From positions 16,889 through 80,888 of the forward strand of contig JAFZNO010000100.1 in the NCBI GenBank assembly GCA_017552985.1: DNA of 64,000 nucleotides, written 5' to 3'. Each line of letters begins with the position of its first letter. Position 1 is the stretch's first letter. This DNA comes from Lachnospiraceae bacterium. Its GTDB lineage: Bacteria; Bacillota; Clostridia; Lachnospirales; Lachnospiraceae. Shown piece after piece: positions 1 to 64,000 of this stretch. The translations under genes were made by a program, and so were the position numbers. The notes under the pieces were generated by a model that worked only from the letters and a program-made list of their open reading frames with translations, searched no databases and was not told where the DNA came from.

Positions 1-703
1 ACACTGCAGCCTTGCCTGCAAGCTCAGATGCCTGATAATCCTCAGGGAAGGTTACGTTAACGTCAATTTCCTCGTTCAGGTTTGCGCCAACCAGTCCCTC
101 TTCAAAACCAGGGATGAATGCGCCGGAGCCGATGGTCAAAGGATAATTCTCGCCCTTGCCGCCGTCAAATGCTACGCCGTCAACAAATCCCTCGAAGTCA
201 ATGATGGTCTCGTCGCCAGGCTTTACGGGTCTGTCGGTGATCACGATCGCTCTTGCGTTACTCTCGCGCTCCTTGTCGATGGCAGCCATAACCTCATCGT
301 CGGTAACCTCGGTATCTGCCTTGGCAACTTCAACGCCCTTGTACTCGCCAAGCGTTACTTCAGGCTTGAGTGCAACCTCTGCGGTAAAGGTCATGCCCTT
401 TCCTGCCTCGATGGAAGTAACCTCGATCTTGGGAGAGGATACGATATCCTCCTCGCACTCTTCCAAAGCCTTGTCATATGCTTCGGGGATCAGCGCGTTG
501 GCTGCATCTTCATAAAACACTGCTTCGCCGTACATCTTCTCGATCAGCTTGCGGGGCACCTTGCCCTTGCGGAATCCGGGAACGCTAATCTTACCCTTAT
601 TCTTCTGATAAGCCTTCTCGATTGCCTTCTCCAGCTCTTCCGCACCAACCTCGATGGTCAGCTTCGCCATGTTGTGCTCTAACTTCTCAACTTGTAAACT
701 CAT
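1..703 (-). CDS. tig: trigger factor, 5' part (C-terminus off the window)
   Basis: This is the ribosome-associated chaperone and peptidyl-prolyl isomerase that meets nascent chains at the exit tunnel. About 234 N-terminal residues are present. The ribosome-docking signature GFRKGKVPR is visible near residue 45. The FKBP-type isomerase domain starts near residue 150 (RPVKPGDETIIDFEGFVDG) and is cut by the window edge. The ATG at 703 is preceded by AAGGAGGAAGAATT, which fixes the start. A good promoter lies 110 bases upstream. The C-terminal arm domain cannot be checked. In related genomes clpP and clpX often follow, which would lie outside this window. Confidence 0.96.
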   Translation of the reverse strand, partial: MSLQVEKLEHNMAKLTIEVGAEELEKAIEKAYQKNKGKISVPGFRKGKVPRKLIEKMYGEAVFYEDAANALIPEAYDKALEECEEDIVSSPKIEVTSIEAGKGMTFTAEVALKPEVTLGEYKGVEVAKADTEVTDDEVMAAIDKERESNARAIVITDRPVKPGDETIIDFEGFVDGVAFDGGKGENYPLTIGSGAFIPGFEEGLVGANLNEEIDVNVTFPEDYQASELAGKAAV

Positions 704-812
704 GACAATTCTTCCTCCTTAAAATCCCTTATGTATCTTCATTTCCTTCGCTTTTCCATTGATTTTTTGTCCTTGCGACCTGGAAAACAGACACAATAAC
801 AGTCAATTAAGG

Positions 813-841
813 ATTATAACATAAGTGCAAGAAAAAAACAA
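813..841 (-). promoter_or_regulatory. probable tig promoter
   Basis: On the minus strand TTGTTT (841-836) and TATAAT (818-813) are separated by 17 bases. They lie upstream of tig and downstream of the stop of the preceding gene. This is a match by eye to the housekeeping sigma consensus. Confidence 0.55.
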
Positions 842-849
842 ATATTTTT

Positions 850-2256
850 TTATTTTTCCAGCGCTTCAAACGCAGCCCTCGTCTCTTCCTCCGTAGCCGC
901 GTTAACGTAATAGGTTCTGTCCGCCGTTACGATCTTAATATAGCATTCGCTCTGCAGGGAAAGAAACACCTTGCATTTCCCGCTGGTCTTCTCGGTAAAG
1001 TCTCCTTTCAGGAGGGACGGCATGCCCACGCCGGCAATTCTGGAAAGCTGCAATTCCGAAAGCTTCTCTCCAAACGTACAATCCTGGATTGCATCAACGT
1101 CGATGACGTATTCATCCCAGATCTGATGACACGTCAGCTGCCCATTTTCCACGCGAAGCTGCGTCGGCGTATTCTCCATCATGCCAAGGAATATGACCGC
1201 CACGAACGTTGCAACGATGGACAGTCCTCCAATAGCCAGGAAAACCTTTCCCATCGGATGCGCGTAATTGATCGTCCCGCCCACGCCGGCGCGCTTTTCC
1301 ACGTTGAGCCTCTTGTCCTTGGGATTGTAATAAAGCATGCCCAAGATCCATTGATCATCATCGTCCTCTAAAAGCGTCATCTCCTTTTCGTAGCGCTCTT
1401 CGATCTTCTTACTGCGAACAACGAACAGCAGGATTCCAATCATTATAAGCGCCATGTAAACCGCGAAGGAAATGATTATCAGCAGGTCGGAATACAGGAA
1501 GAGAAACGAGCCGCACCAAAGGATCATGAAAAGAAAATTTACCCAGCAAAACAGCACCATCAGGTCCGTCATGTTTTTCTTCTTCGCGCGGTTATAATTT
1601 GCGTTTACGGTACTGTCCGCCGAAATAACTTCATTTTTTAGTCCGTCCATGACGTATCCAAGCACTAGCATCAGAAATCCCACTGCCGCAAACGTCATGC
1701 CCATGGTCGTCATCAGGAACGAGCCAACGTACCAGCCTTCTCCCAGGTGAAGAACCTTCAGATCGGCCAGAAGTGCCACAATGGCAACGGCAAGTCCCAA
1801 AAGGCACGGAGTCCAAATGCTCACGGGATTTAATGAGTGCACGCTTCCGGCGTTGCTCAGGTCGGTTAATGACACACCCTCTTCGCTCTTGATCCCCAGG
1901 CTTCTTTTCAAGGCCTTCATCTCATGGTTTCCAACGGCATAAGGAATCATGATCGCCACGATCGCCACCATGACAAATCCCGTCCAGACCGCCGTCTGCA
2001 CCGTCAGTCCCTTCAGGAGCAGAAAAGCGGCGGAAAGCGCGGTGGTCGCAACGCAGATCACAAGCGCCTGGCCGCGATATTTTTTTACGAACTGATCCAC
2101 GGTTCCTGCCGTCTCCCCCTCCTGAAACTCCTGACGATTCTTCACGCCAAAGATCAGCTTTTTATTCTTCCACTGCTTCGGATAAATATGCATGAAATAA
2201 ATCCAAACCGTGGGCACCAAACAAATAAACATTAGAAGTCCAAAAACCATCGACAT
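850..2256 (-). CDS. multi-pass membrane protein with DUF5808-like segment and C-terminal PH-like domain
   Basis: The protein has 468 residues and about ten hydrophobic segments. A segment near residue 305 (DDQWILGMLYYNPKDKRL, then GVGGTINYAHP) resembles the DUF5808 motif of proteins linked to YtrA-type GntR regulators. The last 100 residues look like a small soluble PH-like domain. The function is unknown; relatives are usually associated with cell-envelope stress ABC operons. I chose the ATG at 2256 because GGAGGTG lies six bases upstream. An in-frame ATG at 2271 overlaps the stop of the GntR gene but has a weaker site. It is the last gene of a six-gene operon. Confidence 0.75.
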   Translation of the reverse strand: MSMVFGLLMFICLVPTVWIYFMHIYPKQWKNKKLIFGVKNRQEFQEGETAGTVDQFVKKYRGQALVICVATTALSAAFLLLKGLTVQTAVWTGFVMVAIVAIMIPYAVGNHEMKALKRSLGIKSEEGVSLTDLSNAGSVHSLNPVSIWTPCLLGLAVAIVALLADLKVLHLGEGWYVGSFLMTTMGMTFAAVGFLMLVLGYVMDGLKNEVISADSTVNANYNRAKKKNMTDLMVLFCWVNFLFMILWCGSFLFLYSDLLIIISFAVYMALIMIGILLFVVRSKKIEERYEKEMTLLEDDDDQWILGMLYYNPKDKRLNVEKRAGVGGTINYAHPMGKVFLAIGGLSIVATFVAVIFLGMMENTPTQLRVENGQLTCHQIWDEYVIDVDAIQDCTFGEKLSELQLSRIAGVGMPSLLKGDFTEKTSGKCKVFLSLQSECYIKIVTADRTYYVNAATEEETRAAFEALEK

Positions 2257-2270
2257 CGTCAACACCTCCA

Positions 2271-2636
2271 TTATTTTCCGTAATACTCATCCACCAGCGC
2301 CATGATCTCCGACTTTGAGACGCCGGAGATCCGGGCCTCCGACACGATCCGCTTCAGCTCCGCCTTGTTGGCATCAGGCACGTTGGCCTGCTTTTGTATC
2401 TCCGTGCGGACGCGGGCTCCGTTCTTCCGGTCCGTCATAACGTAACCTTCCGTCTTTAACAACTGATAGGCCTTACTCACCGTCATGGTATTAATCCCCA
2501 TCTCCAGAGCCAGCGCTCTTACCGTCGGGAGCTGTTCCCCCGCCGCCAGCTCGCCGCTGGAGATCCCCATAACGATCTGATTTCTTATTTGCATGTAAAT
2601 CGGTACGTCCGATAATTCATTGATTCTAATAACCAT
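2271..2636 (-). CDS. GntR family transcriptional regulator, YtrA type
   Basis: This 121-residue regulator has a winged helix at residues 8-75 (VPIYMQIRNQIVMGI, LPTVRALALEMGINTMTVSKAYQ, EGYVMTDRKNGARV) and only a short helical tail. That is the size and layout of the YtrA subfamily, which lacks a large effector domain and usually represses its own ABC operon. It lies between the ABC genes and a membrane protein. The operon has a strong promoter at 5059-5087 with an inverted repeat just downstream, a likely target of this protein. Confidence 0.9.
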   Translation of the reverse strand: MVIRINELSDVPIYMQIRNQIVMGISSGELAAGEQLPTVRALALEMGINTMTVSKAYQLLKTEGYVMTDRKNGARVRTEIQKQANVPDANKAELKRIVSEARISGVSKSEIMALVDEYYGK

Positions 2637-2654
2637 ATCCCGTCATCCTTTCCC

Positions 2655-2990
2655 TCAAACCTTGGTTGGATCATAATATTTCTTATAGATTCCGTTATAG
2701 ACCGCCGGCAGCATCGGGATTCCCACGACAAAGCTTGCAATGAGGCAAATCCCGCCGATCTTACCGCCCATAAACGTTCCCAGAAAAGTGTCGATCCACA
2801 TAAGGACGGAAAAGGCGATCCACATCTTTCCCAACGCCTTGTTGTACGCCTTCACGTCCTTGATCTCTCCCGGCTTAAACTCCTGTCCCGTCCAAAAATT
2901 CCCGGGATCCTTCTTTCGCATCACGTAAATTCCAAGACCCGTAAATACGGCCGAGCACGGTCCCATAATGATTCCGTAAATAATTCTCAT
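2655..2990 (-). CDS. small membrane protein of the GntR/ABC operon
   Basis: This 111-residue protein has three to four hydrophobic segments and the motif RKKDPGNFWTGQEF, followed by KAYNKALGKMW. Small proteins with this pattern are common in Clostridia, but I know of no defined function. It lies between the ABC permease and the GntR gene, and so probably contributes to, or is merely co-expressed with, the transporter. The ATG at 2990 is used. Confidence 0.7.
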   Translation of the reverse strand: MRIIYGIIMGPCSAVFTGLGIYVMRKKDPGNFWTGQEFKPGEIKDVKAYNKALGKMWIAFSVLMWIDTFLGTFMGGKIGGICLIASFVVGIPMLPAVYNGIYKKYYDPTKV

Positions 2991-3020
2991 CCTTGTAATT
3001 ACCCTGTGTTTTAGCCTCAG

Positions 3021-3782
3021 TTACAATCTTTTCCTGTCAAAAGCTACCATACTTATCATACCACTACCTGCGATCACTACGCCAGCGATAATCATGGCTG
3101 CGTAAAAATCTTTCACTTCCATGGCTCCCACTGCCGTCTGCAATCCGTTCATCAACTGAAGGGGCAAATACTTCTGGAGCTTTGGCACGTAATTCGCAAA
3201 GAACAGCACTGCTGCCACGCCCCCCGTCCCCATCAGGACCTGGCCTCCCGTACTTGCCATTGCGGAAAAAGCCAAAAGCAGCGCCAGCATCACCATGCCA
3301 AACAGCCAGTACGCAAACACGCCAAACATTAGGTGTGGCACCTCATCCCCGCCCCAAAAATAAGCGGTATAGCCATACGTGATGCCAAAATATATTAGAT
3401 ACAGAGCCGTCCAGCTGCCATACGTCACGATCATCTTCGATAGCATGATCTTCTTCCGGGACAGTCCCTTCGTTACCACCTGCACCAGCGTTCCCCTTTG
3501 ATACTCATTCGTCAGAACGCCGCTGCTCATCAAAACAATGACGATCAATGTCATCGGCGCGTTTTTATAAAACTGCGTCCAGCTTGTCATGGCATTTACC
3601 GTAACCTCACCAATCTGAAGCCCCGACTGGGCGATGCTGTCTTCAAGCATCTCCATCATCCACGGCGTCAGCTTTGCAATGGCAGGATTCATAATGCCAA
3701 AGATCGCAAAGATAATGACCAGGAGAAGCAGTCTTCCCGTCCGCGTCATCTCCATCCATTCCTTCTTCAAAAATGCTTTCAT
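3021..3782 (-). CDS. ABC-2 type permease
   Basis: This 253-residue integral membrane protein has about six hydrophobic segments and a soluble stretch after the first one. It also carries the ABC-2 hallmark VLTNEYQRGTLVQVVTKGLSRKK near residue 90, which resembles the coupling region of export permeases. It would pair with the ATPase encoded 30 bases upstream. The substrate is unknown. In YtrA-type operons such exporters respond to cell-wall antibiotics or envelope stress. Confidence 0.88.
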   Translation of the reverse strand: MKAFLKKEWMEMTRTGRLLLLVIIFAIFGIMNPAIAKLTPWMMEMLEDSIAQSGLQIGEVTVNAMTSWTQFYKNAPMTLIVIVLMSSGVLTNEYQRGTLVQVVTKGLSRKKIMLSKMIVTYGSWTALYLIYFGITYGYTAYFWGGDEVPHLMFGVFAYWLFGMVMLALLLAFSAMASTGGQVLMGTGGVAAVLFFANYVPKLQKYLPLQLMNGLQTAVGAMEVKDFYAAMIIAGVVIAGSGMISMVAFDRKRL

Positions 3783-3812
3783 CGTTTCCCTTCTTTCCCG
3801 TTTCGCCGCTTC

Positions 3813-4754
3813 TTACGCTTTTCCTTCCCGCCCTTCAACGTCTGCCGCAAGGCTCCCGCTCTTCAAGACTTCCATGAACACGTCCTCCAGCGTCGCCTCC
3901 TGTTTTTCCATCCGCACAAAAGGCATTTCATGATCCGCCAGGAACCGCAAGACGTCGGATACCTTTGCAGCATCCTTAAGAAGCAGCACCTCCGGCTTCA
4001 CCACCTGAAAACCGCTGAAGGTTCCCGCCAGGGTCTGGGCGTCCTCCGCCCGCTCCATCTGGATCTCCACGGCATTGCTCCGCCTCTTGCTCTTTACTTC
4101 CTCTATGCTCCCCTGCATCACGATCCTTCCGTCATTTAAGAGAGCCATTTCGTCACAGATATGCTCAACGTCGGAAAGTACGTGGGTTGAAAACAATATC
4201 GTCGTCTCCTCCTTCGCCGCAACGAGGACGTCCAGAATCTCCTTGCGCCCCAAGGGATCCAGGGCCGAAGTCGGTTCGTCACAGATGAGGAGCTTCGGTC
4301 TCCCAAGAAGCGCCTGCGCAATGCCCAGCCTTTGCTTCATGCCGCGGGAAAAGCCCTTGATCCTATGCTTTTCATCCGCGAGTCCAACGAGCCTAAGCAT
4401 CTCCTCACATCTGCCCTTGATCTCTCCCGAAGGCAATCCCGTGATCTCCCCGCAAAAATTCAAATATTCCATTGCCGTCATAAAGGAATAATACTCCGGC
4501 ACGTCCGGCAGATAACCGATAAAACGATTCGTTTTCGTATTTCCGTAGTGCACGGGCTCCCCGCACACGCGGACCTCTCCCGCATCCGCCGCAAGGAGTC
4601 CCAGCGTCACCTTCATGGTCGTCGTCTTCCCGGCGCCGTTTCTTCCGACAAAGCCAAAAACCTTCTTCTCCGGCACGGTTAATTCAACACCCTGAAGCAC
4701 CTTCTTTTCCCCAAAGCTTTTTTTCAGCCCGGATATTTCCAAAACGTTCATCAT
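3813..4754 (-). CDS. ABC transporter ATP-binding protein
   Basis: This 313-residue ATPase has a Walker A (GRNGAGKTT), a signature motif (FSRGMKQRLG), a Walker B (LLICDEPTSALDP) and an H-loop (STHVLSD). The roughly 90-residue C-terminal extension is typical of exporter ATPases of the CcmA/YxlF type. The frame is open further upstream, but the true start is the ATG at 4754 or 4751. The first overlaps the TGA of the upstream gene (TGATG), and a GGAAAGGAAG site precedes it. It pairs with the permease at 3021-3782. Confidence 0.92.
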   Translation of the reverse strand: MMNVLEISGLKKSFGEKKVLQGVELTVPEKKVFGFVGRNGAGKTTTMKVTLGLLAADAGEVRVCGEPVHYGNTKTNRFIGYLPDVPEYYSFMTAMEYLNFCGEITGLPSGEIKGRCEEMLRLVGLADEKHRIKGFSRGMKQRLGIAQALLGRPKLLICDEPTSALDPLGRKEILDVLVAAKEETTILFSTHVLSDVEHICDEMALLNDGRIVMQGSIEEVKSKRRSNAVEIQMERAEDAQTLAGTFSGFQVVKPEVLLLKDAAKVSDVLRFLADHEMPFVRMEKQEATLEDVFMEVLKSGSLAADVEGREGKA

Positions 4755-4957
4755 CACGCATCTTCCTTTCCAAGAAGAAAATACAAAATCGGTCCAATAA
4801 ACTCCATTCCCACAATGCAGATCACAACCCACAAGACGCGGTTTCCGCGTTTGTAATTCTCATGGGTCAAAACGTGTCTCAGCGTATATGCCAGTAAAAC
4901 AATCTCTGCAATGATAACTGGGATCAAAAACGGTAACATTTCTTTTAAATCAGGCAT
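4754..4957 (-). CDS. small PLDc_N-domain membrane protein, first gene of the GntR/ABC operon
   Basis: This 67-residue protein has two transmembrane helices and the pattern NRVLWVVICIVGMEFIGPILYFLLG. That matches the phospholipase D nuclease N-terminal (PLDc_N) membrane motif found in negative regulators of sigma-Y and in many ABC-operon leaders. It has no catalytic domain. Its stop overlaps the start of the ATPase gene, so translation is probably coupled. Its role is unknown. Confidence 0.82.
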   Translation of the reverse strand: MPDLKEMLPFLIPVIIAEIVLLAYTLRHVLTHENYKRGNRVLWVVICIVGMEFIGPILYFLLGKEDA

Positions 4958-5036
4958 AATCTTCTCCTTTCCCGGAGTCAGGCCTGCCAGCCTTCTCCTT
5001 TTTAACTTCCGTCATTTATTTATATGTTGCATTATT

Positions 5037-5057
5037 TGTATTGCTCCTTGTAATACA
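5037..5057. promoter_or_regulatory. probable GntR operator
   Basis: The inverted repeat TGTATT-N9-AATACA lies immediately downstream of the -10 box of the operon promoter. Its size and position fit autorepression by the YtrA-type regulator at 2271-2636. Confidence 0.6.
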
Positions 5058-5058
5058 T

Positions 5059-5087
5059 ATAATACATCCAGCGATTAACTTTGTCAA
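5059..5087 (-). promoter_or_regulatory. promoter of the GntR/ABC operon
   Basis: On the minus strand a perfect TTGACA (5087-5082) and TATTAT (5064-5059) are separated by 17 bases. The first gene starts at 4957. Confidence 0.75.
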
Positions 5088-5124
5088 TAGGCTCCGTCAA
5101 AAATTTTTGTCCTAGGCTTCCAAC

Positions 5125-5160
5125 CAAAAAAGGGAGAGGGGCTTAACGCCTCTCTCCCTT
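5125..5160 (-). terminator. rho-independent terminator after the HD-GYP gene
   Basis: Read on the minus strand, GGGAGAG-AGGCGTTAAGCCC-CTCTCCC forms a stable hairpin followed by TTTTTT. It lies 15 bases past the stop at 5175. Confidence 0.85.
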
Positions 5161-5174
5161 CTAAAACCACTTCC

Positions 5175-8100
5175 CTATTTCTCTTCGGTCTTGCTGTCTT
5201 CTGTAGTTTTGTCTCCCTCAACCGGCTTCCCATCTTCCGCAGCCTTAGCCTCCTCAGCCTTCTTCTCCTCTTCGGCCTGCTTCTCCTGTTTCTTGTGGAT
5301 GTTGTTGATGTCCTCCATGCTTCCGCCGCCCTTGTCATCCTCTGCACGGAACTCACCCTTCTCCACCAATCTAAGGAACGCCTCCACCACGTCGCTGGTT
5401 AGCTGGGTTCCGGCCACCTCCCGGATGATCGAAACGGCCTTGTCGAAATTCATCCTCTTACGATAAGGACGGTCGGAATACATCGCATCGAAGGTATCCG
5501 CCACGGCGATGATCTGTGCCACCCGCGGAATGCCGGTCAGCGTTAGTCCCTGGGGATATCCCTTGCCGTCCGGCCGCTCGTGATGCGATCTCGCGCCAAT
5601 TGCCAGCTCCGGCATGATGTTGATCTTCCGAAGCGCTTCATATCCCAGCGCGGAATGGGACTTGATCACGGCAAATTCCTGATCCGTCAGCTTTCCCTGC
5701 TTGTTCAGCACCTCAGGCGGCACGCCGATCTTTCCGATGTCATGCAACAGGGCGATGTTACGGTATTTCTCCACCGTCTCCTCGTCATAACCCAGTTCCC
5801 TTGTCAGCATTGCCGTGTATTCCGCCACTCTCGTGGAATGACCTCGCGTGTAGCGGTCCTTCATGTCGATGGTCATAGCGAAGGCTTCCGTGATCTCGCG
5901 GATCAGCTGCTTGTTCTCCTCTTGTTTCTTAAGGAGGGCCTTCGTCTTTTTGCGCACGTAATGGATCACAACGTTCGCGATCAGGACAAGGATCAAGATG
6001 ATGCACAGGATCTGGAACCAGAGCTGCTCAATGAGCGCCTTCTGTTTTACGATGGTCACCACAAGTTCCTTGTTCGAATTGCCTGAAAAATCGCTCAGGC
6101 GCATCACAAATTGATACGTGCCGCCGTTCAGGTTGGTGTAATCCACCTCTCCGAAATCACTTCTGCTGACCGTCGTCACGTTCTTTTCGAATCCCTTTAG
6201 ATAATACGACACCTCAGGATTCATCAAGGTATATGCGTATACGTAACCGTGAATGGTCAGTTTTTTCACCTTGGACGAGATCGTAAAGTGACCGTCCTCG
6301 TCCGGATAGATCATTTCGCCGTCCGCCTCCACAAAGGGCACTGCCATCTTTACGTTGGTCACGGTTTCAAAGGGCGTTTCAACATTCACCCTGATCACGC
6401 CGGAGCTACACGCAACGTACAGATCTCCGTTTTCCGACACGTCGCTGTAGGAGTTTGAAGTCGGCACGTGCGACATGCCATTGTCACGGCCGTAGAACGT
6501 CACGTTGAGCTCCTCATTCCTGATCAGTTCTTCCGCGGGAACCGCATAGATTCCGTTACTGCTCAGGATCCAGAGTTCTCCCTTGCTGTTTTCGATCACG
6601 TCAAAATTGTTGGGATACGGGAACTTTCGGATGGTCGTCACCTTATAATCTTCCGTCATGTACGCCAAAGAGTTACTGGTCACGATCCAAAACAGCTTTC
6701 TCTTTTCATCACGTTTGATCCTCATGATAACGCTGGAGCGCAAGCCTTCCTCCGTCCCCACGTGGACGACGTTCTTTCCCTTGACGACATAGATTCCGTC
6801 GCCGTCCGTACCGGCCAGAATGTCCCCGTTTGTACCCTCCGCAACGGTCAAGATCTCCGTATTGCTGATGCCGGATTTCTCGTTATAAACCTCCGTGACC
6901 TTGTCTCCTTCGATCACGGCAACGCCGCCCGTACATGCCACAAGAAAGCTTCCGTCTTTTCTTTCCGCCACCGTTCTGATGCGGTCCGATGGCATTCCGT
7001 CCTCCACGGAAAAACGTACCACGTTTCCGTGATCGTAACGGGTCAGCGTATTTTCCTTGTAGGTGGAAAACCATAATCTTCCCTTGGAATCACAGATGAT
7101 GGAGCGGATACGGAATCCCTTGAAAAGAGAGATCAAATCATCCGCGGGGATCTTGGTCCCTGAAGCCGTCACCGCACTCTTCACCGGAATGCTTTCAATG
7201 ACCTTGTCCTCTCCCAGCACCAAGAGTCCGTCGTCCATTCCGACGTAAAGCAGCCCGTCCGCGTAACAGGTGGAGTTCACCACCTCGTCGCCCAGGCCAA
7301 AGCGGTCAAGCACGTCCATGAATTGGTCCGGAACGATCTTCATCACGCCCTGTCTTGAGGATGCAAACCATAGATTTCCCTGATAGTCCGTGATCACCCT
7401 CTCGACGGAATGAATCATCGGCACGTTCTCCAGCACCTGACACTTTCCGTTTTCCACCATGGCAATGCCGTTATCCGCGCACACCCAGAGCTGGTCCTGG
7501 ATCAGCTTAACGTCATTCACGTAATTCAAAGGCGCCACGCTGATCACCTTTGCATCCTTCATTCCGTCGTCCAGTTTTCCGTAATAAAGCTCCGCGTCCT
7601 TGGTGCCGATATATACGTATCCCGGCTTCTCCGGATCCGGATAGAGCGCGTGAATGGATGGGATTCCCATCTTCCCGCCCTCATAAAATCCGACCATTTT
7701 TTCCTTCTCAATGACAAACACGGCGTCATTCATCGTCAGTCCGTAAATGCGGCCATCCTCTCCCACGTACAGTTCCCTGACGTATTCATTCTGGATCTGC
7801 GGTTCATCAAAGATCCTCAAATTCAGGTTCTGATCGATGATCGCAATGCCGTGGGTCGTCGCGACGAAAATATTACCGTCGCCGTCTTCCGCGACGGCAC
7901 GGATGGATAAGGATTGTAAACCGTCCGACTTGTCAAAGTGCCGCTCCTGGTTGCCATCAAGCATCACCACGCCGCTGTCGTTTGTCCCAACCCATAATCT
8001 GTTCTTGCTGTCTGCATACAGACTCACCACGCTGGCAATGCCCGTGGTGGAATCCATTCTTTCGAAGGTATTGCCGTCATAACGGATCAGGCCGCTGTAG

Positions 8101-8357
8101 CTTCCGATCCACAAGAAGCCCTCTTCCGTCTCCAAAATGGCGTTCGCCTCCGAAGTGGGCAGTCCATTGGTATTGTCATACAGGATCGCGGCGAATCCTT
8201 CGCTCCGCCCCGTATAATCCACGGTGATCTTCTTTCCCGCTTCACTGTCCGCGGCATGCAGAAAAACCGGCGTGCATCCAGCCACGGCAATCCAGGCTGC
8301 CAGCATGCCCGTGCAGATTCGCGTTACCCATTGCATTCTCCGATTTCTTTTCTTCAT
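5175..8357 (-). CDS. membrane sensor with beta-propeller periplasmic-type domain and HD-GYP phosphodiesterase domain
   Basis: This 1060-residue protein has a signal/anchor segment (about 15-35), then many two-component-regulator propeller repeats of the type DxxGxLWFxS (about 50-690). These are followed by a Y_Y_Y domain (about 700-770), one transmembrane helix (about 785-805) and a cytoplasmic HD-GYP domain. In that domain HDIGKIG and HHERPDGKGYP are intact, so it should hydrolyse cyclic di-GMP. The tail of about 50 residues is unusually rich in Glu, Lys and Ala. The propeller normally senses carbohydrate and is usually fused to a histidine kinase, so this domain pairing is less common. The ATG at 8357 follows GAGGG by eight bases. 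The gene appears monocistronic. Confidence 0.9.
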   Translation of the reverse strand: MKKRNRRMQWVTRICTGMLAAWIAVAGCTPVFLHAADSEAGKKITVDYTGRSEGFAAILYDNTNGLPTSEANAILETEEGFLWIGSYSGLIRYDGNTFERMDSTTGIASVVSLYADSKNRLWVGTNDSGVVMLDGNQERHFDKSDGLQSLSIRAVAEDGDGNIFVATTHGIAIIDQNLNLRIFDEPQIQNEYVRELYVGEDGRIYGLTMNDAVFVIEKEKMVGFYEGGKMGIPSIHALYPDPEKPGYVYIGTKDAELYYGKLDDGMKDAKVISVAPLNYVNDVKLIQDQLWVCADNGIAMVENGKCQVLENVPMIHSVERVITDYQGNLWFASSRQGVMKIVPDQFMDVLDRFGLGDEVVNSTCYADGLLYVGMDDGLLVLGEDKVIESIPVKSAVTASGTKIPADDLISLFKGFRIRSIICDSKGRLWFSTYKENTLTRYDHGNVVRFSVEDGMPSDRIRTVAERKDGSFLVACTGGVAVIEGDKVTEVYNEKSGISNTEILTVAEGTNGDILAGTDGDGIYVVKGKNVVHVGTEEGLRSSVIMRIKRDEKRKLFWIVTSNSLAYMTEDYKVTTIRKFPYPNNFDVIENSKGELWILSSNGIYAVPAEELIRNEELNVTFYGRDNGMSHVPTSNSYSDVSENGDLYVACSSGVIRVNVETPFETVTNVKMAVPFVEADGEMIYPDEDGHFTISSKVKKLTIHGYVYAYTLMNPEVSYYLKGFEKNVTTVSRSDFGEVDYTNLNGGTYQFVMRLSDFSGNSNKELVVTIVKQKALIEQLWFQILCIILILVLIANVVIHYVRKKTKALLKKQEENKQLIREITEAFAMTIDMKDRYTRGHSTRVAEYTAMLTRELGYDEETVEKYRNIALLHDIGKIGVPPEVLNKQGKLTDQEFAVIKSHSALGYEALRKINIMPELAIGARSHHERPDGKGYPQGLTLTGIPRVAQIIAVADTFDAMYSDRPYRKRMNFDKAVSIIREVAGTQLTSDVVEAFLRLVEKGEFRAEDDKGGGSMEDINNIHKKQEKQAEEEKKAEEAKAAEDGKPVEGDKTTEDSKTEEK

Positions 8358-8385
8358 TCGCACGTCCCTCGAATCTCTTTCGGTT

Positions 8386-9375
8386 TTATGCGACGTCGTT
8401 CGGCGTCCGCTTTCCTTCCTTTGCGTCCATCAGATTCTGAAGCGTCGTCTCCGCTATGGCTGCAAGTGCCTCCAAGGTATAGAATCCCTGATGCGACGTG
8501 ATCATCACGTTGGGGAAGGCAAGGAGTCTTGCCGTAACGGAATGCTCCATGATGTCATCCGAGCGGTCCTCGTAAACGTTTCCCGTCTCCTCCTCATATA
8601 CGTCAAGTCCCACGCCCAGGAACTTATTCAGGCGGATGCCTTCGATCAGTTCCTGCGTATTCACCAGCGCGCCCCTTGACGTATTCACCAGGATCACGCC
8701 GTCCTTCATCTTCTTGATGGATTCGATATTGATCATGTGGTAAGTGCTGTCCATCAGAGGACAGTGGAGCGAGATCAGGTCGCTTTGCGCCAGGAGTTCA
8801 TCCATGGTAACGTACTCCACGAAATCCGAAAGCGCGGGATTCTGGCACACGTCATACGCGATCACCCGCATGCCAAAGCCGCGGCAGATCCTGCACATGG
8901 CCGCGCCGATCTTTCCCGTTCCGACGATTCCCGCCGTCTTCCCATAGAAGTTCACGCCACGAAGCCCCTTCAGCGTATAGTCGTTCTCGCGAACCTTATT
9001 GTAAGCCTTGTAAAGTCTTCTGTTCACGGCCAGCGCCAGTGCCATGGCAAGCTCTGCCACGGATTCCGGCGAATATCCTGGAACGCGCTTTACGACGATG
9101 CCCAACTCCTTCGCCTTGTCCACGTCCACGTTGTTAAATCCCGCGCATCTCATCAGCACCGCCATGACACCGCAATCCTTCAAAATGGTCAGCGTCTCCG
9201 CTCCCACGTCCGCGCTCACGAACGCGCAAACCGCATCATAGCCCTTGGCCAGTACTGCCGTTCTCGGCTCCAGCTCCGGATCGATGTAATCAATGGTGAT
9301 CTCAGGAAACTGCCCCAAAACGTTTCCAAAAGACTTTTTATCATATACTTTGGCTGCATAAAATAATACCTTCAA
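8386..9375 (-). CDS. D-isomer-specific 2-hydroxyacid dehydrogenase (D-lactate dehydrogenase-like)
   Basis: This NAD-dependent enzyme interconverts pyruvate and D-lactate or a related 2-ketoacid. It is 329 residues long, the usual size. It shows the Rossmann motif VGTGKIG near residue 150, the arginine motif VNTSRGALVNT, and the catalytic histidine region SHQGFYTLEA. The open frame extends far upstream, but a TTG at 9375 preceded by GGAGGG gives the expected N-terminus (LKVLFYAAKVYDKKSF). The last residues are NDVA. Substrate preference cannot be settled from sequence alone. Confidence 0.88.
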   Translation of the reverse strand: MKVLFYAAKVYDKKSFGNVLGQFPEITIDYIDPELEPRTAVLAKGYDAVCAFVSADVGAETLTILKDCGVMAVLMRCAGFNNVDVDKAKELGIVVKRVPGYSPESVAELAMALALAVNRRLYKAYNKVRENDYTLKGLRGVNFYGKTAGIVGTGKIGAAMCRICRGFGMRVIAYDVCQNPALSDFVEYVTMDELLAQSDLISLHCPLMDSTYHMINIESIKKMKDGVILVNTSRGALVNTQELIEGIRLNKFLGVGLDVYEEETGNVYEDRSDDIMEHSVTARLLAFPNVMITSHQGFYTLEALAAIAETTLQNLMDAKEGKRTPNDVA

Positions 9376-9484
9376 CGCAAACCCTCCTTTACCCAATAAA
9401 GATAATCTTATTTTACCACGATTTCCCCAAAATCGCAATGTAAGTTCCCACGTGATCCATTTTCTCAGAAACGGAAACGCACAA

Positions 9485-9520
9485 AAGGCGAATGACTGAA
9501 CTTCATCAGCCACCCGCCTT
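9485..9520 (-). terminator. possible terminator
   Basis: An imperfect stem AAGGCG...CGCCTT encloses an inner GGCTGA/TCAGTC pairing and is followed on the minus strand by TTG. It lies just past the stop of the small gene at 9551. The T-run is weak. Confidence 0.4.
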
Positions 9521-9550
9521 CTTTTGCGATTCTTACTTTTTCATTTTTCT

Positions 9551-9790
9551 TTATTTCGACAGTCTTTGAAGTTCACGGAAATACCGCTCCGTCACCCTCG
9601 CCAACTTTCTCATGGTGCGGAGTTCTTTCCTGTCAATCTTTCCATTATCCCTGAGCGCAGCCCTTTTTACCGAACGGATAAAATTCCTGCAATTCAGCAT
9701 TTGATTGGTGATCTCTAACTTCACAAGACTGTTCATCTGTTTTACCCTTTGCATCAATTCCGGTTTACAGTTACAAGAGCATTGTAACAC
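9551..9790 (-). CDS. small basic hypothetical protein
   Basis: This is an open frame of up to 79 residues, rich in Arg and Lys, with a predicted helical body (LRTMRKLARVTERYFRELQRL). I do not recognise it. The start is uncertain. The ATG giving MNSLVKLEITNQ is preceded by AAAGGG and may be better than the first ATG at 9790. It lies between two genes on the same strand and has a possible terminator behind it. That favours a real gene, but the evidence is thin. Confidence 0.4.
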   Translation of the reverse strand: MLQCSCNCKPELMQRVKQMNSLVKLEITNQMLNCRNFIRSVKRAALRDNGKIDRKELRTMRKLARVTERYFRELQRLSK

Positions 9791-9821
9791 GTTCGCTTGC
9801 TTTGGGCAATCGCAGATTCCG

Positions 9822-10430
9822 TCAGTTGCCGGACGAAGAGCTGCCGTGGGATCCGCCGGATCCAGAACTCTCTCTGTCGCGGATCATGTGCTGCAAGGTG
9901 ATCAAAATGGCTACGATGATCTCCTCATACTCTCTCTGATAAATGTCGATGCAATATTTATCATGAATGGACAGCATCTTTTGGCCGATCACCGCAACAA
10001 TGTTGCCAATCTTGTCATATAATTCAAAATTCAGCGCCAGGATATTGCCGCGCAGCTGCCAGCCAAGGCCTTCGATGTTGGTGACGTCCTTGATCAGGTG
10101 AAACAGCTCATTCGAAAGCTCGAACTCCATCCCCGTGTCCATGGTAACAAAATGTCTCTCATGGAGCGAAATAAGCTTTCTTTGAACGTGAGCCACGTGC
10201 TCGCCGGAAGCCTTATAGATTTCCGTCTTGTCATGCAGCGAAGGGAATTTCGTCCTTGCCACGTAAACCTCTTTGTTATTCTCGTCCGTAACGGAAATGT
10301 GATGATGCAGCGTAAAAATCTTTGTGCTGGTATACAGGGAGTATGCAGGGGTGCCAAAACGATCCACGTTATTTACGTTTGCCCCTTCTCCCGCGCCATG
10401 AAATCTGTGAACCTTTGAAAAAGCTCCCAT
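9822..10430 (-). CDS. LURP-one-related (tubby-like fold) protein
   Basis: This 202-residue protein has alternating strands typical of the LOR family (YSLYTSTKIFTLHHHISVTDENN, EVYVARTKFPSLHDKTEIY, LISLHERHFVTMD, ALNFELYDKIGNIVAVIGQ). The family forms a 12-stranded barrel around a central helix, like tubby and scramblase proteins. The bacterial function is not defined. The C-terminus is a low-complexity Ser/Gly tail. It has its own ribosome site and no obvious operon partner. Confidence 0.8.
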   Translation of the reverse strand: MGAFSKVHRFHGAGEGANVNNVDRFGTPAYSLYTSTKIFTLHHHISVTDENNKEVYVARTKFPSLHDKTEIYKASGEHVAHVQRKLISLHERHFVTMDTGMEFELSNELFHLIKDVTNIEGLGWQLRGNILALNFELYDKIGNIVAVIGQKMLSIHDKYCIDIYQREYEEIIVAILITLQHMIRDRESSGSGGSHGSSSSGN

Positions 10431-10512
10431 GTGCTTACCTCCTTTTCAACGTATTTGCATAGGAAATGCTTACATAACTAATCATAACCCATCCCATCCT
10501 TTTCCGAAACGT

Positions 10513-10550
10513 AAAAAACAGCACGTTAACCGCGTTAACGTGCTGTTTTT
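10513..10550 (-). terminator. rho-independent terminator after the calcium ATPase (bidirectional in form)
   Basis: A near-perfect inverted repeat AACAGCACGTTAAC/GTTAACGTGCTGTT is flanked by A-runs and T-runs. It lies 20 bases past the ATPase stop. Confidence 0.9.
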
Positions 10551-10569
10551 GCACTCAATGCTTCAATTT

Positions 10570-13200
10570 TTACAGGTTTCTCTCTCTCTTGATGTCAAGT
10601 CTTTCCTTTGCAAGCGTGATCGCTGCGTTAACCATAACGCCAACCACTGCGATCAGCAGGATCGTTCCAATGTCGATCAGATCCACCTTCGCAAGCTTTA
10701 AGAGCGTCCTAAGAGGCGCGATGACGAGAACGCCAATCTGCAGGAGAATGCCGATCAGAGTGATCACGTTCAGCGCCTTATTATTCCAGGATTCCTTCGT
10801 AGCAAAGGCAAGGCTGCCCTTGGTCTTGCAGACGTAGGCCATCAGCATCTCGTTGATCGCCAGCGTGCTGAAGCAGTAGGTTCTGCAGAGCTTTAACAGC
10901 TCCTCATTGCCGCTCAGGTGTCCCAAAATGTCTCCCATGCCATACTGGGAAATGACTGGAAGCAGGAAGGCAAGCAACGCAACTGCGCCGCTGATCACGC
11001 CCTGAAGAATGATGTTCAGGTAGTCACCCTTGTTCAAAATGCCGGACTTTACGTCTCTCGGCTTTTCATTCATCACCGCGTCAGAGCCCACGTCCATGCC
11101 CAGTGCCAGGGAAGGTGCCGTATCGGTCAGCAGGTTCACCCAGAGGATCTGGATGGTGGAAAGGGGTGAGGACAATCCCGCAAAGATGGAGGATGCCATC
11201 AGCACCACCTCGCCAAAGTTCGATCTAAGCAGATATACAACGGATTTCTTGATGTTATTAAACAGGTTACGGCCTTCCATCACGGCATTCTTGATGGTGA
11301 TGAAATTATCGTCCACCAGGATCACTTCCGCGGCATCCTTTGCCACTTCCGTTCCGCCGATGCCCATGGCCACGCCGATGTCTGCAGCCTTCAGGGAAGG
11401 AGCGTCGTTCACGCCGTCACCCGTCATGGAACAGATCTTTCCGTGAGACTGGAACGCCTGCACGATCTGCACCTTATTCTCAGGAGACACGCGCGCAAAC
11501 ACGCGGTAATTCAAAACGTTCTTCCGGAATTCCTCGGGATCCATCTCATCGATCTCCGCGCCGGAAATGCTCTGGGAAACGTCCGTTGCGATGTCCAGTT
11601 CCTTTGCGATCGCAAATGCCGTGATCTTATGGTCACCCGTGATCATCGCAACCTCAATGCCGGCATGGTGACACTCATCAACGGTCTCCTTAACTCCGGG
11701 CTTCGGAGGATCGATCATGGCGGCAAGACCAACGAAGATCATGTCCTTCTCCTGAGGAGCCGCATCGCCCTCACGGTATGCCAGGGCAAGTACGCGAAGC
11801 GCGTCAGAACTCATCTTTTCAGCGGATCTCGTAGCGAGAAGCACGTCCTCGTTCGTGATCTCCCTCACGCCATTTTCGTCAAGAATGCGGTCACACCTTA
11901 CGATGACGGAGTCGATGGCACCCTTCGTGTAGGAAACGTCCGTGGTGACGCCGTTCCTAACCACGTGGCCCAGGGTCGTCATCATCTTTCTGTCGGAATC
12001 AAAAGGAATCTCGTCAAAACGGGTAATGCCGGACATGATCTGGTCATATCCAAGCTGATTATCCTTTGCGTACTTGATGAACGCGGTCTCCGTGGGATCG
12101 CCGATCTCCTCGCCGGTCTCTGCGGAATACTTTGCGTCATTACATGCAAGGAAGCCTTCCAGCATCTTTGCAAACACGGGATGATCATGCTGAACGTTCT
12201 TTGCCTCGATCTCCTCGCCGAGCACGTACCATTTCACAACGGTCATCTTATTCTGGGTCAGGGTACCCGTCTTATCGGAACAGATGACGTTCACCGCACC
12301 CAATGTCTCCACTGCGTGGATCTGCTTTACGATGGCATTGCGTTTACTCATCTTCTGGATTCCGGCGGAGAGCACCAAGGTTACCACCGTGGCAAGTCCT
12401 TCCGGAATGACTGCTACCGCAAACGCGATCGAGATCATCAAGGTCTCAATGATCTCAGTCTTATATACAAAGAGCTGGCACACAAACATCAGAACGCAGA
12501 GAACCACGCCCGCGATGCCGAGCACCATGGAAATGCTGTTCAGGTTCTTCTGAAGGGGTGTTTCCTGCTTCGTGATCTTGTGAAGCATGCTGGAGATCTT
12601 ACCGATCTCAGTGTTGTCGCCAATCTTCTCAACGATACCGTCGCCGCGGCCATATTCCACGAGCGTGGACATAAATGCCTTATCCTTGCGGTCACCGAGG
12701 GGCGTTTTCTCGTCACTTTTCTCGTTACAATCCTTTTCCACTGCAAGGCTCTCGCCCGTCAGTGCGGACTCATTCAGCTTCAGGGAGCTGGTCTGCACAA
12801 GCTGAAGGTCAGCTGGCACCACGCGTCCTGCCTCCAACACCACGTAATCTCCAACCACCAGGTCTGCCGCAGGGATCTCCTTCTGCTCGCCGTCACGGAT
12901 GACAACTGCCGTGGACGCATTGATCTGCTTGAGCGCTTCCACGGACTTCTCCGCGGACACTTCCTGAACGGTGCCAATGATCACGTTCGCAAGCACGACC
13001 ACGATGATAATGATGCCGTCAATGATCTCGCCCGTCGCGATGGAAATGACGCTCGCTGCGATCAAAAGCAGCAAAAGCGGTGATGCAAACTGTCCCAAGA
13101 TCATGGAAAAGAGACTTTTCTTCTTTCCCTGGGTGAGGACGTTTCTCCCTTCCTTCGCCCGCTCTGCCACCTCGGCCGACGTTAAACCTTTGTTTTCCAT
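10570..13200 (-). CDS. calcium-transporting P-type ATPase
   Basis: This 876-residue type II P-ATPase probably exports Ca2+ from the cytoplasm. It has an N-terminal cation ATPase domain and an actuator with the motif TGES. The M4 ion site VAVIPEGLATVV is present, as are the phosphorylation motif CSDKTGTLTQ and the hinge motif TGDGVNDAPSLKAADIG. A C-terminal set of four to six helices follows. The PEGL version of the M4 motif and the overall length match PMCA/SERCA-like bacterial Ca2+ pumps (YloB group). A strong promoter and terminator bracket it, so it is a single-gene unit. Confidence 0.95.
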   Translation of the reverse strand: MENKGLTSAEVAERAKEGRNVLTQGKKKSLFSMILGQFASPLLLLLIAASVISIATGEIIDGIIIIVVVLANVIIGTVQEVSAEKSVEALKQINASTAVVIRDGEQKEIPAADLVVGDYVVLEAGRVVPADLQLVQTSSLKLNESALTGESLAVEKDCNEKSDEKTPLGDRKDKAFMSTLVEYGRGDGIVEKIGDNTEIGKISSMLHKITKQETPLQKNLNSISMVLGIAGVVLCVLMFVCQLFVYKTEIIETLMISIAFAVAVIPEGLATVVTLVLSAGIQKMSKRNAIVKQIHAVETLGAVNVICSDKTGTLTQNKMTVVKWYVLGEEIEAKNVQHDHPVFAKMLEGFLACNDAKYSAETGEEIGDPTETAFIKYAKDNQLGYDQIMSGITRFDEIPFDSDRKMMTTLGHVVRNGVTTDVSYTKGAIDSVIVRCDRILDENGVREITNEDVLLATRSAEKMSSDALRVLALAYREGDAAPQEKDMIFVGLAAMIDPPKPGVKETVDECHHAGIEVAMITGDHKITAFAIAKELDIATDVSQSISGAEIDEMDPEEFRKNVLNYRVFARVSPENKVQIVQAFQSHGKICSMTGDGVNDAPSLKAADIGVAMGIGGTEVAKDAAEVILVDDNFITIKNAVMEGRNLFNNIKKSVVYLLRSNFGEVVLMASSIFAGLSSPLSTIQILWVNLLTDTAPSLALGMDVGSDAVMNEKPRDVKSGILNKGDYLNIILQGVISGAVALLAFLLPVISQYGMGDILGHLSGNEELLKLCRTYCFSTLAINEMLMAYVCKTKGSLAFATKESWNNKALNVITLIGILLQIGVLVIAPLRTLLKLAKVDLIDIGTILLIAVVGVMVNAAITLAKERLDIKRERNL

Positions 13201-13247
13201 TTTGTTTTTCCTCGCTTACAAAATAATAAAAATGAGACTCAAAGAAC

Positions 13248-13276
13248 AGTATACCAAACCTATCCGTCTTCGTCAA
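13248..13276 (-). promoter_or_regulatory. promoter of the calcium ATPase gene
   Basis: On the minus strand TTGACG (13276-13271) and TATACT (13253-13248) are separated by 17 bases. They lie about 50 bases upstream of the ATG. Confidence 0.7.
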
Positions 13277-13292
13277 TTTCCGTTTTCTCACG

Positions 13293-13325
13293 AAAAAGCA
13301 TGCAGTAGGCTACACTACCGCATGC
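13293..13325 (-). terminator. terminator overlapping the end of the HPr-kinase-like gene
   Basis: On the minus strand GCATGCGGTAG and CTACTGCATGC pair and are followed by TTTTT. The stop codon lies inside the stem. Confidence 0.85.
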
Positions 13326-14043
13326 CTTCATATGCGACCTTCGCCGCCTCAATATCCATGTTGCATCCAAGGCGATACAGCTTTACGCGTTCCGTGAGCG
13401 CATCCAACAGCGTCAACACCATTCGCATTCCCGCCTCATCTACGGGGCGGTATGCCTGCTGTAAGAGTATGGCGTATGCCTGTCCCTTCGTGATCCGCTC
13501 CACGTGATTCTCCGTATCCCGCGTCAAAATACAGATTGCCTTCAGCGGTACAGAAATATTCGCTCCCAGGCGGTGCTTGCCATTGTAGGGCGTTCCATAG
13601 GCAATGACGTGGTCATCCTGAATCCCCAAAAGAGGCTTGTCATCATTGACCATGACGGCCCGCTCTCCCAGATATTTTCTCCAAAGCCTTGTATGCGTTG
13701 ACTTTCCCGTGCCGCTCTTGGCCGTGAAGAGATACCCTTCCCCGTCCACTGCGATCACGGAGCCATGAAACAAAAGCACGTCATACTCCAGCATCTTTCT
13801 CGCGATTTTGCGGTAAACGGCTAATTCTTCCAGATAATCATCCGGATACTCCACCAACTGACCGCCCTCGAACTCCGTCTCGCTCTTGTTTTTGGCACGT
13901 TCATATTCCACGTCGGCTTGAGTCGTCACTACGGAATAATCCGCAGGATCCTCCGTAACGTAATCCGCGCAGTAATCATGAACCATATTATGCATGGAAG
14001 TCACTTCCACAACCTTACCTGCGATCTTATACCTTCTTGTCAT
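13315..14043 (-). CDS. HPr-kinase-like protein (HprK C-terminal fold)
   Basis: This 242-residue protein has a P-loop in the HprK context (FTAKSGTGKSTHTRLWRKYLG, near residue 110), a following acidic motif (MVNDDKPLLG) and the GTPYNGKHRLG segment. True HPr kinase is longer and has an N-terminal domain, so this is a stand-alone relative. Such proteins occur beside PqqD-like genes in peptide-modification and polysaccharide loci. In the paeninodin lasso cluster one phosphorylates a precursor peptide. It overlaps the upstream gene by 17 bases. Its substrate here is unknown; the Ser-rich lipoprotein of the same cluster is one candidate by inference. Confidence 0.82.
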   Translation of the reverse strand: MTRRYKIAGKVVEVTSMHNMVHDYCADYVTEDPADYSVVTTQADVEYERAKNKSETEFEGGQLVEYPDDYLEELAVYRKIARKMLEYDVLLFHGSVIAVDGEGYLFTAKSGTGKSTHTRLWRKYLGERAVMVNDDKPLLGIQDDHVIAYGTPYNGKHRLGANISVPLKAICILTRDTENHVERITKGQAYAILLQQAYRPVDEAGMRMVLTLLDALTERVKLYRLGCNMDIEAAKVAYEGMR

Positions 14044-15139
14044 ATCGTCTCTTAAGTGCCTTCAAAATTGTTGACACGATACCCTTTCTCGTAATCAGAA
14101 TCCGTCCCCACCGGAAAACCACGCCTGCCGGATAGAGCCAAGGCCATTTATCTACAAAAGACACGGACCTCTTCATGTAATCCATGTTAGGGAAAAAGCA
14201 TTCTAACACAAACCGGAGCTTTGACTGTTTCTCAAGTTTCTTTTGTACAAACTGTTCCATGTTCCCGTATGTCCCGGACCTGAGATACTCTGCGAGTACG
14301 GCCTCTTCTTCCGCCGTAAGCTCCGGAAGCCTCTCACTGGAAAAGAGTTTCTTCGCCAGTTTGCGGCGCTCGATTTCAAACTCCTTCATCTCCAGCAAGC
14401 TCTCTTGCTCTTCCACGTAGTTCCAGTCAAGGGAATCACCCTTTTCCTTCAAAAGCACGTATCTGTCAAGAAGAGTTCTGATGCCAATCCCGCTTAAGTC
14501 ATCATGCTTTCGTTCATGCGCCGTAAAAAAAACGTAAAAATCCTCATCCGACAAATGATACTCATGACATCGGTTTTCGTTCTTGATCATTAAGCGTTTT
14601 ACGTCGGCGTAATACTCCTGGAAAACCTTGGCATGCCTAGGGGCAAACAGGGATCTGTGCATCTCAAAATTCAGCATCGGAGCCTTAAAATACGCGTCAT
14701 GATGTCCCTTTCCAAAAGTCTCTACCGTATATCCGCGCGACAGCATAATTTCCTTAACCGCCTCCATCTTGTCGGCGTCACAGAGCACGTCGTTGTCCGA
14801 CATCTGTCTCATGCCGTTTTCAGGATAAAGCTCCTTTAAAATGATCCCCTTCAACGGCAAGTACCAGATACCATGCTCTTCAAAAGCATCAAAAATGGCC
14901 TGTCTCTCAAGATCAAAGCATATGTTTTTGCGAACGGCTTTGCTTAGCGTCTCATGAAACTCCTTGCGCTTCACGCCTGCACGTTCCAAGGCTATGCACG
15001 TTGCCCCCGTCACCATGTGGTATTCCGCCAGACCCCAAACGTTATCCAGATCCATTGCCCGGACCCTTGCGGCATCCGGAGTCACCTCATTGACGGCGCA
15101 TGACAGCAGGTAGATCAAATCCCTTGATATTTCATTCAT
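14027..15139 (-). CDS. nucleotidyltransferase-like protein (NTP_transf_5 family)
   Basis: This 370-residue protein carries the family pattern LPLKGIILKELYPENGMRQM followed by SDNDVL. That is the expected spacing of the LKG helix and the acidic metal-binding motif of PF14907 enzymes. These occur with PqqD-like and HPr-kinase-like proteins in gene clusters of unknown or peptide-modifying function. The second acidic position reads SDNDVL rather than DIDLL, so catalysis is not certain. The start ATG overlaps the end of the PqqD-like gene, implying translational coupling. Confidence 0.75.
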   Translation of the reverse strand: MNEISRDLIYLLSCAVNEVTPDAARVRAMDLDNVWGLAEYHMVTGATCIALERAGVKRKEFHETLSKAVRKNICFDLERQAIFDAFEEHGIWYLPLKGIILKELYPENGMRQMSDNDVLCDADKMEAVKEIMLSRGYTVETFGKGHHDAYFKAPMLNFEMHRSLFAPRHAKVFQEYYADVKRLMIKNENRCHEYHLSDEDFYVFFTAHERKHDDLSGIGIRTLLDRYVLLKEKGDSLDWNYVEEQESLLEMKEFEIERRKLAKKLFSSERLPELTAEEEAVLAEYLRSGTYGNMEQFVQKKLEKQSKLRFVLECFFPNMDYMKRSVSFVDKWPWLYPAGVVFRWGRILITRKGIVSTILKALKRRYDKKV

Positions 15140-15399
15140 TCCACGATTGCTCCAATACCCCTAAGCTTTTCAATGACATTCCCCACGTCGCGCCTTACGG
15201 TCTCCGGATCTGCCTCGGAATACTCCTTCATCAACTTCTCGACAATTTCTTCTTCCGTTACATCCTTCTTCAGACATTCAATGATAAAGGCAGCCGTATT
15301 ATTATTCTTCACAATGCCCTTAAATTTCACGTCCCCCATCGCGATCAGATAATGCTCCCCCTTGGTCACGTGGGTAAGAAATCTGGGATCCAGTTTCAT
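15136..15399 (-). CDS. PqqD-like peptide chaperone domain protein
   Basis: This 87-residue winged-helix protein matches the PqqD/RRE fold: an N-terminal beta hairpin (FLTHVTKGEHYLIAMG), an NNTAAFIIECLKK helix, and a C-terminal EIVEKL...VIEKLRGIGAI region. PqqD proteins bind precursor peptides and present them to modifying enzymes. No radical SAM enzyme or obvious short precursor is adjacent. The stop overlaps the start of the nucleotidyltransferase-like gene, and the Ser-rich lipoprotein gene ends 19 bases upstream of it. Confidence 0.85.
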   Translation of the reverse strand: MKLDPRFLTHVTKGEHYLIAMGDVKFKGIVKNNNTAAFIIECLKKDVTEEEIVEKLMKEYSEADPETVRRDVGNVIEKLRGIGAIVE

Positions 15400-15418
15400 T
15401 TTTTGCCCCCTCCTTAGA

Positions 15419-16030
15419 TCAATTTAACGGTATCAACGGCATCTCGATGAACTCACCGGACTCCTCAGACGTTTCCTCCGTGGACTCAGCGGAAGACTCC
15501 TCCGTATTCTGGGAAGACGTTTCTGCCGCGCTTGAAGATTCACTTCCCGACTCCGAAGAAGCTGGCGAAGGAGTCTCCGCGACAGAAGCTGAACTCTCTG
15601 CTGAAGACTCCGGCTGAGAAGCTTCTGACGTTTTCGTCTCCTTAGACTCTGCCTGTGAAGCTTCCGACTTTTTCGTCTCCTTAGATTCCGCCTGTGAAGC
15701 TTCCGACTTTTTCGTCTCCTTAGATTCCGCCTGTGAAGCTTCCGACTTCTTTGTCTCCTTTGATGCCGCCTCCGAGCTTTCAGTAATCGCCTCCGACGTC
15801 TCCGTCTGCGCGCTCTCAGATTCCTGAAGTGCTTGCGAGGATTCCTCCGTAGGCTTTGTCTCTTCTCCAACCGTCTTCTTCTGACCATCATCCGTTCCGT
15901 CGAGGCTTCCCACTGACGATTCCATAACCGTTGCCATTTCTTCCGTGTCCGCTTCTTTTCCTGATTGATTTTCACAGGCAGCCAGGAGACACAAGCTTGC
16001 CATCACGGCAAAAAACATACGAATTTTCAT
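15419..16030 (-). CDS. Ser/Glu-rich lipoprotein with 13-residue repeats
   Basis: This 203-residue predicted lipoprotein has a hydrophobic signal ending in LLAAC near residue 16. The rest is almost entirely Ser, Glu, Thr, Ala and Lys, including three to four tandem copies of a 13-residue unit (KETKKSEASQAES). It ends in a distinct non-repetitive tail, EFIEMPLIPLN. It looks like an extended spacer on the cell surface. I chose the ATG at 16030 because GAGGAG precedes it; the open frame continues upstream. It heads the PqqD/nucleotidyltransferase/HprK-like cluster, and its tail or its many serines could be what that machinery modifies. That is inference. Confidence 0.72.
   Translation of the reverse strand: MKIRMFFAVMASLCLLAACENQSGKEADTEEMATVMESSVGSLDGTDDGQKKTVGEETKPTEESSQALQESESAQTETSEAITESSEAASKETKKSEASQAESKETKKSEASQAESKETKKSEASQAESKETKTSEASQPESSAESSASVAETPSPASSESGSESSSAAETSSQNTEESSAESTEETSEESGEFIEMPLIPLN
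15630..15765. repeat. 39-bp tandem repeats inside the lipoprotein gene
   Basis: Near-identical 39-bp units, each containing GAAGCTTCCGACTT and GTCTCCTTAGA on the plus strand, repeat at least three times in frame. They give the 13-residue protein repeat. The copies differ by a few bases. Confidence 0.8.
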
Positions 16031-16048
16031 AACTCTCCTCTTTTCTTG

Positions 16049-16089
16049 AAAAAGGCTGCAATCTACCTTATCGGACAAAAACCGCAGCC
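16049..16089 (-). terminator. terminator or leader hairpin between the CoA-transferase and lipoprotein genes
   Basis: On the minus strand GGCTGC and GCAGCC are separated by about 24 bases and followed by TTTTT. It could end the CoA-transferase transcript or fold in the lipoprotein leader. The long loop lowers confidence. Confidence 0.45.
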
Positions 16090-16181
16090 TGCGTAGTAAT
16101 AATTATATCGGAATTAACGGCTACGGATTTGAGTCCTCACTGCGAGTCGAAGCAGTAATCACGTCTTAAAGCCATATTTTA

Positions 16182-17702
16182 TCAATATTCCGCCACTTCC
16201 ACCTCGAAAGGCAGGCGCTTTAGAATATCCCTCTCTGCATCAATGCCTGGATAAACCTCGATCAGGCGAAGTCCCTTCTCTCCCAGCTCGAACACGCATC
16301 TTTCCGTCACGTAGATGACCCTCTGGCCATTCTCTCTCGCGCGCTTTGCGGAGAAGCTCACGCTCTTGACGCGGTCCACGAACTTTCCGATCTCGCCCTC
16401 CTGGCGGATCGTGACCTTGCCGTCCTTCTCCTCCACCGCAAGTCCCTTGGTGTTAAAGGTGAGACAGAACACCACCGTCGCCGTCTTTGCCGTGATGTTG
16501 GCGAAGCCACCCACCCCTGCAAACGCTCCCGGACCCTTGTGGGCATTGACGTTGCCGTAGCGGTCCACCTCGATGCCGCCCATGAAGCACACGTCCAGGC
16601 CGCCATTATCATATAAGTCAAACTGATTGGCCATGTCATAGATGGAGTCCGCACCGATCACGGCCCCAAACACCTTGCCGGATGCCGGGAAGCCGCCCAC
16701 GCCGCCGGATTCGACGGTCAGCGTGATCTTATCCAGGATGCCGTTCTCCCGCGCATATTTCGTCACGGTCTCCGGAATGCCCACGCCGATGTTCACGATG
16801 TCATCCGGTTTCAGCTCCATCGCCGCCCTCTTTCCAATAATTTCAGCGCTCGCGTTCACGACGCTCTTCGTCATGGTGCGCTTTTCCAGCATTTCCGCCC
16901 AATCCTGCCACTGGGTATAAGGAATCTCAAAGCTACCGGTCAGGGACTCATAGGCCGCGTGCCGGGGCTCCGGAGGAATCTCCACGATGGCGTCCACGAG
17001 GCATCCCGGAATAATGGTACTGTGGGGTCTCGAGGTCTTCACCACGAGCCGGTCCACCTGCACGATGACCTTTCCGCCATTGGCCTTCACCGCCTGGCTG
17101 ATGGACAGCGCATCCCCCGCCGTAAACATGTCGTCGAAGGAAATGTTTCCCTTCCGGTCGGCACAGGTGCCCTTTATGATGGCAACGGTGATGCGGGGTA
17201 GCTTATAATACAGGAATTCCTCCCCGTCCAGCTCCACATATTTCACCAAAGAATCATCCTTGGAGATCCCATTGATGCCGGGGCCCTCCATTCTGGGGTC
17301 CACGAAAATGTCCAGACCCACCTTCGACAGTGCGCCCGGAAGTCCGCCCGCCTGTGCCCGGATGGCGTGGGAAATGCATCCCAGCGGCAGGTTATATGCT
17401 TCAAACCGATCCTCCAGCACAAGCTTTTTCGTGCTGTACATCGCCCCAAAGTGCCCGCAGATGATCTTGTCCACCGCGCCCTCGCGAACATACCCTTCCG
17501 CCGCGCGGTTCTCGTCCCAGACTCCAAAACCCGCGCTGGAGATGGCGGTCAGGTGCTTCGGGCTTCCCGTCGCGTGATAGCGCTTATACAACGCTTCATG
17601 CAATTCCACGGGATTATCAATACCCAAAAAGGAATTCAACGCGATCACGTCCCCGTCCTTTATCAGATCCATTGCCTCATCGGCCGTCATAATCTTGTAC
17701 AT
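16182..17702 (-). CDS. acyl-CoA:acetate/propionate CoA-transferase family
   Basis: This 506-residue family I CoA-transferase has alpha and beta halves fused in one chain. It moves CoA between acyl-CoA and a short-chain acid such as acetate or propionate. The beta half carries TVESGGVGGFPASG near residue 325, in which the glutamate of the ESGGVGG motif is the expected covalent nucleophile. The alpha half has SAGFGVWDENRAAEG. The size matches propionate CoA-transferase and YdiF. The ATG at 17702 is preceded by CAGGAGAGAGCC. It appears monocistronic. The exact acid used cannot be read from the sequence. Confidence 0.9.
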   Translation of the reverse strand: MYKIMTADEAMDLIKDGDVIALNSFLGIDNPVELHEALYKRYHATGSPKHLTAISSAGFGVWDENRAAEGYVREGAVDKIICGHFGAMYSTKKLVLEDRFEAYNLPLGCISHAIRAQAGGLPGALSKVGLDIFVDPRMEGPGINGISKDDSLVKYVELDGEEFLYYKLPRITVAIIKGTCADRKGNISFDDMFTAGDALSISQAVKANGGKVIVQVDRLVVKTSRPHSTIIPGCLVDAIVEIPPEPRHAAYESLTGSFEIPYTQWQDWAEMLEKRTMTKSVVNASAEIIGKRAAMELKPDDIVNIGVGIPETVTKYARENGILDKITLTVESGGVGGFPASGKVFGAVIGADSIYDMANQFDLYDNGGLDVCFMGGIEVDRYGNVNAHKGPGAFAGVGGFANITAKTATVVFCLTFNTKGLAVEEKDGKVTIRQEGEIGKFVDRVKSVSFSAKRARENGQRVIYVTERCVFELGEKGLRLIEVYPGIDAERDILKRLPFEVEVAEY

Positions 17703-17801
17703 GGCTCTCTCCTGTTTCTTTCGTAAACAATTGTCTGCACGCATACGTATAGAAGTATATCAAAGCTCTTCTTCCCCGTCAATTCCAACTCCCTTTTCCA
17801 A

Positions 17802-17830
17802 TTGAAATCTGGCCTTTGATAGGCTATAAT
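17802..17830 (+). promoter_or_regulatory. promoter of the LytTR/GHKL operon
   Basis: TTGAAA (17802-17807) and TATAAT (17825-17830) are separated by 17 bases and lie 35 bases upstream of the regulator start. Confidence 0.7.
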
Positions 17831-17864
17831 GAATCAGAAATCTGAAAGATACGAGGTTGAACGC

Positions 17865-18584
17865 ATGCTCCGCATAGCAATTTGTGATGATGAACAATCC
17901 ATGATCGATTTCCATGCCCAGACCGTGAAAGCCTGCCTTTCCGAAACCGGGATCCTGGGCGAGATCCAAACTTACGTCAACGGCAAAAACCTGCTCTGCG
18001 ACATTTCGGAGGATCATTTTCATTATGATCTGATCCTTTTGGACATCGAGATGCCGGAAATCTCCGGCATGGACCTAGCCCGGCAGCTCCGGCCCTTCCT
18101 TCCAGGCGTAAAGATGATCTTTATCACCTCCCACGTGGAATTTGCGATCGATGCCTATGAGCTGTCCATTTTCCGCTACGTGCCAAAGAATGATCACGAA
18201 AAGCGCCTTCCCGGCGCCATCACGGACGCGATCAAGCTTTTGTCCCTCGAGGCCGACAAGGTCTACACCATCCAGACGAACAGCCGCCTGGAGCGAATCC
18301 CCTACCGCGACGTTCTGTACGTTTCCAAGGACGGGAAAAACGCGCTGATTACCACTGGTACCGGCACGTCCCAGGTCCGCAAGCCCCTGCAACAGGTATT
18401 CGATGAGCTAAACGCCGAGGAATTCCTGTTTATTGACAGAGGCTGCATCGTAAACCTTATTCACGTCATGCAGATCAAGGATGGCTGCGCCATCTTAAAG
18501 GACGGCACCGCCCTTCCCGTCAGCAGGTCTCACCTACAGGACGTGAAGGAAAAGATTAACGCATATTGGGGGGCACGTCTATGA
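17865..18584 (+). CDS. LytTR-family response regulator
   Basis: This 239-residue two-component regulator has a receiver domain at residues 1-120. Its acidic pocket is CDDE, the phosphoacceptor Asp is in LILLDIEMPE, and the conserved Lys is at VPKN. A LytTR DNA-binding domain follows (about 135-235: LERIPYRDVLYVSKDGKNALI, FLFIDRGCIVNLIHVM, LPVSRSHLQDVKEKI). I chose the ATG at 17865, which gives the proper MLRIAICDDE start. The stop overlaps the start of the kinase gene. Its likely target is the repeat pair at 19936-19966 upstream of the ABC exporter genes. Confidence 0.93.
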   Translation: MLRIAICDDEQSMIDFHAQTVKACLSETGILGEIQTYVNGKNLLCDISEDHFHYDLILLDIEMPEISGMDLARQLRPFLPGVKMIFITSHVEFAIDAYELSIFRYVPKNDHEKRLPGAITDAIKLLSLEADKVYTIQTNSRLERIPYRDVLYVSKDGKNALITTGTGTSQVRKPLQQVFDELNAEEFLFIDRGCIVNLIHVMQIKDGCAILKDGTALPVSRSHLQDVKEKINAYWGARL

Positions 18585-19927
18585 ACAATCTCTTACCCCA
18601 TCTTCTGATGGCCCTGGCAAGCGCCATGCGGACGGCCACTTGCCTGCTTTTGTTATCCCGCCTGGTTGGTAACCAGCGCTTAGGCGTCAAGTCTCCGCTC
18701 CAAGCCACCGGTTCCGCTTCATCAGCCGTTCAAAATCAAAAATCCATCATAACAATTCCAGTATTCCTAGGCGCCGGCGCCGCCTTTCTCCTGCGTCTGC
18801 TCCTTAGCTTCTTTCCCCTTTCGGAGCTTGCGCTCTCCGGGGTGGAGGTCGCCTGCGTCGTGCCTTATGCCGTGCTCCTTTGGAAAAAGGATCTGCGCCT
18901 TTCTTTATTCATTGCGATCTTTGGTGAGATCGCCTTTTGGCTTTGGAACGTCCTTTCGTCCTGCGGTCTTGGCTCCTTTACCGGCGACGGCCGCTTTCTG
19001 GAACCGGCTTCCCTTCAGGGCAGCTTGGCAGCGCTGGCGCCTGCATTCCTCATGCTCTCGGGCACCATCCTGCTTCCGCTCCGGTGGCCGTCCTGCAATA
19101 AGCACGTCTACCGCATCTTCACGATCCTCCTCATGCTCACCATGTTCGGCGTCATAGGTCTGCAAAACCTGGAGCCCTACCGACCTGAGGAGGAACAATA
19201 CAGCACCTGCATCTTCCTCTCCGCCCTGCTTCTTCTCTCCCTCCTCATCTACCAGCTCCGGAACCTCTACGAGACGGAGCACGAGCTTGCGGAGCTTAAG
19301 GACCAGCAGGCTGAGATGATCACCCGCGAATACAACACGCTGCAGAATGCCTATTCCATGAACGCGCGGCTGTTCCATGACTTCCGAAATCACTTGGGAG
19401 CCCTGCGCAGCCTCTTGCAGACGGAGCAATATGAAGAAGCCATGCGTTACGTGGAGGACCTGGCGGGTCCGGACACCCTGTCCAAAACCTCCTGGACCGG
19501 CGATGACGTGATCGATTACCTGATCAGCAGCAAGGCCGACGTGGCCAAAAGTTTAGAAATCCAATTTACCGCACAGGTGGAATTTCCGAAGAATACTAAG
19601 CTTCGGAGTGCGGACCTCTGCTCCATCCTTGGAAACCTCTTGGACAACGCGATTGAAGCAGCCCAGAAGGTTCCAAACCCTTCCGGACGCTTTATCAGCC
19701 TAACCATCCGCAGGATCAACCACATGATCCTGATCCGCGTGGAAAATAGTTTTGAAAAGGCACCCTTGACCGAAGGCGGAACGCTTCGCACCACCAAGAC
19801 GGAGGGCGGCCTTCACGGTTTCGGCGTAAAGAGTGCCCGCGCCGCGGCGGAGAAATATGACGGAACCCTACAGACCTCCTTCGAAGGCAACGTGTTCCGC
19901 GCCGTCGCCACCCTCTCCCTACCTTAA
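18581..19927 (+). CDS. GHKL-type sensor histidine kinase
   Basis: This 448-residue kinase has about six N-terminal transmembrane segments and a short coiled segment near residue 230. The phosphoacceptor region is RLFHDFRNHLGALRSL. The ATP-binding domain carries the N box LGNLLDNAIEAAQ and the glycine motif GLHGFGVKSA. This is the AgrC/VirS-like class that works with LytTR regulators, often sensing peptides or small molecules at the membrane. The ATG overlaps the TGA of the regulator (ATGA), which implies coupled translation. Confidence 0.92.
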   Translation: MNNLLPHLLMALASAMRTATCLLLLSRLVGNQRLGVKSPLQATGSASSAVQNQKSIITIPVFLGAGAAFLLRLLLSFFPLSELALSGVEVACVVPYAVLLWKKDLRLSLFIAIFGEIAFWLWNVLSSCGLGSFTGDGRFLEPASLQGSLAALAPAFLMLSGTILLPLRWPSCNKHVYRIFTILLMLTMFGVIGLQNLEPYRPEEEQYSTCIFLSALLLLSLLIYQLRNLYETEHELAELKDQQAEMITREYNTLQNAYSMNARLFHDFRNHLGALRSLLQTEQYEEAMRYVEDLAGPDTLSKTSWTGDDVIDYLISSKADVAKSLEIQFTAQVEFPKNTKLRSADLCSILGNLLDNAIEAAQKVPNPSGRFISLTIRRINHMILIRVENSFEKAPLTEGGTLRTTKTEGGLHGFGVKSARAAAEKYDGTLQTSFEGNVFRAVATLSLP

Positions 19928-19935
19928 AACTTGCA

Positions 19936-19966
19936 ATTCGAGGACAAAAACCTCCCATTGGAGGAC
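19936..19966 (+). promoter_or_regulatory. probable LytTR binding site (two direct repeats)
   Basis: ATTCGAGGAC (19936-19945) and ATTGGAGGAC (19957-19966) are direct repeats with a 21-bp period, two helical turns. This is the arrangement known for LytTR dimers. A possible -10 (TATGCT, 19994-19999) follows without a good -35, as expected of an activated promoter. Confidence 0.65.
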
Positions 19967-20049
19967 GTTTCCGCACAACTCCTTTTCAGGTGATATGCTT
20001 ACCTCATCAACGAGAACAACAAAGCATTCACCTAGAAAGGAGTTTTTTT

Positions 20050-20226
20050 ATGAGACACGCATATTTTAGAATCGTTATGGGAATCGTTTTCATCGCAGCT
20101 TCCGTCATCGCCTATTTCCAAGGTCAGGACACGGCACTGATGACCACCGCATTCGGCGCACTCTTCCTGCTCTCAGGAATTTCTCAATATAAGAAAGTGA
20201 CAAAAGAAGGAGCATCAAAGAAATGA
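20050..20226 (+). CDS. small two-helix membrane protein
   Basis: This 58-residue protein has two hydrophobic segments (IVMGIVFIAASVIAYF and MTTAFGALFLLSGI) and a Lys-rich end. AAAGGAG precedes the ATG at 20050. Its stop overlaps the start of the ABC ATPase gene, so it is the first gene of the exporter operon. No function is known. Being close to a LytTR system, it could be a sensed or exported peptide or a transporter accessory. I cannot tell which. Confidence 0.68.
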   Translation: MRHAYFRIVMGIVFIAASVIAYFQGQDTALMTTAFGALFLLSGISQYKKVTKEGASKK

Positions 20227-20933
20227 AAGAATTATTGAAGATAGAAGATCTAAACGTTTGGTATCAGCCGGAGAAAAAGGTTCTAAAGAACTTCTCCTTA
20301 TACCTTCGCGATCACGAGGTGGTGGGCCTCATCGGCCTAAACGGCGCTGGAAAGACGACGCTCTTAAAGGTTCTCACCGGGCTTCTTACCACTTATGACG
20401 CAAAAAAACTGGAATACAACGGCGGTGCCCTAAAGCCCCGCGACGCTTCCTTCCAGTACGAACGCTACACCGTATTTGCAGAGGATGATTCCTTCCGCTA
20501 TTTTACCTTCCGCGAATATCTCTCCTACGCCTGCAAGTCATACAAAAAGCCCGTTCCTGACGTATCTGAGATGATCGACGGTTTTAACTTTGAAAGCTTT
20601 GCAGACGTGATGCTAAAGGACCTTTCAACGGGCAATCGCAAGAAAGCCTATCTGATCACGGCCTTTGCATTAAAGCTTCCGCTTCTGTTCCTCGACGAGC
20701 CCGTGAACGGATTGGATTTCACATCGACGGAATTCCTCTACAAGCTGATCGCAGGCTACAAAGAATATGGAACCCTTCTCTTTTCCTCACACGTGCTCGA
20801 AAGCATTACCCTGACTTCAGACCGCGTTTTCGTTCTGGAAAACGGCGCGATCCAAAAGACGTTTGAAGGTGATCAGATCCAGCCTGACACCATTCGGGAG
20901 GCACTTAATTATGACGACAATGACCCTGTTTAA
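20223..20933 (+). CDS. ABC transporter ATP-binding protein
   Basis: This 236-residue ATPase has a Walker A (GLNGAGKTT), a Q-loop region (YERYTVFAEDD), a signature that is degenerate (DLSTGNRKKAYL), a Walker B (LLFLDEPVNGLD) and an H-loop (FSSHVLES). The altered signature (LSTGNRKK in place of LSGGQ) resembles that of bacteriocin and multidrug ATPases in Firmicutes. It overlaps its neighbours on both sides and should pair with the permease at 20911-22125. Confidence 0.9.
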   Translation: MKELLKIEDLNVWYQPEKKVLKNFSLYLRDHEVVGLIGLNGAGKTTLLKVLTGLLTTYDAKKLEYNGGALKPRDASFQYERYTVFAEDDSFRYFTFREYLSYACKSYKKPVPDVSEMIDGFNFESFADVMLKDLSTGNRKKAYLITAFALKLPLLFLDEPVNGLDFTSTEFLYKLIAGYKEYGTLLFSSHVLESITLTSDRVFVLENGAIQKTFEGDQIQPDTIREALNYDDNDPV

Positions 20934-22125
20934 GTATTTCATGCGCAAATATACCGGAGGCAATTTCAAAAAGCTCTATATGACGCCCATGACGTTTGTG
21001 ATCGCTGCATGCGGAATCTACTCCGCGGAAGTAAATCTGGCGATCGCACCCTTCGTCCTGTATCTCATGACGTCCTGCTTCATGGTGAGCATCATGTTTC
21101 TCTCCCTCTCCTCCACGGAGAATGCGGCAGACTTAAAGAACCTGTTTATGATGCCCCTTGACCGCAAGGCGTTCCTGATCAGCCACGTAAGCTCCATTGG
21201 CATCACCGCGTTTCTGATGCGCGCCTTTGCCATCATCGCTCTTTGTATCGCCGTTTCACGGCCGGAAGCCTACGTGATCGCGTGCATGCTTCTCTGTGAC
21301 CTAAACGCGCTTCTCATCAGCGTCTGCGCATTTGCTTTCCGGAAGCGCCCATACGTTGGCATCCTCTGGTTTGCGGCAGGCATCGCCGCTATGTATTTCC
21401 TTCAGGATGCGCCCTATTTTCTTCCCGTGCTTTTTGGCAATGCAGTTCTTTGCATTCTTGCCTTGAGCTTTGCGGACAAATATGCTTTCTTCGTGGAGGA
21501 GGCCAGTTCCGCACGCACCATGAAGAGCCATCATCGTCACAGCGTGATCCGTTATCTGGCACGCTACCTGCTCCTTCACAAGAATTATCTTGTAAACAGT
21601 GGCATCATGATCGTCTGCGCATGCATCTTCCCGCCTTACTTCAAGCAGTTTGGCATGGATTTTGCATATCCCCTTGGCTTTGCGGTTGTTCTTGTGAACA
21701 CCCCCCTTGGCATCCTGCTCTCCTGCTCACCTGCCACCGAGCAGACCGTGCATGCACTGCCGGGCCAGAAGCGTACCTTCTGCATGCCCTACTGCACGTT
21801 CTTATTCTTTAGCAACATGATCCCGACCATGCTTTACGCGGCAGTAAGCTGCATCCTTTGCGGTTGCTCACCCGCCATCATGTTCCCCGCAGCCCTGTTC
21901 TTTTCCATGCAGGGCGCCATTCTTTCCGTAATCCTGGAATGGTTTTTCCCCATCCGCGGCTGGAAGCAGGAAACGGATCTCTGGCATCATCCGAGAAAGT
22001 ACGTAATGCCCGCATCCATGGCGATCGTTGCTGGTCTTGTTGCAACCTTTCCCATTGCCGTTTACGGACTCCTCCTTTTTCTCGCCGCAGAGATCATTGT
22101 GCTCCTTGTGATGATCAGGAAGTAG
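20911..22125 (+). CDS. ABC transporter permease-like membrane protein
   Basis: This 404-residue protein has about ten hydrophobic segments and no soluble domain. It is encoded directly behind, and overlapping, the ABC ATPase gene. GGGAGG lies nine bases upstream of the ATG at 20911. I do not recognise a defined subfamily. By context it is the membrane part of a LytTR-controlled exporter. Its 3' end overlaps the 3' end of the convergent diguanylate cyclase gene by 11 bases, and no terminator is visible between them. Confidence 0.8.
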   Translation: MTTMTLFKYFMRKYTGGNFKKLYMTPMTFVIAACGIYSAEVNLAIAPFVLYLMTSCFMVSIMFLSLSSTENAADLKNLFMMPLDRKAFLISHVSSIGITAFLMRAFAIIALCIAVSRPEAYVIACMLLCDLNALLISVCAFAFRKRPYVGILWFAAGIAAMYFLQDAPYFLPVLFGNAVLCILALSFADKYAFFVEEASSARTMKSHHRHSVIRYLARYLLLHKNYLVNSGIMIVCACIFPPYFKQFGMDFAYPLGFAVVLVNTPLGILLSCSPATEQTVHALPGQKRTFCMPYCTFLFFSNMIPTMLYAAVSCILCGCSPAIMFPAALFFSMQGAILSVILEWFFPIRGWKQETDLWHHPRKYVMPASMAIVAGLVATFPIAVYGLLLFLAAEIIVLLVMIRK

Positions 22126-23200
22126 CATCCTCCCAGATCACAATGTTCTTACCGTGTTGCTTGCCGTAATACATTCTCTCGTCGGCAACCTTTATGATCT
22201 CTTCCGGCTCTTTATAATCGTCCTTGTTCTCTTCAACTCCGATGGTCAACGTGATCGAAACGTGTTTGTTAAAGAAGACTGTCGGAGTTGTTTCTATGGT
22301 TTTCCGGATGTATTCCATCTTCTCCTTCGCCACTGCCAAGTCATAATCCCTCATGAGGATGATAAACTCTTCTCCGCCCCATCTGCACACGTCGCAGCCG
22401 TGCATTTCCCTCTTCAGCAGGCGCGTCACGTTCCTCAGGACCTCATCTCCGCAGTCATGCCCATAGGAATCATTGATCCTCTTAAAATTGTCCAGATCAC
22501 AAAAGGCGATGCAAAAATGCTTCGTACGCTCATCGCTCATGTAAGACTTTATGACTGGCAGGAATCCCCTGCGGTTCAGAAGGTTGGTCAGATCATCTTC
22601 CGTTGCGTCCAGTGATAGTTGCTTATTCTTCTGTTCGAGACTGCCTCTCTCGGATTCACTGGAATAAATGTAGATCACGTTGTAAAAGATCACCGCAAAT
22701 ACCATGGCGAACGACGAAAAGATCACGAGAAACTTCCTTGCCACGTCAGGCAAAGCCTGCATCGGGGCCGCGTCAGCGAATAGCAGGTACAATCCCACGA
22801 CGGTTGCAAAATTGATCACAAGCATACCAAAGACGATCCACCTCTTCGGACCTTTGAACAGGATGCATCCGAAATAAATAATGATCGGAATGATGGAGAA
22901 CAGGAAGAAATAGGAACCGCTCCTCCAGCCGGCAATCCTAGTGGCCACGCTGGAATAGACGGTAACTTCCAGAAAAACGCTGACGTAAACTGGCATGATG
23001 TGCCCCAGTTTACACAAGATAAAGCAAAACAAATACACGACGACGCTCAGGATGTTAAACTTCATCAACTCCATCACGCCGGAAACCCACATGGTCACCA
23101 GCAAAATCGCATGCACCAGTCCCATGATCGCAACGGTAAACATAAAACTGTTGTGTACCAGGACGTGCATTGTCTTGTCGAGAATTCCTTTTTTATTCAC
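22115..23200 (-). CDS. membrane-anchored diguanylate cyclase (GGDEF)
   Basis: This 361-residue protein has six N-terminal transmembrane segments (about 10-180), a short linker and a GGDEF domain (about 195-355). The signature is RWGGEEFIIL, an active variant. DLDNFKRINDSYGHDCGDEVL supplies the metal and substrate residues. It probably makes cyclic di-GMP. There is no clear RxxD inhibitory motif at the usual distance before GGEEF. The start appears to be a GTG at 23200 behind a G-rich site; an internal ATG giving MHVLVHNSF is possible. It is the third gene of a minus-strand set. Confidence 0.9.
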   Translation of the reverse strand: MNKKGILDKTMHVLVHNSFMFTVAIMGLVHAILLVTMWVSGVMELMKFNILSVVVYLFCFILCKLGHIMPVYVSVFLEVTVYSSVATRIAGWRSGSYFFLFSIIPIIIYFGCILFKGPKRWIVFGMLVINFATVVGLYLLFADAAPMQALPDVARKFLVIFSSFAMVFAVIFYNVIYIYSSESERGSLEQKNKQLSLDATEDDLTNLLNRRGFLPVIKSYMSDERTKHFCIAFCDLDNFKRINDSYGHDCGDEVLRNVTRLLKREMHGCDVCRWGGEEFIILMRDYDLAVAKEKMEYIRKTIETTPTVFFNKHVSITLTIGVEENKDDYKEPEEIIKVADERMYYGKQHGKNIVIWEDATS

Positions 23201-23218
23201 CTAGTCTTTGCCCCCTTC

Positions 23219-23773
23219 TTACAATCCCCCGTTAATGACGGACTTGATGACGTAGCCATAGAGCACGTCAGCTCCAACCACGACCGCCAGGATGATTGAA
23301 AAGATCACCAGCGGACGCGCTTTTACCTTCCCAAGAAAACGCATAAACCTAGGCACGATGATCGCGCCGTAGAATGCTCCGAAGAATCCAAAGATCAAAA
23401 CGGACCTCGCGCATATATAGCCGTCGACGTTTCCCCAATTCCACTTCTCGACGTTGTAGTCCCATAACCTGACCCCCATCAGGTTATAAAGCACCCATCC
23501 CGTCACGTACTCAATAATTCCAGAGCCGATCACGGAAACGATAAATAAAACCGCCGGCTGGACCTTTCTCTTATACGTGATCAGGACCAGTCCCAGCGCG
23601 CCAAAGGCATAGATCGGAAGCCACGGTCCAAAACCGTGCCCGCGCTTGATAAAATATCCGAGATCGATCCTGTAAAAGATCATCTCATAGATCCAGCCGA
23701 TGACCGCTCCCATGACCGTCAGAAGGAAAACTCCAATGACTGCCCTCTGCTTTTCCGTCAATTCCTTCCCCAT
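23219..23773 (-). CDS. PF06541-type membrane protein (putative ABC-transporter type IV)
   Basis: This 184-residue protein has five to six hydrophobic segments and the family pattern GAVIGWIYEMIFYRI followed by RGHGFGPWLPIYAFGAL, then EYVTGWVLYNLMGVRLWDY. This family is widespread in Clostridia, and its transport role is only putative. It lies between two cyclic-di-GMP genes. GGAGGATGACGG precedes the ATG. Confidence 0.85.
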   Translation of the reverse strand: MGKELTEKQRAVIGVFLLTVMGAVIGWIYEMIFYRIDLGYFIKRGHGFGPWLPIYAFGALGLVLITYKRKVQPAVLFIVSVIGSGIIEYVTGWVLYNLMGVRLWDYNVEKWNWGNVDGYICARSVLIFGFFGAFYGAIIVPRFMRFLGKVKARPLVIFSIILAVVVGADVLYGYVIKSVINGGL

Positions 23774-23830
23774 CCGTCATCCTCCTTCAACAGTCCCGTC
23801 ACGGGAACCTTCACGCCAAGTTTGCTCTCC

Positions 23831-26800
23831 TTACTTGACAAACTCTAAAATCTGATCCGGCAGCTGCGGTTTCGCGTAATAATACCCCTGAAAACTCTCT
23901 ACGTCATACTCCCGCAAAATGTCCCGCATGCCTGCAGTCTCAACGCCTTCGGCACATACCTTCGCCTGAAAAACGTTCGCAACGTCTGAAATGCACCGGA
24001 TCAGCCTTCTGTCTGTTTCACTCTTCTCGATCATCCGCACGTAACCGCGGTCGATCTTAATCACGTCAAACGCGATCTCTTTCAGGATGCCGAGGGCGGA
24101 AAATCCAGTTCCAAAATCATCCAGCGCAATCAGAATGCCGCGGGACTTTAAACTGGCAGACACGTTTTTCAACAACTCTACGTCAAGCAAACGGCACCTC
24201 TCCGTAATCTCCAGACAGAGATGCTCGGCCGGATAATCCAGATCCTCCAGAATGCGGACAACCATGTCCACAAAGTCCAGTTTTTCCAGCTGGGAATAAG
24301 AAAGATTGACGTTCAGGACGAACTCGGGAACCTGCTTTATGATCTGCTTCGCCGTCCAAATGGATTCCCGAAGGATCCATTCCCCAAGCTCCGGGAACAG
24401 CGGATCCGTCTCCAAAACAGGAATAAACTGATCCGGCGGAACGATGCCATAGCGGTCATTCTTCCAACGCAGGAGTGCCTCTGCCCCGATCATTCTCTCC
24501 GACTGCGCATCCACGACTGGCTGGAAGAGCAGATAGAAGCCCTCATATCCGCGCATGATGGAGGAACGGATCGCATGCAGTTGCTCCTGCCGCTGATGAT
24601 TTGGTCCGTTTACGTCATTCTGAAACTCTACCAGTTCCCCCTTCCTGCGGAATTTCGATTCCTCAAAGGCATATGTAAGGCAGGCGTAAACCGTCTGGGA
24701 ATCGACGTCAAAATCATCCACCCTAAGTGCGCCGCAATGCAGATCCAGCATGATCTCCTTACCGTCCACCTGGAAATCCCCATGCAGGAAATCGCAAAAA
24801 CGATCATAACTCTCCCGAAGCTCCGCAATGGATAACGTATTGCTGATCACAGCAAACTTCGTCCCGTCAATCCTGTAAGTATGTCCCGTATTCCCTACCA
24901 TCTCGAAAAGCTTTCTGGCATAAAGCTGTAACACGCGATTTCCAAAACGGTACCCATACATCTCGTTAATTTCCGAATACTTGCTGATTCCAACCAGCAC
25001 AACGCTAATTTCCGCGTTCCGCTTAATGCAGCCCTCCAGGTCCTCAAAGAATCCATATTGATTCCTAAGCCCCGTAAGCGTGTCCACGTGCCCCTGTATG
25101 GCATGATTCCGAATGGTGCCGACAAAGTAGTCGGGCTCTCCGGAAGTATCTCTTAACACGATGCCGCGGCAAGTGCAAACGTCATATTCCCCCGAAACCC
25201 TTCTCGCCCGGTATTGCATGTCATGGCCTGCGGCCTTGCCGGAAAAGATCTCGTCAATTCCTTTGTGATATGCCGTTCTGTCCTCCGGGTGAATGTGATT
25301 CTCCCAGATGTCTCCCGCGCCGTACATGTATTCTGACGGCAGTCCGTAAGTATCCACGGCATTCTTGGACCAACGGGACAGATCATACTTCATGTCGCAA
25401 AGATAGACGTAAGTGCCCTCCGAAACCACTTCAAAAGCCTTATACAACGCATCCAACAGGATCCGTCGCTCTTTGCTGATCGTGCGTACGTTGGCCTTGT
25501 CCTTGAAGGAATGGGTCTCCCGAAGGAGCTTCACCTGTTTTAGGCGCGCCTTGTCCTCGTACATCTGATTGTCGGCACGATTAAACACGTCCAGGACGTC
25601 GTGATCCACGCCCGGCAAAAATTCTGCCAGACCGGAAGCCACGTCGGCGCCCTCTCCGAGGCGATTGTTCTCCTCCACCTGCCTTCTGAGGTTGGAAATC
25701 AAACTCTCCCGGTTCTCGTAATCCTGCCCCCTAAGCACCACAACGAATTCATCCCCGCCAATGCGGAACACGGGGCTGTGATGAAATACGTTGCAGACCA
25801 ATTTGCAGGATGCGCGGATATAGTCGTCCCCTGCTTTGTGCCCCTCCGTGTCGTTGATCACCTTCAGTCCGTTAATGTCACAGATCACAATGCCAAAAGC
25901 AGTATCCTCTTCCCCCATCTGCCTTTGCAGTTCCGCCTCCATTTCCTGATAGGCGGTCTTGTTCTTCGTGCCCGTCAGTTCATCGCGCCTTGCCATCTCA
26001 TTTGCCGTCGTGAGTGCCGCCAAGTGCTCCTTTTCCTTCTGAACGTCCTTCTCACGATTCTCCACGCAGATGATAAAATGACTGTGGTCCGAGGAATACG
26101 TCACCGTCATGCGCGTATACTGCGTTTTCCCGCCGTCCAGATTCATGCGGTAATCTTCTATCAACTGTCGCCTGCTCTCTAGCTGGGAAATCAAATGATC
26201 CCTGTCAAGGAAAAGCTTGATCCTTTCCCTGTCTTCCACGTAAACAAGCCTGTCCGCGTTCTTATTTGCCGCTCCGAAGAAATCATCCCCCTCTTCCTGA
26301 ACCTTCAATTCTCCGGAGATCCGCTTTGCGGAGAGTTCGGCATAATGCGAACTCTGGCAATCAATGTAATAAATAAAGTCAAAATGGGAAGCAAGCCTCT
26401 CTGCAATCTGCGTAAAGGTAATGCTCTTCTTTTGATCCGCTTCCATGGCAAGCTTCGCCTTAACCTCCGCATCAATATTCTTGATGCAGACAAGGATGTG
26501 ACGCCCGTCCCTAGACATGATCTCCGTATGACGGATCGTTTGAATCTGACCATTTACCACCAAGCGCCAGGACATGGAAAAGGAACTCTTGTCCTTCAGA
26601 TTGTCCAGCATCACGTCCTTATAATGGAGATTCAGCGCCTTTTCCTGATCCTCAGGATGCACGTACTTCCTAATGCTCCTCCTGCTCTCCGCAAAAAAGT
26701 CACTGCCGGTCGCAGGCACGTTCAGCTTCTTATACGCATCCGTCGAAGAAATCTCGACGTAAGTGTTGTCTTCTAAGTCAACGTAGTACAGCGTGTCATA

Positions 26801-27328
26801 TTGTTCTGCAAGACTTGCGGTGATCTGATCATAAGCTTTATTCTGCCGCATGATCTCCCGCTGCGTCTCACGGATCCGCTCCTCCGCCCGGCGTTTTTTC
26901 ACCACTTCGTCAACGTTGGATACGGCTATAACGACAAAGCGTTCATCATCCTCCATGCGCGTGATCTTCATCTGCACGTAAAACGCCGTGCCATTTCCAA
27001 GTCCGCGAAAAGTCAATTCGCGCGCCTTCCCGCACCGCAAGGTGTCCCAAAGCGTCTTACGGTCCATGGTTCTTAAATATTCTTCCCTGTCATCCTCATG
27101 CACGTAAACGTACGCATCCCGTTTACAGAGTTCAAAGAAATCCGTACCCTTTCTTGACTCTTTTAACGCGCCGCTCACGTCGTCGGTATGATAAGAAGTG
27201 TATTCGCCACTCTCCAGATTGACGTAGTACAGATCCGTGCATTCTCTGGCCAGGGCTTGAACGATATGGTTATAGATGACGGCACTGCTGCCAAGCTGTT
27301 CAAAACCATTATTCTCCGCAGTTTTCAC
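23831..27328 (-). CDS. multi-domain cyclic-di-GMP protein: three sensor repeats, GGDEF, PAS, degenerate GGDEF, EAL
   Basis: This 1165-residue protein seems cytoplasmic. Three related modules of about 145 residues open it, each with a (L/I)YY(V/I)(N/D) strand and a DFF motif (about 1-155, 160-305, 305-440). A GGDEF domain with intact RIGGDEFVVVL follows (about 455-610), then a PAS domain (about 640-760). A second GGDEF-like domain reads RIDGTKF at its signature and is surely inactive (about 765-915). The EAL domain (about 920-1160) keeps EALLRW, ITERC, DDFGTGFSAL, KIDRGYV and EGVE, so it should be an active phosphodiesterase. Synthesis and hydrolysis may both be possible. It heads a set with 23219-23773 and 22115-23200. 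Confidence 0.93.
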   Translation of the reverse strand: MKTAENNGFEQLGSSAVIYNHIVQALARECTDLYYVNLESGEYTSYHTDDVSGALKESRKGTDFFELCKRDAYVYVHEDDREEYLRTMDRKTLWDTLRCGKARELTFRGLGNGTAFYVQMKITRMEDDERFVVIAVSNVDEVVKKRRAEERIRETQREIMRQNKAYDQITASLAEQYDTLYYVDLEDNTYVEISSTDAYKKLNVPATGSDFFAESRRSIRKYVHPEDQEKALNLHYKDVMLDNLKDKSSFSMSWRLVVNGQIQTIRHTEIMSRDGRHILVCIKNIDAEVKAKLAMEADQKKSITFTQIAERLASHFDFIYYIDCQSSHYAELSAKRISGELKVQEEGDDFFGAANKNADRLVYVEDRERIKLFLDRDHLISQLESRRQLIEDYRMNLDGGKTQYTRMTVTYSSDHSHFIICVENREKDVQKEKEHLAALTTANEMARRDELTGTKNKTAYQEMEAELQRQMGEEDTAFGIVICDINGLKVINDTEGHKAGDDYIRASCKLVCNVFHHSPVFRIGGDEFVVVLRGQDYENRESLISNLRRQVEENNRLGEGADVASGLAEFLPGVDHDVLDVFNRADNQMYEDKARLKQVKLLRETHSFKDKANVRTISKERRILLDALYKAFEVVSEGTYVYLCDMKYDLSRWSKNAVDTYGLPSEYMYGAGDIWENHIHPEDRTAYHKGIDEIFSGKAAGHDMQYRARRVSGEYDVCTCRGIVLRDTSGEPDYFVGTIRNHAIQGHVDTLTGLRNQYGFFEDLEGCIKRNAEISVVLVGISKYSEINEMYGYRFGNRVLQLYARKLFEMVGNTGHTYRIDGTKFAVISNTLSIAELRESYDRFCDFLHGDFQVDGKEIMLDLHCGALRVDDFDVDSQTVYACLTYAFEESKFRRKGELVEFQNDVNGPNHQRQEQLHAIRSSIMRGYEGFYLLFQPVVDAQSERMIGAEALLRWKNDRYGIVPPDQFIPVLETDPLFPELGEWILRESIWTAKQIIKQVPEFVLNVNLSYSQLEKLDFVDMVVRILEDLDYPAEHLCLEITERCRLLDVELLKNVSASLKSRGILIALDDFGTGFSALGILKEIAFDVIKIDRGYVRMIEKSETDRRLIRCISDVANVFQAKVCAEGVETAGMRDILREYDVESFQGYYYAKPQLPDQILEFVK

Positions 27329-27450
27329 GTTTCATCCTCCTATCCCATTCCATCCTAAGTTTCGTTTCCAAGATTTATTATTTATTATACCACGTGACAA
27401 AGTAGTCTGACAACTACGACACGAGCGACAATCATCGCGCAAAACAATAA

Positions 27451-27479
27451 AAAAGAGACTGGAATCACCAGTCTCTTTT
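27451..27479 (-). terminator. terminator after the acyltransferase gene (bidirectional in form)
   Basis: AAAAGAGACTGG and CCAGTCTCTTTT pair around a five-base loop. It lies 12 bases past the stop at 27491. Confidence 0.88.
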
Positions 27480-27490
27480 CGGAATTCCTT

Positions 27491-28591
27491 TTAAGTTATT
27501 GTTTTCTTAACGAGCGGGATCATTTTCAAAATGACCGTAATGCCATGCGCCACAAGGAAAACCAACAGGGAAATCAGCGGCACGGATATGATCGATGGGA
27601 AACTGTATGCGCCAAGCTTAAAATAACGATCCACGAATTTTATTATCACAAGATGTGACAAATACACGCCAAACGTATTACCGCTTATAAAAAGGATCCA
27701 TTTGACGAGACGCGAATTTACGTCATATACCCTTTCCTTTCCCTTTTCCCCTTTGAAGAATTCAAAAATGCCGACGGAAGCCAGCACTATCAGAGGATTC
27801 GTTTCCAACATGAAAGTATATACGTGGGAATCAGTGATCATGGAAAACAGAATCGTAAGCGCGACTGAAAGAAGCAACGACGGGATTGCCATAAACACAA
27901 TGAGTTTGCTCCATTTTCCCAAACCATGTTCATGAACGTAATACCCTAACAGAAAACATCCAAGATATCCGGGAACAAAGGTCCTGTTAAGGTCATTTAA
28001 GTTATTAAGAATCACGTTACAAAGCTGATATCCCACCCCCTCTTCGGCAACGTCTTTGAAAAGCTCCACAGTTCCTTTTATCGTGCCAAATATCATTCCA
28101 AATAGGATCAGGATCCAGATCAGATACAGCGTCACGTTTTTGTTTGCCGTAATGACACGCAATACGGGCAAAGCCAGATAGAGACCCACCAGCATGATAA
28201 GATACCAAAAATGCTTAGGAAGTACAAACAAATGCTTAATAAAGTATACGAGATCACCGGCACTTTCCATTATGGTATAGAGAATTGCATACACTACAGT
28301 CCAGACAACAAGACAGATCAATATACGCTTAACGTATCTGCGGTAAACTTCGCCAATCCCAATATTCTTTTGGGGATTTAGCAAAAGAGCACCGGTGATC
28401 ATACAAAAAACGCACAGGGAGAAACGCGCCCCAACGTTATAAAACGTCCGTACGGTCCAATCCACGTCACCTATGCTTAGCTTGCTCCAGTTCGTTCCTG
28501 ATACGTGGATCACAATAACCGCAAATGCGCTCAAAACGCGAAGAATCTCCATATATACGTAATCCGTCCGTCTTTTTGTATCCATCGTCAT
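27491..28591 (-). CDS. acyltransferase 3 family membrane protein
   Basis: This 366-residue protein has about ten transmembrane segments. It has the family N-terminus YMEILRVLSAFAVIVIHVSG, with the conserved histidine of the first helix, and an early arginine-rich loop. Such enzymes O-acylate cell-surface or secreted carbohydrates. No sugar-polymer genes adjoin it, so the acceptor is unknown. A terminator follows directly. The upstream intergenic stretch carries 13-bp repeats (see 28764-28828). Confidence 0.88.
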   Translation of the reverse strand: MTMDTKRRTDYVYMEILRVLSAFAVIVIHVSGTNWSKLSIGDVDWTVRTFYNVGARFSLCVFCMITGALLLNPQKNIGIGEVYRRYVKRILICLVVWTVVYAILYTIMESAGDLVYFIKHLFVLPKHFWYLIMLVGLYLALPVLRVITANKNVTLYLIWILILFGMIFGTIKGTVELFKDVAEEGVGYQLCNVILNNLNDLNRTFVPGYLGCFLLGYYVHEHGLGKWSKLIVFMAIPSLLLSVALTILFSMITDSHVYTFMLETNPLIVLASVGIFEFFKGEKGKERVYDVNSRLVKWILFISGNTFGVYLSHLVIIKFVDRYFKLGAYSFPSIISVPLISLLVFLVAHGITVILKMIPLVKKTIT

Positions 28592-28763
28592 AAAACCTTT
28601 CTCCCGTTAAATGTCCAATCAAAAGTATATCAGAATTGGAAACCCTGGTCAATTCAAGTCACGGGAAAGATGAATAAATTTTTGGAGCTTCAATCCCGGA
28701 AACCGAATGCAGATGGCCACAAAACGCAGAAGGCAAAAAAATCATTGAATATCTCCGTAAAAC

Positions 28764-28828
28764 CATTCATCGAAAACATCCGTTGAAATCATTCTTTGAG
28801 AACATTCGTTGAAATCATCCGTCAAAAA
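28764..28828. repeat. five tandem degenerate 13-bp units
   Basis: The units are CATTCATCGAAAA, CATCCGTTGAAAT, CATTCTTTGAGAA, CATTCGTTGAAAT and CATCCGTCAAAAA, end to end. They lie between the acyltransferase start and the terminator of the peptidase gene. No open frame covers them. Confidence 0.8.
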
Positions 28829-28860
28829 AAGTCCCCAGGGATCACACTCCCTGAGGACTT
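28824..28860 (-). terminator. terminator after the metallopeptidase gene
   Basis: On the minus strand AAGTCCTCAGGGA and TCCCTGGGGACTT pair and are followed by TTTTTT. It lies ten bases past the stop at 28871. Confidence 0.88.
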
Positions 28861-28870
28861 CAGCTTTTGA

Positions 28871-30748
28871 TCAATTATTTCCAGGCTGCGATTTATAATA
28901 TGCCGCAAATTTCTTAAACACGTCAGATCCGAATCTATTTTTGAGAATTTCCGTCATTTCATCCCTCTGAGCAGCTGATGGATCTCCACGGAACGTAGGA
29001 TAAGCATATCCAGCCTTTTCCAGATCCGACAAATAATCCCGCAGGAAGGATTCTCCGTAGTTTGCCATCAAGACCTCACAGAGCATTCTGCCATATATGT
29101 AAGGTTCCATCTCGTCATCGCCAGGACGCCCCTTGTAATCATCACGGAAAAGCTTCTCTGCACTCTTTGTTGTAATTTTATCTTTTAATTGACTTGACAT
29201 GTTATAATTCACGTATTCCTTACTGCCTGCAAAGCTCTTGTAATTCATGTCATTTACGACTAACTTTGCGTAGAAATCAGCGCATCCCTCCTTCATAGTC
29301 ATAGTCATGTTAGCATATCTATCGGTGAGTACGTGAGTTAATTCATGGGCAATGACATAGTACAATCTGTCACTTCGTACATATCCCGCCATATGTTCAT
29401 TCCACGTTTCCTCACTGACCAGCTCAGATAAGTTGAGTTCAACATATTCAGCACACCCATTTGGACACCAATACTTAAGTTTGCCAGCTACGCTTATAAA
29501 AATAGGCAATTTCTTACCAAAATCAAAGCCATCCCAAGGTTCGTATCCATAAACAAGAGTGCCCCAAGAAAAACTATCGATCTTCCTGCCATTATTAAAT
29601 CTCAGACCCGTTTTGCTTTCCAGGTCTTTCATGATCCGCTTAACGTTCTTTTCCAGATCGCCCGGGATGTCGGCACCCTTATCGATCAACAGGAAAAACT
29701 TGTCGCTCTCCAGGTAACAAAAACCATCCGTTATAACGTGATCCTTTTCCTTGCCGCTTAACGTGATCTTTTTGGGAGCAGGCGGAAGGATGGTAAACTG
29801 GATCGTGCTCGCCTTAAAATAACTGCCGTCATACGCATAGCCATAAACATACGCCTTATACGTTCCAGGCTTCAAATTCTCGATGGAGATCTTTCCGGAA
29901 TAACCCGTGTTCGTCTGATTGTCTCCATGGGAAATGCCCAATACGCTGCTGACTTCCTCGAGGTCATATCGATTGTACGCACTTAAAACTCCAGACTTTA
30001 CTTTTTTGTTGTTCTCATCCCTAACGCGATACTCGTACTTCTTTATTCCACTGTCATTTAAGGCCCAGCCGCTTACCTCAAAGTACTCATCTCTCCCTGC
30101 CTCGAATCCTTCCTGCATCTGAATCTTCGAAACATATTTCTTGTCTGGATTTAAGGACTTCGCTTTAGGAACCTCATTACCGGAAGCGTATTTTCCCGTT
30201 TCGCCCTCCACGTTGATGCAAAACCTGGCGACCTCAAACTCCGTCGAATCGCTTTCAAGCTTTCCCTTCACGATGACCAGCCAAGTTCCGCTCCGCATTC
30301 CCGTCGATTCAATGTCCGCACGCCATCCGCTGTTGGTTTTTATGAAATCAGTTCCCTCGATGCTCGCATTTTGCTTTGAGGTGAATTTCCAGTCATAGAC
30401 CTCCGCCTCCATGGACTTTACGTACTTTAGCTTTGAAGCATCTGCATTCAGGTCACTACCATACGAAAAATACAACGTGTAGGAGCTGACCTTCAAGTTT
30501 GACAACACCCAACCTCTTACGCTCAGTTTCTCCGTGCGGGGTGCCTGCATCGTCCCCTCATAAACGTATGCCTTATTTTTCACGGAACTGGTACTACCGT
30601 CTGCCGTTTTTAAATACGAGCGATAGATATGCTTGGTCTTGGCCTCTGCCTGCATTTCCGGCAACAAGCTGCACGCCAGCGCAATCATAAATACAGTGAC
30701 AATCATTACCCGGAATCTTCCGAATAACTTTACTCCTCTTTCTTTCAT
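28871..30748 (-). CDS. secreted gluzincin-type metallopeptidase with N-terminal beta domains
   Basis: This 625-residue protein has a signal peptide (about 1-37, ending near MQAEA). Two repeated beta-rich domains follow (about 40-185 and 200-325); each has a GW(V/A)L(S/N) strand, a tyrosine-rich middle and a PGTYKAYVYGYAYDGSYF-like ending. The C-terminal half is a peptidase domain with VIAHELTHVLTDRY (HExxH) and, 19 residues on, MKEGCADFYA, which offers the third zinc ligand of the gluzincin clan. It should act outside the cell; the target is unknown. GAGGAGG precedes the ATG at 30748. A 20-bp palindrome lies 100 bases upstream. Confidence 0.83.
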   Translation of the reverse strand: MKERGVKLFGRFRVMIVTVFMIALACSLLPEMQAEAKTKHIYRSYLKTADGSTSSVKNKAYVYEGTMQAPRTEKLSVRGWVLSNLKVSSYTLYFSYGSDLNADASKLKYVKSMEAEVYDWKFTSKQNASIEGTDFIKTNSGWRADIESTGMRSGTWLVIVKGKLESDSTEFEVARFCINVEGETGKYASGNEVPKAKSLNPDKKYVSKIQMQEGFEAGRDEYFEVSGWALNDSGIKKYEYRVRDENNKKVKSGVLSAYNRYDLEEVSSVLGISHGDNQTNTGYSGKISIENLKPGTYKAYVYGYAYDGSYFKASTIQFTILPPAPKKITLSGKEKDHVITDGFCYLESDKFFLLIDKGADIPGDLEKNVKRIMKDLESKTGLRFNNGRKIDSFSWGTLVYGYEPWDGFDFGKKLPIFISVAGKLKYWCPNGCAEYVELNLSELVSEETWNEHMAGYVRSDRLYYVIAHELTHVLTDRYANMTMTMKEGCADFYAKLVVNDMNYKSFAGSKEYVNYNMSSQLKDKITTKSAEKLFRDDYKGRPGDDEMEPYIYGRMLCEVLMANYGESFLRDYLSDLEKAGYAYPTFRGDPSAAQRDEMTEILKNRFGSDVFKKFAAYYKSQPGNN

Positions 30749-30852
30749 TTTTTCCTCCTCGGCATATGCCACGTTACGTTTGCAATTTCACATACGCACT
30801 TACGCCCATTCAAATTCCCGTATCGTATGCATATGTACAAACGTAATTTCGC

Positions 30853-30872
30853 AAATGTAAGCGCTTACATTT
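30853..30872. promoter_or_regulatory. perfect 20-bp palindrome, cre/LacI-type operator
   Basis: AAATGTAAGCGCTTACATTT fits the catabolite-responsive element pattern TGWAARCGYTWNCW. It lies 25 bases downstream of a TATAAT (30901-30896, minus strand) and upstream of the metallopeptidase gene. No good -35 box is visible. CcpA or a LacI-family protein could bind it. Confidence 0.65.
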
Positions 30873-30913
30873 TCTTACAAAAAAATTTCGCGCGCATTAT
30901 AGGCGCAAAATTT

Positions 30914-30949
30914 TAGCTACGATGACAGTTTACCACATCACCGTAGCTA
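30914..30949. other. 12-bp inverted repeat in the intergenic region
   Basis: TAGCTACGATGA and TCACCGTAGCTA pair (one mismatch) around a 12-base loop. The repeat lies between the small membrane gene at 31004 and the TATAAT before the peptidase gene. No T-run follows on the minus strand. It may be a weak terminator or an operator. Confidence 0.5.
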
Positions 30950-31003
30950 AATCAAGAAAAAACTGTGCACCCCTAAAACGAGTTTCCTATTTTTCCTCCT
31001 TCT

Positions 31004-31216
31004 TTACCTCTGATACCCATGCCTGTCCATGATCTGATAATAGGTTTCGATTTCATCCGCCAGCATTTCGCGGTTCCTTTCAGCCTGGAGATCAAGCTTA
31101 AAACTCGTAATCTGAAACTCCATCTCCAAGTGAACCCAGTAAATCGTAATTCCGCAGCACACAATGGCCAAGATGGACAAGGCCAACGCTATCTGACACG
31201 TCAATCTCTTTTTCAT
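31004..31216 (-). CDS. small single-pass membrane protein, paralog of 58312-58524
   Basis: This 70-residue protein has one transmembrane helix (ALALSILAIVCCGITIYWV) and a charged helical C-terminal half (LQAERNREMLADEIETYYQIMDRHG). It is about three-quarters identical to the protein at 58312-58524. AAGGAG precedes the ATG, which overlaps the stop of the truncated PolC-like remnant upstream (ATGA). I do not recognise the family. The repeated pairing with a PolC-like gene suggests a joint role. Confidence 0.75.
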   Translation of the reverse strand: MKKRLTCQIALALSILAIVCCGITIYWVHLEMEFQITSFKLDLQAERNREMLADEIETYYQIMDRHGYQR

Positions 31217-31392
31217 GCCTTCTCCTTCCCTGCCTGCCTCTCGCATCTTCCGAGAATCCTGCCTTCCATAAACTCCAGTTCCCTATACAGATTTTTCTCA
31301 TTTGGCGCCATGAATGCTTCAATGATCGAACATCCTTGCAGAACTTCCTCTTGATACTGCCTGTCAAACAGACCAGCAACGTCTTCATAACA
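31213..31392 (-). pseudogene. 3' remnant of a PolC-like gene
   Basis: About 59 codons match the end of the protein at 58539-60137: YEDVAGLFDRQYQEEV, then GCSIIEAFMAP, NEKNLYRELEFMEGRILG. An in-frame stop lies just upstream of the match and the frame has no start codon, so it is a truncated copy. It ends in an ATGA overlap with the small membrane gene, which preserves the original gene pair's 3' end. The rest of the gene was lost at the junction with the 3' side of the transglutaminase gene. Confidence 0.85.
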
Positions 31393-31453
31393 GAATCAAA
31401 AACAGGGAAGGCACTTGTCAAATACGCTGCGGAGTATTGCACCATCCGCAAAA

Positions 31454-31482
31454 AGAAAGGGGAAAGGCTCTCACCCTTCCCC
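31454..31482 (-). terminator. terminator overlapping the end of the transglutaminase-like gene
   Basis: On the minus strand GGGGAAGGG and CCTTTCCCC pair and are followed by TTTCTTTTT. The stop codon lies inside the hairpin. Confidence 0.75.
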
Positions 31483-32682
31483 ACCGTAATAGAATTCTTT
31501 CCTGTCATCTTCATCATATAAGAAATAAATGATCTTCTTATTCTCCCTGTCCATGCCCATGTAATTGCCTTCCCAAAGCTCCTGATACCGGTCATCCGTC
31601 GCGTGAAAATCGAAGAGCTTCCTACTCTCATCTCCGCCTCCGCCAATGTCCATCTTCTCTACCGGAAAGCCATCCCTGGTATCCCTGATCTTGTCCGTCA
31701 TCATGAAGTAGGTTAGGGGTGCATATTTGTAGGTCAGTCCCCAAGTGGGATCGATGTGATAGGACTCTCCGTCGATGGTCACAAACACCCAGGCATGACT
31801 CTCGATCTCCCTATGGTCACCCCCACTCTCCTCGGAATCCACGCCGCACTGCAAGAGAAGGTAGTTGTACATTCCCGCGATCTCACAGCAGATTCCCTTC
31901 TTCTCCGTAAAGCATCGATAGGTCGAGGTATAGTCAAACGGCAGATCGTTCAAATGTTCATATACGTAATAATCATATTTGTAGTTCATGGTGATATACT
32001 CGTAAAGGGACAGGCAGGTCTCAAAATCATCATAATCATCAGAAACGCAATTGTTCAAGATGGAAACAACCATCTCCTCAAATTGTCTTTCCCTCTCAAG
32101 AAACTCTTCCTTGGGGATCAGGTAGTTGATCTTCCCAACGCCATTTTTAAAGGCATCCGTTCCCGTTCCCTGCATGGGCTGGATACAATCGGTTGCGACG
32201 GGGAAAAAGAAATTGATCAGCCTTCCGCCGGTACACCAGCCATAGGCATTTTCATCCGTGCACTCAAAGGTATCCTCTCCCGCGCGCAGGGCATCCACCA
32301 TGTTAAAGAAGGATTGCATGACACCCTCGCCGTGATACTCCAGGTACTTCTTGGAAAAGACGTGGGGCTGAAATTCATGATGCCCATCCTCATTATTGCG
32401 ATAGTTTTCAATCTTTTTCTTAGGCGCTTCCTCTGTGCTTACCGCGCTTAGCTCTACCGCGCCAGATGCCTTTCCTTCGGCATCTTCAGAAGTGTTTTGT
32501 ACTTCATTTTCTGAGCTTTGTACGTCGCTTTCATAGGTGCTTTGCCCTGGTGTCTTTGCCGTCTGGCTCTCCACCTTGTCAGATTCTTTTATGTTCCCTG
32601 ACGCGCACCCAGACAGACTTGACGCCATGAGCATCAAGCTGAGCATAACAACAAGAAATCTTTTCTTAAAACCTTGCTTCAT
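31471..32682 (-). CDS. transglutaminase-like lipoprotein
   Basis: This 403-residue predicted lipoprotein has a signal ending in SLSGC near residue 24. A Ser/Glu-rich linker follows (to about 110), then a transglutaminase-core domain with the catalytic triad in order: Cys in KKGICCEIAGMYN, His in ESHAWVFV, and Asp in YHIDPTWGL. Bacterial relatives act as proteases or cross-linking enzymes at the cell surface; the substrate is unknown. CAGGAGAG precedes the ATG at 32682. It lies directly behind the pectinesterase gene (25-base gap) on the other side, but its function looks unrelated. Confidence 0.85.
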   Translation of the reverse strand: MKQGFKKRFLVVMLSLMLMASSLSGCASGNIKESDKVESQTAKTPGQSTYESDVQSSENEVQNTSEDAEGKASGAVELSAVSTEEAPKKKIENYRNNEDGHHEFQPHVFSKKYLEYHGEGVMQSFFNMVDALRAGEDTFECTDENAYGWCTGGRLINFFFPVATDCIQPMQGTGTDAFKNGVGKINYLIPKEEFLERERQFEEMVVSILNNCVSDDYDDFETCLSLYEYITMNYKYDYYVYEHLNDLPFDYTSTYRCFTEKKGICCEIAGMYNYLLLQCGVDSEESGGDHREIESHAWVFVTIDGESYHIDPTWGLTYKYAPLTYFMMTDKIRDTRDGFPVEKMDIGGGGDESRKLFDFHATDDRYQELWEGNYMGMDRENKKIIYFLYDEDDRKEFYYGGEG

Positions 32683-32706
32683 TCTAATTTCTCTCCTGAA
32701 AATCAA

Positions 32707-33753
32707 CTATGTCTCTTTTTCCGAAAGTCTATTGCTTATGTCCTGAAAGGCATTTCGGATAGTCATTGCTTGGCTCTCAGTGAGCTGTGTGACAAAAGGC
32801 GCCCGGCCGGAGGGATCCGCGCCTTCCCCGAAGCTTTGGTATTCCCCGTAGCAAACTGTTTCGCGCGCCTTCGTCTTATTCCAATCATGAAATCCGCTGG
32901 GGTGAATATGCGCCCCGAGCTCACAATCTAAGAGCACCGTTTTTGCGTGATCGCGCCAGGGTCTCCCCAGATAAACGCTTCCTTTAGGGCACCCCTCGCT
33001 AAGGAACCTGCAATGATCAAAGACATACCCAACGGAATAGCCCTCTGGCGTGGAAGCGGCCGTCACGTAGCCGAGGATCCCGCTTTCCGGTGCCTGTTCC
33101 GCCTGCGCGTTGCCATTTCTGGAAACTAGGTCGCAATTCCGAAAAAGTGCCATGGCGCTGCCAAAGATAAAATCCACGTCCCCTTTGATGACACAGTCCT
33201 CATATATTTGCCTTCCCATTCTTCGCTCATCGAATTCCTTCGGACCGGTAAATCCGCCGGGGATCATGGCCGTCGGCGGCAAGGGGCCCGTAAACAGCGT
33301 ATCCTGATAGCTTTCCAAATGACAGTTTTTCACTAAAATGCCATCCCCGTCCGCGTAGAGCGCGATCGCCTGCGCCACCTTGCTTCGCGGCCATGCCGTA
33401 TTGCGGATCGTCAGTCCCTCGAGCGCGTTCCCATCTCCGTCCAGCAATAAAACATAGCTGCGAAAGGTCCCTCTCTTGCTCCCATCCTCCATCAGCATGT
33501 TTGCATAATTGCCATATTGAATGATTGTTTTCTCTGGACCTTCCAAGCCAATGACGCTCACGTTCGGCCGTCTGATTTCCACGACCTCCTCATAAATGCC
33601 CGGCTCCACTAGGATTTCGACGCGCTCCGCGGTAATTTCGTCTGGCTCCGCGGTATTACCTTTTCCGGCGCACGCACTTGCCATCCTCACCGCTTCGGAA
33701 ATACTGTGACAACAATCTTTCGTTATATCCTTTGAAACCCTGAATACCACCAT
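32707..33753 (-). CDS. pectinesterase (carbohydrate esterase family 8)
   Basis: This 348-residue enzyme removes methyl esters from galacturonan. The parallel beta-helix shows the family motifs in order: ESYQDTLF (oxyanion glutamine), GDVDFIFG (nucleophile/acid aspartates) and VYLGRPW (arginine and tryptophan). There is no signal peptide, so it should work in the cytoplasm on imported methylated oligomers. It appears to be the last gene of the long pectin operon, with a 162-base gap before it that holds the hairpin at 33903-33927. Confidence 0.93.
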   Translation of the reverse strand: MVVFRVSKDITKDCCHSISEAVRMASACAGKGNTAEPDEITAERVEILVEPGIYEEVVEIRRPNVSVIGLEGPEKTIIQYGNYANMLMEDGSKRGTFRSYVLLLDGDGNALEGLTIRNTAWPRSKVAQAIALYADGDGILVKNCHLESYQDTLFTGPLPPTAMIPGGFTGPKEFDERRMGRQIYEDCVIKGDVDFIFGSAMALFRNCDLVSRNGNAQAEQAPESGILGYVTAASTPEGYSVGYVFDHCRFLSEGCPKGSVYLGRPWRDHAKTVLLDCELGAHIHPSGFHDWNKTKARETVCYGEYQSFGEGADPSGRAPFVTQLTESQAMTIRNAFQDISNRLSEKET

Positions 33754-33902
33754 TTGTGCCTCCTACCCCTATATGCGTTTTTTTCACTAGCCTGGTTACG
33801 TAATATTTTATTTTTCTGCTTTTCCTGCCATAAATCATGTCATGAAGTGCGGGATTTCCGTGTTACGTTTGGTCTGCAGACCAAACCCTCCATGTTAAAC
33901 AA

Positions 33903-33927
33903 CAAGGAGAGGTCTTAACACCTCTCC
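33903..33927 (-). terminator. possible terminator or attenuator within the pectin operon
   Basis: On the minus strand GGAGAGGT and ACCTCTCC pair around GTTAAG and are followed by TTGTTGTTT. The stop codon of the upstream gene lies in the loop. It may reduce read-through into the pectinesterase gene. Confidence 0.6.
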
Positions 33928-34751
33928 CAAATCTCTTGTATGAATTTTCTGGATTGTACTGCATTCTCCGGGGTCGTGTTTTCCAGCGTCACGTGCACGA
34001 AAGGCTTTCTTGCCTTGATAAACTTCAGAATGTTCTCGTAGTTCATCATTCCGGTTCCTGCGGCAACGGATTCCATCTTTCCGTCCTTGATGATAAAGTC
34101 CTTGAGATGGATCATGGCGATGTCGGGACCAAGCACGTCCATCGCCTCGGCAAAGATCTCCTCCCTGTTTTCATAATTGCTCAGATCCAATAGATTCACG
34201 GGATCAAAGATGATCTGCAGGTTGGAGGAGGATACGGAATCCAGAACGCTTCTTGCGCGAGCCGGATTCCAGACAATATGCTTAAAAACAGGTTCTATGG
34301 CGAGGATCACGCCCATGCTTTCCGCATGCCTCACCACGGGCTCCAGGTTTCTTAAAAACGTATCCAGAGCCTCCTTGGTATGATTCGCATCTTCATAGCG
34401 ATAGGCCTCATTGACTGCCCCGGTCTCCGTTCCTACGACACCGGCACCGCACAGGGATGCAAATCGCAAATGTGCATAATATCGGTTTTGGATCTTTTTC
34501 AGCGCTTCCTCATTGGGATTTGCCAGGTTTAAATAGCATCCAAGCACTGCCATGACCATGTCATTTTTCTGAAAGACCCTCTTTAAGTAACAGGCAAACC
34601 CTGGCGTGAGTGCGCCATCGTCCGTCGCATACTCACTGATGAGCTTTGAAAGCGCCACGTGGGCACAGGCAAAGCCCTGTTCCCTTGCGATGGCGACCCG
34701 CTCCTCTATGGGTGCCTTTTTTACGTCATGAAGACGAATCCCTAACTGCAT
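33915..34751 (-). CDS. sugar phosphate isomerase/epimerase-like TIM barrel
   Basis: This 278-residue protein belongs to the xylose-isomerase-like (AP endonuclease 2) fold. Candidate metal ligands lie in order: Glu in ILAIEPVF, Asp in IIFDPVN, His in IHLKDF and Glu in HVTLEN. Such proteins isomerise or epimerise keto-sugars. The substrate is unknown, but its place between the GH28 and pectinesterase genes points to a pectin-derived sugar acid. There is no signal peptide. Confidence 0.82.
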   Translation of the reverse strand: MQLGIRLHDVKKAPIEERVAIAREQGFACAHVALSKLISEYATDDGALTPGFACYLKRVFQKNDMVMAVLGCYLNLANPNEEALKKIQNRYYAHLRFASLCGAGVVGTETGAVNEAYRYEDANHTKEALDTFLRNLEPVVRHAESMGVILAIEPVFKHIVWNPARARSVLDSVSSSNLQIIFDPVNLLDLSNYENREEIFAEAMDVLGPDIAMIHLKDFIIKDGKMESVAAGTGMMNYENILKFIKARKPFVHVTLENTTPENAVQSRKFIQEIWERC

Positions 34752-34764
34752 GTTTCTTGCCTTT

Positions 34765-36348
34765 CTATTTGATCGCGAGACCCTGCAGGGTCACGTGCTC
34801 GGTGTTTTCGATCTGAGGTTCCTGATCCGCACTGCCGATGATGGTTACGTTCTTACAGGTAAGCTCCCTTACGTTCTTAACGAATAGACTCTTACCGGAC
34901 ATTTTATCAAAGTTGTCCATCATGATGGGGCGCGTCGGAACGCGCTCTCCCTCCGGCAAAAAGCTGACGCTTACGTTCTCAAGCGTGATGGATTCAATGG
35001 GTGCCTCCGGCAGTCCGTAAGCGCAAACGAAGCTCGCACTCGCGTCCGTGCAGGTGCAATTGCGCACGGTAAGGCTTCCGATCTTTGGCGTGCGATAATC
35101 CACCGGCATGAAATACTGGCCCTGCACGTACTCCGTGTGTCCGTCGGGATCACAGAAATAGAACATGTTTGCCGTCACCGGCATCATGACGCGCTCCATC
35201 CGAATGTTTTCAAATACCATGTTCGTAATCACGGCTCTCTCGCCGCGGCCACGCCTGCTCTTAATGCGAACGCCACGATCCGTTCTCCTGAAAATACATT
35301 GAGAAACATGAACGTCCTCCACGCCGCCGGCGATCTCCGAACCCACGGTAACGGAGCCGTGCCCCTTCTCGAACAGGCAGTTGCGGATTCGGATATTCCT
35401 CGTCTGCTTATAGTGATACGTTGCCATGTAAAGCTTGCCGCTCTTAATGGCGATGCAGTCATCTCCCACGGATATCCTGCTGCCGAGGAACAGCAGATCC
35501 TCGCAGCTCTCCGGATCCATACCGTCCGTATTCGGCGCTTCCTCCGGATTTAGAATGGTCAGTCCTAACAATCTTACGTGATCACAGTAATAAGGATGGA
35601 TCGTCCAGGATGGTGAATTCCGAATAGTTAGCGCCTGCATGCGCACGTTCTGACAATTCGAGAAAAACACGGTCCTAGGGCGCCATGCAATGCGCTTTTG
35701 ACGCACGTTTTCCCACCAGTCTCCATGATCCGCATTTCCGTCGATCACGCCGCGGCCGATAATATCCACGTCATGAATTCCTATGCCTGTGATCAGGGAG
35801 GCAAACGCATCCAAGGGATTCCCCTCCCAGGAGGCAATGGAAAATTCCTTGTCATTCTCGTATAAATTGCGCACCATGCCGGGGAGCTTTGGATAATGCG
35901 CCCTGTCAGGATCACCCAAAAGGGTGGCACCCTCGTCGATCCAGAGCGTCAGCTGACTTTTTAAGAACAGCGGCCCGGACAAATAGGTTCCCTTTGGCAG
36001 ATAAACCGTACCGTCTTCGGGGCATGCGGCTATGGCTGCCTGGATCGCGGCGGTATCGAGTTTCGATCCGTCCCCGCACGCGCCAAAGTCCCGAACGTTC
36101 AAAAGGAAACTCTCCTGCTTCGTCCGAACGGACTTTGCTCCTTTTTCGGGATCCAGCGAGATCTGATACTCCGTGTTCGGCCTCAGACCGTCAATGGTGA
36201 TAACGTTCTTTTGGCTCCGAAGGATCTCCCTCCCGTCAAGCCATACGGCGCATTCCTCTTCATTCTCGTACTGACTATCGTTTTTTCTCTCAATGGTGAC
36301 GCTCCTGCAAAAGACGTCCGTCACCTCAAAATCCTTCTCCATCGTCAT
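34765..36348 (-). CDS. polygalacturonase-type glycoside hydrolase family 28
   Basis: This 527-residue enzyme cleaves galacturonan or rhamnogalacturonan chains. A fibronectin-III-like domain comes first (about 5-80). A right-handed beta-helix follows with the GH28 residues PNTDGMD, VGDDCIAIKSG, GHGSVTVGSE and RIKS. All catalytic aspartates are present. It lacks a signal peptide, so it probably acts as a cytoplasmic exo-enzyme on short oligomers. It is 14 bases upstream of the isomerase-like gene and 19 downstream of the GH105 gene. Confidence 0.93.
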   Translation of the reverse strand: MTMEKDFEVTDVFCRSVTIERKNDSQYENEEECAVWLDGREILRSQKNVITIDGLRPNTEYQISLDPEKGAKSVRTKQESFLLNVRDFGACGDGSKLDTAAIQAAIAACPEDGTVYLPKGTYLSGPLFLKSQLTLWIDEGATLLGDPDRAHYPKLPGMVRNLYENDKEFSIASWEGNPLDAFASLITGIGIHDVDIIGRGVIDGNADHGDWWENVRQKRIAWRPRTVFFSNCQNVRMQALTIRNSPSWTIHPYYCDHVRLLGLTILNPEEAPNTDGMDPESCEDLLFLGSRISVGDDCIAIKSGKLYMATYHYKQTRNIRIRNCLFEKGHGSVTVGSEIAGGVEDVHVSQCIFRRTDRGVRIKSRRGRGERAVITNMVFENIRMERVMMPVTANMFYFCDPDGHTEYVQGQYFMPVDYRTPKIGSLTVRNCTCTDASASFVCAYGLPEAPIESITLENVSVSFLPEGERVPTRPIMMDNFDKMSGKSLFVKNVRELTCKNVTIIGSADQEPQIENTEHVTLQGLAIK

Positions 36349-36367
36349 GATATTGATTCCTTGTCAT

Positions 36368-37507
36368 TTATTTGAGCCTTAGCATCTCCGTGTATGCCAG
36401 AAGGAACGGCGCCACGCCCTTTGCCTCGTTCTCCACGACGGGTTCGCTGAAATAATAGGCGAGTGACCCGTCCCTGTGCGTTTTTCCGCCGAGACCTGCA
36501 ACCAGGCAAATGCCTGAAAGCTTCAGGGTGCCGTCCGGATTTTTCGAAAGGTATTTCTCCACGATTCCTTCAAATGCACGCTCTCCGATCTCGCGGTAAC
36601 GCGGCATGAGATACCCCAGTCTTACGGCCTTTAGAATCGCATAGGCGATCAACGCCGTGCCGGAGGTTTCGAGGTAATTCCCCTCTGCGTCCTTTTTATC
36701 CACCACTTGATAGAACATGCCGCTCTCATCTTGATAAGGGATCAGCGCATCCACCAAGTTCTCTAACAATTTCTGGAAATAGCGTTTTTCAAAATAGAGC
36801 GTCTCGTCCGTTGCCTGCGCCGTCTCAACGAGGGCGAGGGTAAACCAGCCGATGGACCTGAGCCAGAAATTAGCGCTGCAGCCCGTCTCAGGATTTGCCC
36901 AATACATCTCCCTGCTCTCGTCATAGCCGTGATAATAGAGCCCCGTCTTCGCGTCCTTCATGTGCTTTTCCACGTTCTGGAACTGCAGGAGGACGTCGCT
37001 GCTCTTTCCCATCTTACGGAATGCCGTCTCGTACCTCATGTAGAAGGGCTGCGCCATGTACAAGCCGTCCAGCCAAACCTGGTTGGGGTATATGTTCTTA
37101 TGCCAGAAGCTTCCTTCCTTCGTGCGGGGCATGTCGTCGAGCTGACCGCGCACGAGATCCAGCGCAAGCTTATATTTCTCCTCGCTGGATTTTTGATACA
37201 GGAGGAACAGGTTGCTGGCCGTATTGACGTTGTCCAGATTGTATTCCTTTACGTCGTAGGTGCGGATCGTGCCGTCCTCCTGCACGAAGGCATCGACGAA
37301 TTTCTTCGCGAACTCGTAATACCTCTCCTCTCCCGTGATCTCATAGAGGGAAAGGATCGCAGTGATCATGCAGCCGTCGATGTAGTTCCATTTACTACTT
37401 CTGCCGCTGAGTGCCAATTCCTTATTCCACATGGGGTGCTCAGCGTCCGAGTTTTTAAGCAAATAATCGACGTATTCCTGAATTTGCTGATTTGTCTTCT
37501 CATTCAT
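36368..37507 (-). CDS. unsaturated uronyl hydrolase, glycoside hydrolase family 105
   Basis: This 379-residue alpha6/alpha6-barrel enzyme of the YteR/YesR type releases the 4,5-unsaturated uronic acid left by pectin lyases. The catalytic aspartate is in NQVWLDGLYMAQPF, and a second conserved region reads YLETSGTALIAYA. There is no signal peptide. I used the ATG at 37507; the frame is open for six more codons. Its product would feed KduI. It follows the CE12 esterase gene after 70 bases. Confidence 0.92.
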   Translation of the reverse strand: MNEKTNQQIQEYVDYLLKNSDAEHPMWNKELALSGRSSKWNYIDGCMITAILSLYEITGEERYYEFAKKFVDAFVQEDGTIRTYDVKEYNLDNVNTASNLFLLYQKSSEEKYKLALDLVRGQLDDMPRTKEGSFWHKNIYPNQVWLDGLYMAQPFYMRYETAFRKMGKSSDVLLQFQNVEKHMKDAKTGLYYHGYDESREMYWANPETGCSANFWLRSIGWFTLALVETAQATDETLYFEKRYFQKLLENLVDALIPYQDESGMFYQVVDKKDAEGNYLETSGTALIAYAILKAVRLGYLMPRYREIGERAFEGIVEKYLSKNPDGTLKLSGICLVAGLGGKTHRDGSLAYYFSEPVVENEAKGVAPFLLAYTEMLRLK

Positions 37508-37577
37508 CACTCTCACGTCCCTCACTTATTCTTCTCCATCCAAACCTTCCCCTCGAGATGTTACACACCCAAAATGC

Positions 37578-38222
37578 TTAAAGCACTAATAGACCGCTAT
37601 AAGGCTCGCCTAATTTTTTAATTTCTCGGGCGATCATGCCGGCGTAGATGGCTGCGCCGTGGTAAGTCAAATGCGTGTTGTCCTTGGGATAGACGTACAT
37701 GGGTCTCGAGGCAAGGTCTCCCACGCATTCCAGGTAGTTTTCACTGATCGCGTTTAGATCGATGCAGGGCACGTTCTCCCGCTCCGCCAGCTCCTTCATG
37801 GCCTTGGGGTATTCCCCATGGCTTCCGCCTAGGAACTGCCCATCCTTATCAAAATATCTTCTCGCTACCGGCGTGATCAATACTGGCCATGCGCCGACCT
37901 TTCGCGCCACGTCCGCCATGAGCTTCAGGTTTTCCTGAAAGCTTCCGTACGCCTCCGTATACCTTAGCGGGTCATCCATCTTCGCATCATTATGACCAAA
38001 TTGTATCAGAAAAACGTCTCCTTCCGCAATAGTCTTCTCGATTTCCTGAAGGCGGCCTTCATCAATGAAGGACTTTGTGCTTCTGCCATTTTCCGCGAAG
38101 CTTCGAAGAAAAACGTCATCCTTCAGATAGAGTAAAAGTCCTTGGGAAATCCCCGTCTGCGGATAGGAATCAAAACGATTAAACTTTACCGTGCTGTCAC
38201 CGGCATACAGAATTCTTTTCAT
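37578..38222 (-). CDS. SGNH-fold acetylesterase, CE12 type (rhamnogalacturonan acetylesterase-like)
   Basis: This 214-residue enzyme removes acetyl groups from pectin. It has the four SGNH blocks: block I YAGDSTV with the serine, block II AENGRSTKSF, block III QFGHNDA and block V DNTHLTYHGA with the Asp-His pair. The spacing matches the RhgT/YesT family. No signal peptide is seen. GAGG lies ten bases before the ATG at 38222, which starts only 11 bases after the stop of the MATE gene, so they are co-transcribed. Confidence 0.9.
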   Translation of the reverse strand: MKRILYAGDSTVKFNRFDSYPQTGISQGLLLYLKDDVFLRSFAENGRSTKSFIDEGRLQEIEKTIAEGDVFLIQFGHNDAKMDDPLRYTEAYGSFQENLKLMADVARKVGAWPVLITPVARRYFDKDGQFLGGSHGEYPKAMKELAERENVPCIDLNAISENYLECVGDLASRPMYVYPKDNTHLTYHGAAIYAGMIAREIKKLGEPYSGLLVL

Positions 38223-38232
38223 GTCCATTACC

Positions 38233-39642
38233 TCACGTAATACTCGTTTCCTCAAGTGCATCCCGTTTCTTCCCGATGATGATCAAAACGGGGATCATGA
38301 CTGCGACGCTCATCACGCCCGTCGCCACGTTGCTGACCATCATGGTCACGCCCGCCGCCTCCGCGCCCATGGTCGTAAACTTCTGCAGGGCCCACAGTAC
38401 GGGCACGCGGAAGACAAAGACCCTCGCGACGTTGATGATCATGACGAGCTTTGCGTAGCCATAGCCCAATAAAAGCGCCGTCACCGCGGCATTGATTCCG
38501 AGGAAGACATAGCCCACCATCTCATACCTATGGATCTCCACGATCATGTCGCAGAATCTCTGATCAAATTGATTTTTGGATTTGGCAAAAATCTCCGCCA
38601 TCCAGGGCAGGGTTTTTGCAATGCAGATCCAGCCAATGACGCCGATCAGGACGTTCACCGCCATCAGGCACCAGAAAATCTTCTTTGTGCGTTTGTAGCA
38701 CCCGGCGCCGCGGTTTTGACTGATGAGGGACGATGCCCCGTCCTGCATGCCTGCGTGCCAGTTGGTGGTAAACCCGCCAATGTTATTTGAAATTCCCAAC
38801 GCGCCTACGGTCAATGCGCCATAAAACCCACACATGGCATTGACCATGACCTTCCCAGCCGCGAAGAGGAGCTTTTCCGCCGCAACGGGGTATGAAATTT
38901 TCAGGATGGGCGCGATCGTCTTATTGTCAAAGCGAATGGCCGAGAAGGAAAATCGAAAAGCTCCCTCATCCTTCGGCATGGTGATCAGCACGTAAGCCGT
39001 GAGCGAGGCGTGCGATATAAGGCTCGCCACCGAGATCATGATGACGCCCCATCCAAACCCATAGACAAAAACGGCGGAGAGGCCAAGCTTTACGATGACC
39101 ACCGCCAGGTTGAGATACAGGATCTTTCTGGCATGTCCCCTACTTCGCTCGATCGCGATATAAACCGTGTTAAAGAAGCTCAGGATCAGGCTTAGGATTT
39201 CCACCTGAAAATAACCGACGCCGGCGGAAATCAGCTCCTCCGGCGTCTGAAATAGCCTTAAAAAGGGGGTGGCAAACGGTATCAGAATCACCGCCACCAG
39301 GAAACTCACGATCACGGTTCCGGCATAGAGGGTGGAGGTGCGCTTTTGTACCATCTCATAATCTCCCTGGCCGTAGCTCTCAGAAATCCGGATGCAACCG
39401 CCGACGGCAAGGCCGCTTCCGATGGCCGAAACCATGGCGGACACCTGAGTCAGACTGGAGATGGCTGATACGGCGTTGGCACTTACGTGCGCTGCCATCA
39501 GCATGTCCATGAACTTAAAGATCTGCTGCATCGCCTGATAGACTGCCAGCGGCCCGCAGACCGCCATGAGCACTCGCATGGGCGAGGCCGTGATTACGTA
39601 TTTGCGAAAGGATTCATCCTTCGCTGATGCTATCTTACTCAT
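38233..39642 (-). CDS. MATE family transporter
   Basis: This 469-residue protein has twelve hydrophobic segments in two similar halves, as in multidrug and toxin extrusion antiporters. It couples export to a Na+ or H+ gradient. Its presence inside a pectin operon is unusual. Its ATG overlaps the stop of the sugar ATPase gene (TAATG), so it is clearly part of the transcript. It could export a toxic intermediate or by-product, but this is speculation. Confidence 0.88.
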   Translation of the reverse strand: MSKIASAKDESFRKYVITASPMRVLMAVCGPLAVYQAMQQIFKFMDMLMAAHVSANAVSAISSLTQVSAMVSAIGSGLAVGGCIRISESYGQGDYEMVQKRTSTLYAGTVIVSFLVAVILIPFATPFLRLFQTPEELISAGVGYFQVEILSLILSFFNTVYIAIERSRGHARKILYLNLAVVIVKLGLSAVFVYGFGWGVIMISVASLISHASLTAYVLITMPKDEGAFRFSFSAIRFDNKTIAPILKISYPVAAEKLLFAAGKVMVNAMCGFYGALTVGALGISNNIGGFTTNWHAGMQDGASSLISQNRGAGCYKRTKKIFWCLMAVNVLIGVIGWICIAKTLPWMAEIFAKSKNQFDQRFCDMIVEIHRYEMVGYVFLGINAAVTALLLGYGYAKLVMIINVARVFVFRVPVLWALQKFTTMGAEAAGVTMMVSNVATGVMSVAVMIPVLIIIGKKRDALEETSIT

Positions 39643-40721
39643 TATTTGATCGCCATTTCCGTTTCCCCGTCAAAGAGATACAGGCTCTTGTACGGGATGG
39701 AAAATCTAGTGTCATTTTCAAGCGTGGGCACGTCATGAGGATCGATCTTCAGGATTGCCTGCTCCTCGCCGATCATCACGTAAACGTTGGTGGTATCGCC
39801 GAGCATTTCGGTAAGCTCCACCTCACAGCTTAAATGGAACGCATTCTCCTGCTCGCCCAAAATGATGGCTTCAGGACGAAATCCCACGACGATTTCCTTG
39901 CCTTCATACTCCGCTAATCTGTTACCAAGCTTCTGGGAAAGATCGATCTCCTGATCCCCATAGCTTACCTTTCCATTCTTCACGGTTCCTCTCGCGAAGT
40001 TCATGGGAGGCTCTCCGATGAATCCCGCAACGAACACGTTTGCAGGCTCAAAGTACAGGTCATGGGGCGTGCCGACCTGCTGTACGTAACCGTCCCTCAT
40101 GACGACAATGCGGTCCGCCATGGTCATGGCCTCCGTCTGGTCATGGGTTACGTAAATGGTGGTCGCGCCGATCTCCTTGTGGATCTGCGTGATCTCGGAA
40201 CGCATTGTCACGCGCTGCTTTGCATCCAGGTTGGAAAGGGGCTCGTCCATGAGGAAAATGCCCACCTTTCGGATGATGGCACGGCCCACGGCAACTCTCT
40301 GTCTCTGGCCGCCGGAAAGAGCTCTCGGAAGTCTGTCGAGGTACTCGGTGAGTCCAAGGATCTTCGCCGTCTTCTCCACTCTCTTCTCGATGACGTCCTC
40401 ATCCACGCCCTGAAGGGTCAGGCTGAATGCCAGGTTATCATACACCGTCATCTGAGGGTACAACGCATAGCTCTGGAATACCATGGCCACCTCTCTCTGA
40501 CGGGGTCCTAATTCATTCGCGCGCTTTCCATTGATCAGAAACTCGCCGCTGCTGATCTCCTCAAGTCCGGCGATCATGCGAAGCGTCGTGGATTTTCCGC
40601 ATCCGGAGGATCCTACGAAGACGATGAATTCACCCTTCTCGATCTCCAGGTTAAAGTTATGTACGGCATGAAAGCCGTTCGGATAAATCTTATTGAGATT
40701 TTTCAGTGTCAGATAAGCCAT
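39642..40721 (-). CDS. sugar ABC transporter ATPase, MsmK/UgpC type (first of two)
   Basis: This 359-residue CUT1-type ATPase has a Walker A (GSSGCGKSTT), a signature (LSGGQRQR), a Walker B (IFLMDEPLSNLDAK) and an H-loop (VTHDQTEAM). The MalK-like OB regulatory region occupies the last 120 residues. It would drive the sugar permease pair encoded downstream on the map at 46.6-48.6 kb. A second, similar ATPase is encoded at 41982-43055, so the operon has one for each set of accessory membrane genes. Confidence 0.93.
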   Translation of the reverse strand: MAYLTLKNLNKIYPNGFHAVHNFNLEIEKGEFIVFVGSSGCGKSTTLRMIAGLEEISSGEFLINGKRANELGPRQREVAMVFQSYALYPQMTVYDNLAFSLTLQGVDEDVIEKRVEKTAKILGLTEYLDRLPRALSGGQRQRVAVGRAIIRKVGIFLMDEPLSNLDAKQRVTMRSEITQIHKEIGATTIYVTHDQTEAMTMADRIVVMRDGYVQQVGTPHDLYFEPANVFVAGFIGEPPMNFARGTVKNGKVSYGDQEIDLSQKLGNRLAEYEGKEIVVGFRPEAIILGEQENAFHLSCEVELTEMLGDTTNVYVMIGEEQAILKIDPHDVPTLENDTRFSIPYKSLYLFDGETEMAIK

Positions 40722-40748
40722 GTGCTTCCTCCGAAAAAATGAACTTGC

Positions 40749-41408
40749 TTACTTGCCTTGCGCCGTCTTTTTCGCGTCCTCCAGGATTCGGAAAAACAGC
40801 TTCTTCATGCCGATGAACATGAGGTCCACGCCCAGACAAAACAGCCCGAACAAAATGGGTTCCACGCTGACAAACAGGTGGTCCCGATCTCCCGTGAGCT
40901 GCATTGCCGCAAGGTTCACGGCGTTATAAATCGTATAGACCAAAAACGTGATCACAAAGCCATACGTAATATTTAGCAGGAAACTTAGATAACTCTTTTT
41001 TGCGAAGAGCATCCATCCGTCATTTTCCCCTTTTTTGACTGCCATAAAGCGCAGAGCGTTATTCACAAGAATGTCCGTGATCAGTCCCATGGCAATTCCA
41101 ACGACAAAGAGCTGATCCAGAAGGTTTTGGAGGTACCCGCCCAATCCCCAGATGAAGAAAAAGCAGATGGCCGCTGAAAACCAGAACTTTATGAAACAAA
41201 TCTTGAGCCAAGAGGGAATTCGAAATCTCTTCGCGGAGCGTCCGGAATACTTTGCGATCTCCTCCTTACTTACCTTGGGGGAATTGCTTACGTCGGCATT
41301 CACCAGATCATCCACGGCCTTGACGTCCAGCTTATAATAATCCAGGGTACTCTTTTCCCGCATGGATTTTTGGGGCTGCTGATCATCCTTTTTGTTATTC
41401 TTTGCCAT
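40749..41408 (-). CDS. accessory membrane protein of the pectin ABC system (219 residues)
   Basis: The charged N-terminal region of about 60 residues is followed by four transmembrane segments (CFIKFWFSAAICFFFIWG, LFVVGIAMGLITDILV, YLSFLLNITYGFVITFLVY, HLFVSVEPILFGLFCLGV). I do not recognise a family. It is encoded between the other accessory gene and the MsmK-type ATPase with short gaps, which ties it to the transporter. It may form an extra membrane subunit. Confidence 0.7.
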   Translation of the reverse strand: MAKNNKKDDQQPQKSMREKSTLDYYKLDVKAVDDLVNADVSNSPKVSKEEIAKYSGRSAKRFRIPSWLKICFIKFWFSAAICFFFIWGLGGYLQNLLDQLFVVGIAMGLITDILVNNALRFMAVKKGENDGWMLFAKKSYLSFLLNITYGFVITFLVYTIYNAVNLAAMQLTGDRDHLFVSVEPILFGLFCLGVDLMFIGMKKLFFRILEDAKKTAQGK

Positions 41409-41419
41409 AGGCCCTCACC

Positions 41420-41971
41420 TTAATTTTCGCCTGCGATCTCGATCTCTCCCATGTCCTCATTGCCTTCCACTTCGATGGAGGTATTGATCTTCTTAAGGAG
41501 TTTGGAATACACGGGCAATAATGCGACAAGACCAACAGTCACGCCTACAAAAATCGTATGGGTATTTAACATCTTATACGCCTTGTAAACGTAAGCATTT
41601 TTTGCAAGCCATGCCACGATGTCGTTTCCTGCGGCGATCTCGTTTGCAATTCTCCAGTTGATCTTTGAGAGATAATACTGATCACAGAAAATGATGATCC
41701 CCTGCATGAGAAAGAACAGCACAAGCATCGGCACGTTCACGTTCTTTCTGTGAGGAAAGGAATTCAAAAACGTCAAAATGGAAAGCATGGAAAACAGCAT
41801 GGTCGCAAAGCCGGTCAGGCCCATTCCCGTCGTATTGATCTGTGCCGTGGTATCCGATATGTTCCTAAGGTTCAGGGAATAGATCAGGAAGGACACGATC
41901 AAAACGACAAATGCGATGGTCTGCGGTTTTCTCTTTAGGGCCACCATTTTTTTACGGAAAAATTCTTTCAT
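41420..41971 (-). CDS. accessory membrane protein of the pectin ABC system (183 residues)
   Basis: This protein has four transmembrane segments (about 20-36, 52-72, 82-97 and 145-160) and an acidic C-terminus (EVEGNEDMGEIEIAGEN). No family is recognised. It starts 11 bases after the stop of the second ATPase gene and ends 12 bases before the next accessory gene. Co-transcription is the only clue to its role. Confidence 0.7.
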   Translation of the reverse strand: MKEFFRKKMVALKRKPQTIAFVVLIVSFLIYSLNLRNISDTTAQINTTGMGLTGFATMLFSMLSILTFLNSFPHRKNVNVPMLVLFFLMQGIIIFCDQYYLSKINWRIANEIAAGNDIVAWLAKNAYVYKAYKMLNTHTIFVGVTVGLVALLPVYSKLLKKINTSIEVEGNEDMGEIEIAGEN

Positions 41972-41981
41972 AAGATCCCCC

Positions 41982-43055
41982 TTATGCCTTTACGATCCGG
42001 TTACCCGTCTGCTGATCGAAGAAATGCATTTTGTTAAAGGTCACCTGAACGGTATCCCCCTTCTTATAATCGCACCAGCCCTTGAACTTACAGGTAATGC
42101 GGCTGTCGGCGCCCTCGCCCACGTGGCCGTGCACCAGGGTATTCATGCCAAGGTTTTCATTACTGCTTACCAATACGGGAACCGTACCGTTTTCAAGGAC
42201 GTTCTCAGGACGCACGCCCATGGTCACGTGCTTTCCCTGATAGTTCTCGAGGAGCTGCTTTTGCTCCGGGGTCATGGTGATCGTAAAGTACCGACCATAG
42301 AGATGATCTCCGCCCACCTCCATCTGGAAGAAATTCATGGGCGGAAGTCCGATGAAGCTTGCAACGAAAAGGTTTGCCGGGGTATCGTAGAGCTCGAGCG
42401 GCGTACCGATCTGCTGAACGCGTCCCATGGACATGCAGACGATCCTGTCCGCAAGGGTCAGGGCCTCCGTCTGGTCATGCGTTACGTAGAGCATCGTGGC
42501 GCCAAGGCGCTTATGAAGTAAAAGAATCTCTCTTCTCGTGGAGCTCCTCAGCTTTGCGTCCAGGTTGGAAAGCGGCTCGTCAAAGAGGAACAGCTTCGGG
42601 CTTCTTACGATGGATCTTCCCATGGCCACACGCTGGCGCTGTCCGCCGGAGAGCTGGGAAGGTTTCTTGTTCAGCTGAGAGGTTAGGTCAAGGATCTTCG
42701 CTGCTGCCAAGACCTTTTTGTGAATGACGTTGGGATCCTCCTTGCGGAGCGTTAAGGAAAATGCCATGTTCTCATATACCGTCATGTGACCATACAAAGC
42801 ATAGTTCTGGAATACCATGGCCATGTCCCTGTCCTTTGGAGGCGCCGCGGTAATGTCTTTTCCGTCCAGAAGAAGCTTGCCGTTCGTGATGTCCTCAAGT
42901 CCGGCGATCATGCGGAGCGTCGTGGACTTTCCGCAACCTGAGGGACCTACCAGAACGATGAACTCCCCGTCCTTTACGTCTATGTTAAAATCATAGACTG
43001 CCTGAACCTTATTGTCATAAATCTTATCGATATGTTGTAAGGATAACTGAGCCAT
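41982..43055 (-). CDS. sugar ABC transporter ATPase, MsmX/UgpC type (second of two)
   Basis: This 357-residue ATPase has a Walker A (GPSGCGKSTT), a signature (LSGGQRQR), a Walker B (LFLFDEPLSNLDAK) and an H-loop (VTHDQTEAL), with a MalK-type C-terminal domain. It is clearly related to the protein at 39642-40721 but differs throughout, so it is not a recent duplicate. Whether the two form a heterodimer or serve different permeases is open. Confidence 0.93.
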   Translation of the reverse strand: MAQLSLQHIDKIYDNKVQAVYDFNIDVKDGEFIVLVGPSGCGKSTTLRMIAGLEDITNGKLLLDGKDITAAPPKDRDMAMVFQNYALYGHMTVYENMAFSLTLRKEDPNVIHKKVLAAAKILDLTSQLNKKPSQLSGGQRQRVAMGRSIVRSPKLFLFDEPLSNLDAKLRSSTRREILLLHKRLGATMLYVTHDQTEALTLADRIVCMSMGRVQQIGTPLELYDTPANLFVASFIGLPPMNFFQMEVGGDHLYGRYFTITMTPEQKQLLENYQGKHVTMGVRPENVLENGTVPVLVSSNENLGMNTLVHGHVGEGADSRITCKFKGWCDYKKGDTVQVTFNKMHFFDQQTGNRIVKA

Positions 43056-43090
43056 GTAACGATTTCTCCTTTATCTGTCGGATAAAGTAC

Positions 43091-43606
43091 TTAGCTTTGC
43101 TCCGAGAGGGATTCCAGGTGTTTCTTTAAGTCCGTACATTTCTTGATGCCGATGGCTGCGGAAAGAATGAGGCAGCTTCCGGACAGGATCAGGTAAAGGA
43201 TCACCCTGGTATGCTGCGCGCCCTTCATTACCTGCTCCACCTTACCGGTGGTCTGGGTGGTTGCGGCACTTGCCAGTCTGGGATAGATGAAGATCCTGAC
43301 AAACTGCAGGCATCCCATGACGATGGCTACGTAGGAATAGTTGATCTTATAGTTTTTGCTGCCCTCTGAAATGAGAAAAGCGATCATCATAAAGAGCAGG
43401 TTATAGACGATGGATGCTCCGACCAAGATGGAATAATACCAGGTTCCCACGTCGGATTTGTAAATGCTGACAAAGAAGAAGGCGTTGAACAGAATGGCGA
43501 GAACTGCCAGATTGGATGAAGTCTTATTCTTCTCATATCGCATTCTGTCGACCTTGACGTAATTCTCGTCCGCCGCCTCCAAATGGCCTAAGTTGTTTTC
43601 GCTCAT
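43091..43606 (-). CDS. accessory membrane protein of the pectin ABC system (171 residues)
   Basis: The charged N-terminal 30 residues are followed by four transmembrane segments (NLAVLAILFNAFFFVSIY, YSILVGASIVYNLLFMMIAF, YSYVAIVMGCLQFVRIFIY, ILYLILSGSCLILSAAIGI). No family is recognised. The ATG overlaps the stop of the upstream accessory gene by four bases, which indicates coupled translation of the two. Confidence 0.7.
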   Translation of the reverse strand: MSENNLGHLEAADENYVKVDRMRYEKNKTSSNLAVLAILFNAFFFVSIYKSDVGTWYYSILVGASIVYNLLFMMIAFLISEGSKNYKINYSYVAIVMGCLQFVRIFIYPRLASAATTQTTGKVEQVMKGAQHTRVILYLILSGSCLILSAAIGIKKCTDLKKHLESLSEQS

Positions 43607-44190
43607 GCCGTCATCTCCTTTCCCTTGCCGATGAGGCTTGCCTCTTCCTTCATAAGGCTTCTCTTCCAGAAGAGATTAAATACGAGGAGTGCCTCCATCA
43701 AAAGGACGATCCCAAACAAGGCATAATGCAGGTCAAACCAGAAGGTGGACTCCGTGTAGAGCGTATCCCAGGTTTCTGCATGTTCCTTTAAGGCAACGAA
43801 ATCAATCTGTAAAAACTTTGCTTTATAAAATTCAATTTGCACGTGCGCCCATACGGTAAATCCGATGCCGTAAATTGCATTCAGCGCGATGGCAAAATAA
43901 TTTCCGACGTAATATTTTCTGCGGACGTTCGTATTGGTCAAAAACAGAACAACCGCCACCAGGATCAGACCGATCGCAAGCTTCACGAACGTCTGATTAA
44001 AACCCTGCATCTCATAATAAACATAAGAACCGGGCACGGTCGTCTGCGTCAGGTCCTTCTTTCTCATGGTGGAGTACAAGCTGTCAAACAAGTCCGTCAT
44101 AATTCCAAGCGAGTAGAAAAAAACTAATCCCCCCGAGATTAGGTGTAAAAGGCATAATACTTTCTGAAATACCATCTGCTTTTTGTACAT
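43603..44190 (-). CDS. accessory membrane protein of the pectin ABC system (195 residues)
   Basis: This protein has four transmembrane segments (about 10-30, 68-86, 98-116 and 155-175), with a soluble loop of some 40 residues between the first two. I do not recognise it. It is the first gene after the binding-protein gene and its 3' hairpin, and it overlaps the next accessory gene. Its topology resembles that of 43091-43606 and 41420-41971, so these may be distant relatives. Confidence 0.7.
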   Translation of the reverse strand: MYKKQMVFQKVLCLLHLISGGLVFFYSLGIMTDLFDSLYSTMRKKDLTQTTVPGSYVYYEMQGFNQTFVKLAIGLILVAVVLFLTNTNVRRKYYVGNYFAIALNAIYGIGFTVWAHVQIEFYKAKFLQIDFVALKEHAETWDTLYTESTFWFDLHYALFGIVLLMEALLVFNLFWKRSLMKEEASLIGKGKEMTA

Positions 44191-44220
44191 ACTTTTTCTC
44201 CAGTTTAGAGATTTCCCCGA

Positions 44221-44238
44221 GGGGGACGTTCGTCCCCC
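44221..44238 (-). other. GC-rich hairpin behind the binding-protein gene
   Basis: GGGGGAC-GTTC-GTCCCCC forms a seven-base-pair GC stem 17 bases after the stop of the binding-protein gene. No T-run follows. It fits an mRNA-stabilising element or an attenuator that lets the binding protein be made in excess. Confidence 0.6.
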
Positions 44239-44255
44239 CCGAGGCCTTCAGTCAC

Positions 44256-46463
44256 TTATTTGAAATTTGCTGCTGCGTAGTCCTTAAGGCTCTCCCACGC
44301 CTGCTGCTTGATCGCAAGGTACTGCTTGCCATGCCAATCATTCATGATGGTGCTTGCTGCCTGGCTTGCTGCGATGCCGGTAGCGGTGTTGTTCTCAGCT
44401 GTAGTACCACGGATGATCACGTTCAGGAGAATGTTGTTCTCCAGCTTGTTGGTGCTAAAGCTTCCGCTCAGCTCAGTGTAACCCTTCAGGGTATCGTTAT
44501 CGGTCTCAGAGGTAGGAAGCACGGTGGGAACGATGGTGTACCACATGTTGGATTCAAGGCTCAGCTCAGGATGCTTGATCAGGCCATAGGAAATGGCGGT
44601 AGTAACGTTCTTTAAGCCTTCCTTACCAACGGCCGTGGTGCACTCCATCTCGAATGCCTGGGTCTTGTTGAAGGAAAGGGTGGAGCCAAGGTACTGACGA
44701 GCGTAGTTGGTGTAGTTACCCTTTGCCAGTTTCCACAGATCTTCATAGTTCTTAGCGGAAATGTGAGGCATCTGCTCGCCATAGAAATCAAAGGTGTTTG
44801 CGTCATCGCGGAATGCTGCGGGACCATAGCTCATAAGGATGTGGCCTTCCTCGCTGTATGCATAGTCGATGAGCTTTAATGCTGCGTGGAGCTTATCCTC
44901 ATCGTCGCCAACGCCGGGTTTGGAAATTGCCCATCCGCCGGGCTTAGCGGATCTCCAGGACTCGGTAAATCTCATGAACTTCTCTCCGGTGCCATCATTC
45001 CATCTTGCAACGGGGATCATCACTGCCATGTACTTCTCGCCATCCTGCAGGGTACCATTCTCGTTGAAGATGGTCTGGGTCTGGTTGTAGTCATAGCTCA
45101 TAAAACCGAAGTCATCCTTCAGGTAGTTGTCACTCTTCGTGTTAACGTCAGTGGAAGATGCAACGAAGTCTGCAGAGATGAGACCTTCCTTTACCATGTC
45201 GTTCATGCGAAGGAGTGCTGCGTAAGTAGCTTCCTCAGTTCTTGCGTCATGAAGCTTGCCATCCTTGTCGAAATACAGGAAATCCTGACGGGACTCAAGA
45301 CCTCTTACGCCAAAGAGGATACCTGCGATTCTGTAAATGTCAGCACGACGGGAGTTATTAGCCTCCTCACGGGAGAACAGGCCCTGCACCTTGGTGCCGT
45401 TTGCATTCAGGGTTGCGGAGTTGGAAACCACGCAACGAAGAAGGGCAACCATCTCATCTGCATCCCATGCAGCGTTCTGTCCGATGAACAGATTAGATCT
45501 GGTCGTTCCATAGTATCCGTTGTACGCCTGGTCAATGTAGGTACGAAGCATGTTTACTGCTTCCACGCCGCTCATGGAACCCTTGGCGTTCATGTTTGCA
45601 ACGATGTTGCCGGCTGCGTCATAGTTCTTGGTAACCTTCTCAACGCCGGAACCGTCTGCCTTAACAACCTCGATTTCTACCTTTCCGCTGGTAGGCATGT
45701 AAGGCTGATATACGGGCTTTGCGGTCTTGTCGCTGGAAGCTGCGGTGAACTCGCCGTCTCCGTCCAGGAGGGTTACTACCCAGTCTGCACGCATCAGGGG
45801 CATCTTCTCGATGTCATCCAGTCCATCAAAATAAGGGGAAGCATAAATTGCACCTGCGTCGTCTCCCTCTACGGAACCGGTCAGTGCCATGCGAACGATG
45901 GGCTTGTCAGCAAGGAATGCCTTCAGGTTCGGCATCATGTCGAGGTACTCTGCAATGTTGACAACCTGTCCTGCCGCACCGCCCTGCTGAAGCTGGGATG
46001 CGCTGCCGGAGAACATGTCTACGGATGCCAGGGTACCTGCGTCTGCAGTCCACTTCGTAAAGTTATCTACGTCCTTGTCTCCCTCGTACTTATCCTCGAT
46101 GGTAAATCCAAGGGTCTTCTGTACTTCCACCCAGGTAGGCTTGAAGTCGCCGGTGTGGTAGGTAATGCCATCTGCCAGGGTCACGCCTTCCTTTGCCACG
46201 TCAGCGTCAAAGCGAAGACCGGTCTTAGCATTGTTGTAACCGCATGCCATTCTCAGCACGGTGCCCTCCTTGAAGGCCAGGGGATCAACGACAACCTGCT
46301 CGCCGCCCTGCTCAGTGGACTCGATTACGGAACTTTCAGTGGAATTGTTAACGCTCTCAGCACTCTTGATCGCGTCGTCGATGGCACTGTCACCGCAGGC
46401 GCTTAAAGTGACAAGTGCAGCTGCGCAAACGGCCATCAGTCTTTTCAGTACTCGTTTTTTCAT
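44256..46463 (-). CDS. extracellular solute-binding lipoprotein of the pectin ABC system
   Basis: This 735-residue lipoprotein has a signal with lipobox TLSAC near residue 20, then a family 1/LplA-like binding protein fold. It is longer than most (about 500-550), with extra segments in the N-terminal half. Many aromatic residues lie in the likely sugar site region (YDYNQTQ, RWNDGTGEKFMRFTESWRSAKPGGW). It probably captures oligogalacturonides at the membrane surface. AAAGGAGG precedes the ATG at 46463. The permease genes lie just upstream. Confidence 0.92.
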   Translation of the reverse strand: MKKRVLKRLMAVCAAALVTLSACGDSAIDDAIKSAESVNNSTESSVIESTEQGGEQVVVDPLAFKEGTVLRMACGYNNAKTGLRFDADVAKEGVTLADGITYHTGDFKPTWVEVQKTLGFTIEDKYEGDKDVDNFTKWTADAGTLASVDMFSGSASQLQQGGAAGQVVNIAEYLDMMPNLKAFLADKPIVRMALTGSVEGDDAGAIYASPYFDGLDDIEKMPLMRADWVVTLLDGDGEFTAASSDKTAKPVYQPYMPTSGKVEIEVVKADGSGVEKVTKNYDAAGNIVANMNAKGSMSGVEAVNMLRTYIDQAYNGYYGTTRSNLFIGQNAAWDADEMVALLRCVVSNSATLNANGTKVQGLFSREEANNSRRADIYRIAGILFGVRGLESRQDFLYFDKDGKLHDARTEEATYAALLRMNDMVKEGLISADFVASSTDVNTKSDNYLKDDFGFMSYDYNQTQTIFNENGTLQDGEKYMAVMIPVARWNDGTGEKFMRFTESWRSAKPGGWAISKPGVGDDEDKLHAALKLIDYAYSEEGHILMSYGPAAFRDDANTFDFYGEQMPHISAKNYEDLWKLAKGNYTNYARQYLGSTLSFNKTQAFEMECTTAVGKEGLKNVTTAISYGLIKHPELSLESNMWYTIVPTVLPTSETDNDTLKGYTELSGSFSTNKLENNILLNVIIRGTTAENNTATGIAASQAASTIMNDWHGKQYLAIKQQAWESLKDYAAANFK

Positions 46464-46585
46464 AACATCCTCCTTTAATAATTTTTGTTTCCCATAAATT
46501 ACGTTGTTATATTTATTGTTATCCGTTTTCGGCCCTTGGCCCTTTCCGGCGAACAATCATGTTTTCGTGGCGTTTTGAGGATTAT

Positions 46586-47476
46586 TTATTCCTTCACGCC
46601 GCCCGCGTTGGTTCCCTTTGCGAAATACTTCTGGATGAAGGGGTAAATGATCAGGATGGGAATGACGGAGCATACGATAAGCGCATAGATCACGGAGTCG
46701 GATGCATAGGCTTCTCTCCAACCTGCCATCTGCTCGGGATCCTGAAACTCCTCCAGCTTTAATCTGATGAATACCTGCAGGGGATGCTCATTGGAGTCCC
46801 TGATCATCTGTCTTGCCCAGTAATATCCGTTCCATCGGGAGATGGCGAAGAACAGCGCCACCGTTGCGATTGTGGACTTCGTCATGGGGATATACACCTT
46901 ACCCAGAACCTGCAGCTCCGTTGCACCGTCCACGATGGCTGCCTCTTCGATCTCGGAAGGAACGCCCTCGAAAGCGTTTCTAAGAAGGATCACGTTCATG
47001 GCCGCCATACCCATGGCGATGACCACCAGCCATTTATCATCATTAATGCCGACCTTGGAGAAAACTCTCTGGGTTGCCAGGTAGTTCAGATACTGGGGAA
47101 CCAGGCCCGCGGAGAACCACATGGTGAACACCAGGAAAAAGTTGAAGGTCTTGCGGAACAAAAGTCTTTTTTTGGAAAGTGCATAGCCGCCGAGGATGGC
47201 AACTCCCAACGCCCAAAGCGTACCGTAGAACGCAAGGAACAAGGTGTTCGAATAAGCGTTCCAGAACAGGTTGTCGTTGAACATTCTCGAGAAGGCTTCG
47301 AACTGAAGGTTCTTCGGGAAAAGTACCACCGTTCCGTCCATGACGGCGTCATAGCCCGACAGGGCTGAAGAAATGGCATACACAAATGGATAGAGGCAGG
47401 CAATCGCGAAAACCGCCAGCAACGTGTAGCTTATGATCTTAAAAATCAATTCTGAAATTTCCAGTTTGCGTTTCAT
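46586..47476 (-). CDS. sugar ABC transporter permease, LplC/YtcP type
   Basis: This 296-residue permease has six transmembrane segments and the cytoplasmic EAA loop IEEAAIVDGATELQVLGKVY that docks the ATPase. The family takes up complex or acidic oligosaccharides such as rhamnogalacturonan in Bacillus. It forms the membrane pore with the protein at 47518-48570. Confidence 0.93.
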   Translation of the reverse strand: MKRKLEISELIFKIISYTLLAVFAIACLYPFVYAISSALSGYDAVMDGTVVLFPKNLQFEAFSRMFNDNLFWNAYSNTLFLAFYGTLWALGVAILGGYALSKKRLLFRKTFNFFLVFTMWFSAGLVPQYLNYLATQRVFSKVGINDDKWLVVIAMGMAAMNVILLRNAFEGVPSEIEEAAIVDGATELQVLGKVYIPMTKSTIATVALFFAISRWNGYYWARQMIRDSNEHPLQVFIRLKLEEFQDPEQMAGWREAYASDSVIYALIVCSVIPILIIYPFIQKYFAKGTNAGGVKE

Positions 47477-47517
47477 GAATACCCCCTGGGTCCGCGATCC
47501 TTAGATCCGTCGGCGTC

Positions 47518-48570
47518 TTAGTAAAGTGAGGTGTTGGATGCCTTGCGGGCGATGGTGTTTGCACCGATCACGAGAAGCATTCCGATCAGATTGTTCATCA
47601 TCTCCGCCGCCGAGGCAATTCCCTTATTGTTCGAAAGAATACCATAACGCTGTGCGAAGGTGGAAACCACGTCTGCGGTGACGTAGGTGTTCAGGTTGTA
47701 AAGCAGGAGCACCTTTTCGTATCCCACGCTGAGGAGGTGTCCAATTCTGGTGATCAGCATGATGACCACGGTGGAAAGAATACTGGGCAATACCACGTAT
47801 TTCATCTGTGCCATCTTGCCCGCGCCGTCGATCTGCGCTGCCTCGTAGCTGGTAGGGGAAATGGCGATGATCGCCGCAAAGAACACGATGCTGTCGTATC
47901 CAGCGCCCTCCCAGATGCCGGTGATCTGATAGATCGCCCTAAAGAGACCAGGCTGATTTAGAAGGCCTGCCTCACCGATCTCCTTGCTGATCAGTCCCAG
48001 GGAAACAAGTGCCTGTGACACGACGCCCATGCCATTCATGGAGGAGGCTCCCTTTACCAGCATGATGGTCAGGGAGGTCATGACAACCGTCGACATGAAC
48101 TTCGGCAGGTAGGTCATTACCTGGAACACGCTTCTGGTAACGTCAGAGCGAACCTCGTTGAAGAACAGGGCTAAAATGATGGGCATCGGGAAACCAAAGC
48201 ACAGTCCGTAGAAGGAAAGCAGGAAGGTATTCCGAAGGGCCCGCCAGAATTCCGTTGAAATGTTACTGCCGCCGACCAGGAGTTGTTTGAAATAAGAGAA
48301 ACCCGTAAACAGTCTTTGCGACACAGGAAGGATCTCGTCATATCTCTTAAAGCATCCCAGCAGTTCATACATGGGGAAGTAACGCCAGAATAAGAATACT
48401 AAGAGCATCGGCAGGAGCATCAGGTATAATCGCCAGTCCTTTAGGATCGTGCGACCCACGTGAAGCCAGTAGTGCTTCTCCACGTCATCCCTTACCACCT
48501 GCTCCGGATTTTCTTTATAGACTTTCGTCTCTTCGTCAAAGATCAAGTAATCCGCAGCTTTTACGCTCAT
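47518..48570 (-). CDS. sugar ABC transporter permease, LplB/YteP type
   Basis: This 350-residue permease has an N-terminal soluble stretch of about 45 residues, six transmembrane segments and the EAA loop SYEAAQIDGAGKMAQMKYVV. It pairs with 46586-47476. Its start overlaps the stop of the small membrane gene upstream by four bases. The N-terminal extension (DYLIFDEETKVYKENPEQVV) is unusual for this family. Confidence 0.92.
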   Translation of the reverse strand: MSVKAADYLIFDEETKVYKENPEQVVRDDVEKHYWLHVGRTILKDWRLYLMLLPMLLVFLFWRYFPMYELLGCFKRYDEILPVSQRLFTGFSYFKQLLVGGSNISTEFWRALRNTFLLSFYGLCFGFPMPIILALFFNEVRSDVTRSVFQVMTYLPKFMSTVVMTSLTIMLVKGASSMNGMGVVSQALVSLGLISKEIGEAGLLNQPGLFRAIYQITGIWEGAGYDSIVFFAAIIAISPTSYEAAQIDGAGKMAQMKYVVLPSILSTVVIMLITRIGHLLSVGYEKVLLLYNLNTYVTADVVSTFAQRYGILSNNKGIASAAEMMNNLIGMLLVIGANTIARKASNTSLY

Positions 48571-49154
48571 TGGATTTCCTCCTTTTCAGCTTCCATCTGC
48601 TCATGCAGACGGACCAGATATGCTTTCTGGTCCTCAAAAATTCCGTCTAATCTTCTCGCGATCCAAAGGATCACGGCCGTAAATACGTAGGACAAGGCGT
48701 CCGTCGCGTAGAACATCAGAGCCTTTCGAAGCGACCCGCCGAGGATCATCGCCACCACCGCCCTGCCCGTCTGCATCATCAAAAGGGTAAAGACTCCATA
48801 TAGGATCGTCCATACGCTGTTTTTCCGGATCCTTTCCTCTCCCGCCAATTTCAGGAAGAGCAAGGCAAACGCAAAAAACAGATTTCCGATGCAATAGACG
48901 AGCCACTGCTTTGGAGTTGCGCCAAGTCCGATGCAAAGTGCCATGGCTCCGACAAGTGCCGAGGTTGCCGCGTACCCCTTCCAGCGCATCATGACGATCG
49001 CCGTGAGCGCCGCCGTCACCGAAACCGTGTAGAGCTGATCCGGGTACCACCTGCTTGCCGCGAAGGTGATCAATAATTCCGTAATAAACGTGATGGCCGC
49101 CAGGAAGCTTAAGTCGATGCTACGATATTGCTCTAAGCTTAAGCGTGGTCCCAT
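48567..49154 (-). CDS. accessory membrane protein, first gene of the pectin operon (195 residues)
   Basis: Six hydrophobic segments are followed by a charged helical tail (YLVRLHEQMEAEKEEIQ). The size and hydrophobicity recall ECF S-components, but no motif supports that call. GAGAGGAG precedes the ATG, and a promoter with an operator lies 100 bases upstream. It overlaps the LplB-type permease gene, so its product is made together with the transporter. Confidence 0.72.
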   Translation of the reverse strand: MGPRLSLEQYRSIDLSFLAAITFITELLITFAASRWYPDQLYTVSVTAALTAIVMMRWKGYAATSALVGAMALCIGLGATPKQWLVYCIGNLFFAFALLFLKLAGEERIRKNSVWTILYGVFTLLMMQTGRAVVAMILGGSLRKALMFYATDALSYVFTAVILWIARRLDGIFEDQKAYLVRLHEQMEAEKEEIQ

Positions 49155-49231
49155 CTTTCGTCTCCTCTCATAACAAAAAAATCGCTTTCACCGATGTTCC
49201 TACCTTAATTTTCCAGCATTTCAATTTTCAA

Positions 49232-49245
49232 TGTAAGCGTTTTCA
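49232..49245. promoter_or_regulatory. cre/LacI-type operator of the pectin ABC operon
   Basis: TGTAAGCGTTTTCA fits TGWAARCGYTWNCW exactly and lies about 12 bases downstream of the -10 box. Binding would block transcription soon after initiation. The LacI protein at 53429 or CcpA are the candidates. Confidence 0.7.
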
Positions 49246-49256
49246 TCTTTGCTACA

Positions 49257-49285
49257 AGAATATCACGTTTTTTTCTCTTTTACAA
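49257..49285 (-). promoter_or_regulatory. probable promoter of the 16-kb pectin operon
   Basis: On the minus strand TTGTAA (49285-49280) and TATTCT (49262-49257) are separated by 17 bases. Each matches the consensus at four of six positions, consistent with a regulated promoter. The next promoter-like sequence toward 32707 was not evident. Confidence 0.5.
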
Positions 49286-49299
49286 GAAAAAAACGTGAT
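49262..49299. other. 14-bp perfect inverted repeat overlapping the promoter
   Basis: ATCACGTTTTTTTC and GAAAAAAACGTGAT pair around about ten bases. The repeat covers the -35 to -10 region. It could end the upstream uxa transcript (T-run inside the arm) or serve as a regulator site. A second small hairpin, CCCATG/CATGGG, lies at 49351-49367 behind the SDR gene. Confidence 0.55.
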
Positions 49300-49382
49300 T
49301 TTTCTTAGAAAAAGTGATAGCTTTATAAGGTAAATCGATACACCTGTCCGCCCATGTTTTTCATGGGTTCTGACATGATTTT

Positions 49383-50186
49383 TTAGCTCGGCTGCTTTCC
49401 GATGTAAGCCAGGATTCCTCCATCTACGTAGAGAATGTGTCCGTTCACGGCGTCGGAAGCATCGGATGCCAGGAACACCGCAGGTCCTTGTAATTCTTCG
49501 GTTTTAAGCCATCTGTTGGCAGGCGTTTTTGCGCAGATGAACTGATCGAAGGGGTGTCTGGAGCCGTCGGGCTGGAGCTCGCGAAGAGGCGCCGTCTGAG
49601 GCGTTTCAATGTAGCCGGGTCCGATGCCGTTACACTGAATGTTGTACTGACCATACTCAGAGCAGATATTTCTTGTAAGCATTTTCAAACCGCCCTTGGC
49701 TGCCGCATATGCGGATACGGTCTCACGACCCAGTTCGGACATCATGGAACAGATGTTGATGATCTTTCCGTGACCCTTTTTGATCATGGAAGGAAGCACT
49801 GCCTTGGATACGATGAAGGGCGCGTTCAGATCCACGTCGACCACCTTGCGGAAATCAGCGGCGCTCATCTCGATCATGGGAATTCTCTTGATGATTCCGG
49901 CATTGTTTACGAGAATGTCGATCACGCCAACCTCTGCCTCGATCTTTGCCACGAGCGCCTGTACTTGCTCTTCGTCCGTCACGTCGCATACGTAGCCATG
50001 TGCCTTGATGCCCTTTTCCTCATAAGCCGCAAGGCCTTTATTTACAAGTCCCTGATTGATGTCGTTAAAGCAGATCGTCGCGCCTGCCTCAGCATACGCG
50101 GATGCGATGGCAAATCCGATGCCGTAGGATGCTCCGGTCACCAGTGCGATCTTGCCTTCTAAAGAAAACTTGTTTACAAATGACAT
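49383..50186 (-). CDS. SDR-family oxidoreductase, KduD / gluconate 5-dehydrogenase type
   Basis: This 267-residue enzyme has the NAD(P)-binding motif TGASYGIG, the NNAG motif and a catalytic Ser...YAAAK set (ICSMMSELGRETVSAYAAAKGG). Close relatives are annotated as gluconate 5-dehydrogenase. Beside KduI and the uxa genes the more likely job is reduction of 2,5-diketo-3-deoxygluconate to 2-keto-3-deoxygluconate. AAGGAGG with eight-base spacing favours the ATG at 50186 over the one at 50192. It is the last gene of the uxaB-uxaA unit. Confidence 0.87.
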   Translation of the reverse strand: MSFVNKFSLEGKIALVTGASYGIGFAIASAYAEAGATICFNDINQGLVNKGLAAYEEKGIKAHGYVCDVTDEEQVQALVAKIEAEVGVIDILVNNAGIIKRIPMIEMSAADFRKVVDVDLNAPFIVSKAVLPSMIKKGHGKIINICSMMSELGRETVSAYAAAKGGLKMLTRNICSEYGQYNIQCNGIGPGYIETPQTAPLRELQPDGSRHPFDQFICAKTPANRWLKTEELQGPAVFLASDASDAVNGHILYVDGGILAYIGKQPS

Positions 50187-50219
50187 ATCCATGTCCTCCT
50201 TTTTATGATGTGTTTCGGG

Positions 50220-51725
50220 CTACAGCGTTACGCCCTTTTTGAAAATTGCCATGTCATGAAATCCAGCCAGCTCGCTTCGCACCTTTTTCCCGGAGGCAAC
50301 CTCCAGAACAAAGCGAAGAAGCTCCTCCCCCTTATCGGAGATCTCTTCATCCTCCAAAAGAGTTCCGGCATTGAAGTCGATCCAGCTCTTCTTACGATCC
50401 GCAAGACCGGAATTGCTCGAGATCTTAACGGTTGGCACGGGGGAAGCAAAGGGCGTTCCCCTGCCCGTGGTAAAGAGCACGATCTGCGCTCCGCTGGCCG
50501 CCAAGGCCGTCGCAGCCACAAGGTCATTTCCCGGTGCTGAAAGAAGGTTTAAGCCAGGCGTCTGCACCCTCCGGCCATAAGCGAGAACGCCCTCCACGGG
50601 AGCGCTTCCCGACTTTTGCGTACAGCCCAGGGACTTATCCTCCAGCGTTGAAATGCCGCCCTTTTTATTCCCGGGAGAAGGATTCTCATAAATGGTCTGA
50701 TGGTTTTCCTTATAATAGTTTTTGAAGTCATTGATCAGGCAAACCGTCTGATCAAAGAGCTCGCGGTTCGCGCAGCGATTCATCAAAATGGTCTCGGCGC
50801 CAAACATCTCCGGAACCTCCGTGAGGATCGTCGTGCCGCCTCTTTCGATCAAAAGATCCGAAAACTTTCCGACCAGGGGATTCGCCGTGATGCCTGAGAA
50901 TCCGTCGCTTCCGCCGCACTTCATGCCGATGATGAGCTTGGAAGCAGGTACCGTTTCCCGTTCTTTTTCGGCGGCCTGGTCGATGAGTTCCCGAAGGATC
51001 TTTTCGCCCTCCTCCATCTCATCATCTACCTCCTGACAAACCAAAAAGCGAACTCTCTTTGCGTCTATGGGCTCCAGGTAGGGCTTCAAAACGGGAATGT
51101 TACTGTTTTCACAGCCCAGTCCCAAAACGAGCACGCCGCCCGCATTAGGGTGACTTATCAGATCGGCGAGGACGTGCCTCGTGTTTTCCTGATCGTCGCC
51201 CATCTGGGAACAACCGTAGGGATGAGGAAAGGCAATGACCTCCTCCACGCTGCCGTGCACGTAGGCGTTTGCCTTTTTGGCAAGCGCGGTAGCCACGTTG
51301 TTTACGCACCCAACGGTGGGAATGATCCAGATCTCATTACGAACGCCCACGGTGCCGTCCTCGCGAACAAACCCTTGGAACGTCGCCTCAGCCTGAGGTT
51401 TCGTTGCTTTCGCGTTTTCCCCCTTCTCGGTCCCCACGGGCTCATAGGTATACTCCAGAAGGTCTCCTAAGGCCGTCTTCAGGTTATGTACGTGAACCCA
51501 TTGCCCCGCAAGGATCTTCTCCTTTGCGTTGCCGATCCGCGCGCCGTATTTGATGACGTCGCCGCCCTCCTCCACGTCGCTGATGGCCATTTTATGACCT
51601 GCAGGGATTTCCTGCGCCGCGGTCACTTTTCTTCCGTCCTCAAGGACGATCTCCGTCCCGGGTTTTAAATCCTTCAGGGCGACTACCACGTTATCCCCTG
51701 CATGGATTCTTATAAATTCTTTCAT
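50220..51725 (-). CDS. uxaA: altronate dehydratase
   Basis: This 501-residue enzyme dehydrates D-altronate to 2-keto-3-deoxygluconate. It has the SAF domain at the N-terminus (about 1-90), then the large domain with CSQMGDDQENTRHVL and GMKCGGSDGFSGITANPL, in which cysteines and histidine bind iron. Its length is normal for UxaA. The ATG overlaps the stop of uxaB (TAATG), so the two are translated together. Confidence 0.95.
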   Translation of the reverse strand: MKEFIRIHAGDNVVVALKDLKPGTEIVLEDGRKVTAAQEIPAGHKMAISDVEEGGDVIKYGARIGNAKEKILAGQWVHVHNLKTALGDLLEYTYEPVGTEKGENAKATKPQAEATFQGFVREDGTVGVRNEIWIIPTVGCVNNVATALAKKANAYVHGSVEEVIAFPHPYGCSQMGDDQENTRHVLADLISHPNAGGVLVLGLGCENSNIPVLKPYLEPIDAKRVRFLVCQEVDDEMEEGEKILRELIDQAAEKERETVPASKLIIGMKCGGSDGFSGITANPLVGKFSDLLIERGGTTILTEVPEMFGAETILMNRCANRELFDQTVCLINDFKNYYKENHQTIYENPSPGNKKGGISTLEDKSLGCTQKSGSAPVEGVLAYGRRVQTPGLNLLSAPGNDLVAATALAASGAQIVLFTTGRGTPFASPVPTVKISSNSGLADRKKSWIDFNAGTLLEDEEISDKGEELLRFVLEVASGKKVRSELAGFHDMAIFKKGVTL

Positions 51726-53185
51726 TAACCAAGCTCCTCCACGGCCTTTCTCATGCCGACGGTTCTGATCTTTTCAAGATACTTTGTAACGGCTTCCAGT
51801 GCGCCGGGAACCTTACTCAGATCCTGTCCCCAGAAGCTCTCGTTGGAGAGAACTGCCTTTGCGTACTCGCCTGCTTCCTTACCGCTGTTGGCCGCAAAGA
51901 ATTCCAAAACTGCCGCATCGTCCAGGATCTGATATTCCTGCTCTCCGCGATGTCCGATCAGCGCCTTGTCACGGATCTCACTGCCCGTGTAGAAGGCAAG
52001 GAGCGCTGCCAGGGAGAAGGTTAAGTGCTTCGGAAGCTTTCCTTCCTTTTCCACGTAGCCAAGGAAGCTGGGCATGCATCTGGCCCTCCACTTGGATACG
52101 GAATTTAAGGAGATGGAAAGCAGCGCATGTTTTACGTAAGGGTTGTTAAATCTCGTGAGAACGGCCTGTGCAAAGGCTTCCAGATCCGCCTTCGGAAGGG
52201 TCAGGGTTGGAATGACTTCGTCAAATACCGTCTCCTTAACATAGTTAAGGATCATCTCATCCTGCATGGACTGCAGAACGATGTCATTTCCGCAAAGATA
52301 GGAAGCCAGAACGAAGGAGGTGTGTGCACCGTTTAAGATTCTAACCTTCCTTTGCTTATAAGGCTTCTGATTGTCCGTATAGATCACGGGAAGGCCCGCC
52401 TTGGGAAGGGGAAGCTCGTCGCTGATATCCTTTGCACTCTCAATGACCCAAAGGGCGAAGGGCTCGCCGGTGACGATCAGGTCATCCTGATAGCCGAACT
52501 CCTCACAGAGCACTGCCGCCTCATCCCTAGGGTAACCGGTGACGATGCGGTCCACAAGCGTAGAGGTAAAGATGCAGGCCTCGTCCACCCACTTCTTAAA
52601 ATCAACGCCCAGGTTCCAATGATCTGCCTGCTTCAAAACGCATTCCTTTAAGTGAATGCCGTTGTCATCGATCAGCTCCACGGGAAGCATGATCAGTCCC
52701 TTATCCATTGCGCCGTCAAAAGCCTTAAATCTCTCATATAAGAATTTGCAAAGCTTGCCGGGATAGGACTTGGGGGGACAAAATTCAAACTGATCCGCGT
52801 CATCATATACGATGCCCGCCTCCGTCGTATTGGAAACAACGAAGCGCAGCGTGTCGATCTTAGCAAGGTTGGCATACTTTTCATACTCCGTATAACAGTC
52901 CACGGCGTCAGCCACGCTCTTTACGACGCGATTGATGCGCTTTGCCTCACCGTCCACGATGCCACGAAGCTGTACGGTGTACTGGCACTCCTGCTGATGA
53001 AAACGATCTAGGCTTCCAAACTCGATCGGCTTAATGATCACCACGTCGCCATTAAACACTCCGCTCTCATTCGCAATGTCGATCATGTAATCAACGAACG
53101 CGCGAAGGAAATTTCCCTCACCAAACTGTACGACCTTGATCGGTCTTTCCTGCTTTCCAGTCATCTTTCTACAAATACGTTCCAT
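51725..53185 (-). CDS. uxaB: tagaturonate reductase (altronate oxidoreductase)
   Basis: This 486-residue enzyme uses NADH to reduce D-tagaturonate to D-altronate. It belongs to the polyol-specific long-chain dehydrogenases, with VVQFGEGNFLRAFVDYMID for NAD binding, VSNTTEAGI in the middle, and the catalytic lysine region KVRILNGAHTS. The TFPAKLT equivalent reads SYPGKLCKFLY. GGTGAGG precedes the ATG at 53185. An operator and promoter lie directly upstream, and the LacI gene is divergent. Confidence 0.94.
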   Translation of the reverse strand: MERICRKMTGKQERPIKVVQFGEGNFLRAFVDYMIDIANESGVFNGDVVIIKPIEFGSLDRFHQQECQYTVQLRGIVDGEAKRINRVVKSVADAVDCYTEYEKYANLAKIDTLRFVVSNTTEAGIVYDDADQFEFCPPKSYPGKLCKFLYERFKAFDGAMDKGLIMLPVELIDDNGIHLKECVLKQADHWNLGVDFKKWVDEACIFTSTLVDRIVTGYPRDEAAVLCEEFGYQDDLIVTGEPFALWVIESAKDISDELPLPKAGLPVIYTDNQKPYKQRKVRILNGAHTSFVLASYLCGNDIVLQSMQDEMILNYVKETVFDEVIPTLTLPKADLEAFAQAVLTRFNNPYVKHALLSISLNSVSKWRARCMPSFLGYVEKEGKLPKHLTFSLAALLAFYTGSEIRDKALIGHRGEQEYQILDDAAVLEFFAANSGKEAGEYAKAVLSNESFWGQDLSKVPGALEAVTKYLEKIRTVGMRKAVEELG

Positions 53186-53242
53186 AACTTCCTCACCTTT
53201 CCGCATATTGCAAAAAATCTACGCACGCTTTTCATTTCATAT

Positions 53243-53256
53243 TGTAAGCGTTTACA
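53243..53256. promoter_or_regulatory. LacI-type operator at the uxaB promoter
   Basis: TGTAAGCGTTTACA is a near-perfect palindrome that begins about seven bases downstream of the -10 box, at the likely transcription start. It is a strong candidate for repression by the divergent LacI-family protein. Confidence 0.78.
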
Positions 53257-53263
53257 AGTCCTA

Positions 53264-53291
53264 TTTTTACACCATATTTCCAAGAAGTCAA
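53264..53291 (-). promoter_or_regulatory. promoter of uxaB-uxaA-SDR
   Basis: On the minus strand TTGACT (53291-53286) and TAAAAA (53269-53264) are separated by 16 bases, with a TG one base before the -10 box. Confidence 0.6.
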
Positions 53292-53324
53292 TAGAAAAAG
53301 TTGTATTTTTTTGAATTTATTTTA

Positions 53325-53353
53325 TTGATTTTCATCAAGCCTTGCGTTATAAT
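53325..53353 (+). promoter_or_regulatory. promoter of the LacI regulator gene
   Basis: TTGATT (53325-53330) and TATAAT (53348-53353) are separated by 17 bases. The gene starts at 53429. Confidence 0.75.
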
Positions 53354-53362
53354 GAAACCGTA

Positions 53363-53382
53363 TTTTGTAACTGCTTACAAAA
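53363..53382. promoter_or_regulatory. autoregulatory operator of the LacI gene
   Basis: TTTTGTAACTGCTTACAAAA has perfect eight-base arms and lies ten bases downstream of the -10 box. Its half-sites match those at 53243 and 49232, but the centre is CTGC rather than GCG. Confidence 0.72.
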
Positions 53383-53428
53383 GAATGTACGTGGAATACG
53401 ATAATTACGTAAGGAGCGATCAATCCCT

Positions 53429-54442
53429 ATGGCACTTACTATTTATGACATTTCAAAAAAAGCCGGCGTATCCATCGCCACCGTTTCCCGCGTATTAAAC
53501 GGAAGCGATAGCGTAAAGGCTTCCACTCGCGAGAAAGTCATGCGCGTCATCGAGAAATATGATTACACGCCAAATGCCTTTGCCCGCGGCATGGGACTGC
53601 ACAGTCTTCGCACGGTCGGAATTCTATGTGCCGACTCTTCTGACCTTTATCTTGCAAAGGCCGTTTACTATTTGGAGCAGGAGTTGCATGACAACGGATA
53701 TGAATCCATCCTCTGCTGCACGGGCTATGACCTTGCAGACCGCCAGAGCTACATGCACCTCATCCTTTCTAAAAAGGTGGACAGCCTCATCCTGGTTGGC
53801 TCTCATTACGTATCGAATACGGACGAGGAGAACGAGTGCATCCGCGAGGCTTCGAAACAAGTGCCCGTCATGCTGCTGAACGCTTCCTATAATCATCCCA
53901 ACGTCTACAGCACGCTCTGTAACGACTACGCATCCATGTTTGAAGCAACCTCGAGTCTCATCCGCGCCGGAATTGATGACATTCTCTACGTTTATGATTC
54001 CAATTCCTACAGCGGTACGAAAAAGCTGAGCGGTTATAAGGCGGCCATGAAGAGCTACAAGCTTCAGGACATCACGCCCTACATTCATTATTATGACGGG
54101 CGGACGGATGAAATAGAGAACATCACGAGCTTCATTCAGTCCATCGCAGACCGCGGGACTCATTTCCACGGCGTCATCGCATCTGATGATCAGCTAGCCA
54201 TCGGAGCGATCAAATACGCACAAAGGAATGGTCTTCGCATTCCAGGCGATCTCTCCGTGATCGGTTATAACAACTCCATGCTCACAAAGTGCTGCAATCC
54301 CGAGCTAACCAGCGTGGACAATCGTTTGGAGAACCTTACGCATCAGCTGGTACAAACCCTCATCGGCGTTCTCTCCGGTCAGGAAATGCCGACTGAATCC
54401 GTATTTTCAGGGAAGCTGATCAAGCGTTCCACCACGCCTTAG
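53429..54442 (+). CDS. LacI-family transcriptional regulator of galacturonate genes
   Basis: This 337-residue repressor has a LacI helix-turn-helix at residues 1-50 (TIYDISKKAGVSIATVSRVLNG) and the hinge helix region PNAFARGMG. A periplasmic-binding-protein-like effector domain follows, with DDQLAIGAIKYAQRNGLRIPGDLSVIGY near the end. It lies between the divergent uxaB and uxaC arms and has a palindrome at its own promoter. The effector is probably a galacturonate-pathway intermediate; that is inferred from position. Confidence 0.93.
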   Translation: MALTIYDISKKAGVSIATVSRVLNGSDSVKASTREKVMRVIEKYDYTPNAFARGMGLHSLRTVGILCADSSDLYLAKAVYYLEQELHDNGYESILCCTGYDLADRQSYMHLILSKKVDSLILVGSHYVSNTDEENECIREASKQVPVMLLNASYNHPNVYSTLCNDYASMFEATSSLIRAGIDDILYVYDSNSYSGTKKLSGYKAAMKSYKLQDITPYIHYYDGRTDEIENITSFIQSIADRGTHFHGVIASDDQLAIGAIKYAQRNGLRIPGDLSVIGYNNSMLTKCCNPELTSVDNRLENLTHQLVQTLIGVLSGQEMPTESVFSGKLIKRSTTP

Positions 54443-54508
54443 ATCATGGACCTGATCATCAAGAAACAATAATAAACCACGTGAAATGACGTGAAGGAGG
54501 ATAAATAA

Positions 54509-55924
54509 GTGAAAGCATTTATGGACAAGGATTTCATCCTTTCGAATGACGTTGCAAAAAAGCTCTATTTTGATTATGCGGCTGGCGCTCCGATCCTGGA
54601 CTATCACTGCCACATCAACCAGAAGGAGATCTGGGAGGACCGTAAGTTTGACAACATCACGCAGGTATGGCTGGGCGGCGACCATTACAAATGGCGCTTC
54701 ATGCGCTCCTGCGGCGTTGAGGAATACTATATCACCGGCGGCGCATCCGATAAGGAAAAGTTCTTAAAATGGGCAGAGTGCCTGGGCAAGGCCATCGGCA
54801 ATCCCCTCTTCCACTGGAGCCACTTAGAGCTTCGCAAGTACTTTGGATACCAGGGCGTTTTGAATAAGAACACCGCTGAGGAAGTATGGGAGCTTTGCAA
54901 TAAAAAGCTTGCTGAGCCGTCCATGAGCGTTCGCAACATCATTAAGAATTCCGGCGTGACCCTGATCTGCACCACGGACGATCCCATCGATGATCTGGAG
55001 TATCATAAGAAGATCGCTGAGGATCCTACCTTCGACGTACAGGTTCTTCCCGCGTGGAGACCCGATAAGGCCATGAACCTGGAAAAGACCACCTACCTTG
55101 ACTATCTGGCAAGCCTCGAGAAGGTGTCCGGCGTTAAGATTGACAGCTTCGCCGCCCTCTGCAAGGCGATTTCCCTCCGCATGGATTACTTCCAGTCTCG
55201 TGGCTGCAGCGTTTCCGACCACGGCATTGAATACGTTTACTACGCTCCCGCTTCCGAGCAGGAAATTGAATCTATCTTTGAAAAGAGGATCAACGGCCTG
55301 ACCGTTTCCCGAGGCGAAGAGATCAAATTCAAGACCGCATTCATGCTCTTTGTAGGCAGGGAATACGCAAAGCGTAACTGGGTGATGCAGCTCCACTATG
55401 GCTGCAAGCGCGACAATAATACGCTGCGCTTCGAGCAGCTCGGTCCCGACACCGGTTATGACTGCATTAACAACTACGCTCCCGCTGCCGAGATCACAGA
55501 TTTCTTAAACGCACTGAACAAGACGGATGAGCTTCCCAAAACCATTCTTTACAGCTTAAATCCGAATGACAATCAGACCATCGGCACCATCCTTGGATGC
55601 TTCCAGGACAGCACCGCCGTTGCAAAGATCCAGCAGGGCAGCGCATGGTGGTTCAATGATCATAAGACCGGCATGCAGGATCAGATGATCTCCCTTGCAA
55701 ACCTTGGTAACCTTTCCGGATTTGTGGGAATGCTGACCGACTCTAGGAGCTTTCTCTCCTATACGCGTCATGATTACTTCCGCCGGATCCTGTGCAATCT
55801 TCTTGGCACCTGGGTGGAAAACGGCGAGTTCCCTGAGGACTATGAGATCCTTGGCGAGATCGTAAAGGGAATCAGCTATAACAATGCAGTGAAGTATTTT
55901 GGTTTTGACTTAAAGACGATTTAA
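54509..55924 (+). CDS. uxaC: uronate isomerase
   Basis: This 471-residue amidohydrolase-fold enzyme turns D-galacturonate into D-tagaturonate (and glucuronate into fructuronate). It has the metal motif DYHCHINQKEI, the later CTTDDPIDDL and RDNNTLRFEQLGPDTGYDCI segments, and LTDSRSFLSYTRHDYFRR near the end. The start is a GTG at 54509, eight bases after AAGGAGG. The length matches UxaC. It is the first of three co-directional pathway genes behind the regulator. Confidence 0.96.
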   Translation: MKAFMDKDFILSNDVAKKLYFDYAAGAPILDYHCHINQKEIWEDRKFDNITQVWLGGDHYKWRFMRSCGVEEYYITGGASDKEKFLKWAECLGKAIGNPLFHWSHLELRKYFGYQGVLNKNTAEEVWELCNKKLAEPSMSVRNIIKNSGVTLICTTDDPIDDLEYHKKIAEDPTFDVQVLPAWRPDKAMNLEKTTYLDYLASLEKVSGVKIDSFAALCKAISLRMDYFQSRGCSVSDHGIEYVYYAPASEQEIESIFEKRINGLTVSRGEEIKFKTAFMLFVGREYAKRNWVMQLHYGCKRDNNTLRFEQLGPDTGYDCINNYAPAAEITDFLNALNKTDELPKTILYSLNPNDNQTIGTILGCFQDSTAVAKIQQGSAWWFNDHKTGMQDQMISLANLGNLSGFVGMLTDSRSFLSYTRHDYFRRILCNLLGTWVENGEFPEDYEILGEIVKGISYNNAVKYFGFDLKTI

Positions 55925-55943
55925 TGGACAAAGGAGAAACGTC

Positions 55944-56807
55944 ATGGAACTTAGGACCGCTTCGTCCCCAAAGGACGTGAAATACTATGATACCAAAAGA
56001 CTCCGCGAGGAATTCCTGATCGATGACCTCTTCCAGCCTGACGTGATCAAGCTCGTATACAGCCACATCGACCGCATCATCACCGGCTCCGCGGTTCCCG
56101 TAAAGGAAACCCTGAAGCTCACCGCAGGCGAGGAGCTTCGCGCGAAATATTTCTGCGAGCGTCGAGAGCTAGGCGTCATCAACGTCGGCGGCGCAGGCGA
56201 GATCACGATCGACGGCAAAACCTATCAGGTAGGCCATAAGGAAGGCATGTATATTGGCATGGGGTCAAAGGAGATTTCCTTCTCAAGCCTTGATGCAAGG
56301 GCTCCCGCGAAGTTTTACTTAAACAGCGCCCCCGCCCACAGGACCTGCCCCACCGTATTGATCAAACCCGAGGGAACGCCTGAGGACGGCGTGGTCATCG
56401 TAAAGGATTGCAATAAGGTGGAGCTCGGCTCCTTAGAGAGTGCAAATCACCGTACCATCTGCAAATACATTCTCCCCGGCCAGGTGGAGAGCTGTCAGCT
56501 CGAGATGGGCATGACAAAGCTAGAGCCTGGCAGCGTTTGGAACACCATGCCCTGCCACACGCATGACAGACGCATGGAGGTATATCTCTACTTCGACATG
56601 CCCGAGGATGCGCTTGTCATGCATTACATGGGCGAGCCCACGGAGACCAGGCACGTCATCATGCGCAATGAGCAGGCCATCATCTCCCCCAGCTGGTCCA
56701 TCCATTCCGGATGCGGCACCCAGGCCTACACCTTCATCTGGGGCATGGTCGGCGAGAACCAGGACTTTGACGACATGGACCACTGCGCCATGACAGAACT
56801 GTTATAA
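55944..56807 (+). CDS. kduI: 5-keto-4-deoxyuronate isomerase
   Basis: This 287-residue cupin converts 5-keto-4-deoxyuronate, formed from unsaturated uronates, into 2,5-diketo-3-deoxygluconate. The zinc-binding motif is in MPCHTHDRRMEVYLYFDMP, with a further histidine in WSIHSGCGT. It is about nine residues longer than the Escherichia coli protein. It lies 20 bases after uxaC with its own AAAGGAG site. Together with the GH105 enzyme it shows that lyase products are used as well as saturated galacturonate. Confidence 0.95.
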   Translation: MELRTASSPKDVKYYDTKRLREEFLIDDLFQPDVIKLVYSHIDRIITGSAVPVKETLKLTAGEELRAKYFCERRELGVINVGGAGEITIDGKTYQVGHKEGMYIGMGSKEISFSSLDARAPAKFYLNSAPAHRTCPTVLIKPEGTPEDGVVIVKDCNKVELGSLESANHRTICKYILPGQVESCQLEMGMTKLEPGSVWNTMPCHTHDRRMEVYLYFDMPEDALVMHYMGEPTETRHVIMRNEQAIISPSWSIHSGCGTQAYTFIWGMVGENQDFDDMDHCAMTELL

Positions 56808-56843
56808 GCAAACGTAAAGCTGCGAAGCAGCGAGTTTGCGAAT

Positions 56844-56860
56844 ACGGGCTCGCCCGTTTT
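56844..56860 (+). terminator. weak terminator or attenuator between kduI and the RpiB-like gene
   Basis: ACGGG-CTCG-CCCGT is followed by TTTATC, 37 bases past the kduI stop. A second small stem, GCTGC-GAA-GCAGC, precedes it. Read-through is likely, as the next gene starts 20 bases later. Confidence 0.45.
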
Positions 56861-56878
56861 ATCAAGAAAGGAGCCTTT

Positions 56879-57523
56879 ATGAAAATCGCACTGATCAATG
56901 AAAACAGCCAGGCGGCGAAAAACGAAATGATCCATAATACCTTAAAATCCGTGGTGGAGCCCATGGGACATGAGGTTTACAACTATGGCATGTATTCCGC
57001 CGAGGACCCGAACAGCCTCACCTACGTACAAAACGGCATCCTCGCGGCGATACTCTTAAACTCCGGTGCTGCGGACTACGTGATCACGGGATGCGGCACG
57101 GGCGAAGGCGCCATGCTGGCCTGCAATAGCTTTCCCAAGGTGCTCTGCGGTCATATTGAAAGTCCGCTGGACGCTTATCTCTTCTCCCAGGTCAATGACG
57201 GGAACTGCATCGCGCTTCCCTTCGCTGAGAACTTTGGATGGGGCGGTGAATTAAACCTCACCTATATCTTTGAAAAGCTCTTCTGCGCCCCCGGTGGCGG
57301 CGGATATCCAAAGGAGCGTGTCGTACCAGAGCAGCGCAATAAAAAGATCTTAGACGCCGTCAAGGAGATCACCCATAATCGTCTTACGGACATCCTCAGG
57401 AAGCTCGACCGAGATCTCGTAAAGGGCGCCCTCTCCGGCGAAAAGTTCCAGGAATACTTCTTTGCTAACTGCAAGGACGAGGAAATCAAAACCGTGGTCA
57501 AGGAAATCCTGGAAATCCAATAA
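56879..57523 (+). CDS. RpiB/LacAB-family sugar-phosphate isomerase
   Basis: This 214-residue protein is longer than RpiB (about 150). It has the family motif TGCGTGEGAMLACNSFPKV, with the catalytic cysteine and glycine loop, and GHIESPLDAYLFSQVNDGN where RpiB holds its catalytic base region. Relatives in pectin clusters are thought to isomerise 5-keto-4-deoxyuronate or related keto-acids. Its place next to kduI supports such a job here. The C-terminal extension of about 60 residues is helical. Confidence 0.86.
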   Translation: MKIALINENSQAAKNEMIHNTLKSVVEPMGHEVYNYGMYSAEDPNSLTYVQNGILAAILLNSGAADYVITGCGTGEGAMLACNSFPKVLCGHIESPLDAYLFSQVNDGNCIALPFAENFGWGGELNLTYIFEKLFCAPGGGGYPKERVVPEQRNKKILDAVKEITHNRLTDILRKLDRDLVKGALSGEKFQEYFFANCKDEEIKTVVKEILEIQ

Positions 57524-57552
57524 ATTACAATCGTAAAAAACAAAAAACGAAG

Positions 57553-57578
57553 AAAAGCCACCAAACCCGGTGGCTTTT
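57553..57578 (+). terminator. rho-independent terminator of the uxaC-kduI unit (bidirectional in form)
   Basis: AAAAGCCACC and GGTGGCTTTT pair around a six-base loop, 30 bases past the stop at 57523. It can also end the minus-strand gene at 57603. Confidence 0.9.
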
Positions 57579-57602
57579 CGCATGCTACTCTTTCGAAAGC
57601 AT

Positions 57603-58126
57603 TTAATAAGCGGACAATCTCTTCTCCTTCGGTACGAAGAAGGGGCTATTCTCATCGATGTCATAGATCTCGTAGAATTTCTCAAACTGTCCCAGCACGC
57701 AATTAACCCTTTGTTTACAAGGCTCAGGTTCAAAATACCTCTCAACGACTTCCCTTTTAATGGTAAACTGTTTCTCCCTTATGACTGACACCGTGAGGAT
57801 TGCGTGAACGGATTCCTTTGTGAAGGCTTTGTCCTAAGATGGATTTCTCCCGTTTCTTCAATGCCCTCTTCCAGTGCAACCTTGTCGATTGCCTCTTTCG
57901 CCGTCGGATCGCTGTAGTGTCCGAGCTTCTGGATGCGGACTCCAAGCTCGTCCCTGTTATGACTGCGACTAAACTGCTCCTCTGCCTGGATCTCATAGAC
58001 CAAGCGTGCCTTGCAATCATCAATGATCGCCGCAAATATGCAAAAGTACTTAAAAATCAGTTCTGCGCGATCCCGCGCGGTTCCTTCCTCGTAAGATTGA
58101 TAGATACTCTTTGACATCGCTTTCAC
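57603..58126 (-). pseudogene. hypothetical gene, probably broken by a frameshift
   Basis: A first frame starts at an ATG near 58117 (MSKSIYQSYEEGTARDRAEL) and runs as a helical, charged protein to a stop at 57779. The next frame is open from about 57820 to 57603 without a proper start. It continues the same character (AFTKESVHAILTVSVIREKQ, then VVERYFEPEPCKQRVNCVLG, ending EKRLSAY). A single frame change between 57820 and 57779 would give one protein of about 170 residues. I do not recognise the family. Two overlapping small genes are the alternative. Confidence 0.5.
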
Positions 58127-58274
58127 CTCTCGAATAAAAAATGCGTATGAAAGCTAAACCGGTTTTGCTTTGATAAGTTAAGTATATCTGGCAAAAGCGT
58201 TGATGTCGTTATTCAAAGACTGTACGTGAAGTACAGCGGGACTGGACTTGGCATAAAATGTTAAAGAAGGGTAA

Positions 58275-58300
58275 CAAAAAAAGGCCTCATCAGCCTTTCT
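58275..58300 (-). terminator. terminator after the small membrane gene
   Basis: On the minus strand AAAGGC and GCCTTT pair around TGATGAG and are followed by TTTTTT. It lies 12 bases past the stop at 58312. Confidence 0.75.
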
Positions 58301-58311
58301 TTGTCGTAATG

Positions 58312-58524
58312 CTATCGACCAAACCCATGCTTTTCCATGATTTGATTATAAGTCTCGAATTCGTCCGCCAACATCTCACGGTTCTTTTCTGCCTGAAGTT
58401 CAAGCCTAAAATTTGTGATCTGATATTCCATCTCCAGATGAACCCAGTAAATCGTAATCCCACAGCAGACAATGGCCAAAACGGACAGCGCCAATGCCAG
58501 CTGACACATAAATCTTCTCTTCAT
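58312..58524 (-). CDS. small single-pass membrane protein paired with the PolC-like gene
   Basis: This 70-residue protein has a transmembrane helix (ALALSVLAIVCCGITIYWV) followed by a charged helix (LQAEKNREMLADEFETYNQIMEKHG). It is a close paralog of 31004-31216; the helix and the motif NREMLADE are unchanged. It starts 15 bases after the stop of the PolC-like gene and is followed by a terminator, so the two form an operon. The family is unknown to me. Confidence 0.78.
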   Translation of the reverse strand: MKRRFMCQLALALSVLAIVCCGITIYWVHLEMEYQITNFRLELQAEKNREMLADEFETYNQIMEKHGFGR

Positions 58525-58538
58525 AATCTCTCCATTCT

Positions 58539-60137
58539 CTACGGTCTTTTACATTTACCAAGAATCCTGCGCTCCATGAATTCAAGTTCCTTATAAAGAT
58601 TCTTCTCACCTGGAGCCATGAAGGCTTCGATGATCGAGCATCCTTCCAAGATTTCGTCTTGATATTGCTTGTCAAACAGGCTGGCGATGTCTTCATAGGA
58701 CGCATCCATTATCTCTTTGCAAAAATACATGATCACCTGTCTAGGCAACACATATTCAGGACTCCTTTTAGCCGAAAGTACGTCCTCCTTATCTAGCTCG
58801 AAGTAGTCGGAAACAACGCTAGCGATGATGTCTGTCGTAACATCGTCAGTAGTCTTATCAAGCATCTTTACCCAGGCCAGCCTTGTATACATCAGCATGT
58901 ACTCAATGGCATGTGCCCTTGGGAAGACATACCTAAAGTGACTAGCCGTGCGTTCCAGGTCAGTTGGAAGTAGGAACTCCGTGCATTCCTCAATCTTTTT
59001 CGGCTTTGAAAACCAGCCCTTTCGAAAGGCTTCCATTGCGTCATATGCTCGCTCGCATTCTTCACCATCGGGATCCATCAGGTAATCAAACACATCCTCT
59101 CTGGCGTACAAAGGGCACCTTTTGAATTCATCGGAACGCATCAGTTCCACGCACGCGTCAGGAATCTCAACGTCATCTACTTCCCCGTCCGCCAAGGTCG
59201 CATGCGACAAAGCTTCCAGATTCACCATCTCGCGAAAGCTCTGTGGTTTGCATTCCATGAAGAGTCGCTCGGTCGCTTCTGACAGATCCACACAGTCATA
59301 AACGTCACGCCAGCCAATTTTCTTTAGCGCCTGCACGCCAAGCAAATCCGGATCAACCTTATGCTTCCAGCTCAACTTATAAAGCTGATCTAACCCCTCA
59401 TGATCAATCAGAGAGATGGAGATCATTCCCAGCTTTTCCATTTTGTTCGGGTTTCCGATCAGACAAGCCTCACCGTTTTCAAGGCCATGCAGATACTCCA
59501 TAACGCTCTTGTCTTTAACCGTCATGCCCTGCGGCAGAATGATAAATCCAACTGGCTCGATATGCTCTTCCTCATCATCACCGCGATAAGTGAAGCCACC
59601 CTTTACCACAATCTCCCTGTTTGGATATGCTTCGCGCAAAGCCCTCTCTACAATCGGACGAAAGTCCTTAACTATGTTGAAATCAAAAGCGATCGTCTTC
59701 TTTCCGTCTATACCCCAGACGCTTTCCTTGGGAATGCCATATCCATCCGCCCAAATCTTCCTCCCGCATTCAGGGCAAGTCTTTTCGGGCAAATCCACTC
59801 CATATCCGTGACTTGGAACAAACTCATAATGACCGCAGTGCGGGCAGTAATAATGCGCCGGCATCGGATTGAATCGTCCGTGACCAAGAAGAAAATACAA
59901 CAGCGATCCCATCAGCGTTCCACGACCATAGAGCGGAACCCCCTTGGCAGCGGCACTCCTCGCCAAAAGGCGATAAACATTAAAGTGCTCAACGTAATTT
60001 GATTCGGCCAAGGCGCTAATTTCCTTCTCATATCGATCTCTGACTTCTGCCGGAATACCTGCAGGATACGTCTCTGCCAGCTTCTTTTCGCATACCTCGC
60101 GAATCATCAAAATCTTATCCTGATTTATGTCTTTCAT
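58539..60137 (-). CDS. stand-alone PolC-like protein, apparently with a degraded polymerase site
   Basis: This 532-residue protein aligns with the C-terminal polymerase half of PolC, not with the full 1400-residue enzyme. Matching landmarks are YGRGTLMGSLL (PolC GSRGSVGSS), PMPAHYYCPHCGHYEF (PLPPHYVCPNCKHSEF), DLPEKTCPECG (zinc cysteines), FREMVNLEALSHAT (FSELVQISGLSHGT) and FPRAHAIEYMLMYTRLAW (FPKAHAAAYVLMAVRIAY). The catalytic PDIDLNF reads IAFDFNI here and the third aspartate region reads ISISLID, so two of three metal-binding aspartates seem lost. No exonuclease or OB domain is present. AAAGGAGTGAGTGC precedes the ATG. It is co-transcribed with 58312-58524. The function is unknown. Confidence 0.82.
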   Translation of the reverse strand: MKDINQDKILMIREVCEKKLAETYPAGIPAEVRDRYEKEISALAESNYVEHFNVYRLLARSAAAKGVPLYGRGTLMGSLLYFLLGHGRFNPMPAHYYCPHCGHYEFVPSHGYGVDLPEKTCPECGRKIWADGYGIPKESVWGIDGKKTIAFDFNIVKDFRPIVERALREAYPNREIVVKGGFTYRGDDEEEHIEPVGFIILPQGMTVKDKSVMEYLHGLENGEACLIGNPNKMEKLGMISISLIDHEGLDQLYKLSWKHKVDPDLLGVQALKKIGWRDVYDCVDLSEATERLFMECKPQSFREMVNLEALSHATLADGEVDDVEIPDACVELMRSDEFKRCPLYAREDVFDYLMDPDGEECERAYDAMEAFRKGWFSKPKKIEECTEFLLPTDLERTASHFRYVFPRAHAIEYMLMYTRLAWVKMLDKTTDDVTTDIIASVVSDYFELDKEDVLSAKRSPEYVLPRQVIMYFCKEIMDASYEDIASLFDKQYQDEILEGCSIIEAFMAPGEKNLYKELEFMERRILGKCKRP

Positions 60138-60230
60138 GCACTCACTCCTTTCGAAACACTATCTATTTCCCGTCTTTAATAGCATCTTAGCAAATTACCC
60201 TGACAGAATGTGTCCATCTCAAAAAAGAGC

Positions 60231-60264
60231 ATAAAAAGATGCCGTCCATAATGAACGACATCTT
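60231..60264 (-). terminator. terminator after the DUF697 gene
   Basis: On the minus strand AAGATGTCGTTC and GGACGGCATCTT pair along twelve positions (G-T pairs included) and are followed by TTTTTA. It lies 20 bases past the stop at 60286. Confidence 0.8.
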
Positions 60265-60285
60265 ATCCCGCTTCCGTCATAAAAA

Positions 60286-61041
60286 CTAAACTTCTATCTC
60301 TCCATACCTTTCAACTATTCCATTAAAAACTCTTTCCATCTTTTTGTCGTCATACCGACTGGCCAAGGATACCTGGCATCCCGTTTCATACTCTTCAAAC
60401 GTCAACTCATTATACATCAGGAAATCCCACACTAAATAGCCTCGATTCCCTTTATAATTTATCAAATCCCGTCTGCAGACAACCGCATATGGTCTTTTTT
60501 CATTCTTTTCTTTCGTGATGATTTGATCAAGGATTTCATCTAAATTCTCATCCTCTCGAATGTCTTTTCCCTCATTATTCTCATCAGTGGATTGCGTTTT
60601 TCCCGCTTCGGCCGCTTCCTGGGCATTCCTTTTCCGGTCACACTCATTCCTTGCATTCTTTGCAAAATCCACAGCCGCAATCCATCCTATAGCCTCCGTA
60701 ACACCCGCCGCCACAGTGGCTGAAACTATCGAACCCGCAACAGGGATAAGTTTCACCAGGTTTCTTCCCACAAAAGTAGACGCGGCAGCCCCAATAATCC
60801 CTTTTGCAACAGCATCCGTCAACTCTTGTCCAAAAATTTTCCCCAAAGCGATCACCATTGTAATTTGTGCGGCAGAAATAGGTATTGCATCTGCCATAGG
60901 AATAGGTATCGCTCCTGCAACACCGCTAGCCACAGAAGCCGTGTGGATCGCGGTTTTGCACTTAAGCTTTTGATCTTCCGTCATTAGTTTTTCAGCCTCG
61001 AGTTTCTTGTCCTTCAAGACTTTCTTGTAATCTTTTGCCAT
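60286..61041 (-). CDS. DUF697-domain protein
   Basis: This 251-residue protein has a glycine/alanine-rich helical domain (about 30-130: AGAIPIPMADAIPISAAQIT, IFGQELTDAVAKGIIGAA, NLVKLIPVAGSIVSATVAAG). That domain matches DUF697, a membrane-inserting domain often fused to or encoded beside small GTPases. An acidic linker and a separate C-terminal domain of about 90 residues follow (VVCRRDLINYKGNRGYLVWD). No GTPase gene is adjacent. GC content here is lower than in the pectin region, which hints at transfer. Confidence 0.75.
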   Translation of the reverse strand: MAKDYKKVLKDKKLEAEKLMTEDQKLKCKTAIHTASVASGVAGAIPIPMADAIPISAAQITMVIALGKIFGQELTDAVAKGIIGAAASTFVGRNLVKLIPVAGSIVSATVAAGVTEAIGWIAAVDFAKNARNECDRKRNAQEAAEAGKTQSTDENNEGKDIREDENLDEILDQIITKEKNEKRPYAVVCRRDLINYKGNRGYLVWDFLMYNELTFEEYETGCQVSLASRYDDKKMERVFNGIVERYGEIEV

Positions 61042-61081
61042 GCTACTATCCTATCCTTTCCGCTTTTGTTTGAATCATCCG

Positions 61082-61453
61082 TTAAGAACTACTAATTGTT
61101 ACATATTGAGTCGGCATTCCAATAAACCTTGACCAATCCCCATCAAAGTGTACATCTGCAGAAAACATATTGCTTATTCTCGTCAGATCCTTGCGAATCG
61201 ATTGATCATACATACTGATTTCTTGCAGATTCTCATATATCTCTTGACACTCTTTTTTCGCCGCCAAAATAATCTCGTCAATACTAAAGTCTGCCGCCTG
61301 TGCCATTTCAAATCGTTTGTCATATTCAAACTCCGCTTCTGCAAACAGCTTTTTAATCTGTCCAGCCTTGAAGCCATAGTTGACATCAAACAAATCTAAT
61401 TTTTTCAAAATAAGCATTGTGAAATTAGTGCAAACTACCGTTTCCATCGTCAA
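61082..61453 (-). CDS. hypothetical protein, start uncertain
   Basis: This frame has up to 123 residues, helical and charged in the middle (GFKAGQIKKLFAEAEFEYDK). I do not recognise it. The annotated first ATG lies inside the cysteine-motif stub of 61425-61520 and lacks a ribosome site. An ATG at 61420 (MLILKKLDLFDV) is an alternative. Asp-Val pairs use GAT GTN here, unlike in the host-like genes of this window. It may be a displaced C-terminal part. Confidence 0.45.
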   Translation of the reverse strand: MTMETVVCTNFTMLILKKLDLFDVNYGFKAGQIKKLFAEAEFEYDKRFEMAQAADFSIDEIILAAKKECQEIYENLQEISMYDQSIRKDLTRISNMFSADVHFDGDWSRFIGMPTQYVTISSS

Positions 61454-61520
61454 ATTCTTTTAGTTGAGGAACCTTATCAATATTTCTGCAACACAGACCA
61501 CATTTAGAACACTTAAACAT
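61425..61520 (-). pseudogene. 5' stub of a cysteine-cluster (YkgJ-like) gene
   Basis: An ATG at 61520 behind AAGGGAC opens a 31-codon frame beginning MFKCSKCGLCCRNIDK. That is the typical N-terminus of small zinc/iron-chelating YkgJ-type proteins, which are normally about 90-120 residues. The frame ends in GNGSLH and a stop. The neighbouring frame reads VVCTNFT at the place where GVC would be expected, so a frame change or a junction has cut the gene. Confidence 0.55.
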
Positions 61521-61545
61521 TTGTCCCTTCTTTCAAAAGTATGGA

Positions 61546-61818
61546 TCACATAAACATGTCATTGTTCTTTTGTATTTCGTCATATTCTTTTAAAACTTTA
61601 GAATCTTTATCCAGTGCACTCTTTTGAGTATCAATTGCACCATTTTGGCGAATCGTATCATCAACTACAGAATCAATATTGTCTATTTTGAATATGGCTG
61701 CCTTTTGCGGTTCAGGAGGATCATTTCCCGGCGAAGCGCATAAGACTGATCGCTGCCTTTCATATAGAGACCTTTGGTTCTTCTTAACTTTTCTTCCGCT
61801 GTGATGTTTATCTGCCAT
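61546..61818 (-). CDS. small hypothetical protein
   Basis: This 90-residue hydrophilic protein has a basic N-terminus (HHSGRKVKKNQRSLYERQR) and a helical, acidic C-terminus (VLKEYDEIQKNNDMF). GGAGACTGGAAG precedes the ATG. It starts 31 bases after the stop of the AAA ATPase fragment. The family is unknown. It may belong to the same transferred block. Confidence 0.5.
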   Translation of the reverse strand: MADKHHSGRKVKKNQRSLYERQRSVLCASPGNDPPEPQKAAIFKIDNIDSVVDDTIRQNGAIDTQKSALDKDSKVLKEYDEIQKNNDMFM

Positions 61819-61848
61819 CTTCCAGTCTCCATTTCTTGTTGTTTTGAT

Positions 61849-62512
61849 TTATCGTTTTTCTTCTATTGACGAATGCTTATAGGTATCCAACGCAACCCCA
61901 AAATCTATCATCATAATCGTCGACAAGTCTTGTTTTGATGGATTCACTATATTGATAACTCGTTTGGCATGAGCCATGGTCATATCATCATACAGATTTC
62001 TAGCCAAGCGTGCATTCGCAAAATGCTCATCTTTTTGTTCCGATTCCTTCTCAAAGAATCTTTCCAAATCTGTTTCCATGGCATCATCCAATTTATAATC
62101 ATTGATTTTACATATCAGACTTAAAATCTCTACCAATGCTTTAGGCGAATAATCCTCAAACTCAATAAATGTGTTGAATCTAGACTTTAATCCTGGATTA
62201 GAATCAAAGAATTTCCGCATTGGTTCCGTATATCCAGCTACTATTACAACAAGATCGTCTCTATAATCTTCCAGGGCCTTTGTCAACTCCGTTAAGCATT
62301 CTCTGCCATACGAATCGCTGTGATCGTTTTCCGTTATACTATATGCCTCATCTATGAACAGTACACCGCCCTTGGCTTCTTCAATTACTTTTTTTACCTT
62401 AAGTGCCGTTTGTCCTTGATACCCAGCTATAAGGTCAGTTCGTGACACCTCAACAAAATGTCCTTTTGATAAAATACCCATGCTTTTATACATGCGTCCA
62501 ACAATTATTTGA
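61849..62512 (-). pseudogene. 3' part of a CbxX/SpoVK-type AAA ATPase, Walker A lost
   Basis: About 220 residues match the CbxX/CfqX AAA family from just behind the Walker A motif: VGRMYKSMGILSKGHFVEVS, DLIAGYQGQTALKVK, the Walker B GGVLFIDEAYSI, and the NPGLKSRFNTFIEF arginine finger. The nucleotide-binding loop (usually TGNPGTGKT) and all N-terminal sequence are missing. Upstream, the DNA changes at about 62505-62512 into an unrelated PcfB-like gene in another frame. The product could only start at an internal codon and would not bind ATP normally. Confidence 0.82.
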
Positions 62513-62741
62513 TGTTTCCTTCGTTCACCTCTATACTCACGGCTCCGGCATTCTGCTCGTTCAGTTCCTTCAGCGTCATCTTTCCGTGCTTCGGTTCCTG
62601 CACCTTTCCTTTTGCACTTTGTGCAGCCCTCGCTTTTTCGGCGGCAATTATCTTCGCCAGTGCCCTTGCGAGCACCGTGGCCGTAAGCCTTATGGCACTG
62701 AATGATACGGATACCACCTTCTGGTTTACTTCCTCTTCCAT
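62505..62741 (-). pseudogene. 5' part of a PcfB-like (DUF3801) conjugation gene
   Basis: A frame of 78 residues starts at an ATG preceded by AAAGGAGCAGGAA. Its sequence (MEEEVNQKVVSVSFSAIRLT, HGKMTLKELNEQ, VSIEVNEGNIK) matches the N-terminal half of PcfB/DUF3801 proteins of integrative conjugative elements. Those proteins continue with a conserved second half after GNIK, but here a stop follows at once and ATPase sequence begins. It is a remnant of a conjugative element joined to another gene. Confidence 0.75.
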
Positions 62742-62851
62742 TTCCTGCTCCTTTCCTAAAATCTCGTGTTCCCATTTCTTTTCATGGCGGAACCACCAAC
62801 TTTCTCAAGTAGATCTTCATTCCTTCGCTCCTTTCCATTTCTGTCGAAAAA

Positions 62852-62896
62852 CAAAAAAGCGCGGACTTAAGAATATAAAAAATCTTAAATCCGCGC
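62852..62896 (-). terminator. strong terminator between the methyltransferase and the PcfB-like fragment
   Basis: On the minus strand GCGCGGATTTAAGA and TCTTAAGTCCGCGC pair (one mismatch) and are followed by TTTTTTGTTTTT. The bases between 62741 and 63036 otherwise hold only the tail of an open frame ending near 62758 (VGGSAMKRNGNTRF), possibly the end of another lost gene. Confidence 0.88.
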
Positions 62897-63035
62897 CTAA
62901 CGCTGTATTAAATTCTATGCAGTTTTTTTACATGCCCACAAGAGGGATTGGTATCATTTCGAATTCCAGTTTATCTTACCGTTAACAATTTGGACATAAG
63001 TGCTTCGCAATCACATTATATTGCGATATAGCTTA

Positions 63036-63830
63036 CTATAACTTTTGTACAATAAATGCATTAAAGTCCATTCCAACTTCAACTCCATACTTTTTCGCTG
63101 CTTTTCCTAGTTCGTTATCACTTTCTTTTAAGTTTCTATGCTCAAATAATTCTTGGTATAGAATCCTGAACCCAATATCTGTAAACCTATCACGCCAAGT
63201 TCGATTTCCTGTTTCCATAGATTCAGAAAAAATATCCCATGGCTGTTGATTCATCTTATGGAACAAATCTATAATATCCGGAATATTAGTCCAATCCACC
63301 TCTACAGTAAATAGCTTCCCGCCAGGTTTAAGCGTTCTGAATACTTCTGTAACCACATGATCATATCCCGCCAAACCACTTCGTGTAGATCCTAATCCTA
63401 TAAAACTACTGTACGCTGATACAGAGTTGTCCTTAAATGGAATATCCATCAAAGAAAACTGCGCAAAGTCGATATTTGCGAAAGCAGGCTTTTCGGCCAA
63501 AAAAATCTTCCATTCTCTAAGCAACGACAAGTTTGCATCGCTTATCATGCACGGAATACTCGGGTTGATCCGCAGCAGTGAAGGAATCAACCCCATTCCG
63601 GGTCCCGATGCCAGATCAATCACATTTGTTTCTTTACTTAACTGATAGAGCATTTGTCTAGTAGCATTATTATCAAAAAGTTTTGAATCATCTATAGCAT
63701 TCTGAAAACGCCCATCTCGCCATAATAAAACATCATCCTCATCAAAACAATCACCATCACGTTCATTTCCAAAGCAATGGATTCCTTCAATTGTATTTAG
63801 CGGCTTAATACCATAGCAAGCTTCAATCAT
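63036..63830 (-). CDS. class I SAM-dependent methyltransferase
   Basis: This 264-residue protein has the Rossmann glycine motif VIDLASGPGMGLIPSLL (about 80-97), the acidic loop ISDANLSLL, and the FRTLKPGGKLFTVEVDW segment typical of motif III. The substrate is unknown. GAGGGG lies seven bases before the ATG at 63830; an ATG at 63845 is also in frame. GC is low and Asn-Val is written AAT GTG, unlike most of the window. A GNAT gene precedes it. Confidence 0.85.
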   Translation of the reverse strand: MIEACYGIKPLNTIEGIHCFGNERDGDCFDEDDVLLWRDGRFQNAIDDSKLFDNNATRQMLYQLSKETNVIDLASGPGMGLIPSLLRINPSIPCMISDANLSLLREWKIFLAEKPAFANIDFAQFSLMDIPFKDNSVSAYSSFIGLGSTRSGLAGYDHVVTEVFRTLKPGGKLFTVEVDWTNIPDIIDLFHKMNQQPWDIFSESMETGNRTWRDRFTDIGFRILYQELFEHRNLKESDNELGKAAKKYGVEVGMDFNAFIVQKL

Positions 63831-63863
63831 CGCGCTACCCCTCATAATAAATTATCCTGAAAG

Positions 63864-64000
63864 TTAAAGTTTCTTTTCCATAAGGTCAAATCTGCCTTTT
63901 CTCCAATCCGCATATCCTCGGGATTCATACCCATTATGACGATACAATTTTTGCGCGAAAGGATTCTGAGTAAAGGTATCTAATCTAACTGAGTTATAAC
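63864..64000 (-). CDS. GNAT-family acetyltransferase, C-terminal part (5' end off the window)
   Basis: The last 45 codons read SVRLDTFTQNPFAQKLYRHN, GYESRGYADWRKGRF and MEKKL before the stop. The pattern of a Leu-Asp-Thr strand, an AQKLY helix and a GY turn is the usual C-terminus of GNAT N-acetyltransferases. It lies 33 bases upstream of the methyltransferase gene. The substrate cannot be inferred. Confidence 0.8.
   Translation of the reverse strand, partial: YNSVRLDTFTQNPFAQKLYRHNGYESRGYADWRKGRFDLMEKKL

What the first reader, a model, noticed from the sequence alone, without database searches (positions are those of the whole stretch)
58539..60137. Free-standing PolC-derived protein with an apparently dead polymerase site
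The protein keeps the zinc knuckle (CPHC...CPEC), the LSHAT and FPRAHA landmarks and the overall order of the PolC C-terminal half. It lacks the exonuclease and OB parts. The catalytic PDIDLNF has become IAFDFNI, and the third aspartate region reads ISISLID. A retained fold without catalysis suggests a new role: binding DNA, a clamp or nucleotides, or acting as a decoy or inhibitor of the replicase. I know of no described function. The homology is read from memory of PolC sequences, not from a search.
Basis: partly seen in the sequence, partly recalled or inferred. Interest (0 to 1): 0.87.

Follow-up and report, generated by a model that had tools for sequence, protein, structure and literature searches.

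The report
Dead replicase core with regulatory partners
Some gut Lachnospiraceae carry a cut-down, catalytically disabled copy of the bacterial replication enzyme PolC that selection keeps and that, in most relatives, sits beside its own switch gene, which suggests that a DNA-copying machine has been turned into a regulator or decoy.

Summary
Window 58539-60137, minus strand, encodes 532 residues. Residues 12-425 are collinear with the PolC core (best PDB match 3f2b; profile-profile E 5.9e-36). The four zinc cysteines are kept, one of three catalytic aspartates remains, and the 54-residue FRAGTI-to-GQHPGG block has shrunk to 21. No PHP, exonuclease or OB domain was found.

It is not a lone oddity. 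A scan of 84,980 species gave 18 loci with relatives, 17 labelled as Lachnospiraceae or its genera, one 'Clostridiaceae'. They form one clade apart from PolC. The third aspartate is lost in 14 of 14 aligned members, and three usable pairs give dN/dS 0.12-0.19. In 13 of 16 loci with enough flank a WYL-type regulator lies divergently upstream, across a promoter region with a shared palindrome. The window copy lacks both and has the DnaA-like tail instead.

Best reading: a pseudo-replicase serving as non-catalytic effector of a small self-regulated module. Identity is firm; function is inferred.

The parts
58539..60137 (-). 532-aa pseudo-PolC / DnaA-domain-IV protein (P0001)
   Evidence: ribosome-binding-like GAAAGGAG shortly before the ATG
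59646..60104 (-). residues 12-164: matches PolC 419-573 of PDB 3f2b, with zinc site
   Evidence: E 8.9e-21 for this stretch
59766..59846 (-). zinc-site cysteines C98, C101, C121, C124
   Evidence: all four cysteines in 14 of 14 family rows of A4
59682..59690 (-). former DxD site: Asp1 is Ala150, Asp2 kept as Asp152
59412..59414 (-). former third catalytic Asp, Ser242 here
   Evidence: one search places Leu243 there
58863..59267 (-). residues 291-425: matches PolC 751-877 of 3f2b (fingers part, RKG and FPRAH landmarks)
   Evidence: E 1.6e-6 for this stretch, E 2.5e-16 with the family profile
58620..58841 (-). residues 433-506: DnaA domain IV
   Evidence: PF08299 E 1.2e-15; one search match to E. 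coli DnaA domain IV 1j1v
58650..58664 (-). YQDEI in place of the DHTTV recognition motif of DnaA
58312..58524 (-). 70-aa ORF with one hydrophobic stretch (by eye), 14 bases downstream of P0001
31015..31389 (-). second, partial copy: last 51 residues of a P0001 paralogue plus the 70-aa ORF (31004-31216)

Best explanation
The protein is a pseudo-replicase: a trimmed PolC polymerase core that has lost two of its three catalytic aspartates (shown by sequence) and has been kept by selection for a non-catalytic job (inferred from dN/dS of relatives). It belongs to a Lachnospiraceae family whose usual form is a two-gene module with a divergently transcribed WYL-type regulator and a shared palindrome between them (shown for relatives). 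I infer that the regulator, sensing a nucleic-acid or nucleotide signal, controls its own and the pseudo-PolC gene, and that the pseudo-PolC then acts by binding rather than catalysis, on primer-template DNA, nucleotides or replication proteins, to tune or stop replication under stress or phage attack. In the window's genome the WYL link is missing; there the core is fused to a DnaA domain IV that probably no longer reads DnaA boxes and more likely contacts proteins, and it is followed closely by a small hydrophobic protein.
For: Homology. Disabled site: Asp3 lost in 14 of 14 rows, Asp1 in 13 of 14 (two acidic: Asp in L083, Glu in L084), Asp2 is Asp or Glu in 14 of 14, and the FRAGTI-GQHPGG block is 21-29 residues against 54 in PolC. 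Selection: dN/dS 0.193, 0.125, 0.120 for the three pairs with dS up to 1.2. One clade with 100/100 support. Module: WYL regulator in 13 of 16 testable loci plus a remnant in L074; HTH_11 and WYL/WCX matches and PADLOC WYL E 5e-16. Palindrome in 13 of 13 of those loci, 66-73 bases before the start codon in 11 and 122 in two. In four genomes it is matched on both strands only at this locus. WYL domains bind ssDNA in PafBC (PMC11804915, passages) and WYL regulators sit at phage-defence loci (PMC9122601, abstract).
Against: No functional data. L073 shows neither the palindrome nor WYL in its 209 upstream bases before the contig ends, and L074 has no palindrome; L089 and L090, which are partial, have no WYL. 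The window copy has neither. Defence genes near the modules are few and the control is small. The WYL Pfam scores are below the curated cut-offs. Several members are broken: L068, L072, L074. Other dN/dS values are saturated.
Confidence: 0.45

Rival explanations
1. Sensor or co-regulator: the pseudo-PolC core senses nucleotides or DNA and modulates a DNA-binding regulator, in trans with the WYL protein, or in cis when fused to an XRE helix-turn-helix as in L025. It acts on transcription, not on replication.
For: Divergent WYL partner in 13 of 16 testable loci; XRE (HTH_3 E 5.9e-15) fused to a separate trimmed PolC core in genome G005; palindrome apparently dedicated to the locus.
Against: The DnaA domain IV of the window protein is acidic (-12 against +1 for the host DnaA) and lacks DHTT, so it is a poor DNA-binding arm. 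The XRE form is a single example, placed apart from the family on a very long branch, and a search with its middle part found 0 of 299 genomes.
Confidence: 0.3
2. Defence or toxin-like module: WYL represses a pseudo-PolC that harms replication when released by phage infection.
For: Sporadic spread: 7 of 397 family-level genomes with strong matches and 2 of 138 in the genus. Differing neighbours, Tn916-type integrases beside 3 of 13 modules (loci), AbiH, a restriction-type helicase and a PDC-S01 ATPase near single modules.
Against: No PADLOC family matches the protein itself; no relative in IMG/VR viral contigs; the control set had fewer hits but comes from three stretches of two genomes.
Confidence: 0.2
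3. Decaying accessory PolC gene without function.
For: Broken copies exist (L068, L072, L074), and the window itself holds a fragment of a second copy.
Against: Intact ORFs in most loci, low dN/dS, conserved zinc cysteines and family-specific motifs, conserved promoter region.
Confidence: 0.04
4. Still a polymerase or nucleotidyl transferase with re-arranged metal ligands. Caution comes from archaeal PolB2, predicted inactive but found to be an extender (PMC8764526, start of abstract in a listing).
For: Asp2 kept as Asp or Glu in 14 of 14 rows; L083 keeps DxD.
Against: Asp3 lost in all 14, with no conserved acid in its place; active-site block shortened in all 14.
Confidence: 0.03

Closest known systems
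[quoted passage not shown] NCBIfam PRK00448)
   Same: Collinear polymerase core with the four-cysteine zinc site and FPKAH-like landmark
   Different: 532 or about 440 residues against about 1,440-1,560; two or three catalytic aspartates gone; active-site block shortened; no PHP, exonuclease, OB or C-terminal part
DnaA domain IV (PF08299)
   Same: Helix-turn-helix core of residues 436-492; R399, R407 and Q408 equivalents kept (alignment; their role is recalled)
   Different: DHTT motif is YQDE; net charge -12 against +1 in the host's DnaA; no AAA+ part
WYL regulators of stress or defence (PafBC, DriD, BrxR, CapW)
   Same: Relatives' partner gene has HTH, WYL and WCX regions and a palindrome at its promoter, as a dedicated local regulator would
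   Different: WYL motif reads YYL or YYI; the partner is a pseudo-PolC, not a known defence system; absent in the window
Other inactive polymerases: ImuB (Y family), C-terminal module of Pol epsilon (B family)
   Same: A polymerase fold kept without catalysis
   Different: These are parts of larger polymerase assemblies; here a C-family core stands alone or with a small fused domain. The two C-family surveys whose passages I saw report no inactive C-family group there
Divergent accessory PolC in G1176 (L126:6002-8482, 826 aa)
   Same: Nearest PolC to the family in two trees; lacks exonuclease
   Different: Keeps PHP and all three aspartates (PDFDINF, KMDLL)

Membership tests
PolC-type DNA polymerase III | Sequence homology to the PolC core | tested here: met
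PolC-type DNA polymerase III | Three catalytic aspartates, reported as absolutely conserved in the C family (PMC3919608, passage) | tested here: not met
   A, D, S in the window protein
PolC-type DNA polymerase III | PHP and exonuclease domains | tested here: not met
   no such Pfam match
PolC-type DNA polymerase III | Full-length NCBIfam PolC equivalog score (cut-off 873 bits) | tested here: not met
   130.2 bits
PolC-type DNA polymerase III | Polymerase activity | not testable with these tools
   needs an assay
DnaA initiator | Domain IV by Pfam cut-off (31.5 bits) | tested here: met
   57.7 bits
DnaA initiator | DHTT recognition motif | tested here: not met
   YQDE; the host's and two related DnaA, 3 of 3, have DHTT
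DnaA initiator | AAA+ domain III | tested here: not met
   no AAA match
WYL / pseudo-PolC module (this report) | Core homologous to the family, in one clade | tested here: met
WYL / pseudo-PolC module (this report) | Divergent WYL regulator and palindrome upstream | tested here: not met
   none in the window or in L026 to its left; the right side ends at the contig end
Known anti-phage defence system | Match to a PADLOC model | tested here: not met
   0 families for P0001 and for the L076 member

The most novel reading that the evidence does not exclude
A new kind of cell-made replication brake: a WYL-controlled pseudo-PolC that, on a DNA-damage or phage signal, is made as a catalytically dead replicase core and blocks or redirects replication, and that in the window's lineage has gained an acidic DnaA-like domain so that one protein mimics both the initiator and the replicase.
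Probability: 0.2. Interest if true: 0.88.

Novelty: new variant of a known kind. Interest (0 to 1): 0.7.

Why it matters
Inactive polymerases with regulatory roles are known in the B and Y families, but in the C-family surveys whose passages I saw the catalytic aspartates are called absolutely conserved, and fragments without an intact active site were removed before counting (PMC3919608). A conserved C-family pseudoenzyme with its own regulator would show that the bacterial replicase core can be reused as a binding module, and would open a direct test of how gut Lachnospiraceae regulate or interrupt replication.

Tried and rejected
Searches with whole proteins were swamped by PolC; the middle region was used instead. 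Three IMG/VR scans found no relative. tblastn of phage and plasmid records gave 23 and 17 records; the two best phage-record hits proved to lie in long PolC frames, 1456 and at least 1386 aa, with PDIDLNF and LKLDILGHD intact; the other phage records were not examined, and most listed plasmid hits are annotated as PolC, several not annotated. The class search gave 125 of 391 genomes, but only G000 strongly; nearly all the others are long PolC-like frames at E 2e-7 to 1e-3. I first put the active-site loss at 47 residues; one search corrected it to 33 in P0001. An idea that every member is tied to a DNA-binding arm was dropped because the DnaA-like domain is acidic. Core net charge was uninformative, since PolC cores are acidic too (median -14 of 37). 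No tRNA in the window. The PADLOC comparison used 84 of 112 listed neighbour ORFs against 63 of 66 control ORFs; control genes come from three stretches of two genomes, so it is a weak control, and only ten of the 84 were scanned one by one. The palindrome consensus was derived from the same 13 loci that it was scored on, and no shuffle test was made; some genomes have more single-mismatch hits elsewhere than the reversed control, so a small regulon is not excluded.

Full report
Observation. The ORF is on the minus strand, 58539-60137, 532 residues. A PolC core is found by three independent routes: curated PolC models (130.2 and 120.8 bits, E 5.8e-38 and 4.2e-35, far below the full-length cut-offs), solved PolC sequences (3f2b E 1.3e-30 and 9qpc E 6.5e-28), and a profile-profile comparison (408 columns, E 5.9e-36, collinear through the middle). 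With the family profile the PDB holds two matching sequences, both PolC (1.4e-48 and 8e-43). The host genome has its own normal PolC, in a frame of 1561 residues, and its own DnaA, in a frame of 483.

Residues 433-506 are a DnaA domain IV (57.7 bits against a cut-off of 31.5; E. coli domain IV 1j1v). The recognition motif DHTT, present in the host's and two related DnaA (3 of 3), reads YQDE. Residues 430-506 carry a net charge of -12, against +1 for the same length of the host's DnaA. From recalled structures, Arg399, Arg407 and Gln408 of E. coli DnaA have counterparts here, but Asp433, His434, Thr435 and Thr436 do not. I therefore think it unlikely to read DnaA boxes.

The family. A search with the middle region, which PolC does not match well, found 6 of 299 family-level genomes (one of them weak). 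The scan of 84,980 species with alignment A2 gave 18 loci: 17 are labelled Lachnospiraceae or genera of it and one 'Clostridiaceae'. L079 and L088 come from the same bin and are probably two ends of one gene. Three of the 18 (L073, L082, L086) are the same records as members already found (L069, L071, L070), and L076 is the same as G681, a genome of the window's own genus. Profile A5 gave strong matches in 7 of 397 family-level genomes, only in G000 among 391 class-level genomes, and P0001 gave 2 of 138 in the genus. The usual member is 435-455 residues long, without the DnaA domain; only the window protein has it among those seen.

The dead site. In A4, which holds 14 family rows, Asp1 is replaced in 13 of 14 (Asp in L083, Glu in L084), Asp2 is Asp in 9 and Glu in 5, Asp3 is lost in 14 of 14, and the four zinc cysteines are kept in 14 of 14. 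L074 and L079 are not in A4; L074 is N-terminally truncated and has lost the first zinc cysteine. The stretch from FRAGTI to GQHPGG has 54 residues in PolC and 21-29 in the family, 21 in P0001. Sequence cannot prove inactivity: archaeal PolB2 was predicted inactive and is an extender (PMC8764526, start of abstract in the listing).

Selection and descent. Of six pairs, three have dS of 1.2 or less, with dN/dS 0.193, 0.125 and 0.120; the other three (0.091, 0.086, 0.041) are saturated. The family with P0001 is one clade at 100/100 in trees of 54, 31 and 30 rows. P0001 is drawn as the first branch, with the other 15 joined at 93/86, 94/89 and 87/88, so that place is likely but not certain; the trees are rooted at the midpoint. 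The PolC nearest to the family is L123, an 826-residue form with PHP and intact aspartates; on such long branches this is a hint only. L025, an XRE helix-turn-helix fused to another trimmed PolC core with Arg, Asp and Ala at the three sites, falls apart from the family on a branch of 4.0 and may be an independent case.

The WYL partner. All-against-all comparison of neighbours found one widely shared neighbour. L075 to L087, 13 loci, have a divergent regulator with HTH_11 and WYL or WCX similarity; Pfam scores lie under the curated cut-offs, while PADLOC's WYL models match at 5e-16 and 9.8e-14 for the two tested. In L087 the regulator's N-terminus is out of frame. L074 keeps a 27-residue remnant; L089 and L090, partial members, have none; L073 ends 209 bases upstream and shows nothing; L088 is a C-terminal piece. 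Thus 13 of 16 testable loci, 14 with the remnant. Outside this list, L068 and L072 have broken copies of both genes. The intergenic gap is 154-164 bases in 11 and 209 in two (L077 taken from the ORF coordinates). A palindrome close to GCTGTACYATTTTTGGTACAGC lies 66-73 bases before the start codon in 11 and 122 in two, with 1-6 mismatches; L073 and L074 have none. In eight genomes searched with up to one mismatch, four (G681, G613, G564, G515) have it on both strands at this locus and nowhere else on both strands; scattered single-strand hits were 5, 5, 4 and 0 in these four, against 2, 1, 1 and 5 for the reversed control. This fits a dedicated local regulator better than a large regulon, but does not exclude a small one.

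Neighbourhood. Apart from the regulator no neighbour is shared by more than five loci, so the pair sits in different places. Tn916-type integrases occur near three modules (L068, L084, L086). PADLOC matched an AbiH and a schlafen-type protein near L085, a restriction-type helicase near L084 and a PDC-S01 ATPase near L082; the control showed only kinase-, regulator- and ATPase-type models. The control is small and unmatched, so I give this little weight.

The window copy. No WYL protein, no palindrome. A 70-aa ORF with one hydrophobic stretch follows 14 bases after the stop (58312-58524). Both the last 51 residues of the protein and this ORF have a second copy at 31004-31389, 78% and 77% identical, with dN/dS 0.047 (dS 2.2) and 0.078 (dS 1.5); the genome holds no other strong copy. 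So a paralogue with the same tail existed and was mostly lost, and the DnaA-like tail is not an assembly artefact of one gene.

How it may work. Shown: PolC descent, disabled site, selection on relatives, and a linked regulator with a conserved promoter palindrome in relatives. Inferred: regulation by the WYL protein, the signal, and action by binding. WYL domains of PafBC bind ssDNA (PMC11804915, passages) and BrxR represses a defence island through inverted repeats (PMC9122601, abstract and section list). I put a replication- or stress-directed, non-catalytic effector first, a co-regulator of transcription second, a defence toxin third.

Print. I saw passages of PMC12926913 (2026 survey) and PMC3919608 (2013 survey), the abstract of PMC9122601, passages of PMC11804915, a word search without hits in PMC11963600, and only listings for the rest. 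Searches showed no paper on an inactive PolC-like family or a WYL-PolC pair in the rows listed; the library holds open-licence papers only.

Noticed in passing
L025:6931-8415 (genome G005, same genus): 494-aa protein: XRE helix-turn-helix fused to another trimmed, disabled PolC core (R, D, A at the catalytic sites; four zinc cysteines kept). Possibly an independent origin.
   Followed up: partly
L126:6002-8482 (genome G1176): 826-aa accessory PolC with PHP and intact aspartates but no exonuclease, close to macrodomain, ADP-ribosylglycohydrolase-like and phosphoesterase-like genes (by eye).
   Followed up: partly
L045 / L127 (genome G387): Divergent PolC-like protein with PDIDLNF and LKLDILG but without the zinc-site segment.
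   Followed up: no
window 31004-31389: Partial second copy of the tail of P0001 and of the 70-aa ORF, next to a transglutaminase-like ORF (by eye).
   Followed up: yes
window 61849-62775: SpoVK/CbbX-like AAA ORF whose Pfam AAA match starts at profile position 23, so the Walker A start may be out of frame or missing.
   Followed up: no
window 60286-61041: DUF697-like protein (26.2 bits, just under the cut-off) upstream of P0001 on the same strand, with a terminator-like hairpin between them by eye.
   Followed up: no
L074:9743-9823 (same gene seen in G1145, L117): A 27-residue WYL remnant overlaps the truncated start of the pseudo-PolC ORF, as if a deletion had removed the start of both genes.
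   Followed up: partly
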